From assembly GCF_003096655.1 (NCBI RefSeq), contig NZ_QEKQ01000001.1, positions 1 to 64,000 on the forward strand: a stretch of 64,000 nucleotides of DNA, read 5' to 3'. The translations under genes and the position numbers were made by a program. The notes beneath the pieces were generated by a model. It saw nothing but the letters and a program-made list of their open reading frames with translations. It searched no databases and was not told the origin of the DNA. Source of the DNA: Tamilnaduibacter salinus. Its GTDB lineage: Bacteria > Pseudomonadota > Gammaproteobacteria > Pseudomonadales > Oleiphilaceae. Below are positions 1 to 64,000 of the stretch, piece by piece. Every line of letters starts with the position of its first letter. Within the stretch, counting starts at the first letter, position 1.

Positions 1-74
1 GCCTGCCGAATGGCAGGCGCAGGACGTCGGAGCAACGCGACGACGGGCCCGAAGGGCCGAGCGCCGAGAGGCGC
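1..74. repeat. Array of four short GC-rich hairpins left of the insertion sequence
   Basis: Four back-to-back inverted repeats are visible: 1-7 with 12-18 (loop GAAT), 25-29 with 38-42, 46-50 with 54-58 (loop GAA), and 61-65 with 70-74 (loop GAGA, a GNRA-type tetraloop). No convincing gene covers them. The window begins inside or at the edge of the array, so its full extent is unknown. It could be part of a structured RNA, a REP-like repeat cluster or an intergenic terminator remnant. The function is unknown. Confidence 0.45.
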
Positions 75-157
75 GAGCAAAGTAGGTCATCGTCATGACC
101 TGCTCCCCTCTGGCTTAACCGCTCCACGCTTAGTAATGTTCATTACAGAAGAGGACG

Positions 158-427
158 ATGAACATGAAAAAGCGATTCTCGGAAGAGCAGATTATCGGGA
201 TTCTCAAAGAAGCTGAAGCCGGGCTGACGGTCAAAGAACTGTGCCGCAAGCACAACATCTCTGATGCGACCTTCTATACCTGGCGTAAGAAGTACGGCGG
301 ACTGGAGGTGTCCGAGGCACGTCGGCTGAAGGCCATGGAGGACGAGAATGCCCGTTTGAAGAAATTGTTGGCCGAGTCAGCGCTGGATAACGAAGCCCTC
401 AAGGCCGCGCTCAATCGAAAGTACTGA
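158..427 (+). CDS. IS3-family transposase OrfA (HTH protein)
   Basis: This 89-residue protein has an N-terminal helix-turn-helix of the HTH_Tnp_1 type (residues about 8-45, with [23 protein letters not shown]) and then a leucine/charged helix ([18 protein letters not shown]) resembling the IS3 OrfA leucine zipper. In the family it binds the terminal repeats and multimerises the transposase. The gene ends at TGA 425-427. An A_AAG motif at 418-421, just before the stop, could allow the -1 shift that makes the OrfAB transposase. That frameshift is inferred from the family and not demonstrated here. Confidence 0.88.
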
Positions 428-450
428 CCGTCGAGAACAAGCGCGAGGCC

Positions 451-1287
451 GTGCGCGCGATGCAGCAGCGAACGTCGATTTCGCAACGCAGGGCCTGTTT
501 CCTCGTCGGGTTATCCCGCGCCTCGTTTCACTATCGCTCCACGGTATCGCAGAGCGACGTGACGCTCTGCGAGCGTATCAGCGCACTGGCTTACGAACGG
601 CGTCGATTCGGTTACCGCCGGGTCCATCAACTGCTTCGCCGGGAGGGCATTCACGTGAACCACAAAAAGGTTTATCGGCTGTACCGCGATGCAGGCCTGG
701 CTGTACCCAAACGCAAGCGCCGCAAAGGCGTTGCGGTGGAGCGACAGCCTTTGGTTCTTCCCGAAGCGGCCAATCAAACCTGGTCGATGGATTTTGTCAT
801 GGATGCGCTGGCGAGTGGCCGGCGTATCAAATGCCTGACCATCGTTGATGACTTCACCAAGGAATGTCTCGACATTCCAGTGGCCAGCGGTATTTGCGGC
901 GACCAGGTCGTTCGTACTCTGGAGGCCATTGCCGCGTTCAGGGGTTACCCTCAAGCGGTCAGAACCGATCAGGGACCGGAGTTTACAGGCAAGGCTCTGG
1001 ATCGGTGGGCTTACGACAACGATGTTGAACTGAAGCTGATTCAGCCCGGTAAGCCCACTCAGAATGGCTACGTCGAAAGCTTTAACGGGAAATTCCGGGA
1101 TGAGTGCCTGAACGAACACTGGTTCCGGGATCTGGCTCATGCCCGTCAGATCATTAGCCAGTGGCGGCGTGACTACAATGAACAGCGACCTCACTCGGCC
1201 TTGAACTACCAGACACCACTGGAGTTCGCTGCTGACTATCGCTGTGGGACGGATGGAACAACGCTAACCGACATTACTAAGCGGTGA
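451..1287 (+). CDS. IS3-family transposase OrfB (DDE integrase)
   Basis: This 278-residue protein carries an N-terminal HTH_21 region and an rve integrase core. The catalytic triad is intact: D114 in WSMDFVMD, D173 in RTDQGPEF and E209 in [10 protein letters not shown], with 35 residues between the last two, the DD(35)E spacing of IS3 enzymes. The frame is -1 relative to orfA and stays open upstream to at least 421, so the active product is probably an OrfAB fusion. The ATG at 451 has no clear ribosome binding site. Nothing suggests inactivation. Confidence 0.9.
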
Positions 1288-1313
1288 CTGGTTAAACAAT
1301 TGGGGGCAGGTCA

Positions 1314-1610
1314 GCGGCGCCGTTGGGGGTTTTTTATTGGCTGCACGAAAGGGATGATCTACGGGGGTGTGAGCCCCGATGCCCGCCAGGGCAGCCAAAG
1401 CACCGCGTTGGCAGGGGCGAACGCCCGGGGCCTCTGCGCCCCGGGCCGGGTCATCGTCGTCGTGCGCAGCACGACCGGCCTGAACCGCCCGTCAGCCTCT
1501 GAATAACTGACCTAAGGCGACACATCGTTGCCGTGCAAGACACTGCCCCGATAACGGCCCATTAGTGGCCGCCAACGCGAACCTCCCCCTTCGGCCTCCA
1601 CCGCCCCGAT
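1314..1610. other. Gene-free, hairpin-rich region right of the insertion sequence
   Basis: No credible gene lies between the insertion sequence and the holD-like gene. The stretch contains a T-run (1330-1335) and several inverted repeats: 1337-1344 with 1391-1398 (8 bp), 1362-1366 with 1374-1378, 1381-1384 with 1389-1392, 1423-1431 with 1438-1446 (9 bp, nearly all G/C), and 1459-1465 with 1469-1475 (7 bp, extended by 1444-1448 with 1476-1480). With the left-hand array this suggests a structured element interrupted by the IS. I do not recognise a known RNA family. Confidence 0.4.
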
Positions 1611-1614
1611 CCTG

Positions 1615-1620
1615 TATACT
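1615..1620 (+). promoter_or_regulatory. Candidate -10 box for the holD-rimI transcript
   Basis: TATACT lies 29 bases before the holD start codon. No good -35 hexamer is seen 16-18 bases upstream, so the assignment rests on the -10 alone. Confidence 0.35.
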
Positions 1621-1648
1621 TTCATCAAATCCCAGAAAACGGCATGCG

Positions 1649-2413
1649 ATGATCCGGACGGAAGCACAACGTCAGTTCTATTTAACGGCCATGGGTGTTC
1701 GCCCTTGGTATGTCCGGTCGTCTTTGCCTGGGGCAGCGACTTCCCGCGCGCTGGATTTCACCGAACCTGAAGCGGTTACCCCGGCCTCAGCGCCACCCAG
1801 TGGCACGGCCCCGTCGGCTCCTTCAACCAGCGACCGGCGTCGAGTCAATCGATTACGGGATATCCGTCAGACCATGAGTGCAGAGGCTGAGACGGTGGAA
1901 GAGCCTCGCGCGTCGGAGGCGACGGTCGAGCCGCCGGCGTCACCAGAGCCTGCGACCCGGTCGGATCATCCACAGCTGGAGGACATCACCTGCCGCCTTG
2001 GGTTCTGGTGGACGCCGACTTGGTGTCTGGTGAGCCTCCTGTCGGACGAAATCTCGGATGACCTGCAGTCCGGCCTTGCAAGGCGTATTCTCGCTGCTGT
2101 TGAGGACGATGCCCCGGAGGAACGGCTTCTGAGCTGGCCGCCATTCTCCAAACGCTCTGTGGTGCGCAGTGAGGGCGCCGAATTCCGGGCGTTGTTGGTA
2201 TCCCTGTCCGATGCGGCCTGCCAAGGGCGCCGCCTGTTAGTGCTTGGGCTGGAGGAAGAACAAACCGCTCACGCCAACGCGATACGGGAGGTGTTAGTCC
2301 CAGAAGAAGCCGTGTCCGTGTCAGGGCCTGCGTTGTCAGAAATGGCCGCCAACCCGGAAGGAAAGCGGGCCCTCTGGCGGCGTTTGCGTGAGGTCTGCAG
2401 GGTGTCGGCATGA
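1649..2413 (+). CDS. holD: HolD-like protein (DNA polymerase III psi subunit family), enlarged
   Basis: Psi links the clamp loader to chi and SSB. Evidence is partly positional: the gene overlaps rimI by 4 bp, as holD precedes rimI in enterobacteria. The N-terminus (YLTAMGVRPWYVRS) resembles the chi-binding peptide of psi, and the C-terminus (GPALSEMAANPEGKRALWRRLREV) matches the pattern of the E. coli psi C-terminus. At 254 residues it is nearly twice the length of E. coli psi. The extra length is a Pro/Ala/Glu-rich, probably disordered linker at about residues 25-110. ATG 1649 is preferred over start codons further upstream because it begins the conserved peptide. The broad family is likely; the exact function is inferred. 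Confidence 0.62.
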   Translation: MIRTEAQRQFYLTAMGVRPWYVRSSLPGAATSRALDFTEPEAVTPASAPPSGTAPSAPSTSDRRRVNRLRDIRQTMSAEAETVEEPRASEATVEPPASPEPATRSDHPQLEDITCRLGFWWTPTWCLVSLLSDEISDDLQSGLARRILAAVEDDAPEERLLSWPPFSKRSVVRSEGAEFRALLVSLSDAACQGRRLLVLGLEEEQTAHANAIREVLVPEEAVSVSGPALSEMAANPEGKRALWRRLREVCRVSA

Positions 2414-2913
2414 GTTCGGGAACGTCGGTCTATCAGGCAGTCGCGTCTGCCGGTGACCAGGTCCGGTCGCTATCGGATCAGGATTTGCCTGCCATGGTCG
2501 CGATCGAACGGGCCAGTTACCGCCGTCCCTGGGCCGAGTCCATTTTCCGGGATTGTTTTCGCCCGGACTACCAGTTGTGGGGTGTCGAGAGCGACGGGAG
2601 GCTGCGTGGATACGCTGTTGTGGCGTGTCTGTTCGACGAAGCCCATCTGCTCAACCTGTGTCTGCATCCGGACGACCGGCGCCGGGGAATCGGTCGCTGC
2701 CTGCTTCGCCATGCTATTAAGGCGGCATTTGATGCCGGTATGGCCCGGATGATTCTGGAAGTCCGTCGGTCGAATATTGGTGCCCAGCATCTCTACGAGT
2801 CGGAGGGGTTTCTCCGGATCGGTGAGCGCCCCGGGTACTACCCGGACGTTCCTGAGCGTGAAGACGCTGTGGTGCTCTCACTGGAGGCGCCCGGGAGTCG
2901 CGACCGGCGTTAG
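2410..2913 (+). CDS. rimI: Ribosomal protein S18-alanine N-acetyltransferase
   Basis: A GNAT acetyltransferase of 167 residues, about 18 longer than E. coli RimI at the N-terminus. The acetyl-CoA pyrophosphate-binding motif RRGIGR is at residues 91-96. The EVRRSN..A..LYE segment (residues 117-130) carries the glutamate and tyrosine typical of RimI. The family acetylates the N-terminal alanine of ribosomal protein bS18 in the cytoplasm. The start codon overlaps the stop of the holD-like gene (ATGA), implying translational coupling. The short, neighbour-supported assignment is solid, although GNAT substrate specificity cannot be read from sequence alone. Confidence 0.88.
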
Positions 2914-3028
2914 TGGGCGTCCGGTCCGGTGCGGATTGTTACCGGCGGGTCAATCGGTGAAAATGGGCGCCTTTTCGCATTCAACCGGCCGCCGGAGTCC
3001 GGTCGGCCGACGCCGAGACGGGAGTGTC

Positions 3029-4615
3029 ATGTCCAACGAGCAGAATCGCGCGGAAGTGGATAAGCGCCGTACCTTTGCCATTATCTCGCACCCGGATGCG
3101 GGTAAGACGACGATTACCGAGAAAGTCCTGCTATATGGCGAGGCGATCCAGAAAGCCGGCACGATCAAGGGTAAGAAGTCCGGCCAGCATGCCAAGTCGG
3201 ACTGGATGGAGATGGAAAAGCAACGCGGTATCTCCGTGACGACGTCGGTGATGCAGTTCCCGTATGGTGACAGCCTGGTGAATCTGCTGGATACGCCTGG
3301 TCACGCGGACTTCTCCGAAGACACCTACCGGACTCTGACGGCGGTGGACTCGTGCCTGATGGTGATCGACGCGGCGAAAGGCGTGGAGGAGCGAACCATC
3401 AAGCTGATGGATGTGACGCGACTGCGGGACACCCCGATCCTCACGTTCATGAACAAGCTGGATCGCGATGTCCGCGACCCGGTGGAGTTGATGGACGAGG
3501 TTGAAGAGGTGCTCAAAATCGCCTGTGCCCCGATCACCTGGCCCATCGGTATGGGGAAACAGTTCCAGGGGGTCTACCACCTCCTGCGTGACGAGGTCAT
3601 TCTGTACCAGAGCGGGCAGGGGCATACGATTCAAGACACCCGCACCATTAAGGGACTGGATAATCCGGAGCTGGATGAGGCCATCGGCCACTACGCGCAG
3701 GACTTGCGTGAGGAGATTGAACTGGTTCAGGGGGCCTCCCACGAATTCGACCTCGACGCCTTCCTGAAAGGGGAGCTGACCCCCGTCTACTTTGGCACGG
3801 CGCTGGGCAACTTCGGTGTCGACCACATGCTGGATGGCCTGGTGGAGTGGGCGCCGACGCCGCAGCCGCGGGAAACCGACAAACGCCTTGTGGAGCCCAC
3901 GGATGAGGGCTTCTCCGGATTTGTCTTCAAGATCCAGGCGAACATGGACCCCCAGCACCGCGACCGGGTGGCGTTTCTGCGTATCGTCTCCGGACGCTAC
4001 CGTCAGGGCATGAAGGCTCGCCATGTGCGGATCGGCAAAGACGTTCGGTTCTCCGACGCCCTGACCTTTATGGCCGGGGACCGGGATCACGCCGAGGATG
4101 CCTGGCCGGGTGACATCATCGGCCTGCACAACCACGGCACCATTCAGCTTGGCGACACGTTTACCGCCGGCGAAGACATGAAGTTCACCGGCATTCCCAA
4201 CTTCGCACCGGAGCTGTTCCGGCGTATTCAGCTCAAGGACCCGCTCAAGGCCAAGCAGCTGCATAAGGGCCTGATTCAGCTCTCCGAAGAGGGCGCGGTG
4301 CAGGTCTTCCGGCCTCTCAATAACAACGACTTGATCGTCGGCGCCGTCGGGGTTCTGCAGTTCGATGTGGTCGTCAGCCGTCTGAAAACCGAATACAAGG
4401 TGGATGCCGCTTACGAGCCAATCAATGTCGCGACGGCCCGCTGGATCCACTGCGACGATCCCAAGACGCTGGAGCAGTTCCAGAACAAGGCACAGGAGAA
4501 CCTCGCCTGGGATGGCAGTGACCACCTGACCTACATTGCGCCGACCATGGTGAATCTTCAACTGGCCCAGGAGCGCCACCCGGACGTGACGTTCCGAAAA
4601 ACACGGGAACACTAG
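3029..4615 (+). CDS. prfC: Peptide chain release factor 3
   Basis: A 528-residue translational GTPase, almost exactly the length of E. coli RF3. GTPase motifs are complete: G1 [10 protein letters not shown]3 DTPGHADF and G4 NKLD, followed by the RF3-type domains II and III. RF3 recycles RF1/RF2 from the ribosome after peptide release. Although the frame is open far upstream, ATG 3029 is preferred because the conserved protein begins there and GGGAG precedes it. In enterobacteria yjjG lies between rimI and prfC; it is absent here, and a 115-base spacer separates the two genes. Confidence 0.96.
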
Positions 4616-4647
4616 GAGTCTGGGCACACCGTTACCGCGGAGGGGCC

Positions 4648-5406
4648 ATGCTCACTGATGCCCATTGTCATTTCGACATGCCGGCTTTCGACGGTCGGCG
4701 CGAAGAGATTCTGGCCGAGTGCGAACGAGTGGGGGTTGGCCATCTGGTGATCCCCGGCGTGCGTGCCCCGGACTGGGGGCGGATCCGCCATCTGACGGTG
4801 ACGGATGGGCGTCTTTCGCCGTGCTATGGCATTCACCCCTGGTTTGTCCGCGAGCATGGTCATGACGATCTGGATCGTCTCCGGGAGTGGCTGATCCGTG
4901 AGCGTCCGCTGGCTTTGGGGGAGTGTGGGCTGGATCGTCTCCACGGGGATCTCGACGAGCAGATGCCCTGGTTCGAGTCTCAGGTCTGCCTGGCTCAGGA
5001 ATTGGACCTGCCGCTGGTCATACACTCGGTGCGGACTCATGATGAGGTTGGCGTCGTGCTTCGACGTCATCGTCCGGACATTCCCGTACTCGTTCATGGG
5101 TTTTCCGGCAGTCCCGAGCAGGCGCAATCCCTTGTGCAGTCCGGCGTCTGGCTGGGTATTGGCGGTGTCGTGACCTATGAGCGTGCCCGGAAAACCCGGC
5201 GGGCGGTGGCGACGGCCCCGCTTGAGGCGCTGGTGCTGGAGACGGATGCGCCCGACATGCCGCCCGCTGGCGTGGCGAAGGGCGGTAACCGACCAGACTA
5301 TCTGCCTCGGGTGCTTGCGGCGTTGACAGAGTTGCGACCGGAGCCGGCGGATGTCATCTGCGAGCAGCTGGTCCATAACGTCGCTCGTCTCTATGGCTGG
5401 GAGTAA
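4648..5406 (+). CDS. TatD-family metal-dependent hydrolase (YjjV type)
   Basis: A 252-residue TIM-barrel amidohydrolase. Metal ligands are visible: H6 and H8 in DAHCHFD, E92 in GECGLD, H126, H150 and D200 in ETDAPDMPP. TatD-family proteins act as 3'-5' DNases or quality-control hydrolases. The shorter GECGLD/DAPDMPP signatures and the position next to prfC point to the YjjV branch. It sits 32 bases after prfC in the same direction, so it may be co-transcribed. The exact substrate is unknown. Confidence 0.88.
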   Translation: MLTDAHCHFDMPAFDGRREEILAECERVGVGHLVIPGVRAPDWGRIRHLTVTDGRLSPCYGIHPWFVREHGHDDLDRLREWLIRERPLALGECGLDRLHGDLDEQMPWFESQVCLAQELDLPLVIHSVRTHDEVGVVLRRHRPDIPVLVHGFSGSPEQAQSLVQSGVWLGIGGVVTYERARKTRRAVATAPLEALVLETDAPDMPPAGVAKGGNRPDYLPRVLAALTELRPEPADVICEQLVHNVARLYGWE

Positions 5407-5427
5407 CCGACGAGGGGCAGGACGGGG

Positions 5428-5456
5428 TTGGCATTGCAGGCCGCTTTCAGTATACT
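5428..5456 (+). promoter_or_regulatory. Promoter of rplM-rpsI
   Basis: TTGGCA (5428-5433) and TATACT (5451-5456) are separated by exactly 17 bases, close to the sigma-70 consensus. The predicted start near 5463 gives a leader of about 137 bases before rplM. Confidence 0.72.
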
Positions 5457-5533
5457 TCGCGCCCTGGCTTTTCAAGGCATCCCGCTGTCTCAGCCCCGAA
5501 CAGCGTGAGGCCACCAAATCGGGAAAAGATCAT

Positions 5534-5557
5534 CGCCACCGGTTAAACGGTATGGCG
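5534..5557 (+). promoter_or_regulatory. Stem-loop in the rplM leader
   Basis: CGCCACCG pairs with CGG-TA-TGGCG around a GTTAAA loop. It lies in the long untranslated leader of rplM, where ribosomal protein operons often carry an autoregulatory binding site. A role in L13 control is a guess from position. Confidence 0.3.
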
Positions 5558-5599
5558 GCGGTCTTTAACGTTCGTTTATAGCGTTACAGGGCGGAATCC

Positions 5600-6028
5600 A
5601 TGAAAACTCTGAGTGCGAAACCAGAAACCGTCACGCGTGACTGGTATGTTGTCGACGCAGCCGGCAAGACGCTGGGCCGTCTGTCAACTGAAATCGCCCG
5701 TCGTCTGCGGGGCAAGCACAAGCCGGAATTCACGCCGCATGTGGACACCGGTGATTACATCGTCGTTATCAATGCCGGTCAGGTTCGGGTTACGGGCAAC
5801 AAGTCGACGGACAAGAACTACTACCACCACACCGGTTTTCCCGGCGGTATCCGCTCGATCAACTTTGAGGAGCTGATCGAGAAGGCTCCGGAGCGGGTAA
5901 TTGAACATTCGGTGAAGGGCATGCTGCCGAAAGGCCGTCTGGGCCGTGCCATGCTCAAGAAGCTGAAAGTATACGGTGGCGCTGAGCATCCTCACGCGGC
6001 GCAGCAGCCCAAAGAACTGGACATCTGA
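5600..6028 (+). CDS. rplM: 50S ribosomal protein L13 (uL13)
   Basis: The protein is 142 residues, the same as E. coli L13. It has the typical start ([26 protein letters not shown]) and the conserved [32 protein letters not shown] region near the C-terminus. It binds 23S rRNA early in large-subunit assembly. It is preceded by a consensus promoter and a structured leader, and followed 12 bases later by rpsI, the universal bacterial pair. Confidence 0.98.
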
Positions 6029-6040
6029 CGGAAGGCGATT

Positions 6041-6433
6041 ATGTCTGTAGCACAAAATTACGGTACGGGCCGCCGCAAGAACTCCACGGCTCGGGTATTC
6101 ATCAAGCCGGGTAGCGGCGAGATCACGATCAATGATCGGCCCATCGAAGATTTCTTCGGTCGCGACACGCTGCGGATGATTGTCCGTCAGCCGCTCGAGG
6201 TCACGGACTCGATGGACCGGTTTGATATTCGCATCACCGTCGAGGGTGGTGGCAGCAGCGGCCAGGCCGGCGCGATTCGTCACGGTCTGAGTCGCGCACT
6301 GATCGACTATGATGAAACGCTGCGTCCGCCGCTGCGTCAGGCAGGGTACGTCACGCGTGACGCTCGTGCCGTCGAGCGGAAAAAGATCGGTCTGCGCAAG
6401 GCGCGGAAGCGTCCGCAGTACTCCAAGCGTTAA
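6041..6433 (+). CDS. rpsI: 30S ribosomal protein S9 (uS9)
   Basis: The protein is 130 residues, as in E. coli. The [20 protein letters not shown] opening and the basic tail [18 protein letters not shown] are diagnostic. The arginine-rich tail reaches the ribosomal P site. It is the second gene of the rplM-rpsI operon, and an intrinsic terminator follows at once. Confidence 0.98.
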
Positions 6434-6457
6434 TCCGGATCTCAGGAACGCTGAAAG

Positions 6458-6481
6458 CCCGGCTACGGCCGGGTTTTTTTG
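6458..6481 (+). terminator. Rho-independent terminator of rplM-rpsI
   Basis: CCCGGC (6458-6463) pairs with GCCGGG (6468-6473) around loop TACG and is followed by at least seven T residues. Confidence 0.85.
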
Positions 6482-6549
6482 TGTCTGTTGAAACGCCCGC
6501 GGGGCGCGCCCGATCGCGTCGGAGGTGCTCAGTGACGCCGGTTGCCGAC

Positions 6550-6578
6550 TTGTAAGGTGCAGGCAATTTCATTACCAT
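6550..6578 (+). promoter_or_regulatory. Candidate promoter of petABC
   Basis: TTGTAA (6550-6555) and TACCAT (6573-6578) are 17 bases apart, each matching four of six consensus positions. They lie between the rpsI terminator and petA, where a new promoter is required. Confidence 0.4.
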
Positions 6579-6668
6579 TTTCGCGTCTTTCTGTGGGTTG
6601 TGAAGTCCTTATTGATGTGTGGCGGCCCGCGTGCGTTGCCCCGCATTGCCTGATGGGAGAAAACCATA

Positions 6669-7265
6669 ATGAATAATGGCGACGTGAACCGGAGCCGACG
6701 CCGTTTCCTGATCGGAGCGACCTCCGTGGTGGGCGGTGTGGGCGTTGTTGGCGCCGCTGTGCCGTTTGTGGCGTCCTGGAACCCCAGCGCCAAAGCGGAA
6801 GCAGCGGGGGCGCCGGTGTCGGTCAATATCAGTAAGCTTGAGCCGGGCCAGCAGATCACCGTCAGTTGGCGGGGGAAACCGGTCTGGGTCGTCAAGCGCA
6901 CGGATGAAATGCTGGGCCACATCAAGGAGCTCAGCGATACCGTCAAGGACCCGGAATCGGTTGAGGGCGGAATGCAACCCGCCTATATTGAAGGACCGTT
7001 CCGTGCCGTGCGTCCGGAGATCGCCGTTCTGGTCGGCATTTGCACGCACCTTGGCTGTGTACCAAGCTATCGTCCGGAGATTGCCCCGGATGATCTGGGC
7101 GAGGACTGGATTGGCGGTTTCTTCTGCCCCTGTCACGGCTCACGCTATGATTTGGCGGGGCGGGTCTATCCCAGTCAGCCGGCGCCTTTGAATCTGGAGG
7201 TGCCTCCCCATCGTTTTGATGATGATGTGACTCTCACAGTCGGTCTGGATCCGGAGGCGGCATAA
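6669..7265 (+). CDS. petA: Ubiquinol-cytochrome c reductase, Rieske iron-sulfur subunit
   Basis: A 198-residue Rieske protein of the cytochrome bc1 complex. A Tat signal-anchor (SRRRFLIG at residues 9-16, then a hydrophobic stretch to about 35) places the cluster domain on the periplasmic side. The 2Fe-2S ligands are C125 and H127 in CTHLGC and C153 and H156 in CPCHGS, with C130 and C155 forming the usual disulfide pair. It moves electrons from ubiquinol to cytochrome c1. GGGAGAA precedes the start. Its stop overlaps the petB start region by one base, implying tight coupling. Confidence 0.97.
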   Translation: MNNGDVNRSRRRFLIGATSVVGGVGVVGAAVPFVASWNPSAKAEAAGAPVSVNISKLEPGQQITVSWRGKPVWVVKRTDEMLGHIKELSDTVKDPESVEGGMQPAYIEGPFRAVRPEIAVLVGICTHLGCVPSYRPEIAPDDLGEDWIGGFFCPCHGSRYDLAGRVYPSQPAPLNLEVPPHRFDDDVTLTVGLDPEAA

Positions 7266-8497
7266 TGCAAAAACTGATTCAGTGGATTGACGACCGACTG
7301 CCGATCGTCGAGGCGTACAACAAACACCTTGGCCAGTACTACGCGCCGAAGAACTTCAACATCTGGTATTTCTTCGGATCGTTGGCGATGCTGGTGCTTG
7401 TGAACCAGCTGGTGACCGGCATCTGGCTCACGATGAGCTACACGCCAACCGATGCGGGCGCCTTTGCGTCGGTCGAGTACATCATGCGTGATGTGGAGTG
7501 GGGCTGGCTGCTTCGCTACCTGCACTCCACCGGCGCGTCCGCCTTCTTCGTGGTGGTTTACCTCCACATGTTCCGTGGCCTGATGTATGGCTCCTACCAG
7601 AAGCCACGCGAGCTGATCTGGCTCTTCGGTATGCTGATCTACCTGATCCTCATGGCGGAAGCCTTTATGGGTTACCTGTTGCCGTGGGGGCAGATGTCCT
7701 ACTGGGGGGCCCAGGTGATCGTCAACCTGTTCGGTGCGATCCCGGTCATCGGTGAAGAGCTCTCGCTGTGGATTCGTGGTGATTACCTCATCTCCGGTAT
7801 CACGCTGAACCGCTTCTTTGCGCTTCATGTGATTGCGCTCCCGCTGGTGCTGATCGGTCTGGTGGTGCTGCATATCCTGGCGCTGCACGAAGTGGGTTCC
7901 AATAACCCCGACGGGATCGACATCAAGAAGAACAAGGATGAAAACGGTGTTCCGAAAGACGGTATCCCGTTCCATCCGTACTATACAGTCCACGACCTGA
8001 TGGGCGTGGGGGTTTTCCTGTTTGTGTTCTCGATCGTGGTGTTCTTCTTCCCGGAAATGGGTGGTCTGTTCATTGAGAAGCCGAACTTTGAACCGTCCGA
8101 CCCGCTGAAGACTCCGGAACACATTGCGCCCGTCTGGTACTTCACGCCGTTCTACGCCATGTTGCGTGCCGTGACGGTCGACTTCCTCGGACTGCCGGCG
8201 AAGTTCTGGGGGGTTGTTGTCATGGGCGGCGCCATTGCCATTCTCTTCGTTCTGCCATGGCTGGACCGGAGCCCGGTTCGCTCCATGCGTTACAAGGGCT
8301 GGCTGAGCAAGATTGCGCTGGCTGTACTGGCGATCAGCTTCATTATTCTCGGCTATCTCGGGATCAAGCCGGCGACGCCGACGCGTACCGCTGTGGCCCA
8401 GGTGTTGACCGTACTGTACTTCCTGTACTTCCTGCTGATGCCGTTCTATACGCGCCTGGAGAAAACAAAACCGGTTCCGGAAAGGGTGACAGGCTGA
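7265..8497 (+). CDS. petB: Ubiquinol-cytochrome c reductase, cytochrome b subunit
   Basis: A 410-residue multi-pass membrane protein with eight predicted helices. The four haem-ligand histidines are visible in the pairs LLRYLHSTGAS...YLHMFRG and FFALHVIALP...VLHILALHEVG. The Qo-site tetrapeptide is PVWY (residues 289-292) instead of the PEWY best known from mitochondria and alphaproteobacteria; PVWY variants are known from some beta- and gammaproteobacteria. It oxidises ubiquinol at Qo and reduces quinone at Qi. The start shares one base with the petA stop codon, and the gene overlaps petC by one base. Confidence 0.97.
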   Translation: MQKLIQWIDDRLPIVEAYNKHLGQYYAPKNFNIWYFFGSLAMLVLVNQLVTGIWLTMSYTPTDAGAFASVEYIMRDVEWGWLLRYLHSTGASAFFVVVYLHMFRGLMYGSYQKPRELIWLFGMLIYLILMAEAFMGYLLPWGQMSYWGAQVIVNLFGAIPVIGEELSLWIRGDYLISGITLNRFFALHVIALPLVLIGLVVLHILALHEVGSNNPDGIDIKKNKDENGVPKDGIPFHPYYTVHDLMGVGVFLFVFSIVVFFFPEMGGLFIEKPNFEPSDPLKTPEHIAPVWYFTPFYAMLRAVTVDFLGLPAKFWGVVVMGGAIAILFVLPWLDRSPVRSMRYKGWLSKIALAVLAISFIILGYLGIKPATPTRTAVAQVLTVLYFLYFLLMPFYTRLEKTKPVPERVTG

Positions 8498-9252
8498 TGA
8501 GAAAACTGATTGCTGGTCTTTTCATGATGTGCCTGCCGGCCCTCGGGCTGGCGGCTGGCGGCGGTGTGGCTCTGGATACAATGGAGCCAGATCACACCAA
8601 TAAGGCATCGCTCCAGCGTGGGGCGGCCCTGTTCACAAACTACTGCATGGGCTGTCATTCCATGGAGTATGCCCGGTACAAGCGGGTGGCGGAGGATCTG
8701 GAGATCCCGCAGGAAATCTATGAAGAGAACCTGATCTTTACGGGCGCCAAGATTGGCGAACTGATGAAGATCGGCATGGATTCCGAGCAGGCGGCCAACT
8801 GGTTTGGTGCGGCGCCGCCGGACCTGACGCTGGAGACCCGCCTGCGTGGCGAGAGCTGGGTCTACTCCTACCTGCGGGGGTTCTATAAAGATGACAGTCG
8901 CCCGATGGGCGTCAACAACGTGGTGTTCCCGAACGTCGGGATGCCTCACGTACTGGTTGACCTTCAGGGGCTGTGTGCAGTCAAGCCCCACATTGGCAGT
9001 GAGTCCAGTGTGGATCCGCTCAGCGGTAATGAAGTGAACGGCTCGGTCTGCCCGGAGTGGGCCTCCGAAGGCACGATGACGCCGGCGGAGTTCGACAGCG
9101 CCATGTACGACCTGACCAACTTCATGTCCTACATGGGCGATCCGGTCAAGGTCGAGCGTGAGCGGCTGGGTGTCTACGTGCTGATCTTTATCGCGATCTT
9201 CTTCGTGTTCGCCTTCCTGCTCAATCGCGAGTACTGGAAAGACGTACACTGA
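8497..9252 (+). CDS. petC: Ubiquinol-cytochrome c reductase, cytochrome c1 subunit
   Basis: A 251-residue membrane-anchored c-type cytochrome. It has a Sec signal peptide (residues 1-20), the haem-binding CMGCH motif (C50, C53, H54) and a single C-terminal helix ([19 protein letters not shown]) ending in YWKDVH, which anchors it in the inner membrane with the haem in the periplasm. It passes electrons from the Rieske protein to soluble cytochrome c. ATG 8497 overlaps the petB stop (TGATG), so the start is firm even though the frame is open far upstream. Confidence 0.96.
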
Positions 9253-9261
9253 CAATTCAGG

Positions 9262-9267
9262 TATAAT
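9262..9267 (+). promoter_or_regulatory. Consensus -10 box upstream of sspA
   Basis: A perfect TATAAT lies ten bases after petC. No convincing -35 hexamer is present at the usual distance, so an activator or an alternative arrangement may be involved. A start near 9274 would place the hairpin at 9282-9316 at the very 5' end of the sspAB transcript. Confidence 0.45.
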
Positions 9268-9281
9268 CCCCGCCGGGCATC

Positions 9282-9319
9282 AGTCCAGCAGACGGTCATC
9301 CGCCGTCTGCTGGACTTTT
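9282..9319 (+). terminator. Strong hairpin between petC and sspA, terminator or leader hairpin
   Basis: A perfect 14-bp stem (9282-9295 with 9303-9316) is followed by a short T-run of four. It may end the petABC transcript. Because a TATAAT box lies just upstream, it could instead be a 5' leader hairpin of sspAB. Confidence 0.55.
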
Positions 9320-9370
9320 GCGTTTCGCCATTCCAAAAAAACGATTCGTATCCAAGTGTGGGGTAGCTCT

Positions 9371-10000
9371 ATGGGCGTTGTGACCAGACGGTCCTCAATG
9401 ACGTTTTTCTCGGACCCAGCCAGTCACTACAGTCACCGTGTCCGGATTGTACTGGCCGAGAAAGGGGTTACGGTCGATGTCATTGATGTGGACCCGGACC
9501 ATCCCCCAGAGGAGTTGGCGGACCTCAATCCGTACAACGCTCTGCCCACGCTTGTTGACCGGGACCTGGTCCTCTACGAGCCGAATATCATGATGGAGTA
9601 CCTGGATGAACGCTTTCCGCATCCACCGCTCCTTCCGGTTTACCCGGTGGCTCGCGCCAACAGCCGTCTGATGATGCACCGTATTCAGAAAGACTGGTGT
9701 GGCCTGGTTGACCAGATCCTGGCAAAGCCGAATGTCAAAGCCTCCGAAGCGGCTCGCAAGGAATTGCGTGAGAGTCTGCTGGCGACAGCGCCATTGTTCG
9801 GTCAAATGCCTTTCTTCCTGTCAGAAGAGTTCAGCATCGTGGACTGCTGCATGGCGCCGATCCTTTGGCGATTGCCGGCGTTGGGCATTGAGTTGCCTGA
9901 AAAGCAGGCCAAGCCGCTGTTGCAGTACATGGAGCGAATGTTCCAGCGTGAGGGATTCAAGGCCAGCCTATCGGAGACGGAACAGGATATCCGGGGCTGA
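9371..10000 (+). CDS. sspA: Stringent starvation protein A, RNA polymerase-associated
   Basis: A 209-residue protein with the glutathione S-transferase fold: thioredoxin-like N-domain (residues about 8-85, with [13 protein letters not shown] and [15 protein letters not shown]) and helical C-domain. The segment [24 protein letters not shown] is nearly identical to E. coli SspA. SspA binds RNA polymerase and sigma-70 during stress and stationary phase and lacks GST activity. ATG 9371 aligns best with the E. coli start, which favours it over a GTG at 9356. sspB follows after 60 bases. Confidence 0.94.
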
Positions 10001-10060
10001 GACGGTGACGACCGGTGCTGACGAGACAGAACATCGTCGCGCCTGATCGACGGAGTAATC

Positions 10061-10498
10061 ATGTCCGAAGACGAGACGTCCAAGATGACATCGAGCCGGC
10101 CCTATCTGGTCCGGGCGTTCAACGAGTGGATTCTGGATAATGGCTGTACGCCCTACATCCTCGTGGATGCGGGGATTCAGGGGGTCCAGGTGCCGTCAGA
10201 GCATATTGCCAACGGCCAGATCGTTCTGAACATCAGCCCCTCGGCCGTAAAGGGTCTGATGATCGCTAACGAGGCCCTCGAATTCAGTGCCCGTTTCGGA
10301 GGCGTACCGATGCAGGTCTACGTACCGCTGATGGCAGTGCTAGCCATCTACGCCCGGGAGAACGGGCAGGGTATGGTGTTTGGCAACGAACCGGGGTCGC
10401 TGGATCACAACCCCGACGGTGGTCCGGACGGCGATGGCCCCGGTGGCGGCAAGCCGGAACGTCCCTCGGGGAAGCCCAGCCTGAAGGTCGTGAAGTAA
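10061..10498 (+). CDS. sspB: ClpXP adaptor SspB
   Basis: A 145-residue protein. The folded domain (about residues 10-110, with RPYLVRAFNEWILDNGCTPYILVDA) binds ssrA-tagged peptides. A glycine/aspartate-rich flexible linker follows, and the C-terminal KPSLKVVK matches the ClpX-binding tail of SspB. It delivers trans-translation products to ClpXP. It forms the sspA-sspB pair and converges on diaA, with only 19 bases between the stop codons. Confidence 0.95.
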   Translation: MSEDETSKMTSSRPYLVRAFNEWILDNGCTPYILVDAGIQGVQVPSEHIANGQIVLNISPSAVKGLMIANEALEFSARFGGVPMQVYVPLMAVLAIYARENGQGMVFGNEPGSLDHNPDGGPDGDGPGGGKPERPSGKPSLKVVK

Positions 10499-10531
10499 TT
10501 CGTGTCGGGGCGCTGGTTCAGCCCCCGAATA
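10498..10531. terminator. Hairpin between converging sspB and diaA
   Basis: ATTCG and CGGGGC pair with GCCCC and CGAAT across a nine-base loop, straddling the 3' ends of both genes. No T-run follows on either strand, so termination in both directions is possible but unproven. Confidence 0.35.
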
Positions 10532-11105
10532 GCTTGTCGTCAACCAGGGCGCTGAGCGCATTGACGATCAGCAGGAAGAGAGTGGAGGCCTGCACTGGCG
10601 TGACGTCGGGCAGGGCGAGCGCGTGGTCTTCCTGTTGGAGAAGCGAGTGCGCGTCGGTCTTCTGCTGGGCGCTCAGGATCAGAACCCGCATGTCCCGGTC
10701 GTGGGCCGCCTGAATCGCCTGAATCAGGTTGGCCTTATGTCCGTCGTCCACAATGACCACCAGCAAATCCCCCTCCTTGCCCAGTGCGCGAACCTGCCTC
10801 GAAAAGGTTTCATTGAACCGATTGTCCCGGCAGATGGCCGAGTAGGTCGTGCCGTCTGCGCCCAGGTTCATCGCGGGAAGCGCCGGGCGGTCCTGATCGA
10901 ACCGGTTCAGAAGGTTGGTGCTGAAGTACTGCGCGAGCGTGTTGGCGTTGCCATTGGCACACATCATGACCTTGCCGTCATTCAGTAGTGTTTCCACGAT
11001 GCCATCGGCCGCTGTACTCATCTGCTCCGGCAACTCGCCCGCGACCTGCGCGGCGTTTTCCATATGCTCGGCAAAGAAGCTGCTGAGAAGGGGGGAATCT
11101 GCCAT
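10518..11105 (-). CDS. diaA: SIS-domain protein DiaA (GmhA-like initiation regulator)
   Basis: A 195-residue SIS-domain protein related to phosphoheptose isomerase. Its place directly downstream of yraN and lpoA is the conserved diaA locus. In E. coli DiaA tetramers bind DnaA and stimulate replication initiation at oriC. The SIS core is visible (GKVMMCANGNANTLAQYFSTNLLNRF and EGDLLVVIVDDGHKANLIQAIQAA). In many gammaproteobacteria dolP (a BON-domain lipoprotein) follows diaA; it is not present here. A true GmhA role is less likely given the context. Confidence 0.85.
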   Translation of the reverse strand: MADSPLLSSFFAEHMENAAQVAGELPEQMSTAADGIVETLLNDGKVMMCANGNANTLAQYFSTNLLNRFDQDRPALPAMNLGADGTTYSAICRDNRFNETFSRQVRALGKEGDLLVVIVDDGHKANLIQAIQAAHDRDMRVLILSAQQKTDAHSLLQQEDHALALPDVTPVQASTLFLLIVNALSALVDDKLFGG

Positions 11106-11136
11106 AGTCTGTGTTGTGTCCCGTCTGGCGAATTCG

Positions 11137-11520
11137 TTAATCGGTAACCTGAAAGGCGTTCTGTATCCATTGTGCCCGATAGCGGCGAATGCGGCCGGGC
11201 GTCATGGCCAGTACATCGAATCGACAGGGCGTGTCCCAAAGCCTGTGCCGCTGGAGAAACCAGGAAGCGGCCCGTATCAACCGCTGTTGCTTGCGCACCG
11301 TCACCGATTCCAGAGCGCCCTCCAGGCTCCCCTGTCCGCGGTAGCGGACTTCGACGAAAACGAGCTGTTTCTCATCGTAGCCGATAATGTCTACTTCGCC
11401 GCCACGGCAATGAAAATTCCGCGATACAATCCGCAGGCCGCGTCGTCTGAGATACCTCTCCGCCGCCTCCTCGGCGGCCTGTCCGGTTTGCCGACGCCCC
11501 TCCCTGGGCTGCTGAGTCAT
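11137..11520 (-). CDS. yraN: YraN / UPF0102 family endonuclease-like protein
   Basis: A 127-residue protein of the UPF0102 family, which has a restriction-endonuclease-like fold. Typical features are AAERYLRRRGLRIVSRNFHCRGGEVDIIG and LVFVEVRYRG, with the acidic E-VDI...FVEV pattern of this nuclease superfamily. The cellular role is not established. It starts only four bases after lpoA ends and lies between lpoA and diaA, the standard gammaproteobacterial arrangement. Confidence 0.92.
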   Translation of the reverse strand: MTQQPREGRRQTGQAAEEAAERYLRRRGLRIVSRNFHCRGGEVDIIGYDEKQLVFVEVRYRGQGSLEGALESVTVRKQQRLIRAASWFLQRHRLWDTPCRFDVLAMTPGRIRRYRAQWIQNAFQVTD

Positions 11521-11524
11521 GGTG

Positions 11525-13354
11525 CTACTCCGTCTCCGACTCGGGTTCCGGCAGAGTCCGGGGGCGCCCGTCCTCGAAGATCGCCCATTGTTGGCGGCGC
11601 TGCACTCGTCCGTCCCGGTTCATCGTCAATGTGCCGGTCAGACCGCCGACCTGAGCCTCCGGCAGGTTGCGCAGCAGGTGCGCCTCCATGGCGAGGCGCC
11701 AGGCATCCGCGCCGAGTGCGAACAGGCGTCCCTGGCGACGAACGACCGACCGCAGGGCATCCGTTGCCTGGCTCTGGAATGCCGGAGGTGGATCGAGTAC
11801 CCAGGGAATGTCGGTGAACAGGACCCCGTTGAGGTCGCTGTCGCGGTTGGCGTCCGGCTGACCGGCATAGACGGTGGAGGGCGCGTAGACCGGCAGGTCA
11901 CCACCATAGTAGAAGGCGAAGGTCGGTTTGAGCTGACGGGCGGTGTCTGGCGAGGCCACCATCACGATCGCGTCAATGTCCTGGCGTCGCCTTGGTTCGA
12001 ATTCAACGTTCATTCCGATGGTGCGCTCCACGGTAATCGCGCGATCCCGACTGACATCCACGCGGAATGCCTTCGCCACCACATCCTTCAGGCTCTCCCG
12101 GGGATCAAAGCGAACGATGTCCAGCAGCGTACCGTCGAGCGTCTGGATCCGATCGGACAGGGCGCGGGCGACCCGGTCTCCCCAGTCTCCCCAGGGGGTG
12201 AGTGCCACGGCCTGAGGGCGACCGTCCATAACCAGTCGTTCGGCAAGCTGCTGGGCTTCATCTTCGGCTGACAGGCCGAACTGATACAGGTTGGCCGGTC
12301 CCTTGGTCTTGCTTTCGCTGTAGTTCAGCGCCAGCACCGGCACCGGTAAATTCTCCTGTTGCGCCAGGGTGGTCACGGCGGGTTTGGAGAGGGGGCCAAC
12401 GATCAGGTCGGCGTCGTTCTGGACCATTTCCTGATACAGGGCATCGAATTCCCGGTCTGCCGAGTCGTAGATGCGGATCGTTACGGACGCTTTTTCTTCG
12501 TCCGGGGTGGTATAAAAACGGGCCAGAAAGCCGTCCCGGACGGCCTGACCGGCTTCGGACAGGCGGCCCGATTGCGGGAGTGCCAGAGCAATGGACTCAG
12601 GACGCTCAGCCGAGAGAGTGACGATCAGTGACAACTCGCCCGGAAGTGTGTCTCGTGCGGGGTGGTCCGGCCAGTTGGTCTGCCAGTCCCGGACTGCCTG
12701 AGCCTGACCATCCAGACCCGTACCGGCATTCCGAAGGCGCAGGGCCAGCTCCAGCCACCCCTGTTGCAGGTTGCTGAGCGCGGTGGCGGATGCATCAGAC
12801 AGCGATTCCGTCCGGCTGCGCTTGAGCAACTGCCAGATGGCATTATGCGACTGCTCGCCGCTCATCCGGGCGAGTGTCGCCGACGCAGCGATTCGTGTCT
12901 GGGCGGCCGCGACGTATAGACCGGCAAGCGATGCGGTGTCGGACTGGAGTCGGGCTGCTGCGGCCTGGCGGTCTGCTGGATAGCGAGTGAAATGGTCCGG
13001 TGCTAACGGCGCGGTGAGCGCGCGGGCCCATTGGCTGTCTTCCAGCGCTCTTGCGCTGCGCAAGGCCAGCAGGGTGCGCTGGTTCTGCACCGCCTCATTC
13101 GCGCGGTCAAACACGGTGCTGGTCAGGATGCGGCGGGCTTCTGAATGGCGGTTTGCGGACTGCAGCCGCGACACCTGTTCCAGCAGTGTCCGGAGAGCTT
13201 CTGGGGTGGCGCCGGCGTCTCTGGCGGACTCGAGCGCGCTGGCGGCTGTCAGCCTCTCCAGGCTGCGATCCTGGACCGACGCGCATCCCGAGAGGAGCAT
13301 CAGAAGGCAAAGCAGGCCGGTCAGGGTCGTTGTGCGAAAGGTACGAACTGTCAT
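11525..13354 (-). CDS. lpoA: Outer membrane lipoprotein LpoA, activator of penicillin-binding protein 1A
   Basis: A 609-residue protein. The N-terminus (TGLLCLLMLLSGCAS) is a lipoprotein signal peptide with lipobox LSGC. A helical, TPR-like N-domain (to about residue 270) is followed by a periplasmic-binding-protein-like C-domain (with LSLIVTLSAERPESIALALPQSG and NDADLIVGPLSKPAVTTLA). LpoA spans from the outer membrane to stimulate PBP1A. It is somewhat shorter than the E. coli protein (678). The ATG at 13354 is chosen because it starts the signal peptide; an in-frame upstream extension adds no conserved sequence. It is transcribed divergently from rsmI. Confidence 0.92.
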   Translation of the reverse strand: MTVRTFRTTTLTGLLCLLMLLSGCASVQDRSLERLTAASALESARDAGATPEALRTLLEQVSRLQSANRHSEARRILTSTVFDRANEAVQNQRTLLALRSARALEDSQWARALTAPLAPDHFTRYPADRQAAAARLQSDTASLAGLYVAAAQTRIAASATLARMSGEQSHNAIWQLLKRSRTESLSDASATALSNLQQGWLELALRLRNAGTGLDGQAQAVRDWQTNWPDHPARDTLPGELSLIVTLSAERPESIALALPQSGRLSEAGQAVRDGFLARFYTTPDEEKASVTIRIYDSADREFDALYQEMVQNDADLIVGPLSKPAVTTLAQQENLPVPVLALNYSESKTKGPANLYQFGLSAEDEAQQLAERLVMDGRPQAVALTPWGDWGDRVARALSDRIQTLDGTLLDIVRFDPRESLKDVVAKAFRVDVSRDRAITVERTIGMNVEFEPRRRQDIDAIVMVASPDTARQLKPTFAFYYGGDLPVYAPSTVYAGQPDANRDSDLNGVLFTDIPWVLDPPPAFQSQATDALRSVVRRQGRLFALGADAWRLAMEAHLLRNLPEAQVGGLTGTLTMNRDGRVQRRQQWAIFEDGRPRTLPEPESETE

Positions 13355-13544
13355 GCGAGCACCGGTTGTATTGCGGATCTTCAGGAACCTGTGTTGGGCT
13401 CCCGGGCCGTCACGCCCCTGTCTTGTGCCGCTTGTAACCTGAAGCGACGCTGGGCATGATGCCAACGGACCGCCAGTCTACCAGTTTGCCGACGGCATCT
13501 CACCGGCGGGGTAGCGGCGCAAACCGGCGAATGAGGGCTTTGTA

Positions 13545-14402
13545 ATGAGTCGTTTTGACGAGAAGGTTGACGGTGTGCTGTACATTGTCGCCACTCCGAT
13601 CGGTAATCTGGAGGATCTTTCCCGCCGGGCTGTGGCCGTACTCTCTGGTGCGGATGTGATAGCGGCAGAGGACACGCGCCACACCCGTCGGCTGCTTGAT
13701 GCTCTGGGTATTGATGTGCCGATGCTGTCGTTTCATGAGCACAATGAGCGGGAACGGCATGAAGCGATTCTGGATCGGGTGGCGGCGGGCGCGTCGGTAG
13801 CCCTTGTCTCTGATGCTGGAACGCCCCTTATTTCCGATCCCGGCTATGTTCTGGTTCGCGCGGCCAGGGCGCGTGGTGTGCGGGTCTGTCCGATTCCCGG
13901 CGCCTGTGCTGTCGTGGCGGCCCTGTCTGCGGCCGGTCTGCCGACCGATCGGTTTGCCTACGAGGGGTTCCTTCCGGGACGGCGCAAGGCGCGGGATGAG
14001 CGCCTGGCCGCCCTGCGTGACGAGCCCCGGACGCTGGTCTTTTATGAATCCCCTCATCGCATCGCGGGAACGCTGGATGCCATTGTTGAGCATGTCGGTC
14101 CGGAGCGGGAGCTGGTTGTGGCCCGGGAGCTGACGAAAGCTTTCGAGACCTTTTACCAGGGCACCGCGCAGGTTGTTCGCGACCAGATGTTGGCCGATGA
14201 TCATGGCCACCGTGGAGAGTTTGTTCTGATGCTGGCGGGCCAGGTGCCATCGGAAGTGCCGGCGGGCCCGGGGCCAGACGCGGATCAGATGCTACGGGTA
14301 CTGCTTCGGGATCTGCCGGTCAAAAAGGCGGCGCGGATCGCCTCCGAGCTCAGTGGCGTGCCCAAAAACCAGCTTTACCAGAGGGCGCTCGCCCTGAAAT
14401 AA
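13545..14402 (+). CDS. rsmI: 16S rRNA (cytidine-1402 2'-O)-methyltransferase
   Basis: A 285-residue SAM-dependent methyltransferase of the tetrapyrrole-methylase fold. Family signatures are VLYIVATPIGNLEDLSRRAV at the start, AEDTRHTRRLL, LVSDAGTPLISDPGY and FYESPHR. It modifies C1402 of 16S rRNA in the decoding centre together with RsmH, which is encoded nearby in the mra cluster. The divergent lpoA/rsmI pair is conserved in gammaproteobacteria. Confidence 0.96.
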   Translation: MSRFDEKVDGVLYIVATPIGNLEDLSRRAVAVLSGADVIAAEDTRHTRRLLDALGIDVPMLSFHEHNERERHEAILDRVAAGASVALVSDAGTPLISDPGYVLVRAARARGVRVCPIPGACAVVAALSAAGLPTDRFAYEGFLPGRRKARDERLAALRDEPRTLVFYESPHRIAGTLDAIVEHVGPERELVVARELTKAFETFYQGTAQVVRDQMLADDHGHRGEFVLMLAGQVPSEVPAGPGPDADQMLRVLLRDLPVKKAARIASELSGVPKNQLYQRALALK

Positions 14403-14454
14403 CCCGATTCGGCGATGGCGCCCTCTCAAGAAACCGCTAATTTTGCTTGGTTCC

Positions 14455-14483
14455 TTGCGTCGCGCCGATGGACGTCGTATTGT
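14455..14483 (+). promoter_or_regulatory. Promoter of rnpB
   Basis: TTGCGT (14455-14460) and TATTGT (14478-14483) are 17 bases apart. The predicted start coincides with the first base of the RNase P RNA P1 stem at 14491. Confidence 0.68.
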
Positions 14484-14490
14484 CGCGCCT

Positions 14491-14851
14491 GAGCTCGCTG
14501 GGCAATCGCCGCTTTGCTGGCCCTCCGGGGTGGCCAAGGGGAGGAAAGTCCGGGCTCCATAGGGCAAGGTGCCAGGTAACGCCTGGGCGGCGCGAGCCGA
14601 CGGAAAGTGCAGCAGAAAGGATACCGCCCGGTCACTGCGGTGATTGGGTAAGGGTGAAATGGTGCGGTAAGAGCGCACCGCGTGGCTGGCAACAGTCCAC
14701 GGCGATGGCAAACCCCACCTGGAGCAAGACCAAATAGGAGTCCGACGGTGCGGCCCGCACTGGACTCGGGTAGGTCGCTTGAGGCCTGTGGTAACGCAGG
14801 TCCTAGATGAATGGTTGCCCCCGACAGAACCCGGCTTACAGGCGAGCTCAT
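14491..14851 (+). ncRNA. rnpB: RNase P RNA, bacterial type A
   Basis: About 360 bases of catalytic RNA that removes 5' leaders from tRNA precursors. The ends form a perfect P1 helix (GAGCTCGC at 14491-14498 with GCGAGCTC at 14842-14849). Conserved regions are plain: GAGGAAAGTCCGGGCTCC near 14535, the GGTAAGGGTGAAA-type core, AGAGCGCACCGC, and the 3' ACAGAACCCGGCTTA. The size and helices match type A RNA of gammaproteobacteria. A pyrimidine-rich tract follows the 3' end and may aid termination. The location between rsmI and mraZ matches the Pseudomonas order. Confidence 0.97.
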
Positions 14852-15044
14852 TCTTCCTTTCTTTTCTGTGACGCCCTCCTGATAGATCAAAAAAATCTGA
14901 TGCTTGAGAGTATTTCTCGATAACCCTCGCACTTTATTGATTTGCGTCGGTTTATCGCCTTCCTGTTTGTGCGTTTTCTCGCCACCTTTCGTTAACTGCT
15001 TGTCATAAAAGGAAGTTTTGCCAGTGCGTCGCCATTGATTGCGC
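14852..15044. other. AT-rich gene-free stretch between rnpB and the mraZ promoter
   Basis: No gene, tRNA or strong terminator is visible. The DNA is much richer in A and T than its surroundings, with small inverted repeats such as AGAT-(N7)-ATCT near 14887 and GAGA-(N4)-TTCTC near 14917. It may act as an upstream promoter or bendable regulatory segment for the cell-division cluster. No specific binding site is assigned. Confidence 0.3.
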
Positions 15045-15073
15045 TTGCATTGGGGATAGTGCATTCCTATAGT
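15045..15073 (+). promoter_or_regulatory. Promoter of the mra/dcw cluster
   Basis: TTGCAT (15045-15050) and TATAGT (15068-15073) are 17 bases apart, giving a predicted start near 15080. The following GTGG array overlaps this start, as expected for a promoter repressed by MraZ. Confidence 0.72.
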
Positions 15074-15136
15074 GTGCAAAAGTGGTAAAAAGTGGTCAGA
15101 AGTGGTTTTTTGTGGTTTTTGAGGGCTGGAAGTGGG
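15071..15136 (+). promoter_or_regulatory. Phased GTGG repeat array, probable MraZ operator
   Basis: AGTGGT occurs at 15081, 15091 and 15101 and TGTGGT at 15111, at exactly 10-bp intervals. AGTGGG follows in phase at 15131 and a partial AGTGTG at 15071. The repeats sit on one face of the helix at the transcription start. MraZ is a DNA-binding repressor known to bind tandem GTGG/TGGG-type boxes upstream of its own gene, so autoregulation is the natural reading. Confidence 0.78.
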
Positions 15137-15203
15137 AGAATCTCCCGTTTTCGTCCCGTCATGATCAGGAGCGCTGCCCCGCAGCGGCATAACGAGTGCG
15201 GCT

Positions 15204-15656
15204 ATGAGCAACTTTCTTGGCAGTCACGCCATCAACATGGATGCGAAGGGGCGCCTGGCGATCCCCACGCGCGTCCGTGAGGAGATGGATCGTGTCTGCG
15301 GGGGTCGCATCGTCCTGACGGCGAATGCCGATGAAGAGCGCTGCCTTCTGGTCTACCCGGAGCCGCAGTGGGAAGAGATCCGTCCTCAGATCGAGGCGCT
15401 GCCCAACATGAACCGCAAAGCCAAGCGCCTGCAGCGCAAAATGCTCGGTCATGCCACGCCACTGGAGCTGGATGGTGCCGGGCGGATTCTGGTGCCCGGG
15501 ACACTGCGCAGCTACGCCGGGTTGGAAAAGAAGCTCATGCTTGTCGGGCAGGGCAAGAAGCTGGAGCTCTGGAGCGAGGAACGCTGGTTCGCCTGGCTGG
15601 ATGATGAAGACGACGGTGATGAGATGCCGCCCGAAATGGAGTCACTGTCGCTATGA
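15204..15656 (+). CDS. mraZ: Transcriptional regulator MraZ
   Basis: A 150-residue protein with two SpoVT/AbrB-like repeats. The paired DxxxR motifs are DAKGR (residues 13-17) and DGAGR (about residue 90). MraZ forms a ring-shaped oligomer and represses the mra/dcw cluster it heads. A phased operator array and promoter lie about 70 bases upstream. It overlaps rsmH by 4 bp. The acidic C-terminal tail ([14 protein letters not shown]) is a little longer than usual. Confidence 0.97.
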
Positions 15657-16606
15657 CCGGGCATGGCCACGCATCGGTCCTGCTCGACCAGGCCGTGGCC
15701 GATCTGGTGACCCGGTCGGATGGCCTCTATGTCGATGGCACGTTCGGTCGCGGAGGGCACAGTCGGTTGATTCTGGAACGACTGTCACCGGAAGGGCGCC
15801 TCATCGGGATTGATAAGGACCCGGAAGCGATTCGGGTTGGCACGGCGCTGGCCTCGGAGGATCGCCGTTTCCGGATCTGCCACGGCAGCTTTGCCGAACT
15901 GGCGGCCCTGTTGGGAGATAGTGACGAGAGCGGCGTGGACGGCGTCCTCCTCGATCTCGGGGTGTCGTCACCGCAACTGGACGACCCCAATAGGGGGTTC
16001 AGTTTCATGCACGACGGTCCGCTCGACATGCGCATGAATCCGCAGCGGTCGCCCAGCGCGGCTGAGTGGCTGAACAGCGCGGGTGAGAAGGAGATCGCGG
16101 ACGTGCTCTGGCAGCTGGGTGAGGAGCGATTCTCCCGTCGGATCGCGAGGGCCGTTGTTGCGCAGCGCCAGGAAGCACCGCTGGCCACCACCCGGGAGCT
16201 GGCGGAACTGGTGGCCAAAGCCGTTCCCAAAAAGGAAAAACACAAGCATCCGGCCACGCGGACGTTCCAGGCGGTGCGGGTCTTTATCAATCGCGAGCTG
16301 GACGATCTGGATGCCGGGCTGGAGGCGGCCGCTGAGGTCCTGCGCCCGGGCGGGCGCCTGGTTGTGATCAGTTTCCACTCGCTGGAAGACCGGCGGGTGA
16401 AACGTTTTATGCGGGACCGTGTGCGCGGTCCCCAGCTGCCGCGCGGGTTGCCCGTGACGGCTGACCAGACAGAAACGCCCTTCCGGCTGGTCGGCAAGGC
16501 CGCCCGGCCGGGGGAAGCCGAAGTGGCCGATAATGCACGGGCTCGAAGTGCGGTCATGCGCGTCATGGAACGCAAGCCGAGTCACTGGGGGGATGCCGAG
16601 TCATGA
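15653..16606 (+). CDS. rsmH: 16S rRNA (cytosine-1402 N4)-methyltransferase
   Basis: A 317-residue class I SAM methyltransferase (MraW). Signatures: [10 protein letters not shown] near the start, the SAM-binding [37 protein letters not shown] and [15 protein letters not shown]. It adds the N4-methyl group to C1402 of 16S rRNA, complementing RsmI. It overlaps mraZ and ftsL by 4 bp each. Confidence 0.97.
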
Positions 16607-16989
16607 GTGCTGTCACGATTGAGAAAACCGCCCAGGGCCGGACGCGGCCGGCGGATCAGGTCCGCGTTGGAGTCAGTCGCGCTCTTCGGCTGTCTAAGCA
16701 GGTGTTCCGTTCACTGGCACAGCGCCAGGTTCTGATTACCGCGGGCCTGGCGATCTGTCTGCTCGTCTCAGCGACCGCTGTGGTATTCAGCTCTCACCAG
16801 AACCGGGTGCTGTTCAGCGAGCTGGCGAGTCTCCAGGAGCAGCGGGATGCCTACCAGAGAGAGTGGAGTCAGCTCCTGCTGGAACAGAGTGCCCTGAGTT
16901 CGCACAGCCGGGTTGAGCGGCGTGCGGTGGACACACTGAATATGACGGTGCCGGACCGCGACGATGTGGTTCTCGTGCCGTCCCATTGA
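16603..16989 (+). CDS. ftsL: Cell division protein FtsL
   Basis: A 128-residue bitopic protein with a cytoplasmic N-terminus, one membrane helix (about residues 46-66, [18 protein letters not shown]) and a short periplasmic coiled coil ([30 protein letters not shown]). The position between rsmH and ftsI is diagnostic, since FtsL is poorly conserved in sequence. It forms the FtsQLB complex that activates FtsWI at the septum. Confidence 0.93.
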
Positions 16990-17034
16990 TGGCGCTGCTC
17001 CCGTGAGCTGGCGCCCATCCGGAGAGGTTGTGAC

Positions 17035-18774
17035 GTGGTGGAGTCGACCCGGAAATGGACATTGATGACGATGATGCGGCGCCTGGTTTCTGCCTGGCGC
17101 TTTGTCTTCGTTGTGAGTGTGTTTCTGGCCGCTGGTGTCACCCTGGGGTGGCGCCTGGTGGATCTTCACGTTGTTGATCAGGCCTTTCTGAATCAGCAGG
17201 GCGAGGTGCGCAGCACGCGAATCGATCCCGTCGAAGCCCATCGCGGTATGCTGACCGATCGCAAAGGACAGCCCCTTGCCGTCAGTACACCGGTGGAAAC
17301 CATCTGGGCCAATCCCCGTGACATCGATGCGGACGACCCTCGCATCGCCCGCGTTGCCCGTGTTCTGGACATCAGCGAAGCCGATCTGCGCCGTCGTTTG
17401 CGCACGCACCAGAACCGCCAGTTCATCTATGTGCGCCGCAAGGTTCAGCCGGAACTGGCGGATGCCGTCATGGCCCAGGACGTGCCGGGATTCCACACCC
17501 GCCGGGACTACCGGCGCTATTACCCGACCGGTGAGGTGTCGGCCCACCTGACTGGTTTCACCAACATCGACGAGCAGGGGCAGGAAGGCATCGAGCTGAC
17601 CTACAACGATTGGCTGAGTGGTCAGGCTGGCGCCAAGCGCGTGGTTCAGGACAACCGTGGCCGTGTGATCAAGGATCTCAGTCTGGTTCGTGAGGCAAAG
17701 CCGGGCAAGGACCTGGCTCTGAGCATCGATCTGAGACTCCAGTACCTGGCCTACCGGGAGCTGAAAGCCGTCGTCCAGGCGCACGATGCCCGTAGCGGAA
17801 CACTCGTCATGCTCGATGTGGATACCGGGGAAGTGTTGGCCATGGTGAACCAGCCTTCCTTCAATCCGAATGACCGGAGTCAGCTTGACCCCAGGCGATT
17901 ACGGAACCGGGCCATCACCGACCTGTTCGAGCCCGGGTCGACCATGAAGCCCTTCAGTGCAACGGCCGCGCTGGAGACAGGGGCATTCACGCCCCGGACC
18001 CGGGTGGAGACCTCCCCGGGTTATCTGCGTTTCGGGCAGTACACCATCCGGGACACGCGAAACCACGGCGAGCTCAGCCTCAGCGAAGTGATCTCCGAAT
18101 CCTCGAACGTCGGCATGAGCAAAGTGGCCGGGGAAATTGGCGGTAACACGATTCGTAACCTCTACTACCGGGTTGGCTTCGGGCAGGCCACGGGCGTGGG
18201 CTTCCCCGGCGAGGCGGTGGGGGTTCTCCCGGCGCCTCCTGAATGGCGACCGGTGGAAGTGGCAACCCTCTCCTACGGCTATGGCATGAGCGTCAATGCC
18301 CTGCAACTGGCGCAGGCTTATATGGTGCTGGCGAACGGCGGAGTGCGGTACCCCATCAGCCTCCTGAAGCAGGATGAGGCCCCGGAAGGCGAGCGAGTGA
18401 TCCCCGAAGCGGTGTCCCGCCAGGTCCGGGGAATGCTCCGGAAAGTGGTGGAAGAGGGTACGGGCCGGCGCGGCGCGCCTGCGATCTACGACGCGGGCGG
18501 GAAAACCGGCACGGTGCATCTGGTCGGCGCCGGTGGGTACCAGAAGAGTCAGTACAAGGCGATCTTCGCCGGCGTTGCACCGGCGGATAATCCGCGGGTG
18601 GCCTGTGTGGTGGCGGTCGACGCGCCCAGTAACGGGGAATACTACGGCGGCGAAGTGGCGGCCCCGGTTTTCGCCCGGGTGGTCAACGACGCGCTGCGGC
18701 TGATGAACGCCCGTCCGGACATCGACGGTACGAGCGTGGCGCAGTCCCCGGTCGATGATGGGGAAAGGGGGTAA
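17035..18774 (+). CDS. ftsI: Septal peptidoglycan transpeptidase FtsI (PBP3)
   Basis: A 579-residue class B penicillin-binding protein with an N-terminal membrane anchor (FVFVVSVFLAAGVTLGW), a PBP-dimer domain and a transpeptidase domain. The active-site motifs are intact: STMK (serine 302), SSN (356-358) and KTGT (490-493). It cross-links septal peptidoglycan with FtsW. The start is taken as GTG 17035 because GGAGAGG lies seven bases upstream; an in-frame ATG occurs about ten codons later. murE follows after two bases. Confidence 0.96.
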   Translation: MVESTRKWTLMTMMRRLVSAWRFVFVVSVFLAAGVTLGWRLVDLHVVDQAFLNQQGEVRSTRIDPVEAHRGMLTDRKGQPLAVSTPVETIWANPRDIDADDPRIARVARVLDISEADLRRRLRTHQNRQFIYVRRKVQPELADAVMAQDVPGFHTRRDYRRYYPTGEVSAHLTGFTNIDEQGQEGIELTYNDWLSGQAGAKRVVQDNRGRVIKDLSLVREAKPGKDLALSIDLRLQYLAYRELKAVVQAHDARSGTLVMLDVDTGEVLAMVNQPSFNPNDRSQLDPRRLRNRAITDLFEPGSTMKPFSATAALETGAFTPRTRVETSPGYLRFGQYTIRDTRNHGELSLSEVISESSNVGMSKVAGEIGGNTIRNLYYRVGFGQATGVGFPGEAVGVLPAPPEWRPVEVATLSYGYGMSVNALQLAQAYMVLANGGVRYPISLLKQDEAPEGERVIPEAVSRQVRGMLRKVVEEGTGRRGAPAIYDAGGKTGTVHLVGAGGYQKSQYKAIFAGVAPADNPRVACVVAVDAPSNGEYYGGEVAAPVFARVVNDALRLMNARPDIDGTSVAQSPVDDGERG

Positions 18775-18776
18775 CC

Positions 18777-20261
18777 ATGTACCTGGCATCCCTTAGTGAG
18801 CTGCTTCATCCGGTTGTCGACGTTCCGTCGGTTTTTGACGTCACCGTGCACGGACTGACGTCCGACAGCCGTGACGTGCAGCCGGGCGATGCGTTCGTCG
18901 CTCTGCCGGGCGCTCGCACGTCGGCGGATCAGTACATGGACGATGCCATTCACCGGGGCGCCGTGGCGGTCCTGCTCGCCGGGGGAAACGCCGGTCGATG
19001 TCGCGAGCATCACGGTGCCCTGGTGGTGGACATACCCGACCTGCGCCGGCATCTCGGCTGGATCGCTGACCGTTTCTTTCAGTCACCATCCAGGGCACTG
19101 GATGTGATTGGCGTGACCGGCACGAATGGCAAGACCTCTGTCACGCACTACATCAGCCAGCTGCTGAGTCATGCCGGTCATGACTGCGGCGTGGTGGGCA
19201 CTCTCGGCTACGGTATGCCCGGCCACCTGAAGCCGGCGACGCACACGACGCCAGATGTGATCCGGATCAATGAGGCTCTGGACGGCATTCGTGAGCGCGG
19301 TGGCAAGGCCGCTGCGATGGAAGTGTCCTCACACGCGCTGGATCAGGGTCGGGTGAATAACCTCACGATCCGGGGGGCGGTATTAACGAACCTGAGCCGG
19401 GATCATCTTGATTATCACGGCAGCATGGAAGCCTATGGCGAAGCCAAGGCTCTGTTGTTCCATCGCGAAAGTGTGGACTTCGCGGTTCTGAATTTCGACG
19501 ACCCCTTTGGTCGTCAGCTCTACAGCCAGCTCGACGGCCAGTGTGACCGGGTTCGATACACCCTGCACGAGCCTCAGACCGAACTCTGGCTGACACGTTA
19601 TGCGGCTCATATTGATGGCTTTGAGGCGCAGCTGGATGGCGATTGGGGCGCGTTCGAGCTCACGGTGCCACTAATGGGACGCTTTAACGTCAGCAATGCT
19701 CTGGCCGCGGTCGCGACAGCGCTGAGTCTGGGGCTTTCCGTGGACGCCGTGCGCACCGCAGCAGCCCGGCTCGTGGCGCCGCCAGGTCGGCTCGAGTCAT
19801 TTGCCGGTGCCTCCGGTGTGCGGGTCGTTGTGGATTACGCCCACACGGCGGACGCCCTGCGCAACGCGCTCGAGGCCTTGCGGGATCACGTCGAGGGAAC
19901 GCTCTGGTGCGTGTTTGGCTGTGGCGGCGACCGGGATGCTGGCAAGCGCCCGGACATGGCCCGTGAGGCCGAAGCCGTGGCGGACCGCGTGCTGGTCACC
20001 GATGACAATCCGCGAAATGAAGATCCGGAGGCGATCACCAACGACATTCTGGCCGGGTTCGGGAATCCGGCCGCAGTCACCGTGATTCACGACCGCGAGG
20101 CGGCGATCCGTGACGCCGTCATGAATGCACAACCCGGTGATGTGGTGCTGGTGGCCGGGAAAGGCCATGAAACCACCCAGGAAGTGGCGGGTGAACACCG
20201 GTATTTCAGCGATGCCAGCGTGGTGCGGCAGGTCCTGGTCGACCGGGAGGGTGCGGCATGA
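18777..20261 (+). CDS. murE: UDP-MurNAc-tripeptide synthetase MurE (meso-diaminopimelate-adding)
   Basis: A 494-residue Mur ligase. The ATP loop GVTGTNGKTSVTHYI and the DDNPRNEDP motif (about residues 409-417) are visible. DNPR is the signature of enzymes adding meso-diaminopimelate, so a Gram-negative type peptidoglycan is predicted. It acts in the cytoplasm on UDP-MurNAc-L-Ala-D-Glu. It overlaps murF by 4 bp. Confidence 0.97.
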   Translation: MYLASLSELLHPVVDVPSVFDVTVHGLTSDSRDVQPGDAFVALPGARTSADQYMDDAIHRGAVAVLLAGGNAGRCREHHGALVVDIPDLRRHLGWIADRFFQSPSRALDVIGVTGTNGKTSVTHYISQLLSHAGHDCGVVGTLGYGMPGHLKPATHTTPDVIRINEALDGIRERGGKAAAMEVSSHALDQGRVNNLTIRGAVLTNLSRDHLDYHGSMEAYGEAKALLFHRESVDFAVLNFDDPFGRQLYSQLDGQCDRVRYTLHEPQTELWLTRYAAHIDGFEAQLDGDWGAFELTVPLMGRFNVSNALAAVATALSLGLSVDAVRTAAARLVAPPGRLESFAGASGVRVVVDYAHTADALRNALEALRDHVEGTLWCVFGCGGDRDAGKRPDMAREAEAVADRVLVTDDNPRNEDPEAITNDILAGFGNPAAVTVIHDREAAIRDAVMNAQPGDVVLVAGKGHETTQEVAGEHRYFSDASVVRQVLVDREGAA

Positions 20262-21640
20262 TTCGACCATTTTCACTGAGCGAGGCCGCAACGATGATTG
20301 GTGCCCAGCCCCCGGAGCAGTCTGGGACGTTCAGCGAGGTGTCAATCGATACTCGGACGCTCAGCCCGGGCGCTCTATTCATCGCCCTGCGGGGGGAGCG
20401 CTTTGACGGGCATGATTTTCTGAGTGAGGCAGCCCGTCTTGGGGCGGTGGCTGCGGTCGTCGACACGGAGCAGCCTGGGGCAGAGCTCCCACAGTTGGTT
20501 GTGGAAGATACTGTGACCGCGTTAGGCCAGCTCGGACGGGGGAATCGGTCACTGTGCGAGGCCGGTGTGGCTGCAATTACCGGCAGCAGCGGAAAGACAA
20601 CCGTCAAGGAAATGCTGGCGGGTATGTGTCTACGGTCTGGTCCGACCCTTGCCACGGAAGGCAATCGAAATAATCACATTGGGGTCCCCCTGACTCTGTT
20701 TCGGCTCTGTGAGGAGCACCAGTACGCCGTGATCGAGCTGGGTGCGAGTGGGGTTGGCGAAATCAGCGACACAGTCAATCTGGTTCAACCGACTGTCGCG
20801 CTGATTACCATCGCAGGCGACGCCCATCTGGAAGGGTTCGGCTCGTACGAAAACATTGTCCTTGGCAAGGGCGAGATCATCGACGGCGTACCAGAAAACG
20901 GCACCGTCGTGCTCAACGCGGATGACCCTGCCTGCGAGCAGTGGCGGGATCGCGCCGGACATCGCCGTGTATGGACGGTCAGTGTCGACGCGGGGCGATC
21001 GGCCGATTTCCGGCTTGTGTCTGTGGCAGCCCTCGCTGATGGGGAATCATTGACGGTCTGCGATCCGGAGGGTCGTGCGGTCTCTCTTACGCTTCGGCTG
21101 CCGGGAGCCCACAACCGGACCAATGCCATGCTGGCGCTCGCGGCGGCACGGGCGCTGGGGGTGGACGACGATGCGATTGACGATGGGCTGGCCTCGGTCG
21201 GACCGGTCGAGGGGCGTTTGCAGGTTCACCCATTGGGTGCTGGTCGCGAGCTGATTGATGACAGCTACAACGCCAACCCCGGTTCGTTATCCGCGGCGCT
21301 GACGTTGCTCTCGGACAAACCGGGCCGGCGGGTTGCCGTGCTTGGCACCATGGCCGAGCTGGGCCCCGACGCCGCGAGACTCCATGAGCAGGCGGGCCAG
21401 GAAGCCCGTCTGGCCGGTGTCGATCGTCTGCTGGCGCTGGGCCCGAATGCCGAGGACTACTGCCGGGGGTTTGGCGAGGGAAGCCGTGTCTGCTCCGGCC
21501 ACGACGAGGCCATCCGTGAGGTGCTGCCGGAGCTGGCGGCTGCCGTCACGGTATTGGTCAAGGGTTCACGCAGTTCTGCCATGGAAACCGTGGCCAGAGC
21601 GATAAAAACGAAGGTGCAGGACGAATGCTGCTCTGGCTGA
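20258..21640 (+). CDS. murF: UDP-MurNAc-tripeptide-D-Ala-D-Ala ligase MurF
   Basis: A 460-residue Mur ligase. It has the MurF N-domain ([26 protein letters not shown]), the P-loop [29 protein letters not shown] and the C-domain [11 protein letters not shown]. It adds D-Ala-D-Ala, made by the ddl product of the same cluster, completing the cytoplasmic pentapeptide precursor. It overlaps mraY by 16 bp. Confidence 0.97.
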
Positions 21641-22710
21641 CGGAAGTACTGACGCCATATTTCACCGACCTGGCCGTGTTCCAGTATCTGACGCTGCGCG
21701 GCATTCTCGGGGTGCTGACGGCACTGTTGCTGTCACTGCTGATTGGCCCCTGGATGATCCGCAAGCTGGGCCAATACCAGATCGGTCAGGCGGTTCGTGA
21801 CGATGGCCCTGACACGCACCTGAGCAAGGCCGGTACGCCGACAATGGGTGGGGCACTGATACTGGTGTCGATTGCCATCAGTACGTTGCTCTGGGCGGAT
21901 CTGGGGAATCGCTACGTCTGGGTCACCATTCTGGTCACGGTGGGTTTCGGCGCGATTGGCTGGATTGATGACTATCGCAAGGTCGTTGAGCGCAACCCGC
22001 GGGGTCTGCCCGCCAAATGGAAGTATTTCTGGCAGTCCGTCATTGGGGCTGTGGCCGCGGTGGCGTTGTTCTACTCATCGTCGTTGCCGCAGGAAACCTC
22101 CCTGTTCGTGCCGTTCTTCAAGAGCGTGAGTCTGGATATGGGACCGGTGGTATTCATCCTGCTGACCTACTTCGTGATCGTGGGCAGCAGCAACGCGGTG
22201 AATCTCACGGACGGTCTGGACGGACTGGCCATTATGCCCACCGTCATGGTCGGGGCGGCGCTGGGGATATTCGCGTACGTATCCGGGCACGCCCAGTTTG
22301 CCGAATACCTGTTGATTCCCCAGCTGCCGGGTAGCGGCGAGTTGATCATCTTCTGCGGCTCGCTGGTGGGGGCCGGCCTTGGGTTTCTGTGGTTTAACAC
22401 CTATCCGGCCCAGGTGTTTATGGGCGATGTGGGGGCGCTTGCGTTGGGCGCGGCGCTGGGCGTGGTCGCCGTCATCGTCCGGCAGGAGATTGTGCTGTTC
22501 ATCATGGGTGGCGTGTTCGTGATGGAAACCGTGTCGGTCATGTTGCAGGTCATGTCCTATCGACTCACAGGCCGGCGGATTTTCCGCATGGCGCCGCTGC
22601 ATCATCACTTTGAACTCAAGGGGTGGCCGGAGCCGCGCGTGATTGTGCGCTTCTGGGTCATCACCGTGGTGCTGGTCCTGATCGGACTGGCGTCACTGAA
22701 GATTCGCTAG
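21625..22710 (+). CDS. mraY: Phospho-MurNAc-pentapeptide translocase MraY
   Basis: A 361-residue polytopic membrane enzyme with about ten helices. Key motifs: [10 protein letters not shown], the catalytic aspartates in [22 protein letters not shown] and the histidine motif [14 protein letters not shown]. It transfers phospho-MurNAc-pentapeptide to undecaprenyl phosphate to form lipid I. The start at 21625 lies inside the end of murF. Confidence 0.98.
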
Positions 22711-22724
22711 GTGGAACGGACGCG

Positions 22725-24068
22725 ATGAGTGTCATTGTTTCGGATCGTCGAACACTGGTGGTCGGACTGGGCAAGACCGGTCTGTCCTGCCTGCGCTACC
22801 TGGTGGACCAGGGGCGGTCTGTGGCGGTGGCCGATTCCCGTTCCGCGCCACCCGGACTGGAGACCGTCCAGCGCGATTATCCGGATGTCCCGGTCCAGTG
22901 TGGCGCTTTCGATGCCGACTGGTTCGCCGGCTTCAACGAGCTGGTGGTCAGCCCTGGCGTGAGCATCCAGACGCCGGCAATCCGGCACGCCCGCGAGCAT
23001 GGCGCCGTGATCCGCGGAGACATTGATCTGTTCAGCGAGGCCGCCGAGGCACCGATCCTCGCCATTACCGGTTCCAACGGCAAAACAACCGTCACGACAC
23101 TGGTGGGGGAAATGGCGCGGGCCGCGGGCAAGCGGGTCGCGGTTGGCGGCAACATCGGCACGCCGGCGCTGGAGCTGTTGTCACCGGAGGTGGACGTCTA
23201 TGTGCTGGAGGTGTCGAGCTTCCAGTTGGAAACCACCGACAAACTGGGGGCCGATGTCGCCACCGTCCTGAACGTCAGCGATGACCACATGGATCGGTAC
23301 CCGTCGAAGATGGCGTATTTCGAGGCCAAGCAGCGGATCTACAACGGCTGCCGTCAGCCGGTGGTGAATCTGGATGACGCCCTCAGCATCCCCCTGGCCC
23401 GGGACGATCTGCGCTTCCTGTGCTTTGGCTTTCACCGGATCAATCCGGAAACGTTCAGCACGCGGGATGACGAGGGCCATCTCTGGATTACCTACGGCTT
23501 TGACAACCTGATCCGTTCCGATGAGCTGAAACTGCTCGGGACACACAATCTGTCGAACGTGATGGCGGCGCTGGCCATCGGTTTCGCGGCGGGTTTTCCG
23601 ATGGACACCATGCTGCAGGTGGCCCGAGACTTCCCGGGGCTGCCCCATCGCTGTCAGCGCGTTGCTGATATTCGCGGTGTGACCTGGGTCAACGATTCCA
23701 AGGGGACCAACGTCGGTGCAACGGTGGCGGCGCTGTCCAGTCTGCAACCGGCGGACGGGCGGATCGTGCTGATTGCCGGCGGTGATGGCAAAGGGGCGGA
23801 TTTCTCGCCGCTGGTCAGGCCGGTCCGGGAGTCGTGCCGGCACCTGATCCTGATGGGGTGTGATGCACAACGGCTGGGCGATGCTCTGTCCGACATTGTG
23901 ACCGTGTCGTATGTCGACACCATGGATGAGGCGGTATCAGAGGCGGCGCGGATCGCCTGTGCGGGGGATCGGGTGCTGTTATCGCCGGCCTGCGCCAGCC
24001 TGGACATGTACGAGGATTATCAGGTTCGGGGCGATGCCTTTGTCCGGGCCGTGGAGGCGTTGTCATGA
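22725..24068 (+). CDS. murD: UDP-MurNAc-L-Ala-D-Glu ligase MurD
   Basis: A 447-residue Mur ligase. It contains a Rossmann start (TLVVGLGKTGLSCLRYL), the ATP loop AITGSNGKTTVTTLV, GGNIGTPALE, and C-domain motifs NDSKGTNVGAT and LSPACASLDMY. It adds D-glutamate to UDP-MurNAc-L-Ala. ATG 22725 is chosen because the preceding open frame overlaps mraY and is not conserved. It overlaps ftsW by 4 bp. Confidence 0.97.
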   Translation: MSVIVSDRRTLVVGLGKTGLSCLRYLVDQGRSVAVADSRSAPPGLETVQRDYPDVPVQCGAFDADWFAGFNELVVSPGVSIQTPAIRHAREHGAVIRGDIDLFSEAAEAPILAITGSNGKTTVTTLVGEMARAAGKRVAVGGNIGTPALELLSPEVDVYVLEVSSFQLETTDKLGADVATVLNVSDDHMDRYPSKMAYFEAKQRIYNGCRQPVVNLDDALSIPLARDDLRFLCFGFHRINPETFSTRDDEGHLWITYGFDNLIRSDELKLLGTHNLSNVMAALAIGFAAGFPMDTMLQVARDFPGLPHRCQRVADIRGVTWVNDSKGTNVGATVAALSSLQPADGRIVLIAGGDGKGADFSPLVRPVRESCRHLILMGCDAQRLGDALSDIVTVSYVDTMDEAVSEAARIACAGDRVLLSPACASLDMYEDYQVRGDAFVRAVEALS

Positions 24069-25258
24069 TGGCGCAGACGCTCTCACCGGGGACGTTGCTG
24101 ATGCCACGGCTGCGGCCACTGCCTGTGCTGGTTCTGACCGCGGCGACGCTGTTGCTGCTGGGCGTCGTGATGACCGGCTCGGCGTCACTGGAAATCGCCT
24201 CGGACGCGACCGGCAACCCCTTCTATTTCCTGGCGCGCCAGGGCATCTATGCCGTGTTGGGCGCGGCGGTCGCCATTATTGTTGCGAGCGTCCCCATTGC
24301 CTGGTGGGAAGGCAGCGGCTGGCTGCTGCTCGGGGTTGGTCTGGCGACACTGGCGCTGGTTCTGACGCCTCTGGGAACGACGGTGAACGGCTCGACGCGG
24401 TGGATATCTCTCGGGCTGTTCAACGTCCAGGTTTCCGAGATCGCCAAGATCTGCCTGATTGCCTATCTCGCTGGCTACGTGGTGCGTCGTCGGGAGGAGT
24501 TGGTGAACACCTGGATGGGCTTCCTCAAGCCGGTTTTGGTCCTGACGCTGGCGTCCGTATTGCTGATGGCCGAACCCGATTTCGGCGCGACCGCCGTTCT
24601 GATGGCGGCGGCGATGGGGATGATTTTCCTGAGCGGTGTTCGCCTGACCCGTTTCCTGCCTTTGATTGGCATCTGCGTGGCGGTCGGTGCGGCACTGGTG
24701 ATGACGCAGCCCTACCGTCTCAAGCGGGTGGTGTCGTACCTCGACCCCTGGAAGGATCAGTTTGATACCGGCTACCAGCTCACGCAGTCGCTGATTGCCT
24801 TCGGGCGCGGGGAGTGGATCGGCGTCGGGCTCGGCAACTCGATCCAGAAGCTGTTCTACCTGCCGGAGGCGCACACGGATTTTGTGTTCGCGATCATCGC
24901 CGAGGAGTTCGGTTTGCTTGGCTCGTCCGTTGTGCTGGTGCTCTTTGGCCTGCTGGTCTGGAGCGCACTGATTATTGCCCGGCGGGCCGAGGTGTCCGGC
25001 ATGCCGTTCGCGGCGTGTTTCGGGTATGGGCTGACGCTGCTGATTGGTCTTCAGGCGCTGATCAACATGGGAGTCAGCACCGGCCTGTTGCCCACCAAAG
25101 GGCTCACCCTGCCGCTGGTGAGTTACGGCGGCAGCAGTCTGCTGGCGACCTGTGTGTGTGTTGGGGTGCTGGCCCGGATTGAGCTGGAACGACAGGATCG
25201 GGAACGGTCCGACAATACCGGCAACGCGCCGGGAGGAGGCGCCCGGTATGACGACTAG
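24065..25258 (+). CDS. ftsW: Septal peptidoglycan glycosyltransferase FtsW
   Basis: A 397-residue SEDS protein with about ten helices. Family motifs include VNGSTRWISLG, MAEPDFGA, GYQLTQSLIAFGRGEWIGVGLGNSIQKLFYLPEAHTDF (spread over 24769-24885) and GLTLPLVSYGGSSLL. It polymerises lipid II glycan strands at the septum as partner of FtsI. A second SEDS protein, RodA, is encoded at 62133, so both divisome and elongasome polymerases are in the window. Confidence 0.96.
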   Translation: MMAQTLSPGTLLMPRLRPLPVLVLTAATLLLLGVVMTGSASLEIASDATGNPFYFLARQGIYAVLGAAVAIIVASVPIAWWEGSGWLLLGVGLATLALVLTPLGTTVNGSTRWISLGLFNVQVSEIAKICLIAYLAGYVVRRREELVNTWMGFLKPVLVLTLASVLLMAEPDFGATAVLMAAAMGMIFLSGVRLTRFLPLIGICVAVGAALVMTQPYRLKRVVSYLDPWKDQFDTGYQLTQSLIAFGRGEWIGVGLGNSIQKLFYLPEAHTDFVFAIIAEEFGLLGSSVVLVLFGLLVWSALIIARRAEVSGMPFAACFGYGLTLLIGLQALINMGVSTGLLPTKGLTLPLVSYGGSSLLATCVCVGVLARIELERQDRERSDNTGNAPGGGARYDD

Positions 25259-26322
25259 GCGCTTCCTGATCATGGCCGGCGGAACCGGCGGTCATGTCTT
25301 CCCGGCACTGGCCACCGCCCGGGAGCTGCAGCGCCAGGGGCACGACGTCCAGTGGCTGGGCTCGCGTGGCGGTATGGAAGAGTGGTTGATCGGCCAGACC
25401 GATATTCCGTTGTCTCTGATCTCGGTGTCCGGCCTCCGTGGAAAGGGGCGGATTGCCCTGCTGATGGCACCGTTCCGGCTGATTCGTGCGCTGTGGCAGG
25501 CGCGGACGGTCATGCGCGCCGTTCGCCCCGATTGTGTGATCGGGATGGGCGGGTTCGCCTCAGGCCCGGGGGGCGTCGCGGCCTGGCTGAACGGTGTGCC
25601 GTTGGTGGTGCACGAGCAGAACGCGATTGCCGGGATGACCAACCGCTGGCTTGCCCGCTTTGCCAAAACGGTCATGGAGGCATTCCCCGGCAGCTTCGGG
25701 AACGAGGTGGTCACCCGCTGTACGGGCAACCCTGTGCGGGCCGACCTGGCCAGCCTTCCGGAACCGTCGCAGCGCTTCGCCGACCGGCACGGGGCCCTCC
25801 GGCTGCTGGTGTTGGGCGGTAGCCTTGGGGCAAAGGCCATCAACGAGACACTGCCGAAAGCATTGGCCCGTATGCCCGCGCCGGACCGGCCGGAGGTGCG
25901 ACATCAGTGCGGCACCCGCAATCAGGCCGAGGCGGAGCAGGCCTGGAAGACGGCGGGCATTGAGGTCCGCCTGGAGCCATTCATTGACAACATGGCGGAA
26001 GCCTACGGCTGGGCGGACCTGGTGCTCTGTCGCGCCGGTGCCCTGACTGTGGCGGAACTCTGCGCGGTCGGTCTGGGGGCCATCCTGGTGCCGTTCCCGC
26101 ACGCGGTGGATGACCACCAAGCGCACAACAGTGCCCAGATGGTGAAGGCCGGGGCGGCCGTGATGATCCGACAACACGAGCTGAGCCCTGAAGGGCTGGC
26201 CGAAACACTGACCGGGCTGGCCAGCGACCGGGCGCGCGTGACGAATATGGCGGACGCGGCGCGTGGCCTGGCCCGGCGGGACGCGGCGGAACGAGTAGTG
26301 AATTATTGTCTGGAGGCAGCTC

Positions 26323-26330
<8 letters not shown>
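25248..26330 (+). CDS. murG: Lipid II synthase MurG (GlcNAc transferase)
   Basis: A 360-residue GT-B glycosyltransferase. Signatures: [69 protein letters not shown] and [19 protein letters not shown]. It adds GlcNAc to lipid I at the inner face of the membrane. ATG 25248, within the ftsW end and after GGGAGGAGG, is the supported start. Confidence 0.97.
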
Positions 26331-29556
<3,226 letters not shown>

Positions 29557-29565
29557 ACCGGAACT

Positions 29566-30813
29566 GTGGTGAACCAGATGTCATCGGTTGAAGCGGAGAA
29601 CATGATCGTCGGTCTCGACATTGGCACCTCCAAAGTGGTTGCCATTGTCGGTAAGCGTAAGCCCGACGGCACCATCGAGATCGTGGGAATCGGCTCCCAT
29701 CCGTCACGGGGGCTCAAGCGCGGTGTGGTGGTCAACATCGAGACAACGGTCAACGCCATCCAACGGGCTGTCGAGGAGGCCGAGCTGATGGCGGGCTGCC
29801 GGATTCATTCGGTCTATGCCGGTATCGCGGGCAGCCACATCCGCAGCCTCAACTCGCACGGCATCGTCGCTATCCGCGACCGGGAAGTGACGCAGGCGGA
29901 CATTGACCGGGTCATTGATGCGGCCCAGGCCGTGGCGATTCCGGCGGATCAGAAAGTGCTGCACATCCTGCCGCAGGAATACGTGATCGATAACCAGGAA
30001 GGCATCAAAGAGCCCATGGGGATGTCCGGTGTCCGGCTCGAGGCCAAGGTGCACCTGGTGACCTGCGCGGTGAACGCCGCCCAGAACATCGAGAAGTGTG
30101 TGCGCCGGTGCGGTCTGGAGGTGGACGACATCATCCTCGAGCAGCTCGCCTCCAGCCATTCGGTGCTGACGGACGATGAGAAGGAGTTGGGTGTCTGCGT
30201 CGTGGACGTGGGCGGGGGCACCACCGACATTGCCGTGTTTACGGCCGGTGCCATTCGCCATACCGCGGTGATTCCCATTGCGGGGGATCAGGTCACCAAT
30301 GACATCGCCATGGCGCTGCGCACGCCGACGCAGAATGCCGAGGAGATCAAAATCAAATACGCCTGCGCGCTGACGCAGCTGGCGGGCGCGGACGAGACCA
30401 TCAAGGTCCCGAGCGTGGGCGAACGGGCCCCAAGGGATCTCTCTCGACAGGCGCTCGCCGAAGTCGTGGAGCCCCGCTATGAGGAGCTCTTCACGTTGGT
30501 GCAATCCGAACTCCGACGGTCCGGGTTTGAGGACCTGATCCCGGCCGGGATCGTCATCACCGGCGGCTCCTCCACCATGGAAGGTGTGGTGGAGCTGGCC
30601 GAGGAAATTTTCCATATGCCCGTGAGGCTGGCCTCGCCGCAGGCGGTCTCCGGCATGACGGATGTGATCAACAACCCGGTGTATGCCACCGGCGTGGGGT
30701 TGCTGATCCATGGGTTCCGCCAGATGGACCTTGGTAAGGGACCCGCTCTGCGTGGCGAGGATGCCCCTTCGCTGCTTGAGCGCATGAAGAACTGGTTCAC
30801 CGGGCAGTTCTGA
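29566..30813 (+). CDS. ftsA: Cell division protein FtsA
   Basis: A 415-residue actin-fold ATPase that tethers FtsZ to the membrane. Motifs: IVGLDIGTSKVVAIVG, HILPQEYVIDNQEGIKEPMGMSGVRLEA (29957-30040), GVCVVDVGGGTTDIAVFT and VITGGSSTMEG. The C-terminal amphipathic helix (LLERMKNWFTGQF) is the membrane anchor. The start may be GTG 29566 or ATG 29578; neither has a strong ribosome binding site. It is nine bases after ftsQ. Confidence 0.96.
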   Translation: MVNQMSSVEAENMIVGLDIGTSKVVAIVGKRKPDGTIEIVGIGSHPSRGLKRGVVVNIETTVNAIQRAVEEAELMAGCRIHSVYAGIAGSHIRSLNSHGIVAIRDREVTQADIDRVIDAAQAVAIPADQKVLHILPQEYVIDNQEGIKEPMGMSGVRLEAKVHLVTCAVNAAQNIEKCVRRCGLEVDDIILEQLASSHSVLTDDEKELGVCVVDVGGGTTDIAVFTAGAIRHTAVIPIAGDQVTNDIAMALRTPTQNAEEIKIKYACALTQLAGADETIKVPSVGERAPRDLSRQALAEVVEPRYEELFTLVQSELRRSGFEDLIPAGIVITGGSSTMEGVVELAEEIFHMPVRLASPQAVSGMTDVINNPVYATGVGLLIHGFRQMDLGKGPALRGEDAPSLLERMKNWFTGQF

Positions 30814-30925
30814 GTGAACCGGGACAGCGGTGGTACGGCCGGAGGGCCGTTGGAAACGTCAGGTAGTCATCTCGCATAAAGCGCTGACGCGGATGCGTCG
30901 GACACGAAACGAAGGAGTAGGGGAA

Positions 30926-32083
30926 ATGTTCGAACTGGTAGATAACGTACAACAGAATGCCGTGATCAAAGTGATCGGCGTTGGCGGTGGCGGTGGCAAT
31001 GCCGTGCGCCACATGCTCAGCTCCGACATCGAGGGTGTCGATTTCGTCTGCGCGAACACCGATGCCCAGGCGCTGTCGGACCTTGGCGCGCGCCAGGTGA
31101 TCCAGCTTGGTGGCAACATCACCAAAGGCCTCGGCGCCGGTGCAAATCCGGAAGTCGGGCGCCAGGCGGCGCTGGAAGACCGGGATCGCATCGCTGAAGC
31201 CCTGCAGGGGGCCGATATGGTCTTCATCACGGCCGGCATGGGCGGTGGTACGGGCACAGGCGCTGCGCCGATCGTCGCGGAAGTGGCCCGTGAAATGGGC
31301 ATTCTGACGGTCGCGGTGGTGACCAAGCCCTTCACGTTCGAGGGTGGCAAGCGGATGACGGTCGCCGAATCCGGGCTCAAGGACCTGGAAGACAACGTCG
31401 ACTCACTGATCACCATTCCCAACGAGAAACTGCTGGCGGTGATGGGCAAGAAGACCAGCCTGCTGGACGCGTTTGCGTCCGCGAACGACGTTCTGCTGGG
31501 CGCGGTGCAGGGCATTGCGGATCTGATTACCCGCAGCGGTATGATCAACGTCGACTTCGCCGACGTAAAAACCGTGATGTCCGAAATGGGCATGGCGATG
31601 ATGGGCACGGCCCGGGCTACCGGCGAGAACCGCTCTCGCGAAGCGGCCGAAGCCGCTGTCCGCAGCCCGCTGCTTGAGGACATTAACCTGCAGGGCGCCA
31701 AGGGCATCCTGGTCAATATCACGGCCGGCATGGACCTGAACCTGGGTGAGTTCTCCGAAGTGGGCGATATCGTCCGCGAATTCGCTTCTGACTCGGCCAC
31801 GGTGGTCGTGGGCACCGTGATTGATCCGGAAATGACGGACGAACTGAAAGTGACCGTGGTGGCAACCGGCCTGGGGGGCGATTCCGAACAGCCGACCAAG
31901 GTGGTGGACAACACCCGGACGCTGGATGGCAAGACAGACTATAACCAGCTTGACCGCCCTGCCGTACTGCGTCGGCGAGCCGTGGCCAATGGCAACGCGG
32001 CCGTGGATCAGGAAAATGAAGGTAAGGAGCAGAGTGTGGATTATCTCGATATTCCCGCATTCCTGCGGCGCCAGGCAGACTGA
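30926..32083 (+). CDS. ftsZ: Cell division protein FtsZ
   Basis: A 385-residue tubulin-like GTPase that forms the Z ring. The GTP loop GGGTGTGAAP is at residues 106-115, and the T7 loop region NVDFADVKTVM is intact. A variable linker follows residue about 320, and the C-terminal peptide DYLDIPAFLRRQAD binds FtsA and ZipA. ATG 30926 is set by GAAGGAG at 30911-30917, although the frame is open upstream. A 112-base gap from ftsA could hold its own promoter. Confidence 0.98.
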   Translation: MFELVDNVQQNAVIKVIGVGGGGGNAVRHMLSSDIEGVDFVCANTDAQALSDLGARQVIQLGGNITKGLGAGANPEVGRQAALEDRDRIAEALQGADMVFITAGMGGGTGTGAAPIVAEVAREMGILTVAVVTKPFTFEGGKRMTVAESGLKDLEDNVDSLITIPNEKLLAVMGKKTSLLDAFASANDVLLGAVQGIADLITRSGMINVDFADVKTVMSEMGMAMMGTARATGENRSREAAEAAVRSPLLEDINLQGAKGILVNITAGMDLNLGEFSEVGDIVREFASDSATVVVGTVIDPEMTDELKVTVVATGLGGDSEQPTKVVDNTRTLDGKTDYNQLDRPAVLRRRAVANGNAAVDQENEGKEQSVDYLDIPAFLRRQAD

Positions 32084-32248
32084 TAGTCTGTTTGGCCCCT
32101 TCAAAGCGGGCGCGCAGTGTGTCGGATAGTTTATGACAATCCATTCATTCGTAATTGGTTAAATGGTAGTCAATTAAACTTTCTGGTAAGCTGGCGCGAG
32201 GACTTCGCTTGGAAGTTTATCGACCATTTATGACGGATTTGTGAACCG
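32084..32248 (+). promoter_or_regulatory. AT-rich upstream region of lpxC
   Basis: This 165-base gap is the only sizeable AT-rich interval near the end of the division cluster. It contains TTGGTT at 32155-32160 and an extended -10-like TGGTAAGCT at 32184-32192, but no well-spaced pair. The element TTTATGAC occurs twice (about 32130 and 32225). A promoter for lpxC is likely; exact boxes cannot be fixed. Confidence 0.35.
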
Positions 32249-33169
32249 ATGATCAGACAACGGACGCTCAAAAACACCATCCGTGCGACTGGCGTAGGCC
32301 TGCACTCGGGTGAGAAGGTGTATCTGACGCTGAAGCCAGCGCCGGTCGACACGGGGATAGTGTTCCGGCGGACGGATCTGGATCCGGTTGGCGAAATCAA
32401 GGCGAGAGCCGAAGCCGTCGGCGAGACCATGCTGTCCACAACGCTGGTGGAGAATGGCGTACGGGTCATGACCATCGAGCATCTGATGTCGGCGATGGCC
32501 GGGCTGGGAATCGACAACTGTATTGTCGAGCTCAGTGCGGTGGAAGTGCCGATCATGGACGGCAGCGCCGGTCCCTTTGTGTTCCTTCTGCAATCGGCGG
32601 GCATTGCCGAGCAGGAAGCGGCCAAGCGCTTCATCCGCATCAAGCGGGAAGTGACGGTCGAGGAAGAAGGCAAGAAGGCGACGTTCCTGCCGTTTGACGG
32701 CTTCAAGGTCAGCTTCGGCATCGAGTTCGACCACCCCGTGTTCAAGGGGCGTGCGACACACGCGACCGTGGACTTCTCCAGTACATCCTTCGTCAAGGAA
32801 GTCAGCCGGGCCCGGACGTTCGGGTTCATGCGTGACATCGAAAAGCTGCGCTCCATGAACCTGGCACTGGGTGGCAGCGTGGACAACGCGATCGTTGTGG
32901 ATGACTACCGCATCCTCAACGAAGATGGCCTGCGCTACGACGACGAATTCGTCAAACACAAAGTGCTGGACGCCATTGGCGACCTGTATCTGCTGGGTAA
33001 CAGCCTGATTGGTGAGTTCCGTGGGGAGAAATCCGGCCACGACCTCAACAACAAACTGTTGCGTCGGCTGCTGCAGGAAGAGGACGCGTGGGAAGTGGTG
33101 ACGTTTGATGACGAGGCCACGGCCCCGATTTCCTATCTCAAGCCTGTGCTCGCCGCCCAGGAAGCCTGA
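32249..33169 (+). CDS. lpxC: UDP-3-O-acyl-N-acetylglucosamine deacetylase LpxC
   Basis: A 306-residue zinc amidase, the committed step of lipid A synthesis. Conserved motifs: [37 protein letters not shown] (zinc histidine), [30 protein letters not shown] and [18 protein letters not shown] (zinc ligands). Length matches E. coli (305). It follows ftsZ as in the classical dcw border. Its 3' end converges on dciA, with a 6-bp stem (33166-33171 with 33177-33182) across both stop regions. Confidence 0.98.
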
Positions 33170-33178
33170 GCCGGACGC

Positions 33179-33625
33179 TCAGTCCCTGGCATGACGAGCC
33201 AGTCTTTCGAGAACCTGACGTAAATCCTCGTCCTTCGTATGCCCGGCCTCCTCCATGAGGAGCCGGGCATTTTCCGTACTGATAGGGGGTGCGGGGGACA
33301 GCCCGGCGGGCGGTTTGCCCTGTGGAACCACACGGACCTTGAGTCGCCAGAGATGTCGGAAATCCGGGTCCTGGCGCAGTTCGTTCACCACGTCCCGCTG
33401 CCGGAGCCGGAGTTGGCTGGCATGAACGCTGTTGGGTGCTGACAGAGTCAGGTCGCCATCGCGGTAGGCCACGAAACGGCAGCCAGAGGCCAGTTCGGCA
33501 GGGATGGCCGTCAGCACCCGTTGCTCCAGTGCCTGGTGGTGTTCCGCCGCCTCCAGCAGCCGTTCGAGCGTTGCGCCTGGGGCCTCCTGGGCATTGAGTC
33601 GGAGTCGCGAGGGGTGTGGTTTCAA
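33179..33625 (-). CDS. dciA: DciA-like protein (DUF721), helicase-loading factor
   Basis: A 148-residue protein of the DUF721 family. The domain is at residues about 15-95 (TLERLLEAAEHHQALEQRVLTAIPAELASGCRFVAYRDGDLTLSAPNSVHASQLRLRQRDVVNELR, over 33338-33573), with the DL.L.A.NS..A.QLR pattern of DciA. DciA recruits the replicative helicase in bacteria without DnaC. Position between lpxC and the M23/secA genes matches Pseudomonas. The most upstream start is TTG at 33625 and has no clear ribosome binding site, so the N-terminus is uncertain. Confidence 0.78.
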   Translation of the reverse strand: MKPHPSRLRLNAQEAPGATLERLLEAAEHHQALEQRVLTAIPAELASGCRFVAYRDGDLTLSAPNSVHASQLRLRQRDVVNELRQDPDFRHLWRLKVRVVPQGKPPAGLSPAPPISTENARLLMEEAGHTKDEDLRQVLERLARHARD

Positions 33626-33799
33626 TGTGTCCGTCCCGGTGTGGCGCGGTGTTCAGGATACCGTTGGTTACGAATTAACCAGTTTTGTGGCTGGCGTAAT
33701 CGGCCAACTGTGATTAAGATTACCGGTTGCTGGATGGGCGGGTCCAGCCCGGCGGAGGACAATCGCCCGCCGGTTTCCTCAAGCGAGCGCATAACGTGT

Positions 33800-34738
33800 A
33801 TGAATCTCATCGTTGTCACTAAAAAGCACGGCCGATCGCATTCACTGAATCTTAATCTCTGGATGCTGGGCGGCCTTGTGCTGGCAGGAATGACCCTGTT
33901 GTTGGCGGTGGGTTATGGCGGCTACCGCTTTGCGCAGAGCCAGGCCGCCGAGGGCGTTCAGGGCGCGAGTCCGGCACTGGTCAAGCAGTGGCATGAGCGC
34001 CTGTCGGAGCAGAAAGAGCGTCTGCAGTCGGTCCAGGCACAGGCCAATCGGCAGATCGATGCCCTGACTCTGCGGCTCGGTGAGATGCAGGGGCGTCTGC
34101 TGCGTCTGGATGCGCTGGGTCAGCGGCTGGTGGAAAGCAGTGGCCTGGCCAACGGTGAATTCAATTTTGACCAGGCACCGGCCGTTGGCGGGCCGGAGTC
34201 GCCCACGTTGGGGCCCTCCCTTTCTCCGCCGGGACTCAGCGCGATGATTGACCGGCTGGAATCGCAAATCAGCAGTCGGGAAAGTCAGCTGCGCCTGCTC
34301 AACGAGCTGCTGTCCCGGGAGCGATTGGAGGATGAGCGCTTTGTGGCCGGTCGTCCCATTACGTGGGGGTGGTTGTCGTCTCATTACGGGTACCGGACAG
34401 ATCCGTTTTCCGGCAAACGCGCCTGGCACAGCGGTGTGGACCTGGCTGGCAAAGAGGGGAGCGACATTATTGCCGTGGCTGCGGGTGTCGTGACCTACGC
34501 CGATGATCGCTATGGTTACGGCAATCTGGTCGAGATTGATCATGGTGACGGCCTGGTGACCCGCTACGCGCACTGTAAGTCGATTGAAGTGTCTGTGGGG
34601 GATGTGGTCGAGAAAGGGCAGGTGGTGGCCCTGATGGGCAGTACCGGGCGCTCCACCGGTCCGCATGTTCATTTCGAAGTGCTTCGCGATGGCAAGACCC
34701 TGGACCCCGAGAAGTACATCCGCCGCGCGAGCCGCTAA
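33800..34738 (+). CDS. M23-family peptidase with membrane anchor
   Basis: A 312-residue envelope protein. After a short cytoplasmic start it has one membrane helix (about residues 20-42, LWMLGGLVLAGMTLLLAVGYGG), then two coiled-coil segments (KQWHERLSEQKERLQSVQAQ; MIDRLESQISSRESQLRLLNEL) and a LytM/M23 domain. Zinc motifs HSGVD and HVHFE are present, so it is probably an active glycyl or DD-endopeptidase. ATG 33800 begins the conserved protein. A peptidase of this kind precedes secA in Pseudomonas. Confidence 0.9.
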   Translation: MNLIVVTKKHGRSHSLNLNLWMLGGLVLAGMTLLLAVGYGGYRFAQSQAAEGVQGASPALVKQWHERLSEQKERLQSVQAQANRQIDALTLRLGEMQGRLLRLDALGQRLVESSGLANGEFNFDQAPAVGGPESPTLGPSLSPPGLSAMIDRLESQISSRESQLRLLNELLSRERLEDERFVAGRPITWGWLSSHYGYRTDPFSGKRAWHSGVDLAGKEGSDIIAVAAGVVTYADDRYGYGNLVEIDHGDGLVTRYAHCKSIEVSVGDVVEKGQVVALMGSTGRSTGPHVHFEVLRDGKTLDPEKYIRRASR

Positions 34739-35040
34739 GGCCGTCCATCTCCAGCGGCCACCCCCGACGGTGGCCGATTCCGATCCGGTGCACTCCCGTT
34801 GCACGCTGTCCCTTCCTGATCCGTCGGTGCCCGCAGCGCCCGCCTTTCTCAACTTCTTAAAATAAGGTTAGAATGCCGCTTTGGCAGTCTGCCCCCCGTG
34901 GCCTCTGCCCCGGTGCCGCATGCGGATGCCCCTTCCTCAACCGGTCGCGGTACGCAGACGGTGTCCGTCTGTCCAGGCAGTCCAGGATTGGCCCAGTGAC
35001 CGGGCCGGGCGCTTTTCGATAACCAACGAAGCAGTGGTCT
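34739..35040 (+). promoter_or_regulatory. secA upstream region with candidate promoter and long leader
   Basis: No established gene lies here. A candidate promoter is TTCTCA (34846-34851) and TAGAAT (34869-34874), 17 bases apart, giving a leader of about 160 bases. The leader contains a stem CAGACGG-TGT-CCGTCTG near 34955. An open frame of 49 codons (34873-35022) is present, but its ATG overlaps the -10 and it has no signal sequence. Translational control of secA is possible but not shown. Confidence 0.4.
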
Positions 35041-37803
35041 ATGTTCTCTAAGCTTGCAACGAAGATTTTCGGCAATAAGAACGCTCGTGAAATCAAGCGC
35101 ATGCGCAAAGTAGTCACGCGCATCAACGAGCTGGAGGAAACCTACACCGCCCTCTCGGATTCCGAGCTTCAGGGTAAGACCGCCGAATTCCGCCGCCGGC
35201 TGGATGAAAAGGAAACGCTGGATCAGCTGCTTCCGGAAGCATTCGCCACTGTTCGTGAGGCGAGTCGCCGGGTGCTCGGTATGCGCCACTTCGATGTGCA
35301 GCTGATCGGCGCCATCACGCTCCACGAAGGCCACATCGCGGAAATGAAGACCGGTGAGGGCAAGACCCTGGTCGCGACGGCCTCGGTCTACCTCAATGCG
35401 CTGCCTGGCGAAGGTGTACACCTGGTGACGGTCAACGATTACCTGGCCGAGCGGGATGCTGAGTGGATGGGAGCGGTCTACCGATTCCTGGGCCTGCAGG
35501 TCGGTGTGATCTATTCCGGTCAGGACCATCAGTCCAAGAAGGAAGCGTACGCCGCTGACATCACCTACGGCACCAATAACGAGTTTGGTTTTGACTACCT
35601 GCGCGACAACATGGCGTTCAGTACCGACGACAAGGTCCAGCGTGGGCTGAACTTCGCCATCGTGGATGAGGTCGACTCCATCCTGATTGACGAAGCGCGG
35701 ACGCCACTGGTCATTTCCGGGGCCGCGGAAGACAGCTCCCGCCTGTATCGGGAGATCAACAAACTGGTGCCGGGTCTGGAAGCGGGGGAGGTTCCTGAGG
35801 AGGGCGAGCCCACCGGTGACTTTACGCTGGATGAGAAAACCAAACAGGTAGAGCTGACCGAGCAGGGTCATGAAAAGGTGGAGCGGCTGCTGGTGGAGCA
35901 GGGTCTTCTGGAAGAGGGCGACAGCCTCTATTCCGCCTCCAATCTGAGTCTGCTGCATCATGTCCATTCGGCCCTGCGGGCCCATCACCTGTTCCAGAAA
36001 GACATCGATTACATCGTTCAGGGTGGGCAGGTGGTCATCGTCGACGAACACACCGGCCGGACCATGCCGGGCCGCCGCTGGAGCGAGGGGCTGCATCAGT
36101 CGATCGAAGCGAAAGAGGGCGTGGACATCCAGGCGGAGAGTCAGACGCTGGCGTCCACGACGTTCCAGAATTTCTTCCGTATGTACGACAAGCTGTCCGG
36201 CATGACCGGCACGGCCGATACCGAGGCGTTTGAGTTCCGTCAGATCTATGGCCTCGACGTGGTGGTGATCCCGCCGAACAAGCCCATCCAGCGGATCGAC
36301 TACAATGATCTGATCTACCTCACTCAGGAAGAGAAGTTCCAGGCCATCATCGATGAGATCAAGGACGTGGTCGGGGAGGGCCGCCCCGTCCTCGTGGGAA
36401 CCGGTTCCATCGAGGCTTCGGAATTGCTCTCGATGCTGCTGCGCAAGGCGAAGATCGATCACGAGGTCCTGAACGCCAAGCAGCATGGGCGCGAAGCCCG
36501 GGTCATTGCACAGGCCGGCCGTCCTGGCGCCGTGACCATCGCCACCAACATGGCCGGCCGAGGCACGGACATCGTTCTGGGCGGCAACTGGGAGTTCGAG
36601 GTGGCGGATCAGGACGACCCATCCGAGGAAGACATCGCCCGCATCAAGGCCGAGTGGAATGATCGTCACAATCAGGTTCTGGAAGCCGGGGGGCTGCACA
36701 TCATCGGGACTGAACGCCATGAATCCCGCCGGATCGACAACCAGCTCCGTGGCCGCGCCGGGCGTCAGGGCGACCCGGGCTCGTCACGGTTCTTCCTGTC
36801 TCTCGAGGACAACCTGATGCGGATTTTCGCCCCGGACCGGGTGAAGAACATCATGCAGGCGATGGGCATGAAGAAGGGCGAGGCCATCGAGCACCGGATG
36901 GTGACCAACGCCATCGAGAAATCGCAGCGCAAGGTCGAGGGCCGCAACTTCGACATGCGGAAGACGCTGTTGGAGTATGACGATGTGGCGAACGACCAGC
37001 GTAGTGTCATATACGAGCAACGCAACCACATCATGGGCTCCGAGGATATTTCGGATCTGGTCGAGACGGTTCGGTCCGATGTGGTCGATGATGTCATCAG
37101 TACTGGCATTCCCCCACAGAGCATGCCTGAGCAATGGGACATCCCGCTTCTGGAGAAGACCATCCAGGCCGAGCTGGCACTGGACCTGCCCATTCAGGAA
37201 TGGCTCGACAACGACGACAAGCTCTACGAGGAAAAACTGCGCGAACGCATTCTGAATGAGGTCGTTGAGGCCTACCGGGCGAAAGAGGAGCTGGTGGGCA
37301 GTGCGGCCATGCGCAAGTTCGAAAAGCAGGTCTTCCTGCAGGTGCTCGATACGCTCTGGAAGGAACACCTGTCCAACATGGACCACCTGCGTCGTGGCAT
37401 CCATCTGAGAGGGTATGCGCAGAAGAACCCGAAGCAGGAATACAAGCGTGAAGCGTTTAACCTCTTTGAAAGCATGCTTGAGGCGATGAAGAGCGATGTG
37501 GTCCGCGCGCTCAGCCACGTTCGTGTTCAGGGGCAGGACGAGGTGGAAGAAGTCGAGCGGCGCCGTCGAGAAGAACTGGAGCGCCAGTTGGCGAGTGCCA
37601 ACCTGCGCCATGATCAGACCAGCGCCGCAGCGGAGGCCAGCACGACAGCCGGAGACGGTCAGGACGGGCAGGGTGAGCGCCAGCAGGAGGCGTCCGGAAC
37701 CCCGGAAACCTTTGTCCGGCAGGAACGCAAGGTCGGCCGGAACGAGCCCTGTCCCTGTGGCTCGGGCAAGAAGTACAAGCAGTGTCACGGCCGTGTGAGC
37801 TGA
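35041..37803 (+). CDS. secA: Preprotein translocase ATPase SecA
   Basis: A 920-residue motor of the Sec pathway. Visible features: Walker A MKTGEGKT (residues 102-109), DEVD (209-212), the preprotein-crosslinking domain, [38 protein letters not shown] (36741-36827), the helical scaffold, and a C-terminal zinc motif [14 protein letters not shown] that binds SecB. Length is close to E. coli (901). It has its own putative promoter. Confidence 0.98.
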
Positions 37804-37819
37804 TTCGGGGGGCGCGACC

Positions 37820-39037
37820 ATGAGTGTGGGACTTGGGCCTTTGCCCGACTTTCATCCCGTGGCGGGGGTCCGCCTTGGCACAGCGGCCGCCGGCATCAAG
37901 AAGCCTGGTCGCCCGGATCTGGTGGTGATGGCTCTGGATTCGGGCAGCCGGGTCGCCGGAACGTTCACCCGGAACCAGTTCTGCGCGGCTCCGGTGCTCG
38001 TCACCCGTGACCATCTGGCGGTCGAGCCACCGCGCTACCTGCTGATCAACACCGGCAACGCCAATGCCGGGAATGGCGAGGATGGCGTGGCCGATGCGCA
38101 GACCTGCTGCGATGCGCTCGCCCAGGAAACCGGCGGTGTTGCCGAACAGGTGTTGCCCTTTTCCACTGGCGTGATCGGGGAACGCCTGCCGGTGGATCGC
38201 CTGGTGGCCGGGCTTCCTGATGCGCTGGATGTGCTGTCGCCGACGGGGTGGGCGGATGCCGCCTCTGGCATCATGACCACGGACACCCAGCCCAAGGGCG
38301 CGACGCGCCGGATCACCCTGGGTGGTCAGACCGTCACGATCTCCGGTATCAGTAAGGGAGCCGGGATGATCTGCCCCAACATGGCGACCATGCTGGCCTT
38401 CATCGCCACCGATGCCGCGATCGATCCCGACCTGCTTCAGCAGTTGGTGTCCGAGCTGGGGGACCGGTCGTTCAACCGAATTACCATCGACGGCGACACC
38501 TCCACCAATGACGCCTGCATGCTGATCGCAACCGGCCAGAGCAATGCGCCGGAGATCACGAGTGCCAGTGACCAGTTGCCGGTGCTTCGCGAGGCGCTCC
38601 TGTCCGTGTTTCTGGAACTGTCCCATGCCATCGTCCGTGATGGGGAAGGGGCGACCAAGTTCATCACCATTGCCGTGGAGCAGGCCGCATCAGTGGACGA
38701 GGCGCTCAATGTGGCCTACACGCTGGCGCACTCGCCGCTGGTCAAGACCGCTTTCTACGCCAGCGATCCCAACTGGGGGCGCTTACTGGCGGCGGTCGGT
38801 CGGGCCGGGGTGGTTGGACTCGATCTGGAGCGGGTCGCCATTGATCTTGGGGACGTGGCGCTGGTCCGCGATGGCGGTCGGGCCGAGTCGTACACCGAAG
38901 AGCAGGGGCAGGCCGTGATGGATCAGCCCGAGATCACTGTCCGTGTTGACCTGGGTCGCGGGACGGTTCGTGAAACCGTATGGACCTGCGATCTGTCCCA
39001 TGACTATGTGACCATCAACGCCGAATACCGGACCTGA
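37820..39037 (+). CDS. argJ: Bifunctional ornithine acetyltransferase / N-acetylglutamate synthase
   Basis: A 405-residue autoproteolytic enzyme. It is cut before T190 in the motif [14 protein letters not shown], producing alpha and beta chains with the threonine as nucleophile. Other signatures: [13 protein letters not shown] near the start and [19 protein letters not shown]. It recycles the acetyl group in arginine biosynthesis. It begins 16 bases after secA; the secA-argJ-mutT order is known from Pseudomonas. Confidence 0.96.
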
Positions 39038-39040
39038 GTC

Positions 39041-40024
39041 ATGACGAAACCGATTCATGTGGCTGTGGGCGTGGTTCGCCGGGGTGATGAGGTACTGGTG
39101 GCACGTCGCCCGGACCATGTCCATCAGGGCGGTCGACTGGAGTTCCCGGGGGGCAAGGTCGAACCAGGAGAGCCTGCGCCGGAGGCGCTGAAGCGCGAAC
39201 TGGCCGAGGAGCTTGGCATCGGGGCGACCACCGACGACATCATCCCGCTGATTCGTGTGGCTCATGACTACGACGACAAGTGTGTCTTGCTGGACGTGTT
39301 CGAGGTGACCGGTTTCACGGGCGAGCCCCACGGGGTCGAAGGTCAGCCGGTTGAGTGGCGGCCAGCGGCCAGTCTGGATCCCGAAGCTTTCCCGGCGGCG
39401 AATGGCCCGATCATCTATGCCGTCCAGTTGTCCGACACGATCCACATTACCGGCGAGGCCTGGTCTGGCGAAAACGTGCTCGCGACTCTCCGGGAGAAGC
39501 TTGAGGAGCAGCGCCCCCAAACCGTGCTGCTTCGCGCGCCCTGGCTCTCACGGGAGCACTATGCCGAGCGGGCCCGGGCGCTGGTTCCCATCTGCCGGGA
39601 CATTGGCGCTCGATTGGTACTCCACGGAGAGCCCTCCGCACTGATCGATTGCCCGGATGCCGATGGTATTCACCTGCCGTGGCGAGTGGCCGAAGTGCTG
39701 GAGGATACCCGCCCGGTCAGCCGGCAATACTGGTTGGGTGTTTCCTGCCATAATGAGGAAGAACTCGCACAGGCATCGGTTCTGGAGGCGGACTACGCGT
39801 TTCTTGGCCCCGTGCAGGCGACAGCGAGCCACCCAACCACCAGCCCAATGGGGTGGGAGGTCGCTTCCGGCCTGATCGCCCGCGCCAACCGTCCGGTGTA
39901 CGCGCTGGGCGGGCTGAGCACGGCGGATGTAAACACGGCACGCCACTATGGCGCACGGGGCATCGCCACGATCAGCGGGTGGTGGCGGTCCCCGTCGCCG
40001 GAGACGGACGAGGAGCCCTCCTGA
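39041..40024 (+). CDS. Nudix hydrolase (MutT-like) fused to a ThiE-like domain
   Basis: A 327-residue two-domain protein. Residues about 5-130 form a MutT-type Nudix hydrolase with the box [23 protein letters not shown], likely cleaning 8-oxo-dGTP from the nucleotide pool. Residues about 165-315 resemble thiamine-phosphate synthase ([47 protein letters not shown]), but the canonical substrate residues are poorly kept. The fusion is common in gammaproteobacteria, often with the synthase half thought to be inactive. Stop overlaps the moaC start (TGATG). Confidence 0.88.
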
Positions 40025-40500
40025 TGGCACACCTGACCCACCTGGATGAGCATGGCGACGCCCGCATGGTGGACGTCACGGAGAAGACCGTGACGGATCG
40101 GGAGGCCCGCGCCACGGCTTTTATTGCCATGCGTCCGGAAACCCTGGCGATGATCCGGAACCATGAGCACCCCAAGGGCGACGTGCTGGCGACCGCCCGT
40201 ATCGCGGGGATCATGGCCGCCAAGAAAACCCACGACCTGATTCCCCTTTGCCATGCCCTGAACCTGACGTCTGTGAAGGTGCACCTGAGCATTGAGAATG
40301 CGGAGACGCCGGGGGTGCGGATCGAGTCCTGCTGTCGTCTCGCGGCGCGCACTGGCGTTGAGATGGAGGCCCTGACCGCCGTCAATATTGCAGCGCTGAC
40401 TCTCTATGACATGTGCAAGGCGGTCGACCGGGGGATGGTCATCAGCGACGTCCGGTTGGTGGAGAAATCCGGTGGTCGCTCCGGCCACTGGGCCGGTTGA
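40024..40500 (+). CDS. moaC: Cyclic pyranopterin monophosphate synthase MoaC
   Basis: A 158-residue protein. Motifs: [46 protein letters not shown] (40177-40257) and [26 protein letters not shown]. With MoaA it converts GTP to cyclic pyranopterin monophosphate in molybdenum cofactor synthesis. No other moa gene is in the window, so it is an orphan here. The start overlaps the Nudix stop by one base; upstream frame extension is not conserved. Confidence 0.96.
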
Positions 40501-40557
40501 TTCGCCTGTCTTCTGCGCCGCGCTGACGGCGGGGTACGCCCACAGAGCCCATTCTGC

Positions 40558-40563
40558 TAGAAT
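40558..40563 (+). promoter_or_regulatory. Extended -10 promoter upstream of ribA
   Basis: TAGAAT preceded by TGC forms an extended -10 element (TGCTAGAAT) 34 bases before the ribA start. No -35 is needed for such elements and none is obvious. Confidence 0.4.
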
Positions 40564-40596
40564 GCGCGCCCTGTCGATTGAACCCGAGGTAACGCT

Positions 40597-41217
40597 GTGG
40601 CTGTTCGCTATGTCCAGAGCTGCCGGCTACCCACGCCGTTTGGCGTTTTTGACATGCACGGTTTCGAGGAAACCGACACCGGCAAAGAGCACCTGGCACT
40701 GACCCTGGGCGCGTTGGACAGCGATGCGCCAATGCTGGCCCGGACCCACTCCGAGTGCCTGACCGGCGATGCGCTGTACAGCATGCGGTGCGACTGTGGC
40801 TATCAGCTTGAAGAAGCGTTGCGCAGCATCGCCCGGGAAGGGCGAGGCATTCTGATGTACCTGCGCCAGGAAGGCCGGGGGATCGGGCTGCTGAACAAGA
40901 TCCGCGCCTACCGCCTTCAGGATGAGGGGGCCGACACCGTGGAAGCCAACGAACAGCTTGGGTTTGCGGCCGATCTGCGCGATTACTCCATGTGCCGGGA
41001 TATGCTCGGCCACCTGGGCATTCGCAGCCTGCGCCTGATGACCAACAACCCCCGTAAAGTGCAGGCGCTGGAGGAGTTGGGCATTACCATCGCCGAGCGC
41101 GTTCCGCTACACGCCGGTCGTAACCCGCACAATGAGAGCTATCTCGCCACCAAGCAGAGCAAGCTGGGGCACTGGCTTGAGACCCATCAGGACGATGACC
41201 CCGACGCCTCCCTCTGA
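40597..41217 (+). CDS. ribA: GTP cyclohydrolase II
   Basis: A 206-residue enzyme for the first step of riboflavin synthesis. The zinc motif [46 protein letters not shown] and LLH..GRNPHN-type ending are close to E. coli RibA. The start is GTG 40597 with GAGGT six bases upstream. It stands alone without ribB and is probably transcribed from the extended -10 promoter just upstream. Confidence 0.96.
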
Positions 41218-41297
41218 GAACCGCCTGTCGTGCCCTGTCGCGTTCTGCTGAGTCTCTGACGCAGGCGCGCGCAATCGGCCCGTTGAACGCGTCCGGA

Positions 41298-41843
41298 TTA
41301 TTCGAGAATAAAAGCGCCGGATTCGGCGCGTCGGATATCGAACAATCCCATGTGAGGAAACAGGCCGCGCTTGAGCATCAGGGCGAGCAGGCACCATCCC
41401 AGGGCCAGCGGAATGCCGACGATGCCGATGATGGGGGTGTGGAAGGCGGCCACCGCCAGGTGCGCCAGACATCCCATCGTAAAGCCCACCGATGAGGTGT
41501 AGGCCTTGCAGAGAAAGGCGCTGAAGGCGGCGATGTAGACCAGCGACGCGATGCCCAGAACGGACAGGGCAACGGGCAGATAGGGATGAACGCCGTCAGG
41601 CAGCAGCAATGCCACACTGATGGACAACCAGGTTGCCATGCCGGCTACGACCCCGATCAGTAACCAGTTGGGGAGCTGGCAGTCCCGTCGCTGCTGGCGT
41701 CCACACAGACTGGCAATCTCGCGGGCCAGGTCCATGTCACTCAATCCCTGGCCCTGATAGGCCATGAAAATGTCCTCGCGCGATTTGCCGAGGTTGAGAT
41801 CCACCTGCATGTCCTGCCGCAATCTGAGCCGCTGTCGGATCAC
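41298..41843 (-). CDS. Unknown four-helix membrane protein
   Basis: A 181-residue protein I do not recognise. An N-terminal soluble part of about 58 residues (with SREDIFMAYQGQGLSDMDLAREIASL) precedes four hydrophobic segments (about 59-81, 88-112, 116-138, 141-160) and a short tail. The GTG start is firm because AAGGAGGT sits six bases upstream. The gene converges on ribA and lies downstream of dxs. A terminator-like hairpin lies inside its last codons. No enzymatic motif is visible. Confidence 0.75.
   Translation of the reverse strand: MIRQRLRLRQDMQVDLNLGKSREDIFMAYQGQGLSDMDLAREIASLCGRQQRRDCQLPNWLLIGVVAGMATWLSISVALLLPDGVHPYLPVALSVLGIASLVYIAAFSAFLCKAYTSSVGFTMGCLAHLAVAAFHTPIIGIVGIPLALGWCLLALMLKRGLFPHMGLFDIRRAESGAFILE
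41307..41329 (-). terminator. Terminator-like hairpin inside the end of the 4-TM gene
   Basis: On the minus strand GCGCCG pairs with CGGCGC around AATC and is followed by TTTTATT. The hairpin lies within the coding sequence, and the T-run ends before the TAA at 41298-41300. Confidence 0.4.
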
Positions 41844-41977
41844 TCCCAGACCTCCTTATCATCGCTTGCTGCCCGGCGCGTCCGCCATCCGGCGACGCCA
41901 ATCATACGGATAACGGGTGCCATTGCCATTAACGGGTTCAAACTTCGGGGGCGAGAACCGCGCGTCGTCGGTCCCCG

Positions 41978-43912
41978 TTATGTGACGGCTTTGAGTCGCT
42001 CGTTACGACTGAGCATATCCATATAGTCGTCGATGCTGGCACGGATCCCCGGCGCATCGAGGCCGCATTCGGCCAGTTGCTCGCCGTGCTGTCCGTGGTC
42101 GACGAACCGGTCGGGGAGCCCGATGTGCCCGGTGGGCCTGAGGATGCCCAGACGATTGAGGTGCTCACTGACGCCGCTTCCAGCGCCGCCGGCGGTCACG
42201 TTCTCTTCCAGGGTGATCAACACATCGTGCTGCTCGGCCAGTTGTTCGACCAGTGCGGTGTCGAGCGGCTTGACGAAGCGCATGTCCGCGAGCGTGGCAT
42301 TGAGTTGCTCGGCGACCTCCTGCGCCGGCGTCAGGAGGGTACCGAAGTTGAGGATCGCGATGCGCTGTCCTTCTCGTACCAAACGCCCCTGACCAATGGG
42401 CACGGTATCCAGCCCGTCATGGATGGTCGCGCCGGGTCCGGTGCCGCGGGGGTAGCGGACCGCGGCCGGCCCGGTATGCATCAGCCCGGTCTGTAACAGC
42501 AGCCGCGTTTCGTTCTCGTCCGACGGCGCCATGACGGTCAGGTTGGGGATGCAGCGCAGGTAGCTCAGATCGAATGCCCCGCCGTGCGTTGGCCCGTCCT
42601 GGCCCACCAGCCCGGCCCGGTCGATGGCGAACAGCACGTCGAGATCCTGAATGGCGATGTCATGGATCAACTGATCGTAGCCGCGCTGCAGAAAGGTGGA
42701 GTAGATGGCCAGCACCGGTTTGGCGCCGTCACAGGCCAACCCGCCGGCCAGCGTGACCGAATGCTGCTCGGCGATCGCAACGTCGTGGTACCGTTCCGGG
42801 AACCGTTGACTGAAGGCCACCAGATCCGACCCCTCGCACATGGCCGGGGTGATGCCGACGACCCGTTCATCCGCCTCGGCCGTATCACACAGCCACTGTC
42901 CGAAGACATTGGCGTATTTGGGTTTTTTTGGCGCGGCCGGCGCGTCGGCCGGCTTGACGGCGGGTTTCGGCTCGATCTTGTTGATGGCGTGATAGCCGAT
43001 TGGATCCAGCTCTGCCGGACCGAATCCCTTGCCCTTGCGCGTGACGATGTGAAGGAACTGCGGGCCGTCCAGCTCCCGGATTTTTTCGAGTGTTTCCAGC
43101 AGCAATGGCAAGTCGTGTCCGTCGATCGGCCCGATGTAGTTGAAGCCCAGCTCCTCGAACAGGGTGCCGCCGGAAATCAGCCCCTTGAAGTGTTCTTCGG
43201 TCTTGCGGGCTAGGGCCATCATTTTGGGTGCACCCTGAAGCACCTTCTTGCTGCCATCACGGACCTGATTGTAGGCGCGGCTGGCCAGCAATTTGGCGAA
43301 ATAGTTGGACAGGCCGCCGACATTCTGCGAAATCGACATGTCGTTGTCGTTCAGGATGACGAGCATGTTGGCGTGCAGGTGACCGGCGTGGTTCAGGGCT
43401 TCGAAGGCCATGCCAGCGGTCATGGCGCCATCGCCGATCACGGCAATGCTCTTGCGCGGGCTGTTCTGCTGGCGCGCCGCCAGGGCCATCCCAAGAGCGG
43501 CACTGATCGACGTGCTGGAGTGCCCGACACCGAACGTGTCGTAGGGGCTTTCGGCGCGTTTGGGAAAGCCGGCCAGGCCATCCTTTTTGCGGATGGTGCC
43601 CATCCGATGGCGACGCCCGGTCAGAATCTTGTGGGGGTAGGCCTGGTGGCCGACATCCCACACCAGCCGGTCCTCCGGCGTATTGAACACATAGTGCAGC
43701 GCCACGGTGAGTTCCAGAACGCCCAGTCCGGCACCGAAATGCCCGCCGGACTGACCCACGCTCCACAGCAGGAACGCCCGCAGCTCGTACGCCAGTTGCG
43801 GAAGCTCTTCCTCGCTCAGCTCCCGAAGCTGATCCGGTGTGTCGATCCGGTCCAGCAGCGGCGTCTCGGGCTGGCGTGTGGGGATCTCCTGAAAAATCGT
43901 CGTGTCCTGCAT
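41978..43912 (-). CDS. dxs: 1-deoxy-D-xylulose-5-phosphate synthase
   Basis: A 644-residue thiamine diphosphate enzyme, first step of the MEP isoprenoid pathway. Motifs: [53 protein letters not shown] (thiamine/metal site), [17 protein letters not shown] and the C-terminal transketolase domain. It converts pyruvate and glyceraldehyde 3-phosphate to DXP. ispA lies upstream in the same direction, with a 185-base gap that contains a promoter-like -10 and a perfect inverted repeat. Confidence 0.97.
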
Positions 43913-43944
43913 CCGCGCTGATCGTCCGGTTCGGATAAAAGCCC

Positions 43945-43950
43945 ATTATA
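43945..43950 (-). promoter_or_regulatory. Candidate -10 box of dxs
   Basis: A perfect TATAAT (minus strand) lies 32 bases before the dxs start codon. The -35 at the right distance (TTATTC) is poor. Confidence 0.42.
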
Positions 43951-43994
43951 AGCGATCGGAAGGACCGGAATAAGTCCCCTATCGCCAACTCTGT

Positions 43995-44023
43995 GTCTGC
44001 CTCGCTCGGTGAGCGAGGCAGAC
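43995..44023. repeat. Perfect 13-bp inverted repeat between ispA and dxs
   Basis: GTCTGCCTCGCTC (43995-44007) and its exact complement (44011-44023) flank a three-base spacer. No T-run follows on either strand. It may be an operator, an RNA hairpin or a terminator that works with other factors. Confidence 0.55.
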
Positions 44024-44097
44024 CAGCCGTTTACGGGAACCAGTGTCACATTCTGCAAGCGGTCCGGGTCAAGCGGTGGAGGCCCTGTGGCGGCCGG

Positions 44098-44994
44098 TCA
44101 GTGCCGTCGGTAAACGATTCGGGCGATGAGGTCTCTCAGAGTATCCGCCTCCGGTCCCAGGCCATCCAGTGACTGGCGGGCTTCCCGCTCCAGAGCCTGG
44201 AGATGCTCGCGGGCGCCATCGATCCCGAGAATGGCGGGGTAGGTGGGCTTGTTGCGGGCCTCGTCTGAGCCCTGGGGCTTGCCAATGTGATCGGTATCCC
44301 CTTCAATATCCAGCAAGTCGTCCCGGACCTGGAAGGCGAGCCCAAGGGCGCGACCGTATTGTTGCAGGCGGTTTCCGAGGTCGCCGTCGACGTCCCGCCC
44401 CGACGCCAGTACTCCCAGGAGGATGCTGGTTTCAATCAGGGCACCGGTCTTGTGGCGGTGCATGGTCTCCAGCATGGCCAGATCGGGCGTCTCACCGACC
44501 AGCGACAGGTCGATGGCCTGGCCGCCGGCCATGCCAGACCGCCCACTGGCGCGGGCGAGGTGTTGCACCATGGCGAGCGCGGTGGCGGTAGGCACCCGGG
44601 CGTTCGCGGCCAGCTGCTCAAACGCAAGTGTCTGCAGGGCGTCACCAACCAGCACGGCCGTTGCCTCGTCGAACGCGATGTGGACGGTGGGCTTGCCCCG
44701 CCGCAGGGCGTCGTCGTCCATGGCCGGAAGGTCATCGTGAACCAGAGAGTAGGCGTGAATGAGTTCCACGGCGCACCCCGGCACCAGACCCTCATCCGGG
44801 CCGCCACCGGAGGCTTGCGCGGCAGCCATGGACAGAATGGGGCGGATGCGTTTCCCCCCTCCGAGGGCGGCATAGCGCATGGCCTCCTCCAGCGTTGAGG
44901 CCGGGCCCGGTGATGGCGTCAGCCATTGCGTCAGGCAGGTTTCAATGTGTTCTCGCCACTGTTCCAGCGTGGACGTGGGTACGGCTGCCGTCAT
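44098..44994 (-). CDS. ispA: Farnesyl diphosphate synthase (geranyltranstransferase)
   Basis: A 298-residue trans-prenyltransferase. The first aspartate-rich motif is DDLPAMDD (residues 87-94), and the second is DDLLDIEGD (about residue 226). [10 protein letters not shown] (residues 46-55) binds the isopentenyl diphosphate. It produces farnesyl diphosphate for undecaprenyl and quinone synthesis. It overlaps xseB by 4 bp; the xseB-ispA-dxs order is the classical operon. Confidence 0.96.
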
Positions 44995-45245
44995 TCGCTG
45001 TCGTCTTCCGTCTTGAAGGGGCGGGTGCCGAGGTTGCCCTCATCGTCCTGGACCAGTTCCTCCACTCGCTGTTCCGCCTGGCGCAGCGCCTGCTGACAGT
45101 GTCGGGTCAGCCGCACCCCGCGTTCGAATGCGGTCAGCGACTTCTCCAGAGGAAGATCGCCCTGCTCGAGCTCACGGACGAGACTTTCCAGCTCATTCAG
45201 CGAGGTCTCGAAATCCGCAATGGTGACGCCGCTCTCTTCGCTCAT
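44991..45245 (-). CDS. xseB: Exodeoxyribonuclease VII small subunit
   Basis: An 84-residue helical protein with the family signature [43 protein letters not shown] (45079-45219). It partners XseA, whose gene is not in the window, to degrade single-stranded DNA. It heads the xseB-ispA-dxs group. Confidence 0.95.
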
Positions 45246-45305
45246 GATGACGACTCCGGAGATGTGGGAATTGGTCGCGGCAGTATACCAGAGTGGCCGA
45301 CGCTG

Positions 45306-46061
45306 TCAGACGCACCATTCGAACCGGGCCTGGTCCCCGCGAACGCCACCGCGTTGCCATTGTTGCTCGCTGACCGAGATCGTGCCGTCACGTCGGACGC
45401 AGACCACGGTGGTGGCTCTCGTGCCGTAGGTATCGCTGCGGATGAACGGTGATGAGAGAAAACGCTCGGTTGCCTGGCCAACACCGGTATCGGGCAGCGA
45501 CGCGTCCGGAGCCGGCTGATCGTCCAGCATAATGTCGGTCAGAGCGTCGTGCAGCGAGTTCGCGGGGCCCCGAAGGCAATCGGCGAACCGCTGCCGGGTC
45601 CGGACCAGCTTGGGCCAGGGCGTTTGCAGTAGGTGGTTGCTGAGACCGTGGATGCCCCGGGGTATGAGTCGGCCGGGATGAGCATCCCGGTTGCTGAAGT
45701 ACCAGCCCCGGTGGGTGTTGAGGCGGATCAGGTTATAGCCGGCGTACTGATCCCGGCTGCTTCCCAGGGCGCCGGCCAGTGTGTCCGGTGTCTGTTGGGC
45801 CGCCAGTAAAGGGAGTTCGCCGCGGGAGTACCGAGCGTCTTCGGCAAGCCCGTCCCGGAAATTGGTGACGGCCGTGACCACACCCTCCGGCGTGACGGTC
45901 AGCCAGGTGCCGCCGGAGCGACGGTCACGCCCGGCCAGCACGACGGGCTGGTTCCACCAGTGCATGGGGGCGGTGGGGCGGTCGTAGAACTCATCCCGGT
46001 TGGCGGCCACCACGAGTGGCATATCGGGATGCTGATCGATTGCAAACAGGATAAGGCACAT
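45306..46061 (-). CDS. NRDE family protein (TANGO2-like)
   Basis: A 251-residue protein of the NRDE / transport-and-Golgi-organisation 2 family. The N-terminal cysteine (MCLILFAID) and the ANRDEFYDRPTAPMHWW segment are typical, followed by GGTWLTV and YAGYNLI. The family has an N-terminal-nucleophile-like fold; in eukaryotes it is linked to haem and lipid handling. Its bacterial role is unknown. ATG 46061 is chosen so that C2 is the second residue, as in homologues. Confidence 0.86.
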   Translation of the reverse strand: MCLILFAIDQHPDMPLVVAANRDEFYDRPTAPMHWWNQPVVLAGRDRRSGGTWLTVTPEGVVTAVTNFRDGLAEDARYSRGELPLLAAQQTPDTLAGALGSSRDQYAGYNLIRLNTHRGWYFSNRDAHPGRLIPRGIHGLSNHLLQTPWPKLVRTRQRFADCLRGPANSLHDALTDIMLDDQPAPDASLPDTGVGQATERFLSSPFIRSDTYGTRATTVVCVRRDGTISVSEQQWQRGGVRGDQARFEWCV

Positions 46062-46138
46062 ACATTCCAGGCGCTGAATCGGTGGATTTTCCTGTGTATC
46101 ATACGGCAGGTTTTCTGTGCCCACACACCGGAGCCGCC

Positions 46139-46933
46139 ATGTCCCTGACTGTTCTGTTCGCGATCTACCTTTGCCTGGGCGCGCTGGCGGGCACGCTGGC
46201 GGGACTGTTCGGGATCGGGGGTGGGCTGATTATTGTCCCGGTGTTGATTGTCAGTTTCGGTCTTCTCGGGGTGGCGCCGGAGATTGCACCGCATCTGGCG
46301 GTGGGAACCTCGTTGGCCACCATCGTGTTTACCTCAATCAGCTCGATCCGGTCCCACCACGTACGCCAGGGTGTGCGATGGGAACTGTTTCGGCCGATGT
46401 CGGTCGGCATTGTTCTGGGTGCCGCGCTCGGGGCGTGGACGGCGTCCATGCTCAGCGGCGCCGATCTGGAGCTGATCATCGGTGTGTTTGTCATCCTGGC
46501 CGCGCTGAAGATGCTGTTCGATCTCAAGCCCGCGCCGGGTCGGGATGTTCCGGGCCACAGCGGTCTGGCGATGGCGGGCGGCGGTATTGGCTGGGCCTCG
46601 GCGATCTTTGGCATCGGGGGTGGCACGCTGACGGTGCCGTTCCTGAGCTGGTGCAACGTGCGCATGCAGCAGGCGGTGGGCACGTCCGCTGCCTGTGGCC
46701 TTCCGATCGCCGTCGCTGGTGCGCTGGCCAATGTGGCGACCGGGTGGTCGGTGGCGGACCGGCCGGAATGGAGCCTTGGCTTTGTTTATCTGCCGGCGCT
46801 GGTGGGCATCGTGTTGACCAGTGTCGTGTTCGCCCGGTTCGGGGCGGCGCTGGCGCACCGGCTGGATCCGGTATTGCTGAAACGAATTTTTGCGTTGGTC
46901 CTGATCGTTGTGGGCCTGCGTTTTCTGATTTAA
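46139..46933 (+). CDS. TauE/SafE family sulfite exporter-like permease
   Basis: A 264-residue protein with about eight helices. The two repeat motifs of the family are present: [15 protein letters not shown] (residues about 22-36) and [14 protein letters not shown] (about 157-170). The family moves organic or sulfur anions, but the substrate cannot be read from sequence. CCGGAG precedes ATG 46139. lgt begins ten bases later, so the two are probably co-transcribed. Confidence 0.9.
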
Positions 46934-46943
46934 GGGACCCGTT

Positions 46944-47732
46944 ATGCTGCGTTACCCCCAGATCGACCCGGTGGCCATCTCGATCGGCCCCCTGAAAATC
47001 CACTGGTACGGGCTGACCTACCTCGTCGGTTTCCTCTCCGCCTGGTTTCTGGGGCGCCTGCGGGCCCGCAAACCCGGCTCCCCGCTGAACGAGGAGCAGA
47101 TGGGGGACCTGATCTTCTACGCCGCGCTGGGTGTGATTCTGGGCGGGCGCTTTGGCTATGTGGTTTTCTATAACTTCGAGCTGTTCCTGGCAGACCCGCT
47201 CTGGCTGTTCCGCATCTGGGAAGGCGGTATGGCATTCCATGGAGGACTGCTGGGTGTGCTGATCGCTATGGCCTGGTTTGCTCGCAGGATTGGGCGGAGC
47301 TTCTTCCAGGTCACCGATTTCGTGGCACCTCTGGTACCGATTGGCCTGGGCGCGGGCCGGATCGGCAACTTCATCAATGGCGAGCTGTGGGGCAAACCCA
47401 CCGACGTCGCCTGGGGCATGGTGTTCCCCAAGGCGCCGGATGCCCTGGTGCGCCATCCCTCCCAGCTTTACCAGTTCGCGATGGAAGGCGTCCTGCTGTT
47501 CGCGGTTCTCTGGTGGTTCTCGGCACGCCCCCGGCCGCGCATGGCGGTCTCGGGGCTGTTTCTGGCACTCTATGGCGTTTTCCGCATCGTCGCCGAGTTC
47601 TTCCGGCAGCCGGATGCACAGCTCGGTTATCTGGCCTTCGACTGGGTCACGATGGGGCAGGTGTTGTCGCTGCCGATGGTGCTGGCCGGCGCGGCGATGA
47701 TGGTGTGGGCCTACCGGAGGAGCGCGGCATGA
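46944..47732 (+). CDS. lgt: Phosphatidylglycerol-prolipoprotein diacylglyceryl transferase
   Basis: A 262-residue integral membrane enzyme with seven helices. Signatures: [53 protein letters not shown] (essential Lgt signature) and [15 protein letters not shown]. It attaches diacylglyceryl to prolipoprotein cysteines such as that of LpoA. The stop overlaps the thyA start (ATGA), the conserved lgt-thyA pair. Confidence 0.97.
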
Positions 47733-48568
47733 AGGCGTATCTCGACCTGATGCAGGATGTGCTGGACAACGGCATTGATCGGGGTGACCGGACCGGCGTT
47801 GGTACCCGCTCGGTGTTCGGCCGCCAGCTGAGATTCGACCTTTCGCAGGGCTTTCCGCTGGTGACGACCAAGAAGGTCCACCTGCGCAGCATCATTCATG
47901 AGTTGCTGTGGTTCCTCACCGGTTCCACCAACAATCAGTACCTTCAGGAGCGCAAGGTGCGCATCTGGAACGAGTGGGCGCTGGAGGACGGCGATCTGGG
48001 GCCCATATACGGCAAGCAGTGGCGTAGCTGGCAGTGCCCGGATGGCTCGACGGTGGATCAGATCAGTCAGGTGGTCGAGCAGATCCGGACCAAACCGAAC
48101 TCCCGGCGGCTGATCGTTTCTGCCTGGAACCCGGCCGAACTGCCAGACGAAACCATCGGTCCGCAGGACAATGTCCGTGAGGGCCTTATGGCGTTGGCGC
48201 CCTGCCACTGCCTGTTCCAGTTCTACGTCGCGGACGGGAAGCTCTCCTGCCAGCTTTACCAGCGCAGCGCTGATCTGTTTCTGGGCGTGCCGTTCAACAT
48301 CGCCTCCTATGCCCTGCTGACCCATATGATCGCCCAGCAGTGTGATCTGGGGGTGGGGGAGTTTGTGCACACCTTCGGCGACTGTCACCTGTACCAGAAC
48401 CACCTCACGGACGACATCGTCCATGAACAGCTCCGCCGGGAACCCCGGTCACGACCAGAGCTGGTGATTCGCCGGAGGCCGGACTCGCTGTTTGGCTATG
48501 ACATCGACGATTTCGAATTCCGGGGCTACGACCCGCATCCGCCCATCCGCGCCCCCATCGCGGTCTGA
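47729..48568 (+). CDS. thyA: Thymidylate synthase
   Basis: A 279-residue enzyme that methylates dUMP using methylenetetrahydrofolate. The catalytic cysteine is C159 in [12 protein letters not shown]. Other motifs: [43 protein letters not shown]. Compared with the E. coli enzyme (264) there is an insertion of about 15 residues at 140-154 just before the active-site loop, seen in some other gammaproteobacteria. It overlaps lgt by 4 bp and precedes folA, a functional pairing since ThyA generates the dihydrofolate that FolA reduces. Confidence 0.97.
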
Positions 48569-48587
48569 CGCATCGACAGGAGAAACC

Positions 48588-49106
48588 ATGCGAAACGCAC
48601 TTATCGTCGCGATGTCGCGCAACCACGTGATCGGCCGGAACAACGCGTTGCCCTGGTATCTGCCGGGGGATCTGAAATATTTCAAACAGGCCACCATGGG
48701 CAAACCCATCCTCATGGGGCGTAAGACGTTTGACTCCATTGGCCGGCCGTTGCCGGGGCGCCTGAATCTGGTGATCACCCGCGACGATCAGTGGGAAGCG
48801 CCCACGGGTGCCGTCGCCGAGCCGTCCCTGGAGTCGGCGATCCATCGTGCCAGCGCCCAAGCCGAGCTGGATGGGGCCGGTGAGATCATGGTGATCGGTG
48901 GCGGGCAGATCTATGACCTGGCGCTGCCGCTGATCGACCGCATGTACGTGACACTGGTTCACGACGAGGTGGACGGCGATGCGTTCTTCCCGTCCGTGGA
49001 CTGGTCGGAGTGGGAGGAGGTTGGCCGCGAGGACTTTCAGGCCTCGGGCAACAATCCCTACGACTACAGCTTCGTGGTGTTTGACCGAAAGGACAGGGCG
49101 AAATGA
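48588..49106 (+). CDS. folA: Dihydrofolate reductase
   Basis: A 172-residue NADPH-dependent reductase. Motifs: LIVAMSRNHVIGRNNALPWYLPGDLKYFK (48600-48686), ILMGRKTFDSIGRPLPGR, VIGGGQIYDLALPL and FVVFDR at the end. It regenerates tetrahydrofolate after ThyA. CAGGAGA precedes ATG 48588, which fixes the start. It overlaps the following thioesterase by 4 bp. Confidence 0.97.
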   Translation: MRNALIVAMSRNHVIGRNNALPWYLPGDLKYFKQATMGKPILMGRKTFDSIGRPLPGRLNLVITRDDQWEAPTGAVAEPSLESAIHRASAQAELDGAGEIMVIGGGQIYDLALPLIDRMYVTLVHDEVDGDAFFPSVDWSEWEEVGREDFQASGNNPYDYSFVVFDRKDRAK

Positions 49107-49891
49107 CAACCTTCGACGAGATTCTGAAACGGGCGGATGACGATACCCTGACGCTGTCTCCTGACTGGGGGCAGGGCCGGGCGCTATTTGGCGGACTGGT
49201 GGGCGCACTGGCCTTTCAGCGGATGCAGGATGAGGTGGCTGAAGAGCGTCCGTTGCGGGCACTGCAGATTGCCTTCGTCGGGCCCGTGGCGGCGGAGCAG
49301 CCGCTCGGCTTTGAAACCCGGCTGTTGCGCGAAGGCAAGACGGCGAGTCAGGTCCAGACGCACCTGGTTCAGGAAGACAGTATCCGACTGGCCGCGCTCG
49401 GCAGTTTTGGTGGTGATCGGGAATCGACCGTTGCACTGGAGCCGGAGCCCGCCCCGTCGGTGCCTGCTCCCGGTGACTGTCAGGCACTGCCATTTCAGCC
49501 AGGCGTGACGCCTGAATTTACGCGCCATATCGAGATGCGCCGGGGGTTCGGAGCGCTGCCGTTCACGGGGCAGCGCCACCGCGAAATGGGCGGTTGGATG
49601 CGATTCCGGGAGGCGCCGGAGCATCTCACCGACGCGCACATCATCGCCCTGGTGGACGCCTGGCCGCCCGCCGTTCTGCAGCACCTCAAAGGCCCGGCGC
49701 CGGCCAGTTCCATGAGCTGGTCCCTGGAAATGGTCCATCCCCGGCCTGAGCTGGACCCGGCTGAGCCGCTTCTGTACCGCGCCGTGATTGATCAGGCCGG
49801 AGCCGGTTATGGGCATACCCATGCGACGATCTGGAGTCGCCGTGGAGAGCTGGTGGCGATGAGCCGTCAGGCTGTGACCGTTTTCGGCTGA
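49103..49891 (+). CDS. TesB-like acyl-CoA thioesterase (double hotdog)
   Basis: A 262-residue protein matching the acyl-CoA thioesterase family with two hotdog domains. GRALFGGLVGALAFQRMQ, LRALQIAFVGPVA and the C-half ALVDAWPPAVL..SSMSWSLEMVHP..GYGHTHATIWSRRGELVAMSRQAV are typical. It would hydrolyse acyl-CoA esters in the cytoplasm. It is translationally coupled to folA but has no obvious functional link. Substrate range is unknown. Confidence 0.85.
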   Translation: MTTFDEILKRADDDTLTLSPDWGQGRALFGGLVGALAFQRMQDEVAEERPLRALQIAFVGPVAAEQPLGFETRLLREGKTASQVQTHLVQEDSIRLAALGSFGGDRESTVALEPEPAPSVPAPGDCQALPFQPGVTPEFTRHIEMRRGFGALPFTGQRHREMGGWMRFREAPEHLTDAHIIALVDAWPPAVLQHLKGPAPASSMSWSLEMVHPRPELDPAEPLLYRAVIDQAGAGYGHTHATIWSRRGELVAMSRQAVTVFG

Positions 49892-49947
49892 CGGCCGAAT
49901 ACGGTCCATTCGGTGGGGAAGGGGTGGCAGGTGAGTGTCTGGTGGCC

Positions 49948-50190
49948 TCAGACGACCGCTTGTTGCTGACGCTGGTCCAGCTCTTTCATGGCGTTGTCGC
50001 AGCAGTTGACCGCACCGCAATCATCGGCGAAGCAAAGACCCACGGTGTCGCAGTCCACATCCTGATACCGGTCACCCTCGTTGCTGAAAATGCGCGCTTT
50101 CGGAATGACCGATTCACAATGACCGCACAACAGCGTCGGCACGACGTTACCACGGGCCAGTCTGGCCTCGTAATGCTGTTCGTCTTTCAT
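49948..50190 (-). CDS. Small cysteine-rich protein of unknown function
   Basis: An 80-residue acidic protein with seven cysteines: CGHC (residues 23-26), then DCD, LCF, DDCG and NCC. The spacing suggests metal binding, perhaps zinc, though no named family is recognised. The start ATG 50190 is well supported by GGAGTC a few bases upstream. It is a single gene, convergent with the thioesterase at 49103-49891, with about 230 bases of gene-free sequence behind it. Confidence 0.7.
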   Translation of the reverse strand: MKDEQHYEARLARGNVVPTLLCGHCESVIPKARIFSNEGDRYQDVDCDTVGLCFADDCGAVNCCDNAMKELDQRQQQAVV

Positions 50191-50422
50191 TGTTGACTCC
50201 TTTTTCTCACTGGTGTCCGGCTGTCGGCAACCGGTCCGTCGGACCATTGCCGGTCTCTGTGCCGGCGCTTTAATAACCCTTTGTTTTGACACTACGCATG
50301 GAATACCGAAAAGATCAACCATCACCATGGTTGTATGAATCGATTGCACGCGAGCCGGGTGTCAGTGTGATGACAGCGACGTTCGAAAGTTCCCGGGGAT
50401 GGGGTAGAGCCTTTCCTCGCCG

Positions 50423-50800
50423 TCAGGAATCGTCGGCGACGGGCGGACGGCGGTTGGAACGCGGGTCGTCCCAGTCCAGCAAGCGTGGGTCATACCAGCC
50501 AATGGCCTCCAGTACCTGATTGCGGGTGTTGTGGGAGAGTGTCGCCCAGAGTCCTTCAAAGGCATCAAGACCTGCTTCCCGACGTTGTGCACGTGGACTC
50601 TGGAGCCGGTTGATGATCTCCGGCAGGCGCAATGCCTCGCCGAGCTGGCCGGGCACGACCACTTCCTGGCCCATGACCTTGCGTCGATGGGTCCGGCGGG
50701 CGAGGATGTCGCTCAGGGCGCGCGCCGCCTCAATGGCGTTGGTCTCTGAAAATTCCACTGAATCCAAAATACGGCTACTCTGTCGACTCGGATCGGACAA
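50423..50800 (-). CDS. Hypothetical protein
   Basis: An up to 125-residue, soluble, charged protein that I do not recognise. It has a helical look with no signal peptide or membrane helix and ends in a conserved-looking NQVLEAIGWYDPRLLDWDDPRS segment. The most upstream start is TTG 50800; GTG at 50758 is an alternative. Either way its 5' end abuts the divergent AI-2E family gene (start 50812), leaving little room for promoters outside coding sequence. Confidence 0.6.
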   Translation of the reverse strand: MSDPSRQSSRILDSVEFSETNAIEAARALSDILARRTHRRKVMGQEVVVPGQLGEALRLPEIINRLQSPRAQRREAGLDAFEGLWATLSHNTRNQVLEAIGWYDPRLLDWDDPRSNRRPPVADDS

Positions 50801-50811
50801 CCACAGGCATT

Positions 50812-51894
50812 ATGTACGACAAGCTTGAACAACGGTCTTTTCTTGCGACGCTCGTGCTCGTCACGCTCGCGTTTGCGCTACTGATGAAGCCCTTCTTCGG
50901 TCCCATTTTCTGGGCTGTGGCCATCGCCGTGATTTTCAACCCCGTCCAGCAGTGGCTGGGTCGGCGGATCGCCGGGCGCCCGAACCTGGTGTCGCTGATC
51001 ACGCTCGTGCTGTGCCTGGTCATCGTCATCCTGCCGGCGCTGGGGCTGATTTCGTCATTGGTCGCGGAGGGCGTCACGCTGTATCAGCGCATCCAGTCCG
51101 GGGACGTGAATCCCGGTCAGTGGCTGGATCGCATCCGGGAGTCGTTCCCGGTGGTCGAAACCTTTCTGGACCGGTTCGACATTGATTTTAACAAACTTCG
51201 CGAGAGTGCGATTTCGGCCGTGGTGGGCGGCAGCCAGTTTCTGGCCAGTCGGGCGTTTGGCATCGGCCAGAATACCTTCCAGTTCATGCTGTCTTTTGCG
51301 CTCATGGTGTACCTGGCGTTCTTCCTGCTCCGGGATGGACACCGCCTCGTTGAGCTGCTGATCGTTGCGCTGCCACTCGGGGATGATCGCGAGCGGTTGC
51401 TGATGAGTAAGTTCGCGGAGGTCACGCGCGCCACCGTCAAAGGCAACCTGCTGGTGGCGGTGGCCCAGGGTGCCCTTGGCGGGTTGATTTTCTGGGTGCT
51501 TGGCATTTCAGGGGCGTTGCTGTGGGGCGTGGTGATGGCCATCGCCTCATTGATTCCCGCCGTCGGGGCGGCTCTGGTCTGGTTGCCGGCGGCCCTGTAT
51601 CTGGTTGCCGTGGGCGATGTGGTGTCGGCGGTGGTTCTGGTGCTCTTTGGCGTGCTGGTGATCGGACTGGCGGACAATCTGCTGCGACCGATACTGGTCG
51701 GTCGCGATACCAAAATGCCGGACTATCTGGTGCTGCTGTCGACACTGGGAGGCATCGTTCTTTTCGGAATCAATGGGTTCGTGATGGGACCGCTGGTGGC
51801 AGCCCTGTTCATCGCCTTCTGGGGGATCTTCATCCGCGAGTTCAACGACTCCGCTGGTGATCCGTTCGAGCATTCCGGGGAGGCTGACCCCTGA
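50812..51894 (+). CDS. AI-2E family transporter (PerM-like)
   Basis: A 360-residue protein with about seven or eight membrane helices and a soluble loop (residues about 85-150). The family pattern is clear: FWAVAIAVIFNPVQQWL, LAFFLLRDGHRLVELL, GNLLVAVAQGALGGLIFWVLGI and LIPAVGAALVWLPAALYL, then DNLLRPILVGRDTKMPDYLVLLSTLGG (51673-51753). Members export small molecules or ions; the natural substrate is rarely known. Confidence 0.9.
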   Translation: MYDKLEQRSFLATLVLVTLAFALLMKPFFGPIFWAVAIAVIFNPVQQWLGRRIAGRPNLVSLITLVLCLVIVILPALGLISSLVAEGVTLYQRIQSGDVNPGQWLDRIRESFPVVETFLDRFDIDFNKLRESAISAVVGGSQFLASRAFGIGQNTFQFMLSFALMVYLAFFLLRDGHRLVELLIVALPLGDDRERLLMSKFAEVTRATVKGNLLVAVAQGALGGLIFWVLGISGALLWGVVMAIASLIPAVGAALVWLPAALYLVAVGDVVSAVVLVLFGVLVIGLADNLLRPILVGRDTKMPDYLVLLSTLGGIVLFGINGFVMGPLVAALFIAFWGIFIREFNDSAGDPFEHSGEADP

Positions 51895-51977
51895 ATGGCG
51901 AATGCGGTAGTATGACGGGATGACCGTTTGAGCGGTTTATAACAACAAAACGCGTTTCGACGCAGGAGACCAACACG

Positions 51978-52442
51978 ATGATCAAGATATCGAATGCCCC
52001 CTCGCTGGCCGCCGGGTTACTGGCCGGGTTACTGACGTTTGGACTTGCCGGTCCGGCCGCTGCGGCGGACGAGATTTTCGCGGCGCAGAATGCCCTGTAC
52101 GGTGCCGGCTACGATATTGATTCGGCAGACGGGCAGATGGGGCCGTCCACACGCTCAGCGCTGGAGCAGTTCCAGCAGGACCATCCGGATCTGCAGGTCA
52201 CCGGCGAGTTGAATGACGACACCCGTGAAGCACTGGGGCTGGTGACAACGGAGGTGGTTTCCGCATCGTCCTCGTCAGCAGGGGCCGCGCAGGAGGCTTC
52301 GACGTCATCGTCTTCGGCGAACGCTTCCGGGAGTGATACCGACGCCCCCGAAGCCGTCGACAGTGCTGGCAGCGACAGCGGTGCTGAGAGTTCCGAGGGG
52401 GACATCGAGGAAGAGGATGACGGCAGCTGGTCCTTCTTCTGA
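51978..52442 (+). CDS. Secreted peptidoglycan-binding domain protein with acidic tail
   Basis: A 154-residue protein. A Sec signal peptide (cleavage near AAA-ADE, about residue 30) is followed by one PG_binding_1 domain (residues about 32-88, AQNALYGAGYDIDSADGQMG...LEQFQQDHPDLQVTGELNDDTREALG over 52085-52240). The rest is a low-complexity Ser/Ala/Asp/Glu tail ending EEEDDGSWSFF. It probably sits in the periplasm attached to peptidoglycan. AGGAGA precedes the start. The strongly acidic tail might reflect a salty habitat, which is a guess. Confidence 0.8.
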   Translation: MIKISNAPSLAAGLLAGLLTFGLAGPAAAADEIFAAQNALYGAGYDIDSADGQMGPSTRSALEQFQQDHPDLQVTGELNDDTREALGLVTTEVVSASSSSAGAAQEASTSSSSANASGSDTDAPEAVDSAGSDSGAESSEGDIEEEDDGSWSFF

Positions 52443-52511
52443 CGCCTATGCTCTTGTTACCCGGCGTTCACCAACTGAAGGGAGCGCCGGTCACAGTCGA
52501 GGAGATCGCCC

Positions 52512-53777
52512 ATGACGGCCAGGGAGTCGGCGCCCGTGCAGCCGCGCCAGTTGAGAGTGTATCAGCCGCTGGACCGGCTGACTGATGACCAACTGATTCT
52601 GCTGTCCTCACGTGCCGAGTTTCGCCAGTACCGACCGGGGCAGAGCATTGCCGAACAGGGCACCCGGGACGGTCTGGATCTGTTTCTTCTTGAAGGCGAG
52701 GTGGCGCTCAGTGCCCGTGACGGGCGCACATCCACCATCGCCGCCGATAGTGAGGCGGCGCACAACCCCATCGCCCGCCTCCAGCCCCGGATGTACAGCG
52801 TCACGGCGACGAAGCCGGTGCGCCTGATGGCGGTGGCCCAGGAGCTTGTCAATCACCTGCTCCGGACGGCGCCGGCTGAGGAGCTGACCGAGGCGGCCGA
52901 GGTGGCGCCGGATAGTGACCAGGATGACACGCCGGCGCACGATCTGCTGATGGAATTCTACGCCGACCTAAAGGCCAACCGGTTGCGTCTTCCCAGTGTG
53001 CCGGACGTGGCGTTCAAGGTGCGTCGGGCCACGGAGCGGGAGAACGCTACCGCCGATGACATGGCGCAGGTGGTCAGCGCCGATCCATCCATTGCCGCCA
53101 AGCTGATCCGGGCCTGCAACAGCGCACTCTATCGGGGTGTCAGTGAGACCCGGACGGTCCGCGAGGCTGTGGTTCGGCTTGGAACCCGAACCACTCGGCA
53201 ACTGGTTACCATGTTCGCCATGCGCGAGGTTTTCCGGGCCGAACACAAGCAGCTCCAGGAGCAGATGGACGAGCTCTGGCACCATTCCCGGGAAGTGGCG
53301 GCCCTTTGCTGGGTACTGGCGGATGCGGCGACCCGGCTGGACCCCGAGGAAGCCATGCTGGCTGGCCTGCTACACGATATTGGGATGATTCCAGTCTACG
53401 TGTTTGCCGATCAGCAGGCGCACCTGGCCGGTGACCTCACCGAAGTCGCCCATGTGGTCGATGCCCTTCGGGCCGACGTTGGCGCCGCTGTACTGGAAAA
53501 CTGGAGCTTCCCGGAGGCTTTCGTCCGGGCGGCCCGTCACGCGGAGAACTGGGAGTATGAGGCGGCCGAGGAAGAGCCACAGCTGGCGGATGTGGTGATC
53601 GTGGCCCAGCTTCACGCCATGATTCACGGCCAGCGTAATGAGGGGCTGCCCCATTTTTCTGAGGTGCCCGCGTATCGCCGCCTCGGGGAGTTGACCCTCA
53701 GTGCATCACGCAGCCTGGAGCTGCTCCACCAGGCGGAGGACCGGGTCAGCGAGCTTCAGTCGCTGTTACGGGGCTGA
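52512..53777 (+). CDS. HDOD-domain signalling protein with N-terminal cNMP-binding-like domain
   Basis: A 421-residue soluble protein. Residues about 20-120 have a cyclic nucleotide-binding fold pattern (LTDDQLILLSSRAEFRQYRPGQSIAEQG), but the phosphate-binding FGE...RxA signature is missing. Residues about 145-350 form an HDOD domain (LRLPSVPDVAFKVRRATE, DPSIAAKLIRACNSALYRG, LLHDIGM with H288-D289). HDOD proteins act in stress and motility signalling and generally lack phosphodiesterase activity. Its 3' end overlaps the converging DedA-PAP2 gene by 32 bp. Confidence 0.85.
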   Translation: MTARESAPVQPRQLRVYQPLDRLTDDQLILLSSRAEFRQYRPGQSIAEQGTRDGLDLFLLEGEVALSARDGRTSTIAADSEAAHNPIARLQPRMYSVTATKPVRLMAVAQELVNHLLRTAPAEELTEAAEVAPDSDQDDTPAHDLLMEFYADLKANRLRLPSVPDVAFKVRRATERENATADDMAQVVSADPSIAAKLIRACNSALYRGVSETRTVREAVVRLGTRTTRQLVTMFAMREVFRAEHKQLQEQMDELWHHSREVAALCWVLADAATRLDPEEAMLAGLLHDIGMIPVYVFADQQAHLAGDLTEVAHVVDALRADVGAAVLENWSFPEAFVRAARHAENWEYEAAEEEPQLADVVIVAQLHAMIHGQRNEGLPHFSEVPAYRRLGELTLSASRSLELLHQAEDRVSELQSLLRG

Positions 53778-55203
53778 ACGCCTGAGCGGCCTCCGTGAAG
53801 TCAGTGGCGACATAAGCCAGAGCCACGCCGGCCATCAGCGCCAGTGTGGCCAACGTGAAGGAGCCCGGGCGCATGGGGGACTGATCGTGACGGCTGTAGG
53901 AAAAACGCGTTACACCCGAAACCATCAGGCCGAGCATCAGCCCCCCGACCACATCGGAAAACCAGTGAACGCCCAGATAGACCCGGCTCAGTGAGACCGC
54001 GAGCATGGGCAGGCTGAAGCCTGCGTAGATCATCCAGCGATGGCGTCCGTGGTATTCCCGGGCCAGGAAACTGGCACTCAGCCCGAGAACCAGAGCAATA
54101 CCGGCGGCGTGACCACTGGGGTAGGCGCCGGATTCGGGGGGGACCAGAACGAGTTCCGGCCTGGGCACCCCCAGCGAGACTTTCAGTAGGCTGACCAGGG
54201 CAGCGGTCGCGGTGCCGGCTATAACGATATGCACGGCCGCCATGCTGCGGCGGCGGAACGCCAGTGCCGCTGCGGCGATCATGAACAAGATGGTCAGCAG
54301 CCGGACGTCGGCGAGTCGTGTCAGGCCAACCATGACCGGGTCAATCAGTGGGTGTCGCAGTGTCTGGAAGAATGACGCTGTCGCCTGGTCGAAATCGCCC
54401 AGCATCCGGGTTTCAACGACGATGAGCGTCCAAAGGATAAAACCGGTCAGGGTGACGACCGACAGTACCAGCGACGGTAGCGGGAATTCGCTGTCGGACT
54501 GGCGCCGGCTTGAGAAATGGCGCCAGATGACACGCCCGGCTGGTGAACGGTTTACGCGGCGTGCCAGCCACTCATAGAGGCGTCCACGATTGAGCAGATC
54601 GTAATGGAGCCGGAAAAACAGCGCGTAAATCAGCGCGAGAATACCCAGAGCAATGCCCATTATGGGGTAGAAGTGAGGCGGCAGATCAATGGACTGGGCC
54701 ATCGCGCTGCCCACGAGGAAGCCGGGCAGAATGTAGACCGGTGCCCAGCCGACCGCGGACGTCAGGTTGAAGACCAGAAACAGACGGGCTGGCATGGCGA
54801 AGGCTCCGGCGACTAACGGCAGAACTGGTCGGATCGGGCCCACGAACCGCCCGATCACAATGCTCTTGCCGCCGTGGCGGCGGAAAAACCGTTCTCCGTT
54901 TTCGATGACGGATGGATATCGGCGAAAGGGCCAGACCTCGTGAAGCCGACCGCTGAACAGGCGCCCGAGCCAGAAGCTGACGCCGTCGCCGACAACCGCG
55001 CCGGACCACGCGAACGCCAGCGTTGGAAGCAGGCCCAGCCCGGTTTCCCCCGCCAATACGGCGACGGCGAACAGCAGGGCCACACCGGGCACAACGACGC
55101 CGGCAATGGCCAGGGATTCGATCAGGGCAATGGTAAAGATGGCGGTTCCCAGCCAGCCTGGGTGAGCAGAGAGCCATTCCAGGAGTGGCTCAACGGCCTC
55201 CAT
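53746..55203 (-). CDS. DedA-PAP2 fusion membrane protein
   Basis: A 485-residue protein with many membrane helices. The N-terminal about 200 residues form a DedA/SNARE-associated domain (SLAIAGVVVPG, GDGVSFWLGR, RFVGPIRPVLPLVAG). The C-terminal part is a PAP2 phosphatase with the three motifs KVSLGVPRP, PSGHAAG and SRVYLGVHWFSDVVGG. This suggests lipid-phosphate handling, for instance undecaprenyl pyrophosphate or phosphatidate. ATG 55203 overlaps the stop of the upstream GGDEF gene (TGATG). The fusion is known from other proteobacteria. Confidence 0.88.
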   Translation of the reverse strand: MEAVEPLLEWLSAHPGWLGTAIFTIALIESLAIAGVVVPGVALLFAVAVLAGETGLGLLPTLAFAWSGAVVGDGVSFWLGRLFSGRLHEVWPFRRYPSVIENGERFFRRHGGKSIVIGRFVGPIRPVLPLVAGAFAMPARLFLVFNLTSAVGWAPVYILPGFLVGSAMAQSIDLPPHFYPIMGIALGILALIYALFFRLHYDLLNRGRLYEWLARRVNRSPAGRVIWRHFSSRRQSDSEFPLPSLVLSVVTLTGFILWTLIVVETRMLGDFDQATASFFQTLRHPLIDPVMVGLTRLADVRLLTILFMIAAAALAFRRRSMAAVHIVIAGTATAALVSLLKVSLGVPRPELVLVPPESGAYPSGHAAGIALVLGLSASFLAREYHGRHRWMIYAGFSLPMLAVSLSRVYLGVHWFSDVVGGLMLGLMVSGVTRFSYSRHDQSPMRPGSFTLATLALMAGVALAYVATDFTEAAQAFSPVTATEAR

Positions 55204-56201
55204 CACGACTCAGGCTCCGGTTCCGCCTGGAACCAGGCGCGATCCGTGCCTTCCTGGCAGGCCCGGTCCAGAGCGCTCTCCGCGCGGGCCATCACCGTGT
55301 CAGCCTGGGTATCTGTGTCCTGGCGGATGGTACACCCCAGCGAGACTGTTACCCGACCGACCGGCGGCCAGGCACCATCGCGGATCGTGCGACGGATACG
55401 CTCGACGATGACCCGGACGCCCTCTTCCGGAGTGAACGGCAGAACGAGGAAAAAGTCATCGTCATCCAGCGCGTACAGTGTGTCGCCGGCCCGGATGATG
55501 GAGAACAGGGATTCGGCGACATCGCGACGCAGGCGCTGACGCACGGTGGTGCCATGGAGGTTGCCGATCTCCGCCAGATGGTCGATCCGCAGGCGGATGA
55601 CCGCCATTGGGTGGCCCGTGGCCCGGGACCGGCTCAGTTCTTTCTGGAGGGTTTCATCCAGAAAACGGGCATTGTGGGCACCGGTCAGTGAGTCAGTGAT
55701 CGCGAGCGTCTCGGCCGACTGCACCATGTGGGTATGACGACCATTGAAGTAGGCCGCCAGAGCCACCAGTCCGGCACCGGCAAGGATCAGCATGACCGCG
55801 TCCGGTGTGGGCATGAGGATCAGTGCCCGCAGTGTGAGTGCCAGGAGCAGTGTTGCCGAGAGAATCAGCGCCTGCCAAAGCGGCAGGATCAGAAAATTCA
55901 GCAGGATCAGCGGGAACAGCCAGTGGCTGGTCTCCGGGTGGGGGCCGGCGAACTGCGCGATGCCCGTCACGAGAGTGAGGCCGGAAAGAATCGGCAGGTG
56001 CAGGCGGGCGGACAGTTGCTGTCGGCGGACCACAATGGTGTAGAGCATTCCGCAGGCAGCCAGTAGCGTGATAGCGGCGCCCAGATAAAACAGGCCGTAA
56101 AAGCCGTACCGCAGGTTCTGCAGGGCCAGGGCCGCCATGAACAGTGCGGTGAGCCCGTAGCCGAGCCCGTGTGTGGCGGTGCGGAGCTGGGCTTCAGTCA
56201 T
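55203..56201 (-). CDS. Membrane protein with degenerate GGDEF domain (1)
   Basis: A 332-residue protein with about five or six N-terminal membrane helices (residues 15-155) and a C-terminal GGDEF-fold domain starting at TDSLTGAHNARFLDE (residue 169). The signature loop reads DDDDFF (246-251) in place of GGDEF, and the key metal/GTP residues are altered, so diguanylate cyclase activity is unlikely. It may serve as a c-di-GMP or GTP sensor or a structural partner. It overlaps the next GGDEF gene by 8 bp and the DedA-PAP2 gene by one base. Confidence 0.82.
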   Translation of the reverse strand: MTEAQLRTATHGLGYGLTALFMAALALQNLRYGFYGLFYLGAAITLLAACGMLYTIVVRRQQLSARLHLPILSGLTLVTGIAQFAGPHPETSHWLFPLILLNFLILPLWQALILSATLLLALTLRALILMPTPDAVMLILAGAGLVALAAYFNGRHTHMVQSAETLAITDSLTGAHNARFLDETLQKELSRSRATGHPMAVIRLRIDHLAEIGNLHGTTVRQRLRRDVAESLFSIIRAGDTLYALDDDDFFLVLPFTPEEGVRVIVERIRRTIRDGAWPPVGRVTVSLGCTIRQDTDTQADTVMARAESALDRACQEGTDRAWFQAEPEPES

Positions 56202-57201
56202 CGCCGGTCTCCGTCTGGTCGTCGACAGCGCCCGACCAGGCACTGAAGGACTGTGTGCGGTTGCCGCCCTGCTGCTGTGCCCGTCGCAGGGCCTGGTAGG
56301 CTGAGGCCTGCAGGCTTTCGGCGTCATCGCCGATGTTGAGCCCGGCGACACCGGCGCTGACCGTCGTGTTCACGCCGTGCGACTCGAGAAGCTCGCCCAG
56401 GCCCCGGCGCAGACTTTCGCCCTGGCGGGTTGCGCCGGCGGTGTTCATGCCCGGCAGAATGGCGAGAAATGCCATGTCATCCACCCGGTAGTAGCTGTCG
56501 AATGCCCGCAGCCGGGAATGGAGAAATCGTCCGACCCGGGGCAGGGCGGCGCGCAGGCTGGGGGCCGGTCGGCTCTGGGTGACCGGCCGATCCAGCCCGA
56601 TCAGCAGGACGGCCAATTCGAGTCCTTCCCGGTCGCTGCGCTGGATTTCCTTGTGCAGGTCCGAGGACAGGTACTCCTGGCTGGCGGCCTGGGTCAGCTC
56701 GTCGGTGCGCCGCAGTGGCGCCAGTTGCCGGCGTTTGTAGTCGCTCATGAACAGGAAGACCAGAGAAAGCAGGATGGTCAGCAGAATGCCCACCAGCATC
56801 TGGTGACGACTGGCCCCCAATGACAGGTCAAAGCTCGCCATCAGGGACGCTGGCAGTAGCGCGGCAATCAGAACGCAGGCCCAGCGCAGTGGCCAGAGCA
56901 GGCTGATGACCAGCGGCAGGAGGTAGCTCCATTGCGCGGTGCCGCTCTGGTGAGTGAGAATCGCCGGCAGTATGGCCAGCAGGGCCAGTACGCTGATCAG
57001 TCGCAGCGGCCACTGGCGCACTTCCTGTTCCGGTCGTGACAGGCCGGTGAGCATCAGGATGCCCATGATGACGAACAGGAACGCGGTCAGTGCCGCCAGC
57101 GCCTGGCCCTGCCAGGCATTGATCGCCGCCGCAGCCAGCAGTGCGGCAACGGGAATCCACAGAACCGGTTCGGGGAGTGGCCGGTCAGCCCGGTTTGGCA
57201 T
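56194..57201 (-). CDS. Membrane protein with degenerate GGDEF domain (2)
   Basis: A 335-residue protein of the same build as its downstream neighbour: about five or six membrane helices to residue 152, then a GGDEF-like domain starting near TDELTQAASQEYLSS (residue 166). The signature loop is VDDMAF (240-245), again lacking the GG and E needed for catalysis. The two are probably old tandem paralogues. It is the first gene of a three-gene coupled unit ending in the DedA-PAP2 fusion, and is transcribed divergently from proA. Confidence 0.78.
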   Translation of the reverse strand: MPNRADRPLPEPVLWIPVAALLAAAAINAWQGQALAALTAFLFVIMGILMLTGLSRPEQEVRQWPLRLISVLALLAILPAILTHQSGTAQWSYLLPLVISLLWPLRWACVLIAALLPASLMASFDLSLGASRHQMLVGILLTILLSLVFLFMSDYKRRQLAPLRRTDELTQAASQEYLSSDLHKEIQRSDREGLELAVLLIGLDRPVTQSRPAPSLRAALPRVGRFLHSRLRAFDSYYRVDDMAFLAILPGMNTAGATRQGESLRRGLGELLESHGVNTTVSAGVAGLNIGDDAESLQASAYQALRRAQQQGGNRTQSFSAWSGAVDDQTETGDD

Positions 57202-57292
57202 GGGGTGTCTCCGTGACAGTCATCTCCGGCCCCGGCCACCCCGCCCGGGAGGGGCAGGCAGCGGTTGGGGCTGCGTTTGCGTCTGGCCCCGG

Positions 57293-57298
57293 TATAAT
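57293..57298 (+). promoter_or_regulatory. Candidate -10 box of proA
   Basis: A perfect TATAAT lies 89 bases before proA. No good -35 is found at 16-18 bases upstream. Confidence 0.42.
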
Positions 57299-57386
57299 AC
57301 CTGCAACGACGGCGTCCTGAAATGCAGGCGCGCCCACCGGAGAGAATCCGTTACAGAACATTCAGTGACAACCACGGGACGCATTG

Positions 57387-58643
57387 ATGGATATCACGCA
57401 CTACATGGCCGACGTGGGCCGCCAGGCCCGTGAGGCCTCCCGGGCCATTGCCCGCTCTGAGACCGGCCGGCGCAATCGCGCGCTCGAGGCCACAGCCGAG
57501 GCCCTCAACCGGTCGCGCGCCGCTCTGGCGGATGCCAACCGGCAGGACCTGGAAGACGGCCGGGCCAACGGGCTGGATGAGGCCATGCTGGACCGGCTGG
57601 CCCTGACCGACGCCCGGATCGACGCGATGATTGCCGGTCTGCACCAGGTGGCGGAGCTGCCGGACCCGGTGGGCGGCATCACGGATCTGGCGTACCGTCC
57701 GTCCGGTATCCAGGTGGGGCGGATGCGGATGCCGCTGGGCGTGATCGGGATCATCTATGAGTCCCGGCCGAACGTGACCGTCGATGCGGCCAGTCTCTGT
57801 CTCAAATCGGGCAATGCCACCATTCTCAGAGGTGGATCGGAGGCGATGCGCTCCAATCAGGCCATCGCCGCCTGTCTGCGCGACGGGCTGGCCGAAGCCG
57901 GCCTGCCGGATACCGCCGTTCAGGTGATCGAGACCCGTGACCGCGCCGCCGTCGGCGAGCTGATCACCATGCCGGAGTTCGTCGATGTGATCGTTCCGCG
58001 CGGTGGCAAGGGGCTGATCGAGCGGATCAGTCAGAATGCGACCGTGCCGGTCATCAAACATCTGGATGGGGTTTGTCATGTCTACATCGACAGCCACGCC
58101 GATCCGGAAAAGGCGCTGGATGTGGCCGTCAACTCCAAAACGCAGCGCTACGGCACGTGTAACACGATGGAAACGCTGCTGGTGGATTCGGAAATCGCCG
58201 ATGACATGCTGCCGTTGCTGGCGGATCGATTCGCCGCCCATGAGGTGGAACTGCGTGGCTGTGAGCGGACGCGGGCAATCCTGACAGGGATCAGCGCGGC
58301 CGAAGCGGGCGACTGGGATGAGGAGTACCTGGCGCCGGTCCTCGCGGTGCGGGTGGTGGACGGCCTGGATGAGGCCATGGCGCACATCGAGCGTCACAGT
58401 TCCCGGCACACCGAGTCGATCATCACGGAGAACCTGACCCGGGCCCGCCGTTTCCTGAAAGAGGTGGATTCCAGCTCGGTGATGGTCAATGCCTCAACGC
58501 GGTTCGCGGATGGTTCGGAATACGGTCTGGGCGCGGAGATCGGCATTTCCACCGACAAGCTTCACGCCCGTGGGCCCGTGGGGCTGGAGGGCCTGACGTC
58601 CCAGAAATACGTGGTGTTTGGCGATGGCCATGTCCGGGGCTGA
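57387..58643 (+). CDS. proA: Gamma-glutamyl phosphate reductase
   Basis: A 418-residue aldehyde-dehydrogenase-fold enzyme, second step of proline synthesis. The catalytic cysteine is C258 in [13 protein letters not shown]. Other signatures: [27 protein letters not shown] and [14 protein letters not shown] 57387 is preferred to the TTG one codon earlier. proB is not in the window. Proline is a common compatible solute, but this gene alone says nothing about salt adaptation. Confidence 0.97.
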
Positions 58644-58649
58644 GCGCTG

Positions 58650-59300
58650 ATGCGCGTTATTGTTGGCGGCACCTTCGATCCGATTCACCACGGCCATTTA
58701 CGGATGGCCATTGAGTTGCGCGAGCGTCTCGGGCTGGCGGATGTGTCGTTGGTGCCCTGTCATCTGCCACCGCATCGCGGCGAGCCGGGTGCCTCGGCGG
58801 ACCAGCGCCTTGCCATGCTTAATGCCGCCATCCGGGATGAGCCCGGGCTGACAGTGGACCGGCGTGAGCTGGCACGGCACCGGCCGTCATACACGGTCGA
58901 TACGCTGGCGTCGATCCGCTCCGAAATCGGCGACGATGAGCCGCTTGCGATGGTTACCGGCACCGATTCGTTCGCCGCCATCGATCGCTGGCACCAATGG
59001 CCGCGCCTGCTGGAACTGGCACACATCATCGTGGTGGAACGGCCGGGCCATGACATTCCTGCCGGGTCGGTCGCGGACCGGCTGCTGGCCGATCACCGGT
59101 CAGTCGGCGCCGACTTCCTGGAGCGGACTCCGTCGGGAGGCGTCTGGTCCGTCTCCCTGCCGCCCCTGAGTATTTCCGCGACGGATATCCGTCTCGCGCT
59201 CCGCGAAGGTCGGTCTGCCCGATACTGGCTGCCGGACGACGTACTGGCCCTGATTCAGGATCAACGACTGTACAGCCCTTCCTCCGATGGGGGGGAGTGA
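58650..59300 (+). CDS. nadD: Nicotinate-nucleotide adenylyltransferase
   Basis: A 216-residue nucleotidyltransferase with the GGTFDPIHHGHLRMA motif (residues about 6-20), DVSLVPCHLPPH, MVTGTDSFAAIDRWHQW and SISATDIRLALREGRS. It makes deamido-NAD in NAD biosynthesis. It follows proA by six bases and precedes rsfS, a widely conserved neighbourhood. Confidence 0.97.
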   Translation: MRVIVGGTFDPIHHGHLRMAIELRERLGLADVSLVPCHLPPHRGEPGASADQRLAMLNAAIRDEPGLTVDRRELARHRPSYTVDTLASIRSEIGDDEPLAMVTGTDSFAAIDRWHQWPRLLELAHIIVVERPGHDIPAGSVADRLLADHRSVGADFLERTPSGGVWSVSLPPLSISATDIRLALREGRSARYWLPDDVLALIQDQRLYSPSSDGGE

Positions 59301-59400
59301 TACAATTTGAGCAGGAGGTCGGTCGATGACCTCCGGGAGGGCAATCAGCCGCATTGCCTGACGATCAACGCGCGGTGAGCATCCGCACAACAGGGAATCT
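59301..59400 (+). promoter_or_regulatory. Intergenic leader of rsfS with two hairpins
   Basis: TACAAT (59301-59306) could be a -10 but lacks a good -35. Two stems follow: GGAGGTC with GACCTCC (about 59313-59333) and GGCAAT with ATTGCC (about 59340-59358). No T-runs are present, so these look like leader structures more than terminators. Confidence 0.35.
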
Positions 59401-59751
59401 ATGAACGCCGACACACTCAAAAACACCGTCCTGAACGCACTGGACGACCTGAAAGCCCGTGATGTGACCGTCATGGACGTCAGTGACCGTACCAGTGTCA
59501 CCGATTACATGGTTCTCGCCTCCGGCACCTCCAACCGCCATGTCCGCTCTCTTGTCGATGAAGTGACCCGCCAGGCCAAGGCGGCCGGCGCCCGCACCGG
59601 CGGCGTTGAAGGGGGTGAGGTCAGTGACTGGCTGCTGGTGGACCTGGGCGATGTGGTGGTCCATGTCATGACGCCGACGACCCGGGAGTTCTACGATCTG
59701 GAGCGACTCTGGCGCGATGCCCCGACGCTTGGCGCCGCGGGCGGCGACTGA
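59401..59751 (+). CDS. rsfS: Ribosomal silencing factor RsfS
   Basis: A 116-residue protein of the Iojap/RsfS family. Signatures: ALDDLKARDVTVMDVSDRTSVTDYMVLASGTSNRHVRSLVDEV and DWLLVDLGDVVVHVMTPTTREFYDLERLW (59425-59712). It binds L14 and blocks subunit joining when nutrients are scarce. rlmH starts three bases after its stop. Confidence 0.96.
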   Translation: MNADTLKNTVLNALDDLKARDVTVMDVSDRTSVTDYMVLASGTSNRHVRSLVDEVTRQAKAAGARTGGVEGGEVSDWLLVDLGDVVVHVMTPTTREFYDLERLWRDAPTLGAAGGD

Positions 59752-59753
59752 GG

Positions 59754-60224
59754 ATGCGCCTGAAGCTGATCTGTGTGGGGCAGAAGATGCCCGGATGGGT
59801 CAATGAGGGCTATCGTGAATACGCCCGGCGTTTTCCGGCTGGCCTGGACCTGGTGCTGACCGAAGTGAACCTGCCGGGCCGGGGAAAGAACCCGGACATT
59901 GACCGGCTGGTTCGGCGCGAAGGGGAAGCCCAGTTGGCGGCTTTGTCCCCGTCCGATCATGTGATTGCTCTGGAGGTGGAGGGGCGCGCCTGGTCGACGC
60001 AAAAGCTCGCGAGTCGCCTGGAGGACTGGCAGATGGCCGGGCAGGACGTGGCATTCCTCGTCGGAGGGCCGGACGGCCTGGCGCCGGCGTGTCGGGAGCG
60101 TGCGGATCAGCTCTGGTCACTGTCGCCGCTGACCTTGCCACACCCGCTGGTCCGCGTGGTGGTCGCTGAGCAGCTCTACCGGGCCTGGGCAATCACCCGG
60201 AATCATCCATACCATCGAGCCTAG
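59754..60224 (+). CDS. rlmH: 23S rRNA (pseudouridine-1915 N3)-methyltransferase
   Basis: A 156-residue SPOUT methyltransferase, the size of E. coli RlmH (155). Motifs: MRLKLICVGQKMPGWVNEGYREYARR start (in part), VALEVEGRAWST-like ALEVEGRAWSTQKLA, FLVGGPDGL and the C-terminal YRAWAITRNHPYHRA. It methylates helix 69 of 23S rRNA. The order rsfS-rlmH-mrdA-rodA is classical. Confidence 0.97.
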   Translation: MRLKLICVGQKMPGWVNEGYREYARRFPAGLDLVLTEVNLPGRGKNPDIDRLVRREGEAQLAALSPSDHVIALEVEGRAWSTQKLASRLEDWQMAGQDVAFLVGGPDGLAPACRERADQLWSLSPLTLPHPLVRVVVAEQLYRAWAITRNHPYHRA

Positions 60225-60235
60225 AGAGTCCAGCC

Positions 60236-62140
60236 ATGGCCTGGGGCGAATTCAAGGACATTCACGCCGAACGCCGCTTGTTCCAGCGTCGCATCGCCAT
60301 TGCGTTGGTCGTGGTGCTGGTCCTGTTCGGCGTGCTGGCCGCGCGGCTGTACTATCTCCAGGTCTTCCAGCACGATACCTTTACCACCCTGTCTGAGAAG
60401 AATCGGGTCCAGGTCCGGCCTGTTGCGCCGCCACGTGGACTGATCCATGACCGTAATGGGGTGCTTCTGGCCGAGAATCGGCCGGTGTTCCGGGTAACCT
60501 TGGTGCCCGAGAGAATCGACGACATGACAGAGACGCTGGAACGGCTTCGGGATGTCCTGTCTGTTACCGAAGACGATCTCCAGCGCTTTCGCGACCGGCT
60601 GCAGGAGTACCGCCGTCCGTTCTCTCCCGTACCGCTGTTGTACGATCTCAGCAAGGACGAGATGGCCCGCATGGCGGTCAACCGGCATGAATTCCCCGGT
60701 GTGGAAGTGGAAGCGGAGCTGGTGCGTTACTACCCCCACAGCCGCATTACCGCCCATGCGCTCGGGTATGTGGGACGGATCAATAAGGAAGAGATGCAGT
60801 CGGTGGACGCGGTGGACTATGCGGGGACCAACTACATCGGCAAGTCGGGTGTGGAGCAGTTTTACGAGGATCTGCTGCATGGCTCGGTGGGCTACGAGCA
60901 CGTGGAGACCAATGCCCGTGGGCGCACACTGCGTGTTCTGGAGGAAGAACCGCCCGAGCCTGGGCGCGACCTGACCCTGAGCCTTGATATCCGTCTCCAG
61001 AAGAAGGCTTTTGAGCTGCTTGGTGACAATCGAGGCGCGGTGGTGGCGCTGGATCCGGACACGGGCGGCATTCTGGCGCTGGCCAGCAAGCCGGGGTTTG
61101 ATGCCAATCAGTTTGTGACCGGGATTGGCGTCAAAGCGTACCGGTCGCTGAGCCAGTCGCCGGACAAGCCTCTGTTCAACCGGGCGCTGCGCGGGCAGTA
61201 TCCACCGGGGTCGACCATCAAGCCGATGCTGGCCATCGCGGCTCTCGACAGCAACGCCACCACGCGTGAGAAAACCATCTGGGACCCCGGTTACTTCAAG
61301 CTCAAGGAAAGTGGGCGCCGTTACCGTGACTGGAAGCGAACCGGTCATGGCTGGACCGACCTCAACAGCGCCATTGCAGAGTCCTGCGATGTGTACTTCT
61401 ACCAAATGGGCGTTGAGATGGGCGTGGACACGATGCATGACTACCTGGCCCGTTTTGGGCTGGGGGTCAACACGGCCCTTGATATTCCCGGTGCCCGGTC
61501 CGGACTGTTGCCATCAGCCGCCTGGAAGCGCGGTGCCCGGGGCGAGCCCTGGTATCCGGGAGACAATGTCAATATGAGCATCGGGCAGGGGTTTATGCTG
61601 GCCACGCCGTTGCAGTTGGCGACGGCCACGGCGGTGGTGGCCAATCGTGGGGAGTGGCAGGCGCCGCATATGCTGAGACAGGTTGAGGGCGAGGTCAGTG
61701 CGGCTTCGGCGCTGCCGGAGAGCGGGCAGCAGGACATTCAGCTGCGTGAGCGTCGGGACTGGCAGTATGTCGTGAAGGCCATGGAAGATGTGGTTCACGG
61801 CGAGAAGGGCACCGCACGCCGGGTCGGCCGGGGAGCGGCCTATCGTTTTGCGGGGAAGACTGGTACCGCCCAGGTGTTCAGCCTCGAAGAGGACGAGGAA
61901 TACAACGAAGAGGAAATTCGTGAGCGGTTGCGGGATCATGCCCTGTTCGTTGGCTTCGCGCCAGTCGATGACCCCGACATTGCGCTTGCCGTGCTGGTGG
62001 AAAATGGCGGCAGTGGTAGTGCTGCGGCGGCTCCCATTGCCCGTTCCCTGTTTGACGCCTGGCTGATGGAACTGCCGCATGGTGATGCTGAGAAGGCGGT
62101 CGTCGCCGGCTCCGACACGGAGGTGGCCAGCGATGGCTGA
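60236..62140 (+). CDS. mrdA: Penicillin-binding protein 2, elongasome transpeptidase
   Basis: A 634-residue class B PBP. One N-terminal anchor helix (about residues 22-42) is followed by a dimer domain and the transpeptidase domain, with motifs STIK (serine 326), SCD (383-385) and KTGT (541-544). It cross-links lateral wall peptidoglycan with RodA. An acidic insert EDEEYNEEEIRE follows KTGT. It overlaps rodA by 8 bp. Confidence 0.97.
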   Translation: MAWGEFKDIHAERRLFQRRIAIALVVVLVLFGVLAARLYYLQVFQHDTFTTLSEKNRVQVRPVAPPRGLIHDRNGVLLAENRPVFRVTLVPERIDDMTETLERLRDVLSVTEDDLQRFRDRLQEYRRPFSPVPLLYDLSKDEMARMAVNRHEFPGVEVEAELVRYYPHSRITAHALGYVGRINKEEMQSVDAVDYAGTNYIGKSGVEQFYEDLLHGSVGYEHVETNARGRTLRVLEEEPPEPGRDLTLSLDIRLQKKAFELLGDNRGAVVALDPDTGGILALASKPGFDANQFVTGIGVKAYRSLSQSPDKPLFNRALRGQYPPGSTIKPMLAIAALDSNATTREKTIWDPGYFKLKESGRRYRDWKRTGHGWTDLNSAIAESCDVYFYQMGVEMGVDTMHDYLARFGLGVNTALDIPGARSGLLPSAAWKRGARGEPWYPGDNVNMSIGQGFMLATPLQLATATAVVANRGEWQAPHMLRQVEGEVSAASALPESGQQDIQLRERRDWQYVVKAMEDVVHGEKGTARRVGRGAAYRFAGKTGTAQVFSLEEDEEYNEEEIRERLRDHALFVGFAPVDDPDIALAVLVENGGSGSAAAAPIARSLFDAWLMELPHGDAEKAVVAGSDTEVASDG

Positions 62141-63275
62141 CCGGGACTTCATCCGCCAGATGCCGGAGCAGTCGCTGGGAGGGGAGCGGGGCCTACTCGG
62201 TGCGATTCATCTCGATCCCTGGTTGTTGCTGCTGCTCTCTGTCCTGCTCTGTGCTGGTCTGGTGGTGCTATACAGTGGTGCGGATCAGAATGTGGCCGTC
62301 GTCGAAGCTCAGGGCGTGCGCATCGGCATCGGTTTCCTGATCATGGTGCTGCTGGCGCAGCCCGATCCGGCTTTCTATCGGCGCTGGTCGCCGCTGGTCT
62401 ATATTGCGGGTGTCATGGCCCTGATGGCGGTGCTCATCATGGGCGTGGGCGCCAAAGGGGCCCAGCGTTGGCTGGATCTACCCGGTCTGCCACGGTTCCA
62501 GCCTTCGGAATTCATGAAGCTGGCGGTGCCTGCCATGGCGGCCTGGTACCTGTCGCGCTTCTATCTCCCGCCAAGCCTCTCGCGTCTGATGGTTGCGGTG
62601 GTGCTGGTGTTGGTCCCGATGGTGTTGATCATTCGTCAGCCGGACCTGGGGACGGCATTGTTGGTGGGGGCGGCGGGCCTGGTGGTGGTTTTCTTTGCGG
62701 GCATCAGCTGGAAGCTTGTCGGGGCGTTCCTGGCACTGATCGGTGTCACCGCGCCGGCCCTCTGGTTCTTCGTGATGCGGGAGTATCAGAAGCAGCGGGT
62801 ACTGACCCTGCTGAATCCGGAAAGCGACCCGCTGGGCTCGGGCTGGAACATCATTCAGTCCAAGACGGCCATCGGCTCCGGCGGACTGACGGGCAAAGGC
62901 TGGCTGTCAGGCACTCAGTCCCATCTTGACTTCCTGCCAGAGAGCCACACGGATTTTATCGTTGCCGTTCTCGCCGAGGAGTTCGGTTTCATCGGGGTTC
63001 TGGCTCTGCTGTTCCTGTATCTACTGATCATCGGCCGCTGTTTCTATATCGCCGTCTATGCCCAGGACTCGTTCAGCCGGCTGCTGGCGGGAGCGCTGAC
63101 CATGACGTTTTTCGTCTACGTGTTCGTCAACATTGGTATGGTGAGCGGTATTCTGCCGATTGTCGGTGTTCCGTTACCGCTGGTGAGCTTTGGCGGCACG
63201 TCCATTGTGACCCTGATGGCCGGGTTCGGGGTTCTGATGTCGATTCACACACACCGACGAATGCTCGCCGCCTGA
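62133..63275 (+). CDS. rodA: Rod shape-determining SEDS polymerase RodA
   Basis: A 380-residue SEDS protein with about ten helices. Motifs: GVGAKGAQRWLDL, RFQPSEFMKLAVP, IRQPDLGTAL, GWNIIQSKTAIGSGGLTGKG, LPESHTDFI and GVPLPLVSFGGTSIV. It polymerises glycan strands for cell elongation with PBP2. ATG 62133 is set by GGAGGT at 62119-62124; it lies inside the mrdA end. Confidence 0.97.
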   Translation: MADRDFIRQMPEQSLGGERGLLGAIHLDPWLLLLLSVLLCAGLVVLYSGADQNVAVVEAQGVRIGIGFLIMVLLAQPDPAFYRRWSPLVYIAGVMALMAVLIMGVGAKGAQRWLDLPGLPRFQPSEFMKLAVPAMAAWYLSRFYLPPSLSRLMVAVVLVLVPMVLIIRQPDLGTALLVGAAGLVVVFFAGISWKLVGAFLALIGVTAPALWFFVMREYQKQRVLTLLNPESDPLGSGWNIIQSKTAIGSGGLTGKGWLSGTQSHLDFLPESHTDFIVAVLAEEFGFIGVLALLFLYLLIIGRCFYIAVYAQDSFSRLLAGALTMTFFVYVFVNIGMVSGILPIVGVPLPLVSFGGTSIVTLMAGFGVLMSIHTHRRMLAA

Positions 63276-63373
63276 ATTACCGTCTGTTCAGGTTCTGTCG
63301 CCCGGGTTGTCGGCGTGGTAGCCTTTTGCACCCAGGCCCTGTCGGGCCGTTTTCACCGGAGGAGCCGATCCTG

Positions 63374-64000
63374 ATGCTGCGGTCCTGTTTCCTGTCTGTG
63401 ATGCTCTTAATCGCGCTTTCCCTGCTGTCGGCTGGCACGACGGCGGACTACCGTCAGGATCCGGAGGCGAGGGCCATGGTGGACCGGCTGGTTGCTGAAG
63501 ACGGCCTGGACCGCAATCAGCTCATGGATTGGCTGGGGCAGGCCCGACGACAGGAACAGGTTCTGTCGCTGATCCGCCGCCCCGCCGAGAAGACGCTGAC
63601 CTGGGGCGAGTACCGGTCCATCTTTCTCACCGAGCGCCGGACCCGCCTCGGTCACCGTTTTCTCAATCAACACGAGCAGGCGTTTGCCCGGGCGGAAGAC
63701 GTCTACGGGGTACCCCGTGCCATTGTGGCCGCCATCATTGGCGTTGAAACACGCTATGGCGACGTGATGGGCTCAATCCGGGTGCTGGATGCGCTCGCGA
63801 CGCTCGCCTTTGATTATCCGCCCCGGTCGGACTTTTTCCGTGGCCAGCTGGCGGAGTATTTCCGGCTGGTTCACGAGCAGGATTTCGAGGTCACAGAGCC
63901 CACCGGCTCCTATGCCGGCGCCATGGGCTATGGGCAATTCATACCCGGCAGCTATCGTCATTACGCGCGGGATTTCGATGGCGATGGCGTCGTGGACCTG
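63374..64000 (+). CDS. mltB: Lytic murein transglycosylase B (partial, cut by window end)
   Basis: The first 209 residues are present. A signal peptide (SVMLLIALSLLSAG) has no lipobox cysteine, unlike E. coli MltB, so the protein may be periplasmic and soluble. The SLT domain shows the catalytic glutamate in IIGVETRYGDVMG, RVLDALATLAFDYPPRSDFF and YAGAMGYGQFIPGSYRHYARDFDGDG. It cleaves glycan strands to 1,6-anhydro products. GGAGGAG precedes the start. It follows rodA, as in Pseudomonas. Confidence 0.93.
   Translation, partial: MLRSCFLSVMLLIALSLLSAGTTADYRQDPEARAMVDRLVAEDGLDRNQLMDWLGQARRQEQVLSLIRRPAEKTLTWGEYRSIFLTERRTRLGHRFLNQHEQAFARAEDVYGVPRAIVAAIIGVETRYGDVMGSIRVLDALATLAFDYPPRSDFFRGQLAEYFRLVHEQDFEVTEPTGSYAGAMGYGQFIPGSYRHYARDFDGDGVVDL

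Follow-up and report, generated by a model that had tools for sequence, protein, structure and literature searches.

A helically phased GTGG-box array as a putative extended MraZ operator at the dcw promoter of Tamilnaduibacter salinus

The window analysed here, a 64,000-nt stretch of the Tamilnaduibacter salinus genome (contig NZ_QEKQ01000001.1), contains a regular row of GTGG-type boxes upstream of mraZ. This array is probably an autoregulatory MraZ operator at the dcw promoter, in a form that is extended in this family, and we assign the reading as a whole a probability of about 0.9. The array is real, conserved and mostly known in kind, and its extended form is lineage-specific. The boxes, their period, their conservation, the gene context and their uniqueness in the genome can all be read directly from the sequence. 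‘Family’ refers throughout to Marinobacter and its kin. Feature coordinates are collected in Table 1.

Table 1. Features of the array, its predicted promoter and the neighbouring genes in the window
Feature	Position	Strand	Remarks
rsmI	13545–14402		upstream of array
RNase P RNA gene, complete	14490–14854	+	RF00010, 338 bits; between rsmI and mraZ
Predicted −35, TTGCAT	15045–15050	+	CTTGCAT: 91–100% conservation at each base (113 upstream regions of the family)
Predicted −10, TATAGT	15068–15073	+	17 bp past −35; [TC]ATA[GA]T followed by GTGG within 28 bp in 129/129 unique family regions
Slot 0 box, GTGTG	15072–15076	+	overlaps −10; first two bases largely fixed by the anchor
Box 1, GTGGT, slot +10	15082–15086	+	GTGG at this slot: family 104/113, outside 90/122
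Box 2, GTGGT, slot +20	15092–15096	+	GTGG at this slot: family 109/113, outside 85/122
Box 3, GTGGT, slot +30	15102–15106	+	GTGG at this slot: family 97/113, outside 68/122
Box 4, GTGGT, slot +40	15112–15116	+	family-characteristic: family 96/113, outside only 11/122
Degenerate slot, GAGGG, +49/50	15121–15125	+	variants at the equivalent slot in relatives
Distal box, GTGGG, slot +60	15132–15136	+	recurs in long leaders; also in 5′ arm of predicted hairpin
mraZ, division/cell wall cluster transcriptional repressor, 150 aa	15204–15656	+	PF02381, 102.3 bits (cut-off 23); TIGR00242, 138 bits (cut-off 98.35)
rsmH/mraW	15653–16606	+	PF01795; overlaps mraZ stop
ftsL	16603–16989	+	PF04999
ftsI (PBP3)	17035–18774	+	PF00905 and PF03717

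The array, its promoter and the genes it precedes

The core of the array is formed by four GTGGT boxes on the forward strand, set at steps of exactly 10 bp. A GTGTG lies 10 bp ahead of the first of them, and a GTGGG stands in phase 20 bp beyond the fourth. The partial box named in the initial annotation can be read either as this GTGTG or as the GAGGG that lies 9 bp past the fourth GTGGT and 11 bp before the GTGGG; the coordinates and spacing given there for the four boxes, the in-phase GTGGG and the partial box are confirmed in the window. Searching the window for four GTGGT spaced 10 bp apart and allowing at most three mismatches returned three matches, all of them overlapping placements of the array (0.02 expected by chance; three matches in none of 100 shuffles). 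Across the 3.4-Mb genome, three exact GTGGK boxes at 10-bp steps occur only at the mraZ array, in two overlapping placements. When up to two mismatches are allowed, the 43 matches are fewer than the 63 of a backwards control and therefore no other site stands out; with the triple GTGGK pattern, no further MraZ targets beyond chance were found in the 3.4-Mb genome.

The predicted promoter, TTGCAT-17-TATAGT, is kept in relatives when their upstream regions are compared. It is a weak promoter, its −35 hexamer matching the consensus at three of six positions, and a generic sigma-70 scan did not find a promoter-like site at the array. We infer from the sequence a transcription start near 15080–15081, inside the array and just ahead of the first GTGGT, relative to which the array would span about −9 to +57. 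Counted from slot 0, many relatives also carry a GTGT at about −11, in the promoter spacer (98/129 family regions before the last deduplication), where the window lacks one, and a GTGT at −20 occurs in 49/129 regions of the same set; both may be upstream half-boxes.

Downstream of the array, the first gene is mraZ, followed by rsmH, ftsL and ftsI of the dcw cluster, and the ORF after ftsI looks, from its sequence, like murE. The upstream RNase P RNA gene was the only match in an Rfam search. The mraZ product contains two PF02381 stretches and scores above the cut-offs of both general models (Table 1); it scores below the respective cut-off of each of five narrower NCBIfam MraZ models (NF001475 to NF001483). 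MraZ proteins carry a DXXXR motif in each half, and in the window protein both copies, D13–R17 and D90–R94, are invariant across 15 aligned sequences. The predicted monomer model (mean pLDDT 82.9) matches 1n0e with a Z of 19.6 and an rmsd of 2.6 over 136, and 9sz7 with a Z of 18.6 and an rmsd of 2.5 over 137; as modelled, the window protein has the fold of solved MraZ. The proposal that an MraZ operator lies over the predicted dcw start is well supported by the gene context, the family assignment of the protein, the conserved promoter and the array in relatives.

In 11 of 151 genomes, the family search matched the window MraZ at two or more places. Two such second matches, at L348 (492–1463, reverse strand) and L349 (about 874–1833, forward strand), have E values of 1.7e-14 and 1.8e-13 and encode proteins of ~320 aa with an MraZ-like N-terminal half and an OGFr_N (PF04664) C-terminal half. 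The gene directly before the L348 protein encodes an AAA ATPase, and its L349 counterpart looks alike. The L348 protein falls below the curated MraZ cut-offs (TIGR00242, 34 bits versus 98; Pfam MraZ, 13.8 versus 23), and the L349 protein has no Pfam MraZ match.

Conservation and extension of the array among relatives

Upstream regions were taken from the best 80 of 265 named loci, which were tallied with the family as a block without one-by-one family assignment, and from 71 of 148 family genomes. Regions from the order came from 73 of the 79 genomes with a match (G180, G196, G203, G208, G210 and G231 were left out), those from the class from 73 of 82 genomes (G236, G239, G271, G278, G283, G292, G299, G311 and G323 were left out), and those from the phylum from the 30 best-scoring of 60 genomes. 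The resulting 314 regions comprised 292 unique ones, of which 251 could be anchored and 235 remained after deduplication (113 in the family, 122 outside it). The anchor was defined as [TC]ATA[GA]T followed by GTGG within +4 to +28; where a region offered several candidates, the one with most GTGG at +10 to +40 was taken. No family region failed to anchor; outside the family, 41 of 163 did.

A phased array precedes mraZ in the window and in all 80 of its nearest named loci (the best 80 of 265). These loci are nearly all from Marinobacter, the others belonging to Halovibrio, Mangrovitalea, Hahella, Vreelandella utahensis and an Oleiphilaceae MAG. In their commonest forms, GTGTG, GTGGG, GTGGT, GTGGT and GTGGT/A follow one another every 10 bp, the start codon lying about 70 nt downstream. 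The initial annotation had proposed a box-by-box comparison with relatives and had counted a lack of conservation against the operator; the comparison finds the boxes kept, and the operator is not refuted on this ground.

Among the 235 anchored regions, GTGG has peaks at +10, +20 and +30 irrespective of family membership, family regions showing a further peak at +40 (Table 1); the anchor rule has partly selected the counts at +10 and +20, and slightly those at +30 and +40. Slot 0 is GTGT in 108/113 family regions and 80/122 outside. Regions from outside the family most often have three in-phase GTGG (62/122), with four in 18, five or six in 5 and two or fewer in 37, whereas family regions most often have four (67/113), with five in 16, six in 7, seven in 1 and three or fewer in 22. 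The per-slot and per-region counts together indicate a class-wide plan of GTGT plus three boxes, to which the family adds a fourth. The family spacer after the +10 box is 92–100% A or T at five positions, and such A/T-rich spacers may help bending.

The family has two leader classes, one of about 70 nt (most Marinobacter) and one of 100–205 nt (38/113). The window belongs to the long-leader class (100 nt or more), whose members often carry added boxes near +51, +60/61 or +70/71, a further GTGG at +60 or +61 among them. Boxes from +45 onward had no role in anchoring. In the 38 long leaders, 39 of the 47 GTGG between +45 and +90 are in phase, compared with a mean of 4.6 of 16 (highest 13) in 2000 shuffles of the same segments. 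The corresponding figures outside the family are 33 of 50 for the downstream GTGG and 8.2 of 30.4 for shuffles. Both comparisons overstate the number of events because the sequences are related and non-independent. The excess outside the family indicates that array extension occurs beyond it too. Sorted by position, the long-leader GTGG (n = 38) number 8 at +49 to +52, 5 at +54 to +57, 24 at +59 to +62, 0 at +64 to +67, 6 at +69 to +73, 0 at +75 to +78, 2 at +79 to +83 and 0 at +89 to +94; each of the five off-phase ones at +54 to +57 overlaps an in-phase one as GTGGTGG. No GTGG occurs at +59 to +62 in 14 of the 38 long-leader relatives, and short leaders have one near +50 in 1/75 and near +60 in 0/74, so the distal box is non-essential to the operator.

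The slot near +50 is variable in sequence. It reads GAGGG in L033, L034 and L044 and GGGGT in L227 and L228; in L067, L097 and L102 it is a GTGGT at +51, and these three loci have GTGT followed by six GTGG in a row. The fullest array, in L234, has GTGT at 0 and GTGG at 10, 20, 30, 40, 51, 60 and 70, which makes eight helical slots, and L236 has a GTGG in a ninth slot at +79, after two weak slots. In several species one step is a base longer (10-10-10-10-11-10), which brings the period nearer the true helical repeat.

Leader structure and other readings of the boxes

A leader hairpin of 12 pairs is predicted at 15127–15153 (forward strand; TGGAAGTGGGAG/CTCCCGTTTTCG), with the whole distal box in its 5′ arm, and folding gives L033, L034 and L099 stems of equal layout and different letters. 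The operator might accordingly consist of the first three or four boxes only, with the GTGGG at 15132 kept for the hairpin arm and the GTGTG at 15072 for its share in the −10, an arrangement that we regard as tenable but doubtful. In the best folds of the 24 long-leader members with a GTGG at +59 to +62, this GTGG is fully paired in 10, partly in 10 and not at all in 4. The absence of distal boxes from short-leader members also agrees with a hairpin role, and the GTGTG has two bases in common with TATAGT. Segments from the 38 long leaders fold somewhat better than their shuffles (mean z −0.72, 7/38 below −2; upstream control 0.18, 1/37 below −2), suggesting that RNA structure may account for part of the distal conservation. 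This folding signal is weak, however, with seven segments below −2, a z of −0.79 for the window's own segment and a z of −1.75 for its whole leader, which 11 of 200 shuffles equalled or bettered. A hairpin has no need of helical phase, yet the large majority of distal GTGG are in phase, and slot 0 is occupied by GTGG instead of GTGT in 15/122 regions outside the family and 5/113 within it, which argues against its being kept simply as a −10 element. An RNA structure in the leader may help to explain why the distal box is kept; it leaves the helical phase unexplained.

The regular 10-bp unit could also be that of a plain tandem repeat devoid of binding function. This is exceedingly improbable: the spacers differ among species while GTGG is kept at 91–99% per base (family, slots +10 to +30), and the array recurs before mraZ, with the same design in E. 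coli. When 398 phylum-sample genomes were searched for five GTGG at strict 10-bp steps, matches came from one genome (G338), and the backwards control matched a few. The nine G338 matches are one perfect tandem repeat, and such a true 10-bp repeat shows identical spacers. Control of the cluster might instead lie with a G-quadruplex formed by the G-rich leader or promoter sequence, as has been claimed for mraZ of S. aureus, with a published G4 downstream of PmraZ (PMC11796246, in excerpt). We consider this very improbable for the window: in the four core boxes the G runs have only two bases each, with about eight between them, and what is conserved is GTGG, including its T, at a 10-bp step, whereas a quadruplex could form without helical phase.

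Proposed action of MraZ and comparison with known operators

MraZ is a ring oligomer of AbrB-like domains. In the extended operator that we favour, this ring would read one GTGG-type box per helical turn, which would set consecutive MraZ subunits on one face of the DNA. The regular phase of the boxes is compatible with a ring-shaped MraZ wrapping DNA, as the initial annotation had suggested from the sequence. Bound MraZ would extend from the −10 across the start site to about base 55 of the transcript, and would block or stall RNA polymerase, so that mraZ and the genes that follow it would come under feedback control. So understood, the family operator would have a GTGT in slot 0 that overlaps the −10, then four strong boxes and a weak slot, and often a distal box at +60. 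The distal box, present in many long-leader members, would add contacts or stability, and the extra slots might engage more subunits of one ring or a second ring, or might only raise the local affinity.

It is conceivable, though unlikely, that the extended arrays are sized to the MraZ ring, up to eight slots wrapping most of it in a nucleosome-like manner or holding two rings. The division genes would then be repressed more tightly, or in two steps, compared with the known three- and four-box operators. The ninth slot of L236 counts against a strict maximum of eight. The MraZ repressor is found widely, in front of division genes, and the way in which its ring recognises boxes set in a straight line is, to judge from entry records, only now being solved (PDB entries, February 2026). 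Operators that carry from three to seven GTGG on the same promoter form a natural series and offer a ready test of how many subunits engage and of what extra boxes contribute. The titles and abstract openings of the literature searched make no mention of MraZ arrays of more than four boxes or of Marinobacter MraZ, or of a lineage-specific array extension and its phase.

E. coli K-12 has three GTGGG at 10-bp steps before mraZ (locus L347, at 491, 501 and 511). The operator of E. coli MraZ at Pmra, reportedly described by Eraso and colleagues in 2014, resembles the window in having GTGGG-type boxes at 10-bp steps between the promoter and mraZ; it has three boxes, whereas the window has GTGTG, four GTGGT and a distal GTGGG. 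E. coli MraZ represses its own cluster (Eraso et al. 2014, as cited in an excerpt of PMC8475190). In Burkholderia cenocepacia, MraZ shifts a 250-bp fragment by EMSA; the fragment was then recognised to contain a set of four repeats, each of 7 nt and separated by 3 nt, that lies past the −10 and spans the start site (PMC7761207, in excerpt). Like that dcw operator, the window has four repeats with a 10-bp period, which lie past the predicted −10 and over the predicted start, and it extends the array with slots 0 and +60, the excerpted B. cenocepacia account making no mention of further phased boxes.

Mycoplasma MraZ sites are given, in excerpts of the respective papers, as (AAAGTGK N3)3 (PMC5282649) and as AAAGTG[T/G] repeats (PMC8475190), and the record of the cryo-EM entry 9sz7, released on 2026-02-04, describes M. 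genitalium MraZ ‘in complex with 4 box promoter’. As far as these sources go, the Mycoplasma sites share with the window the 10-bp period and the GTG core, MraZ controls a dcw cluster there, as it probably does in the window, and they permit T as the fourth base, as in slot 0 of the window; they have three to four boxes and come from a different phylum, whereas the window array is longer. The earlier statement that the boxes outnumber the few repeats usually described holds in part. The four exact boxes equal in number the repeats reported for B. cenocepacia and the ‘4 box promoter’ of 9sz7, but with its conserved GTGTG and a distal in-phase GTGG that recurs in 24/38 long-leader relatives, the array exceeds in length the form usual across the class.
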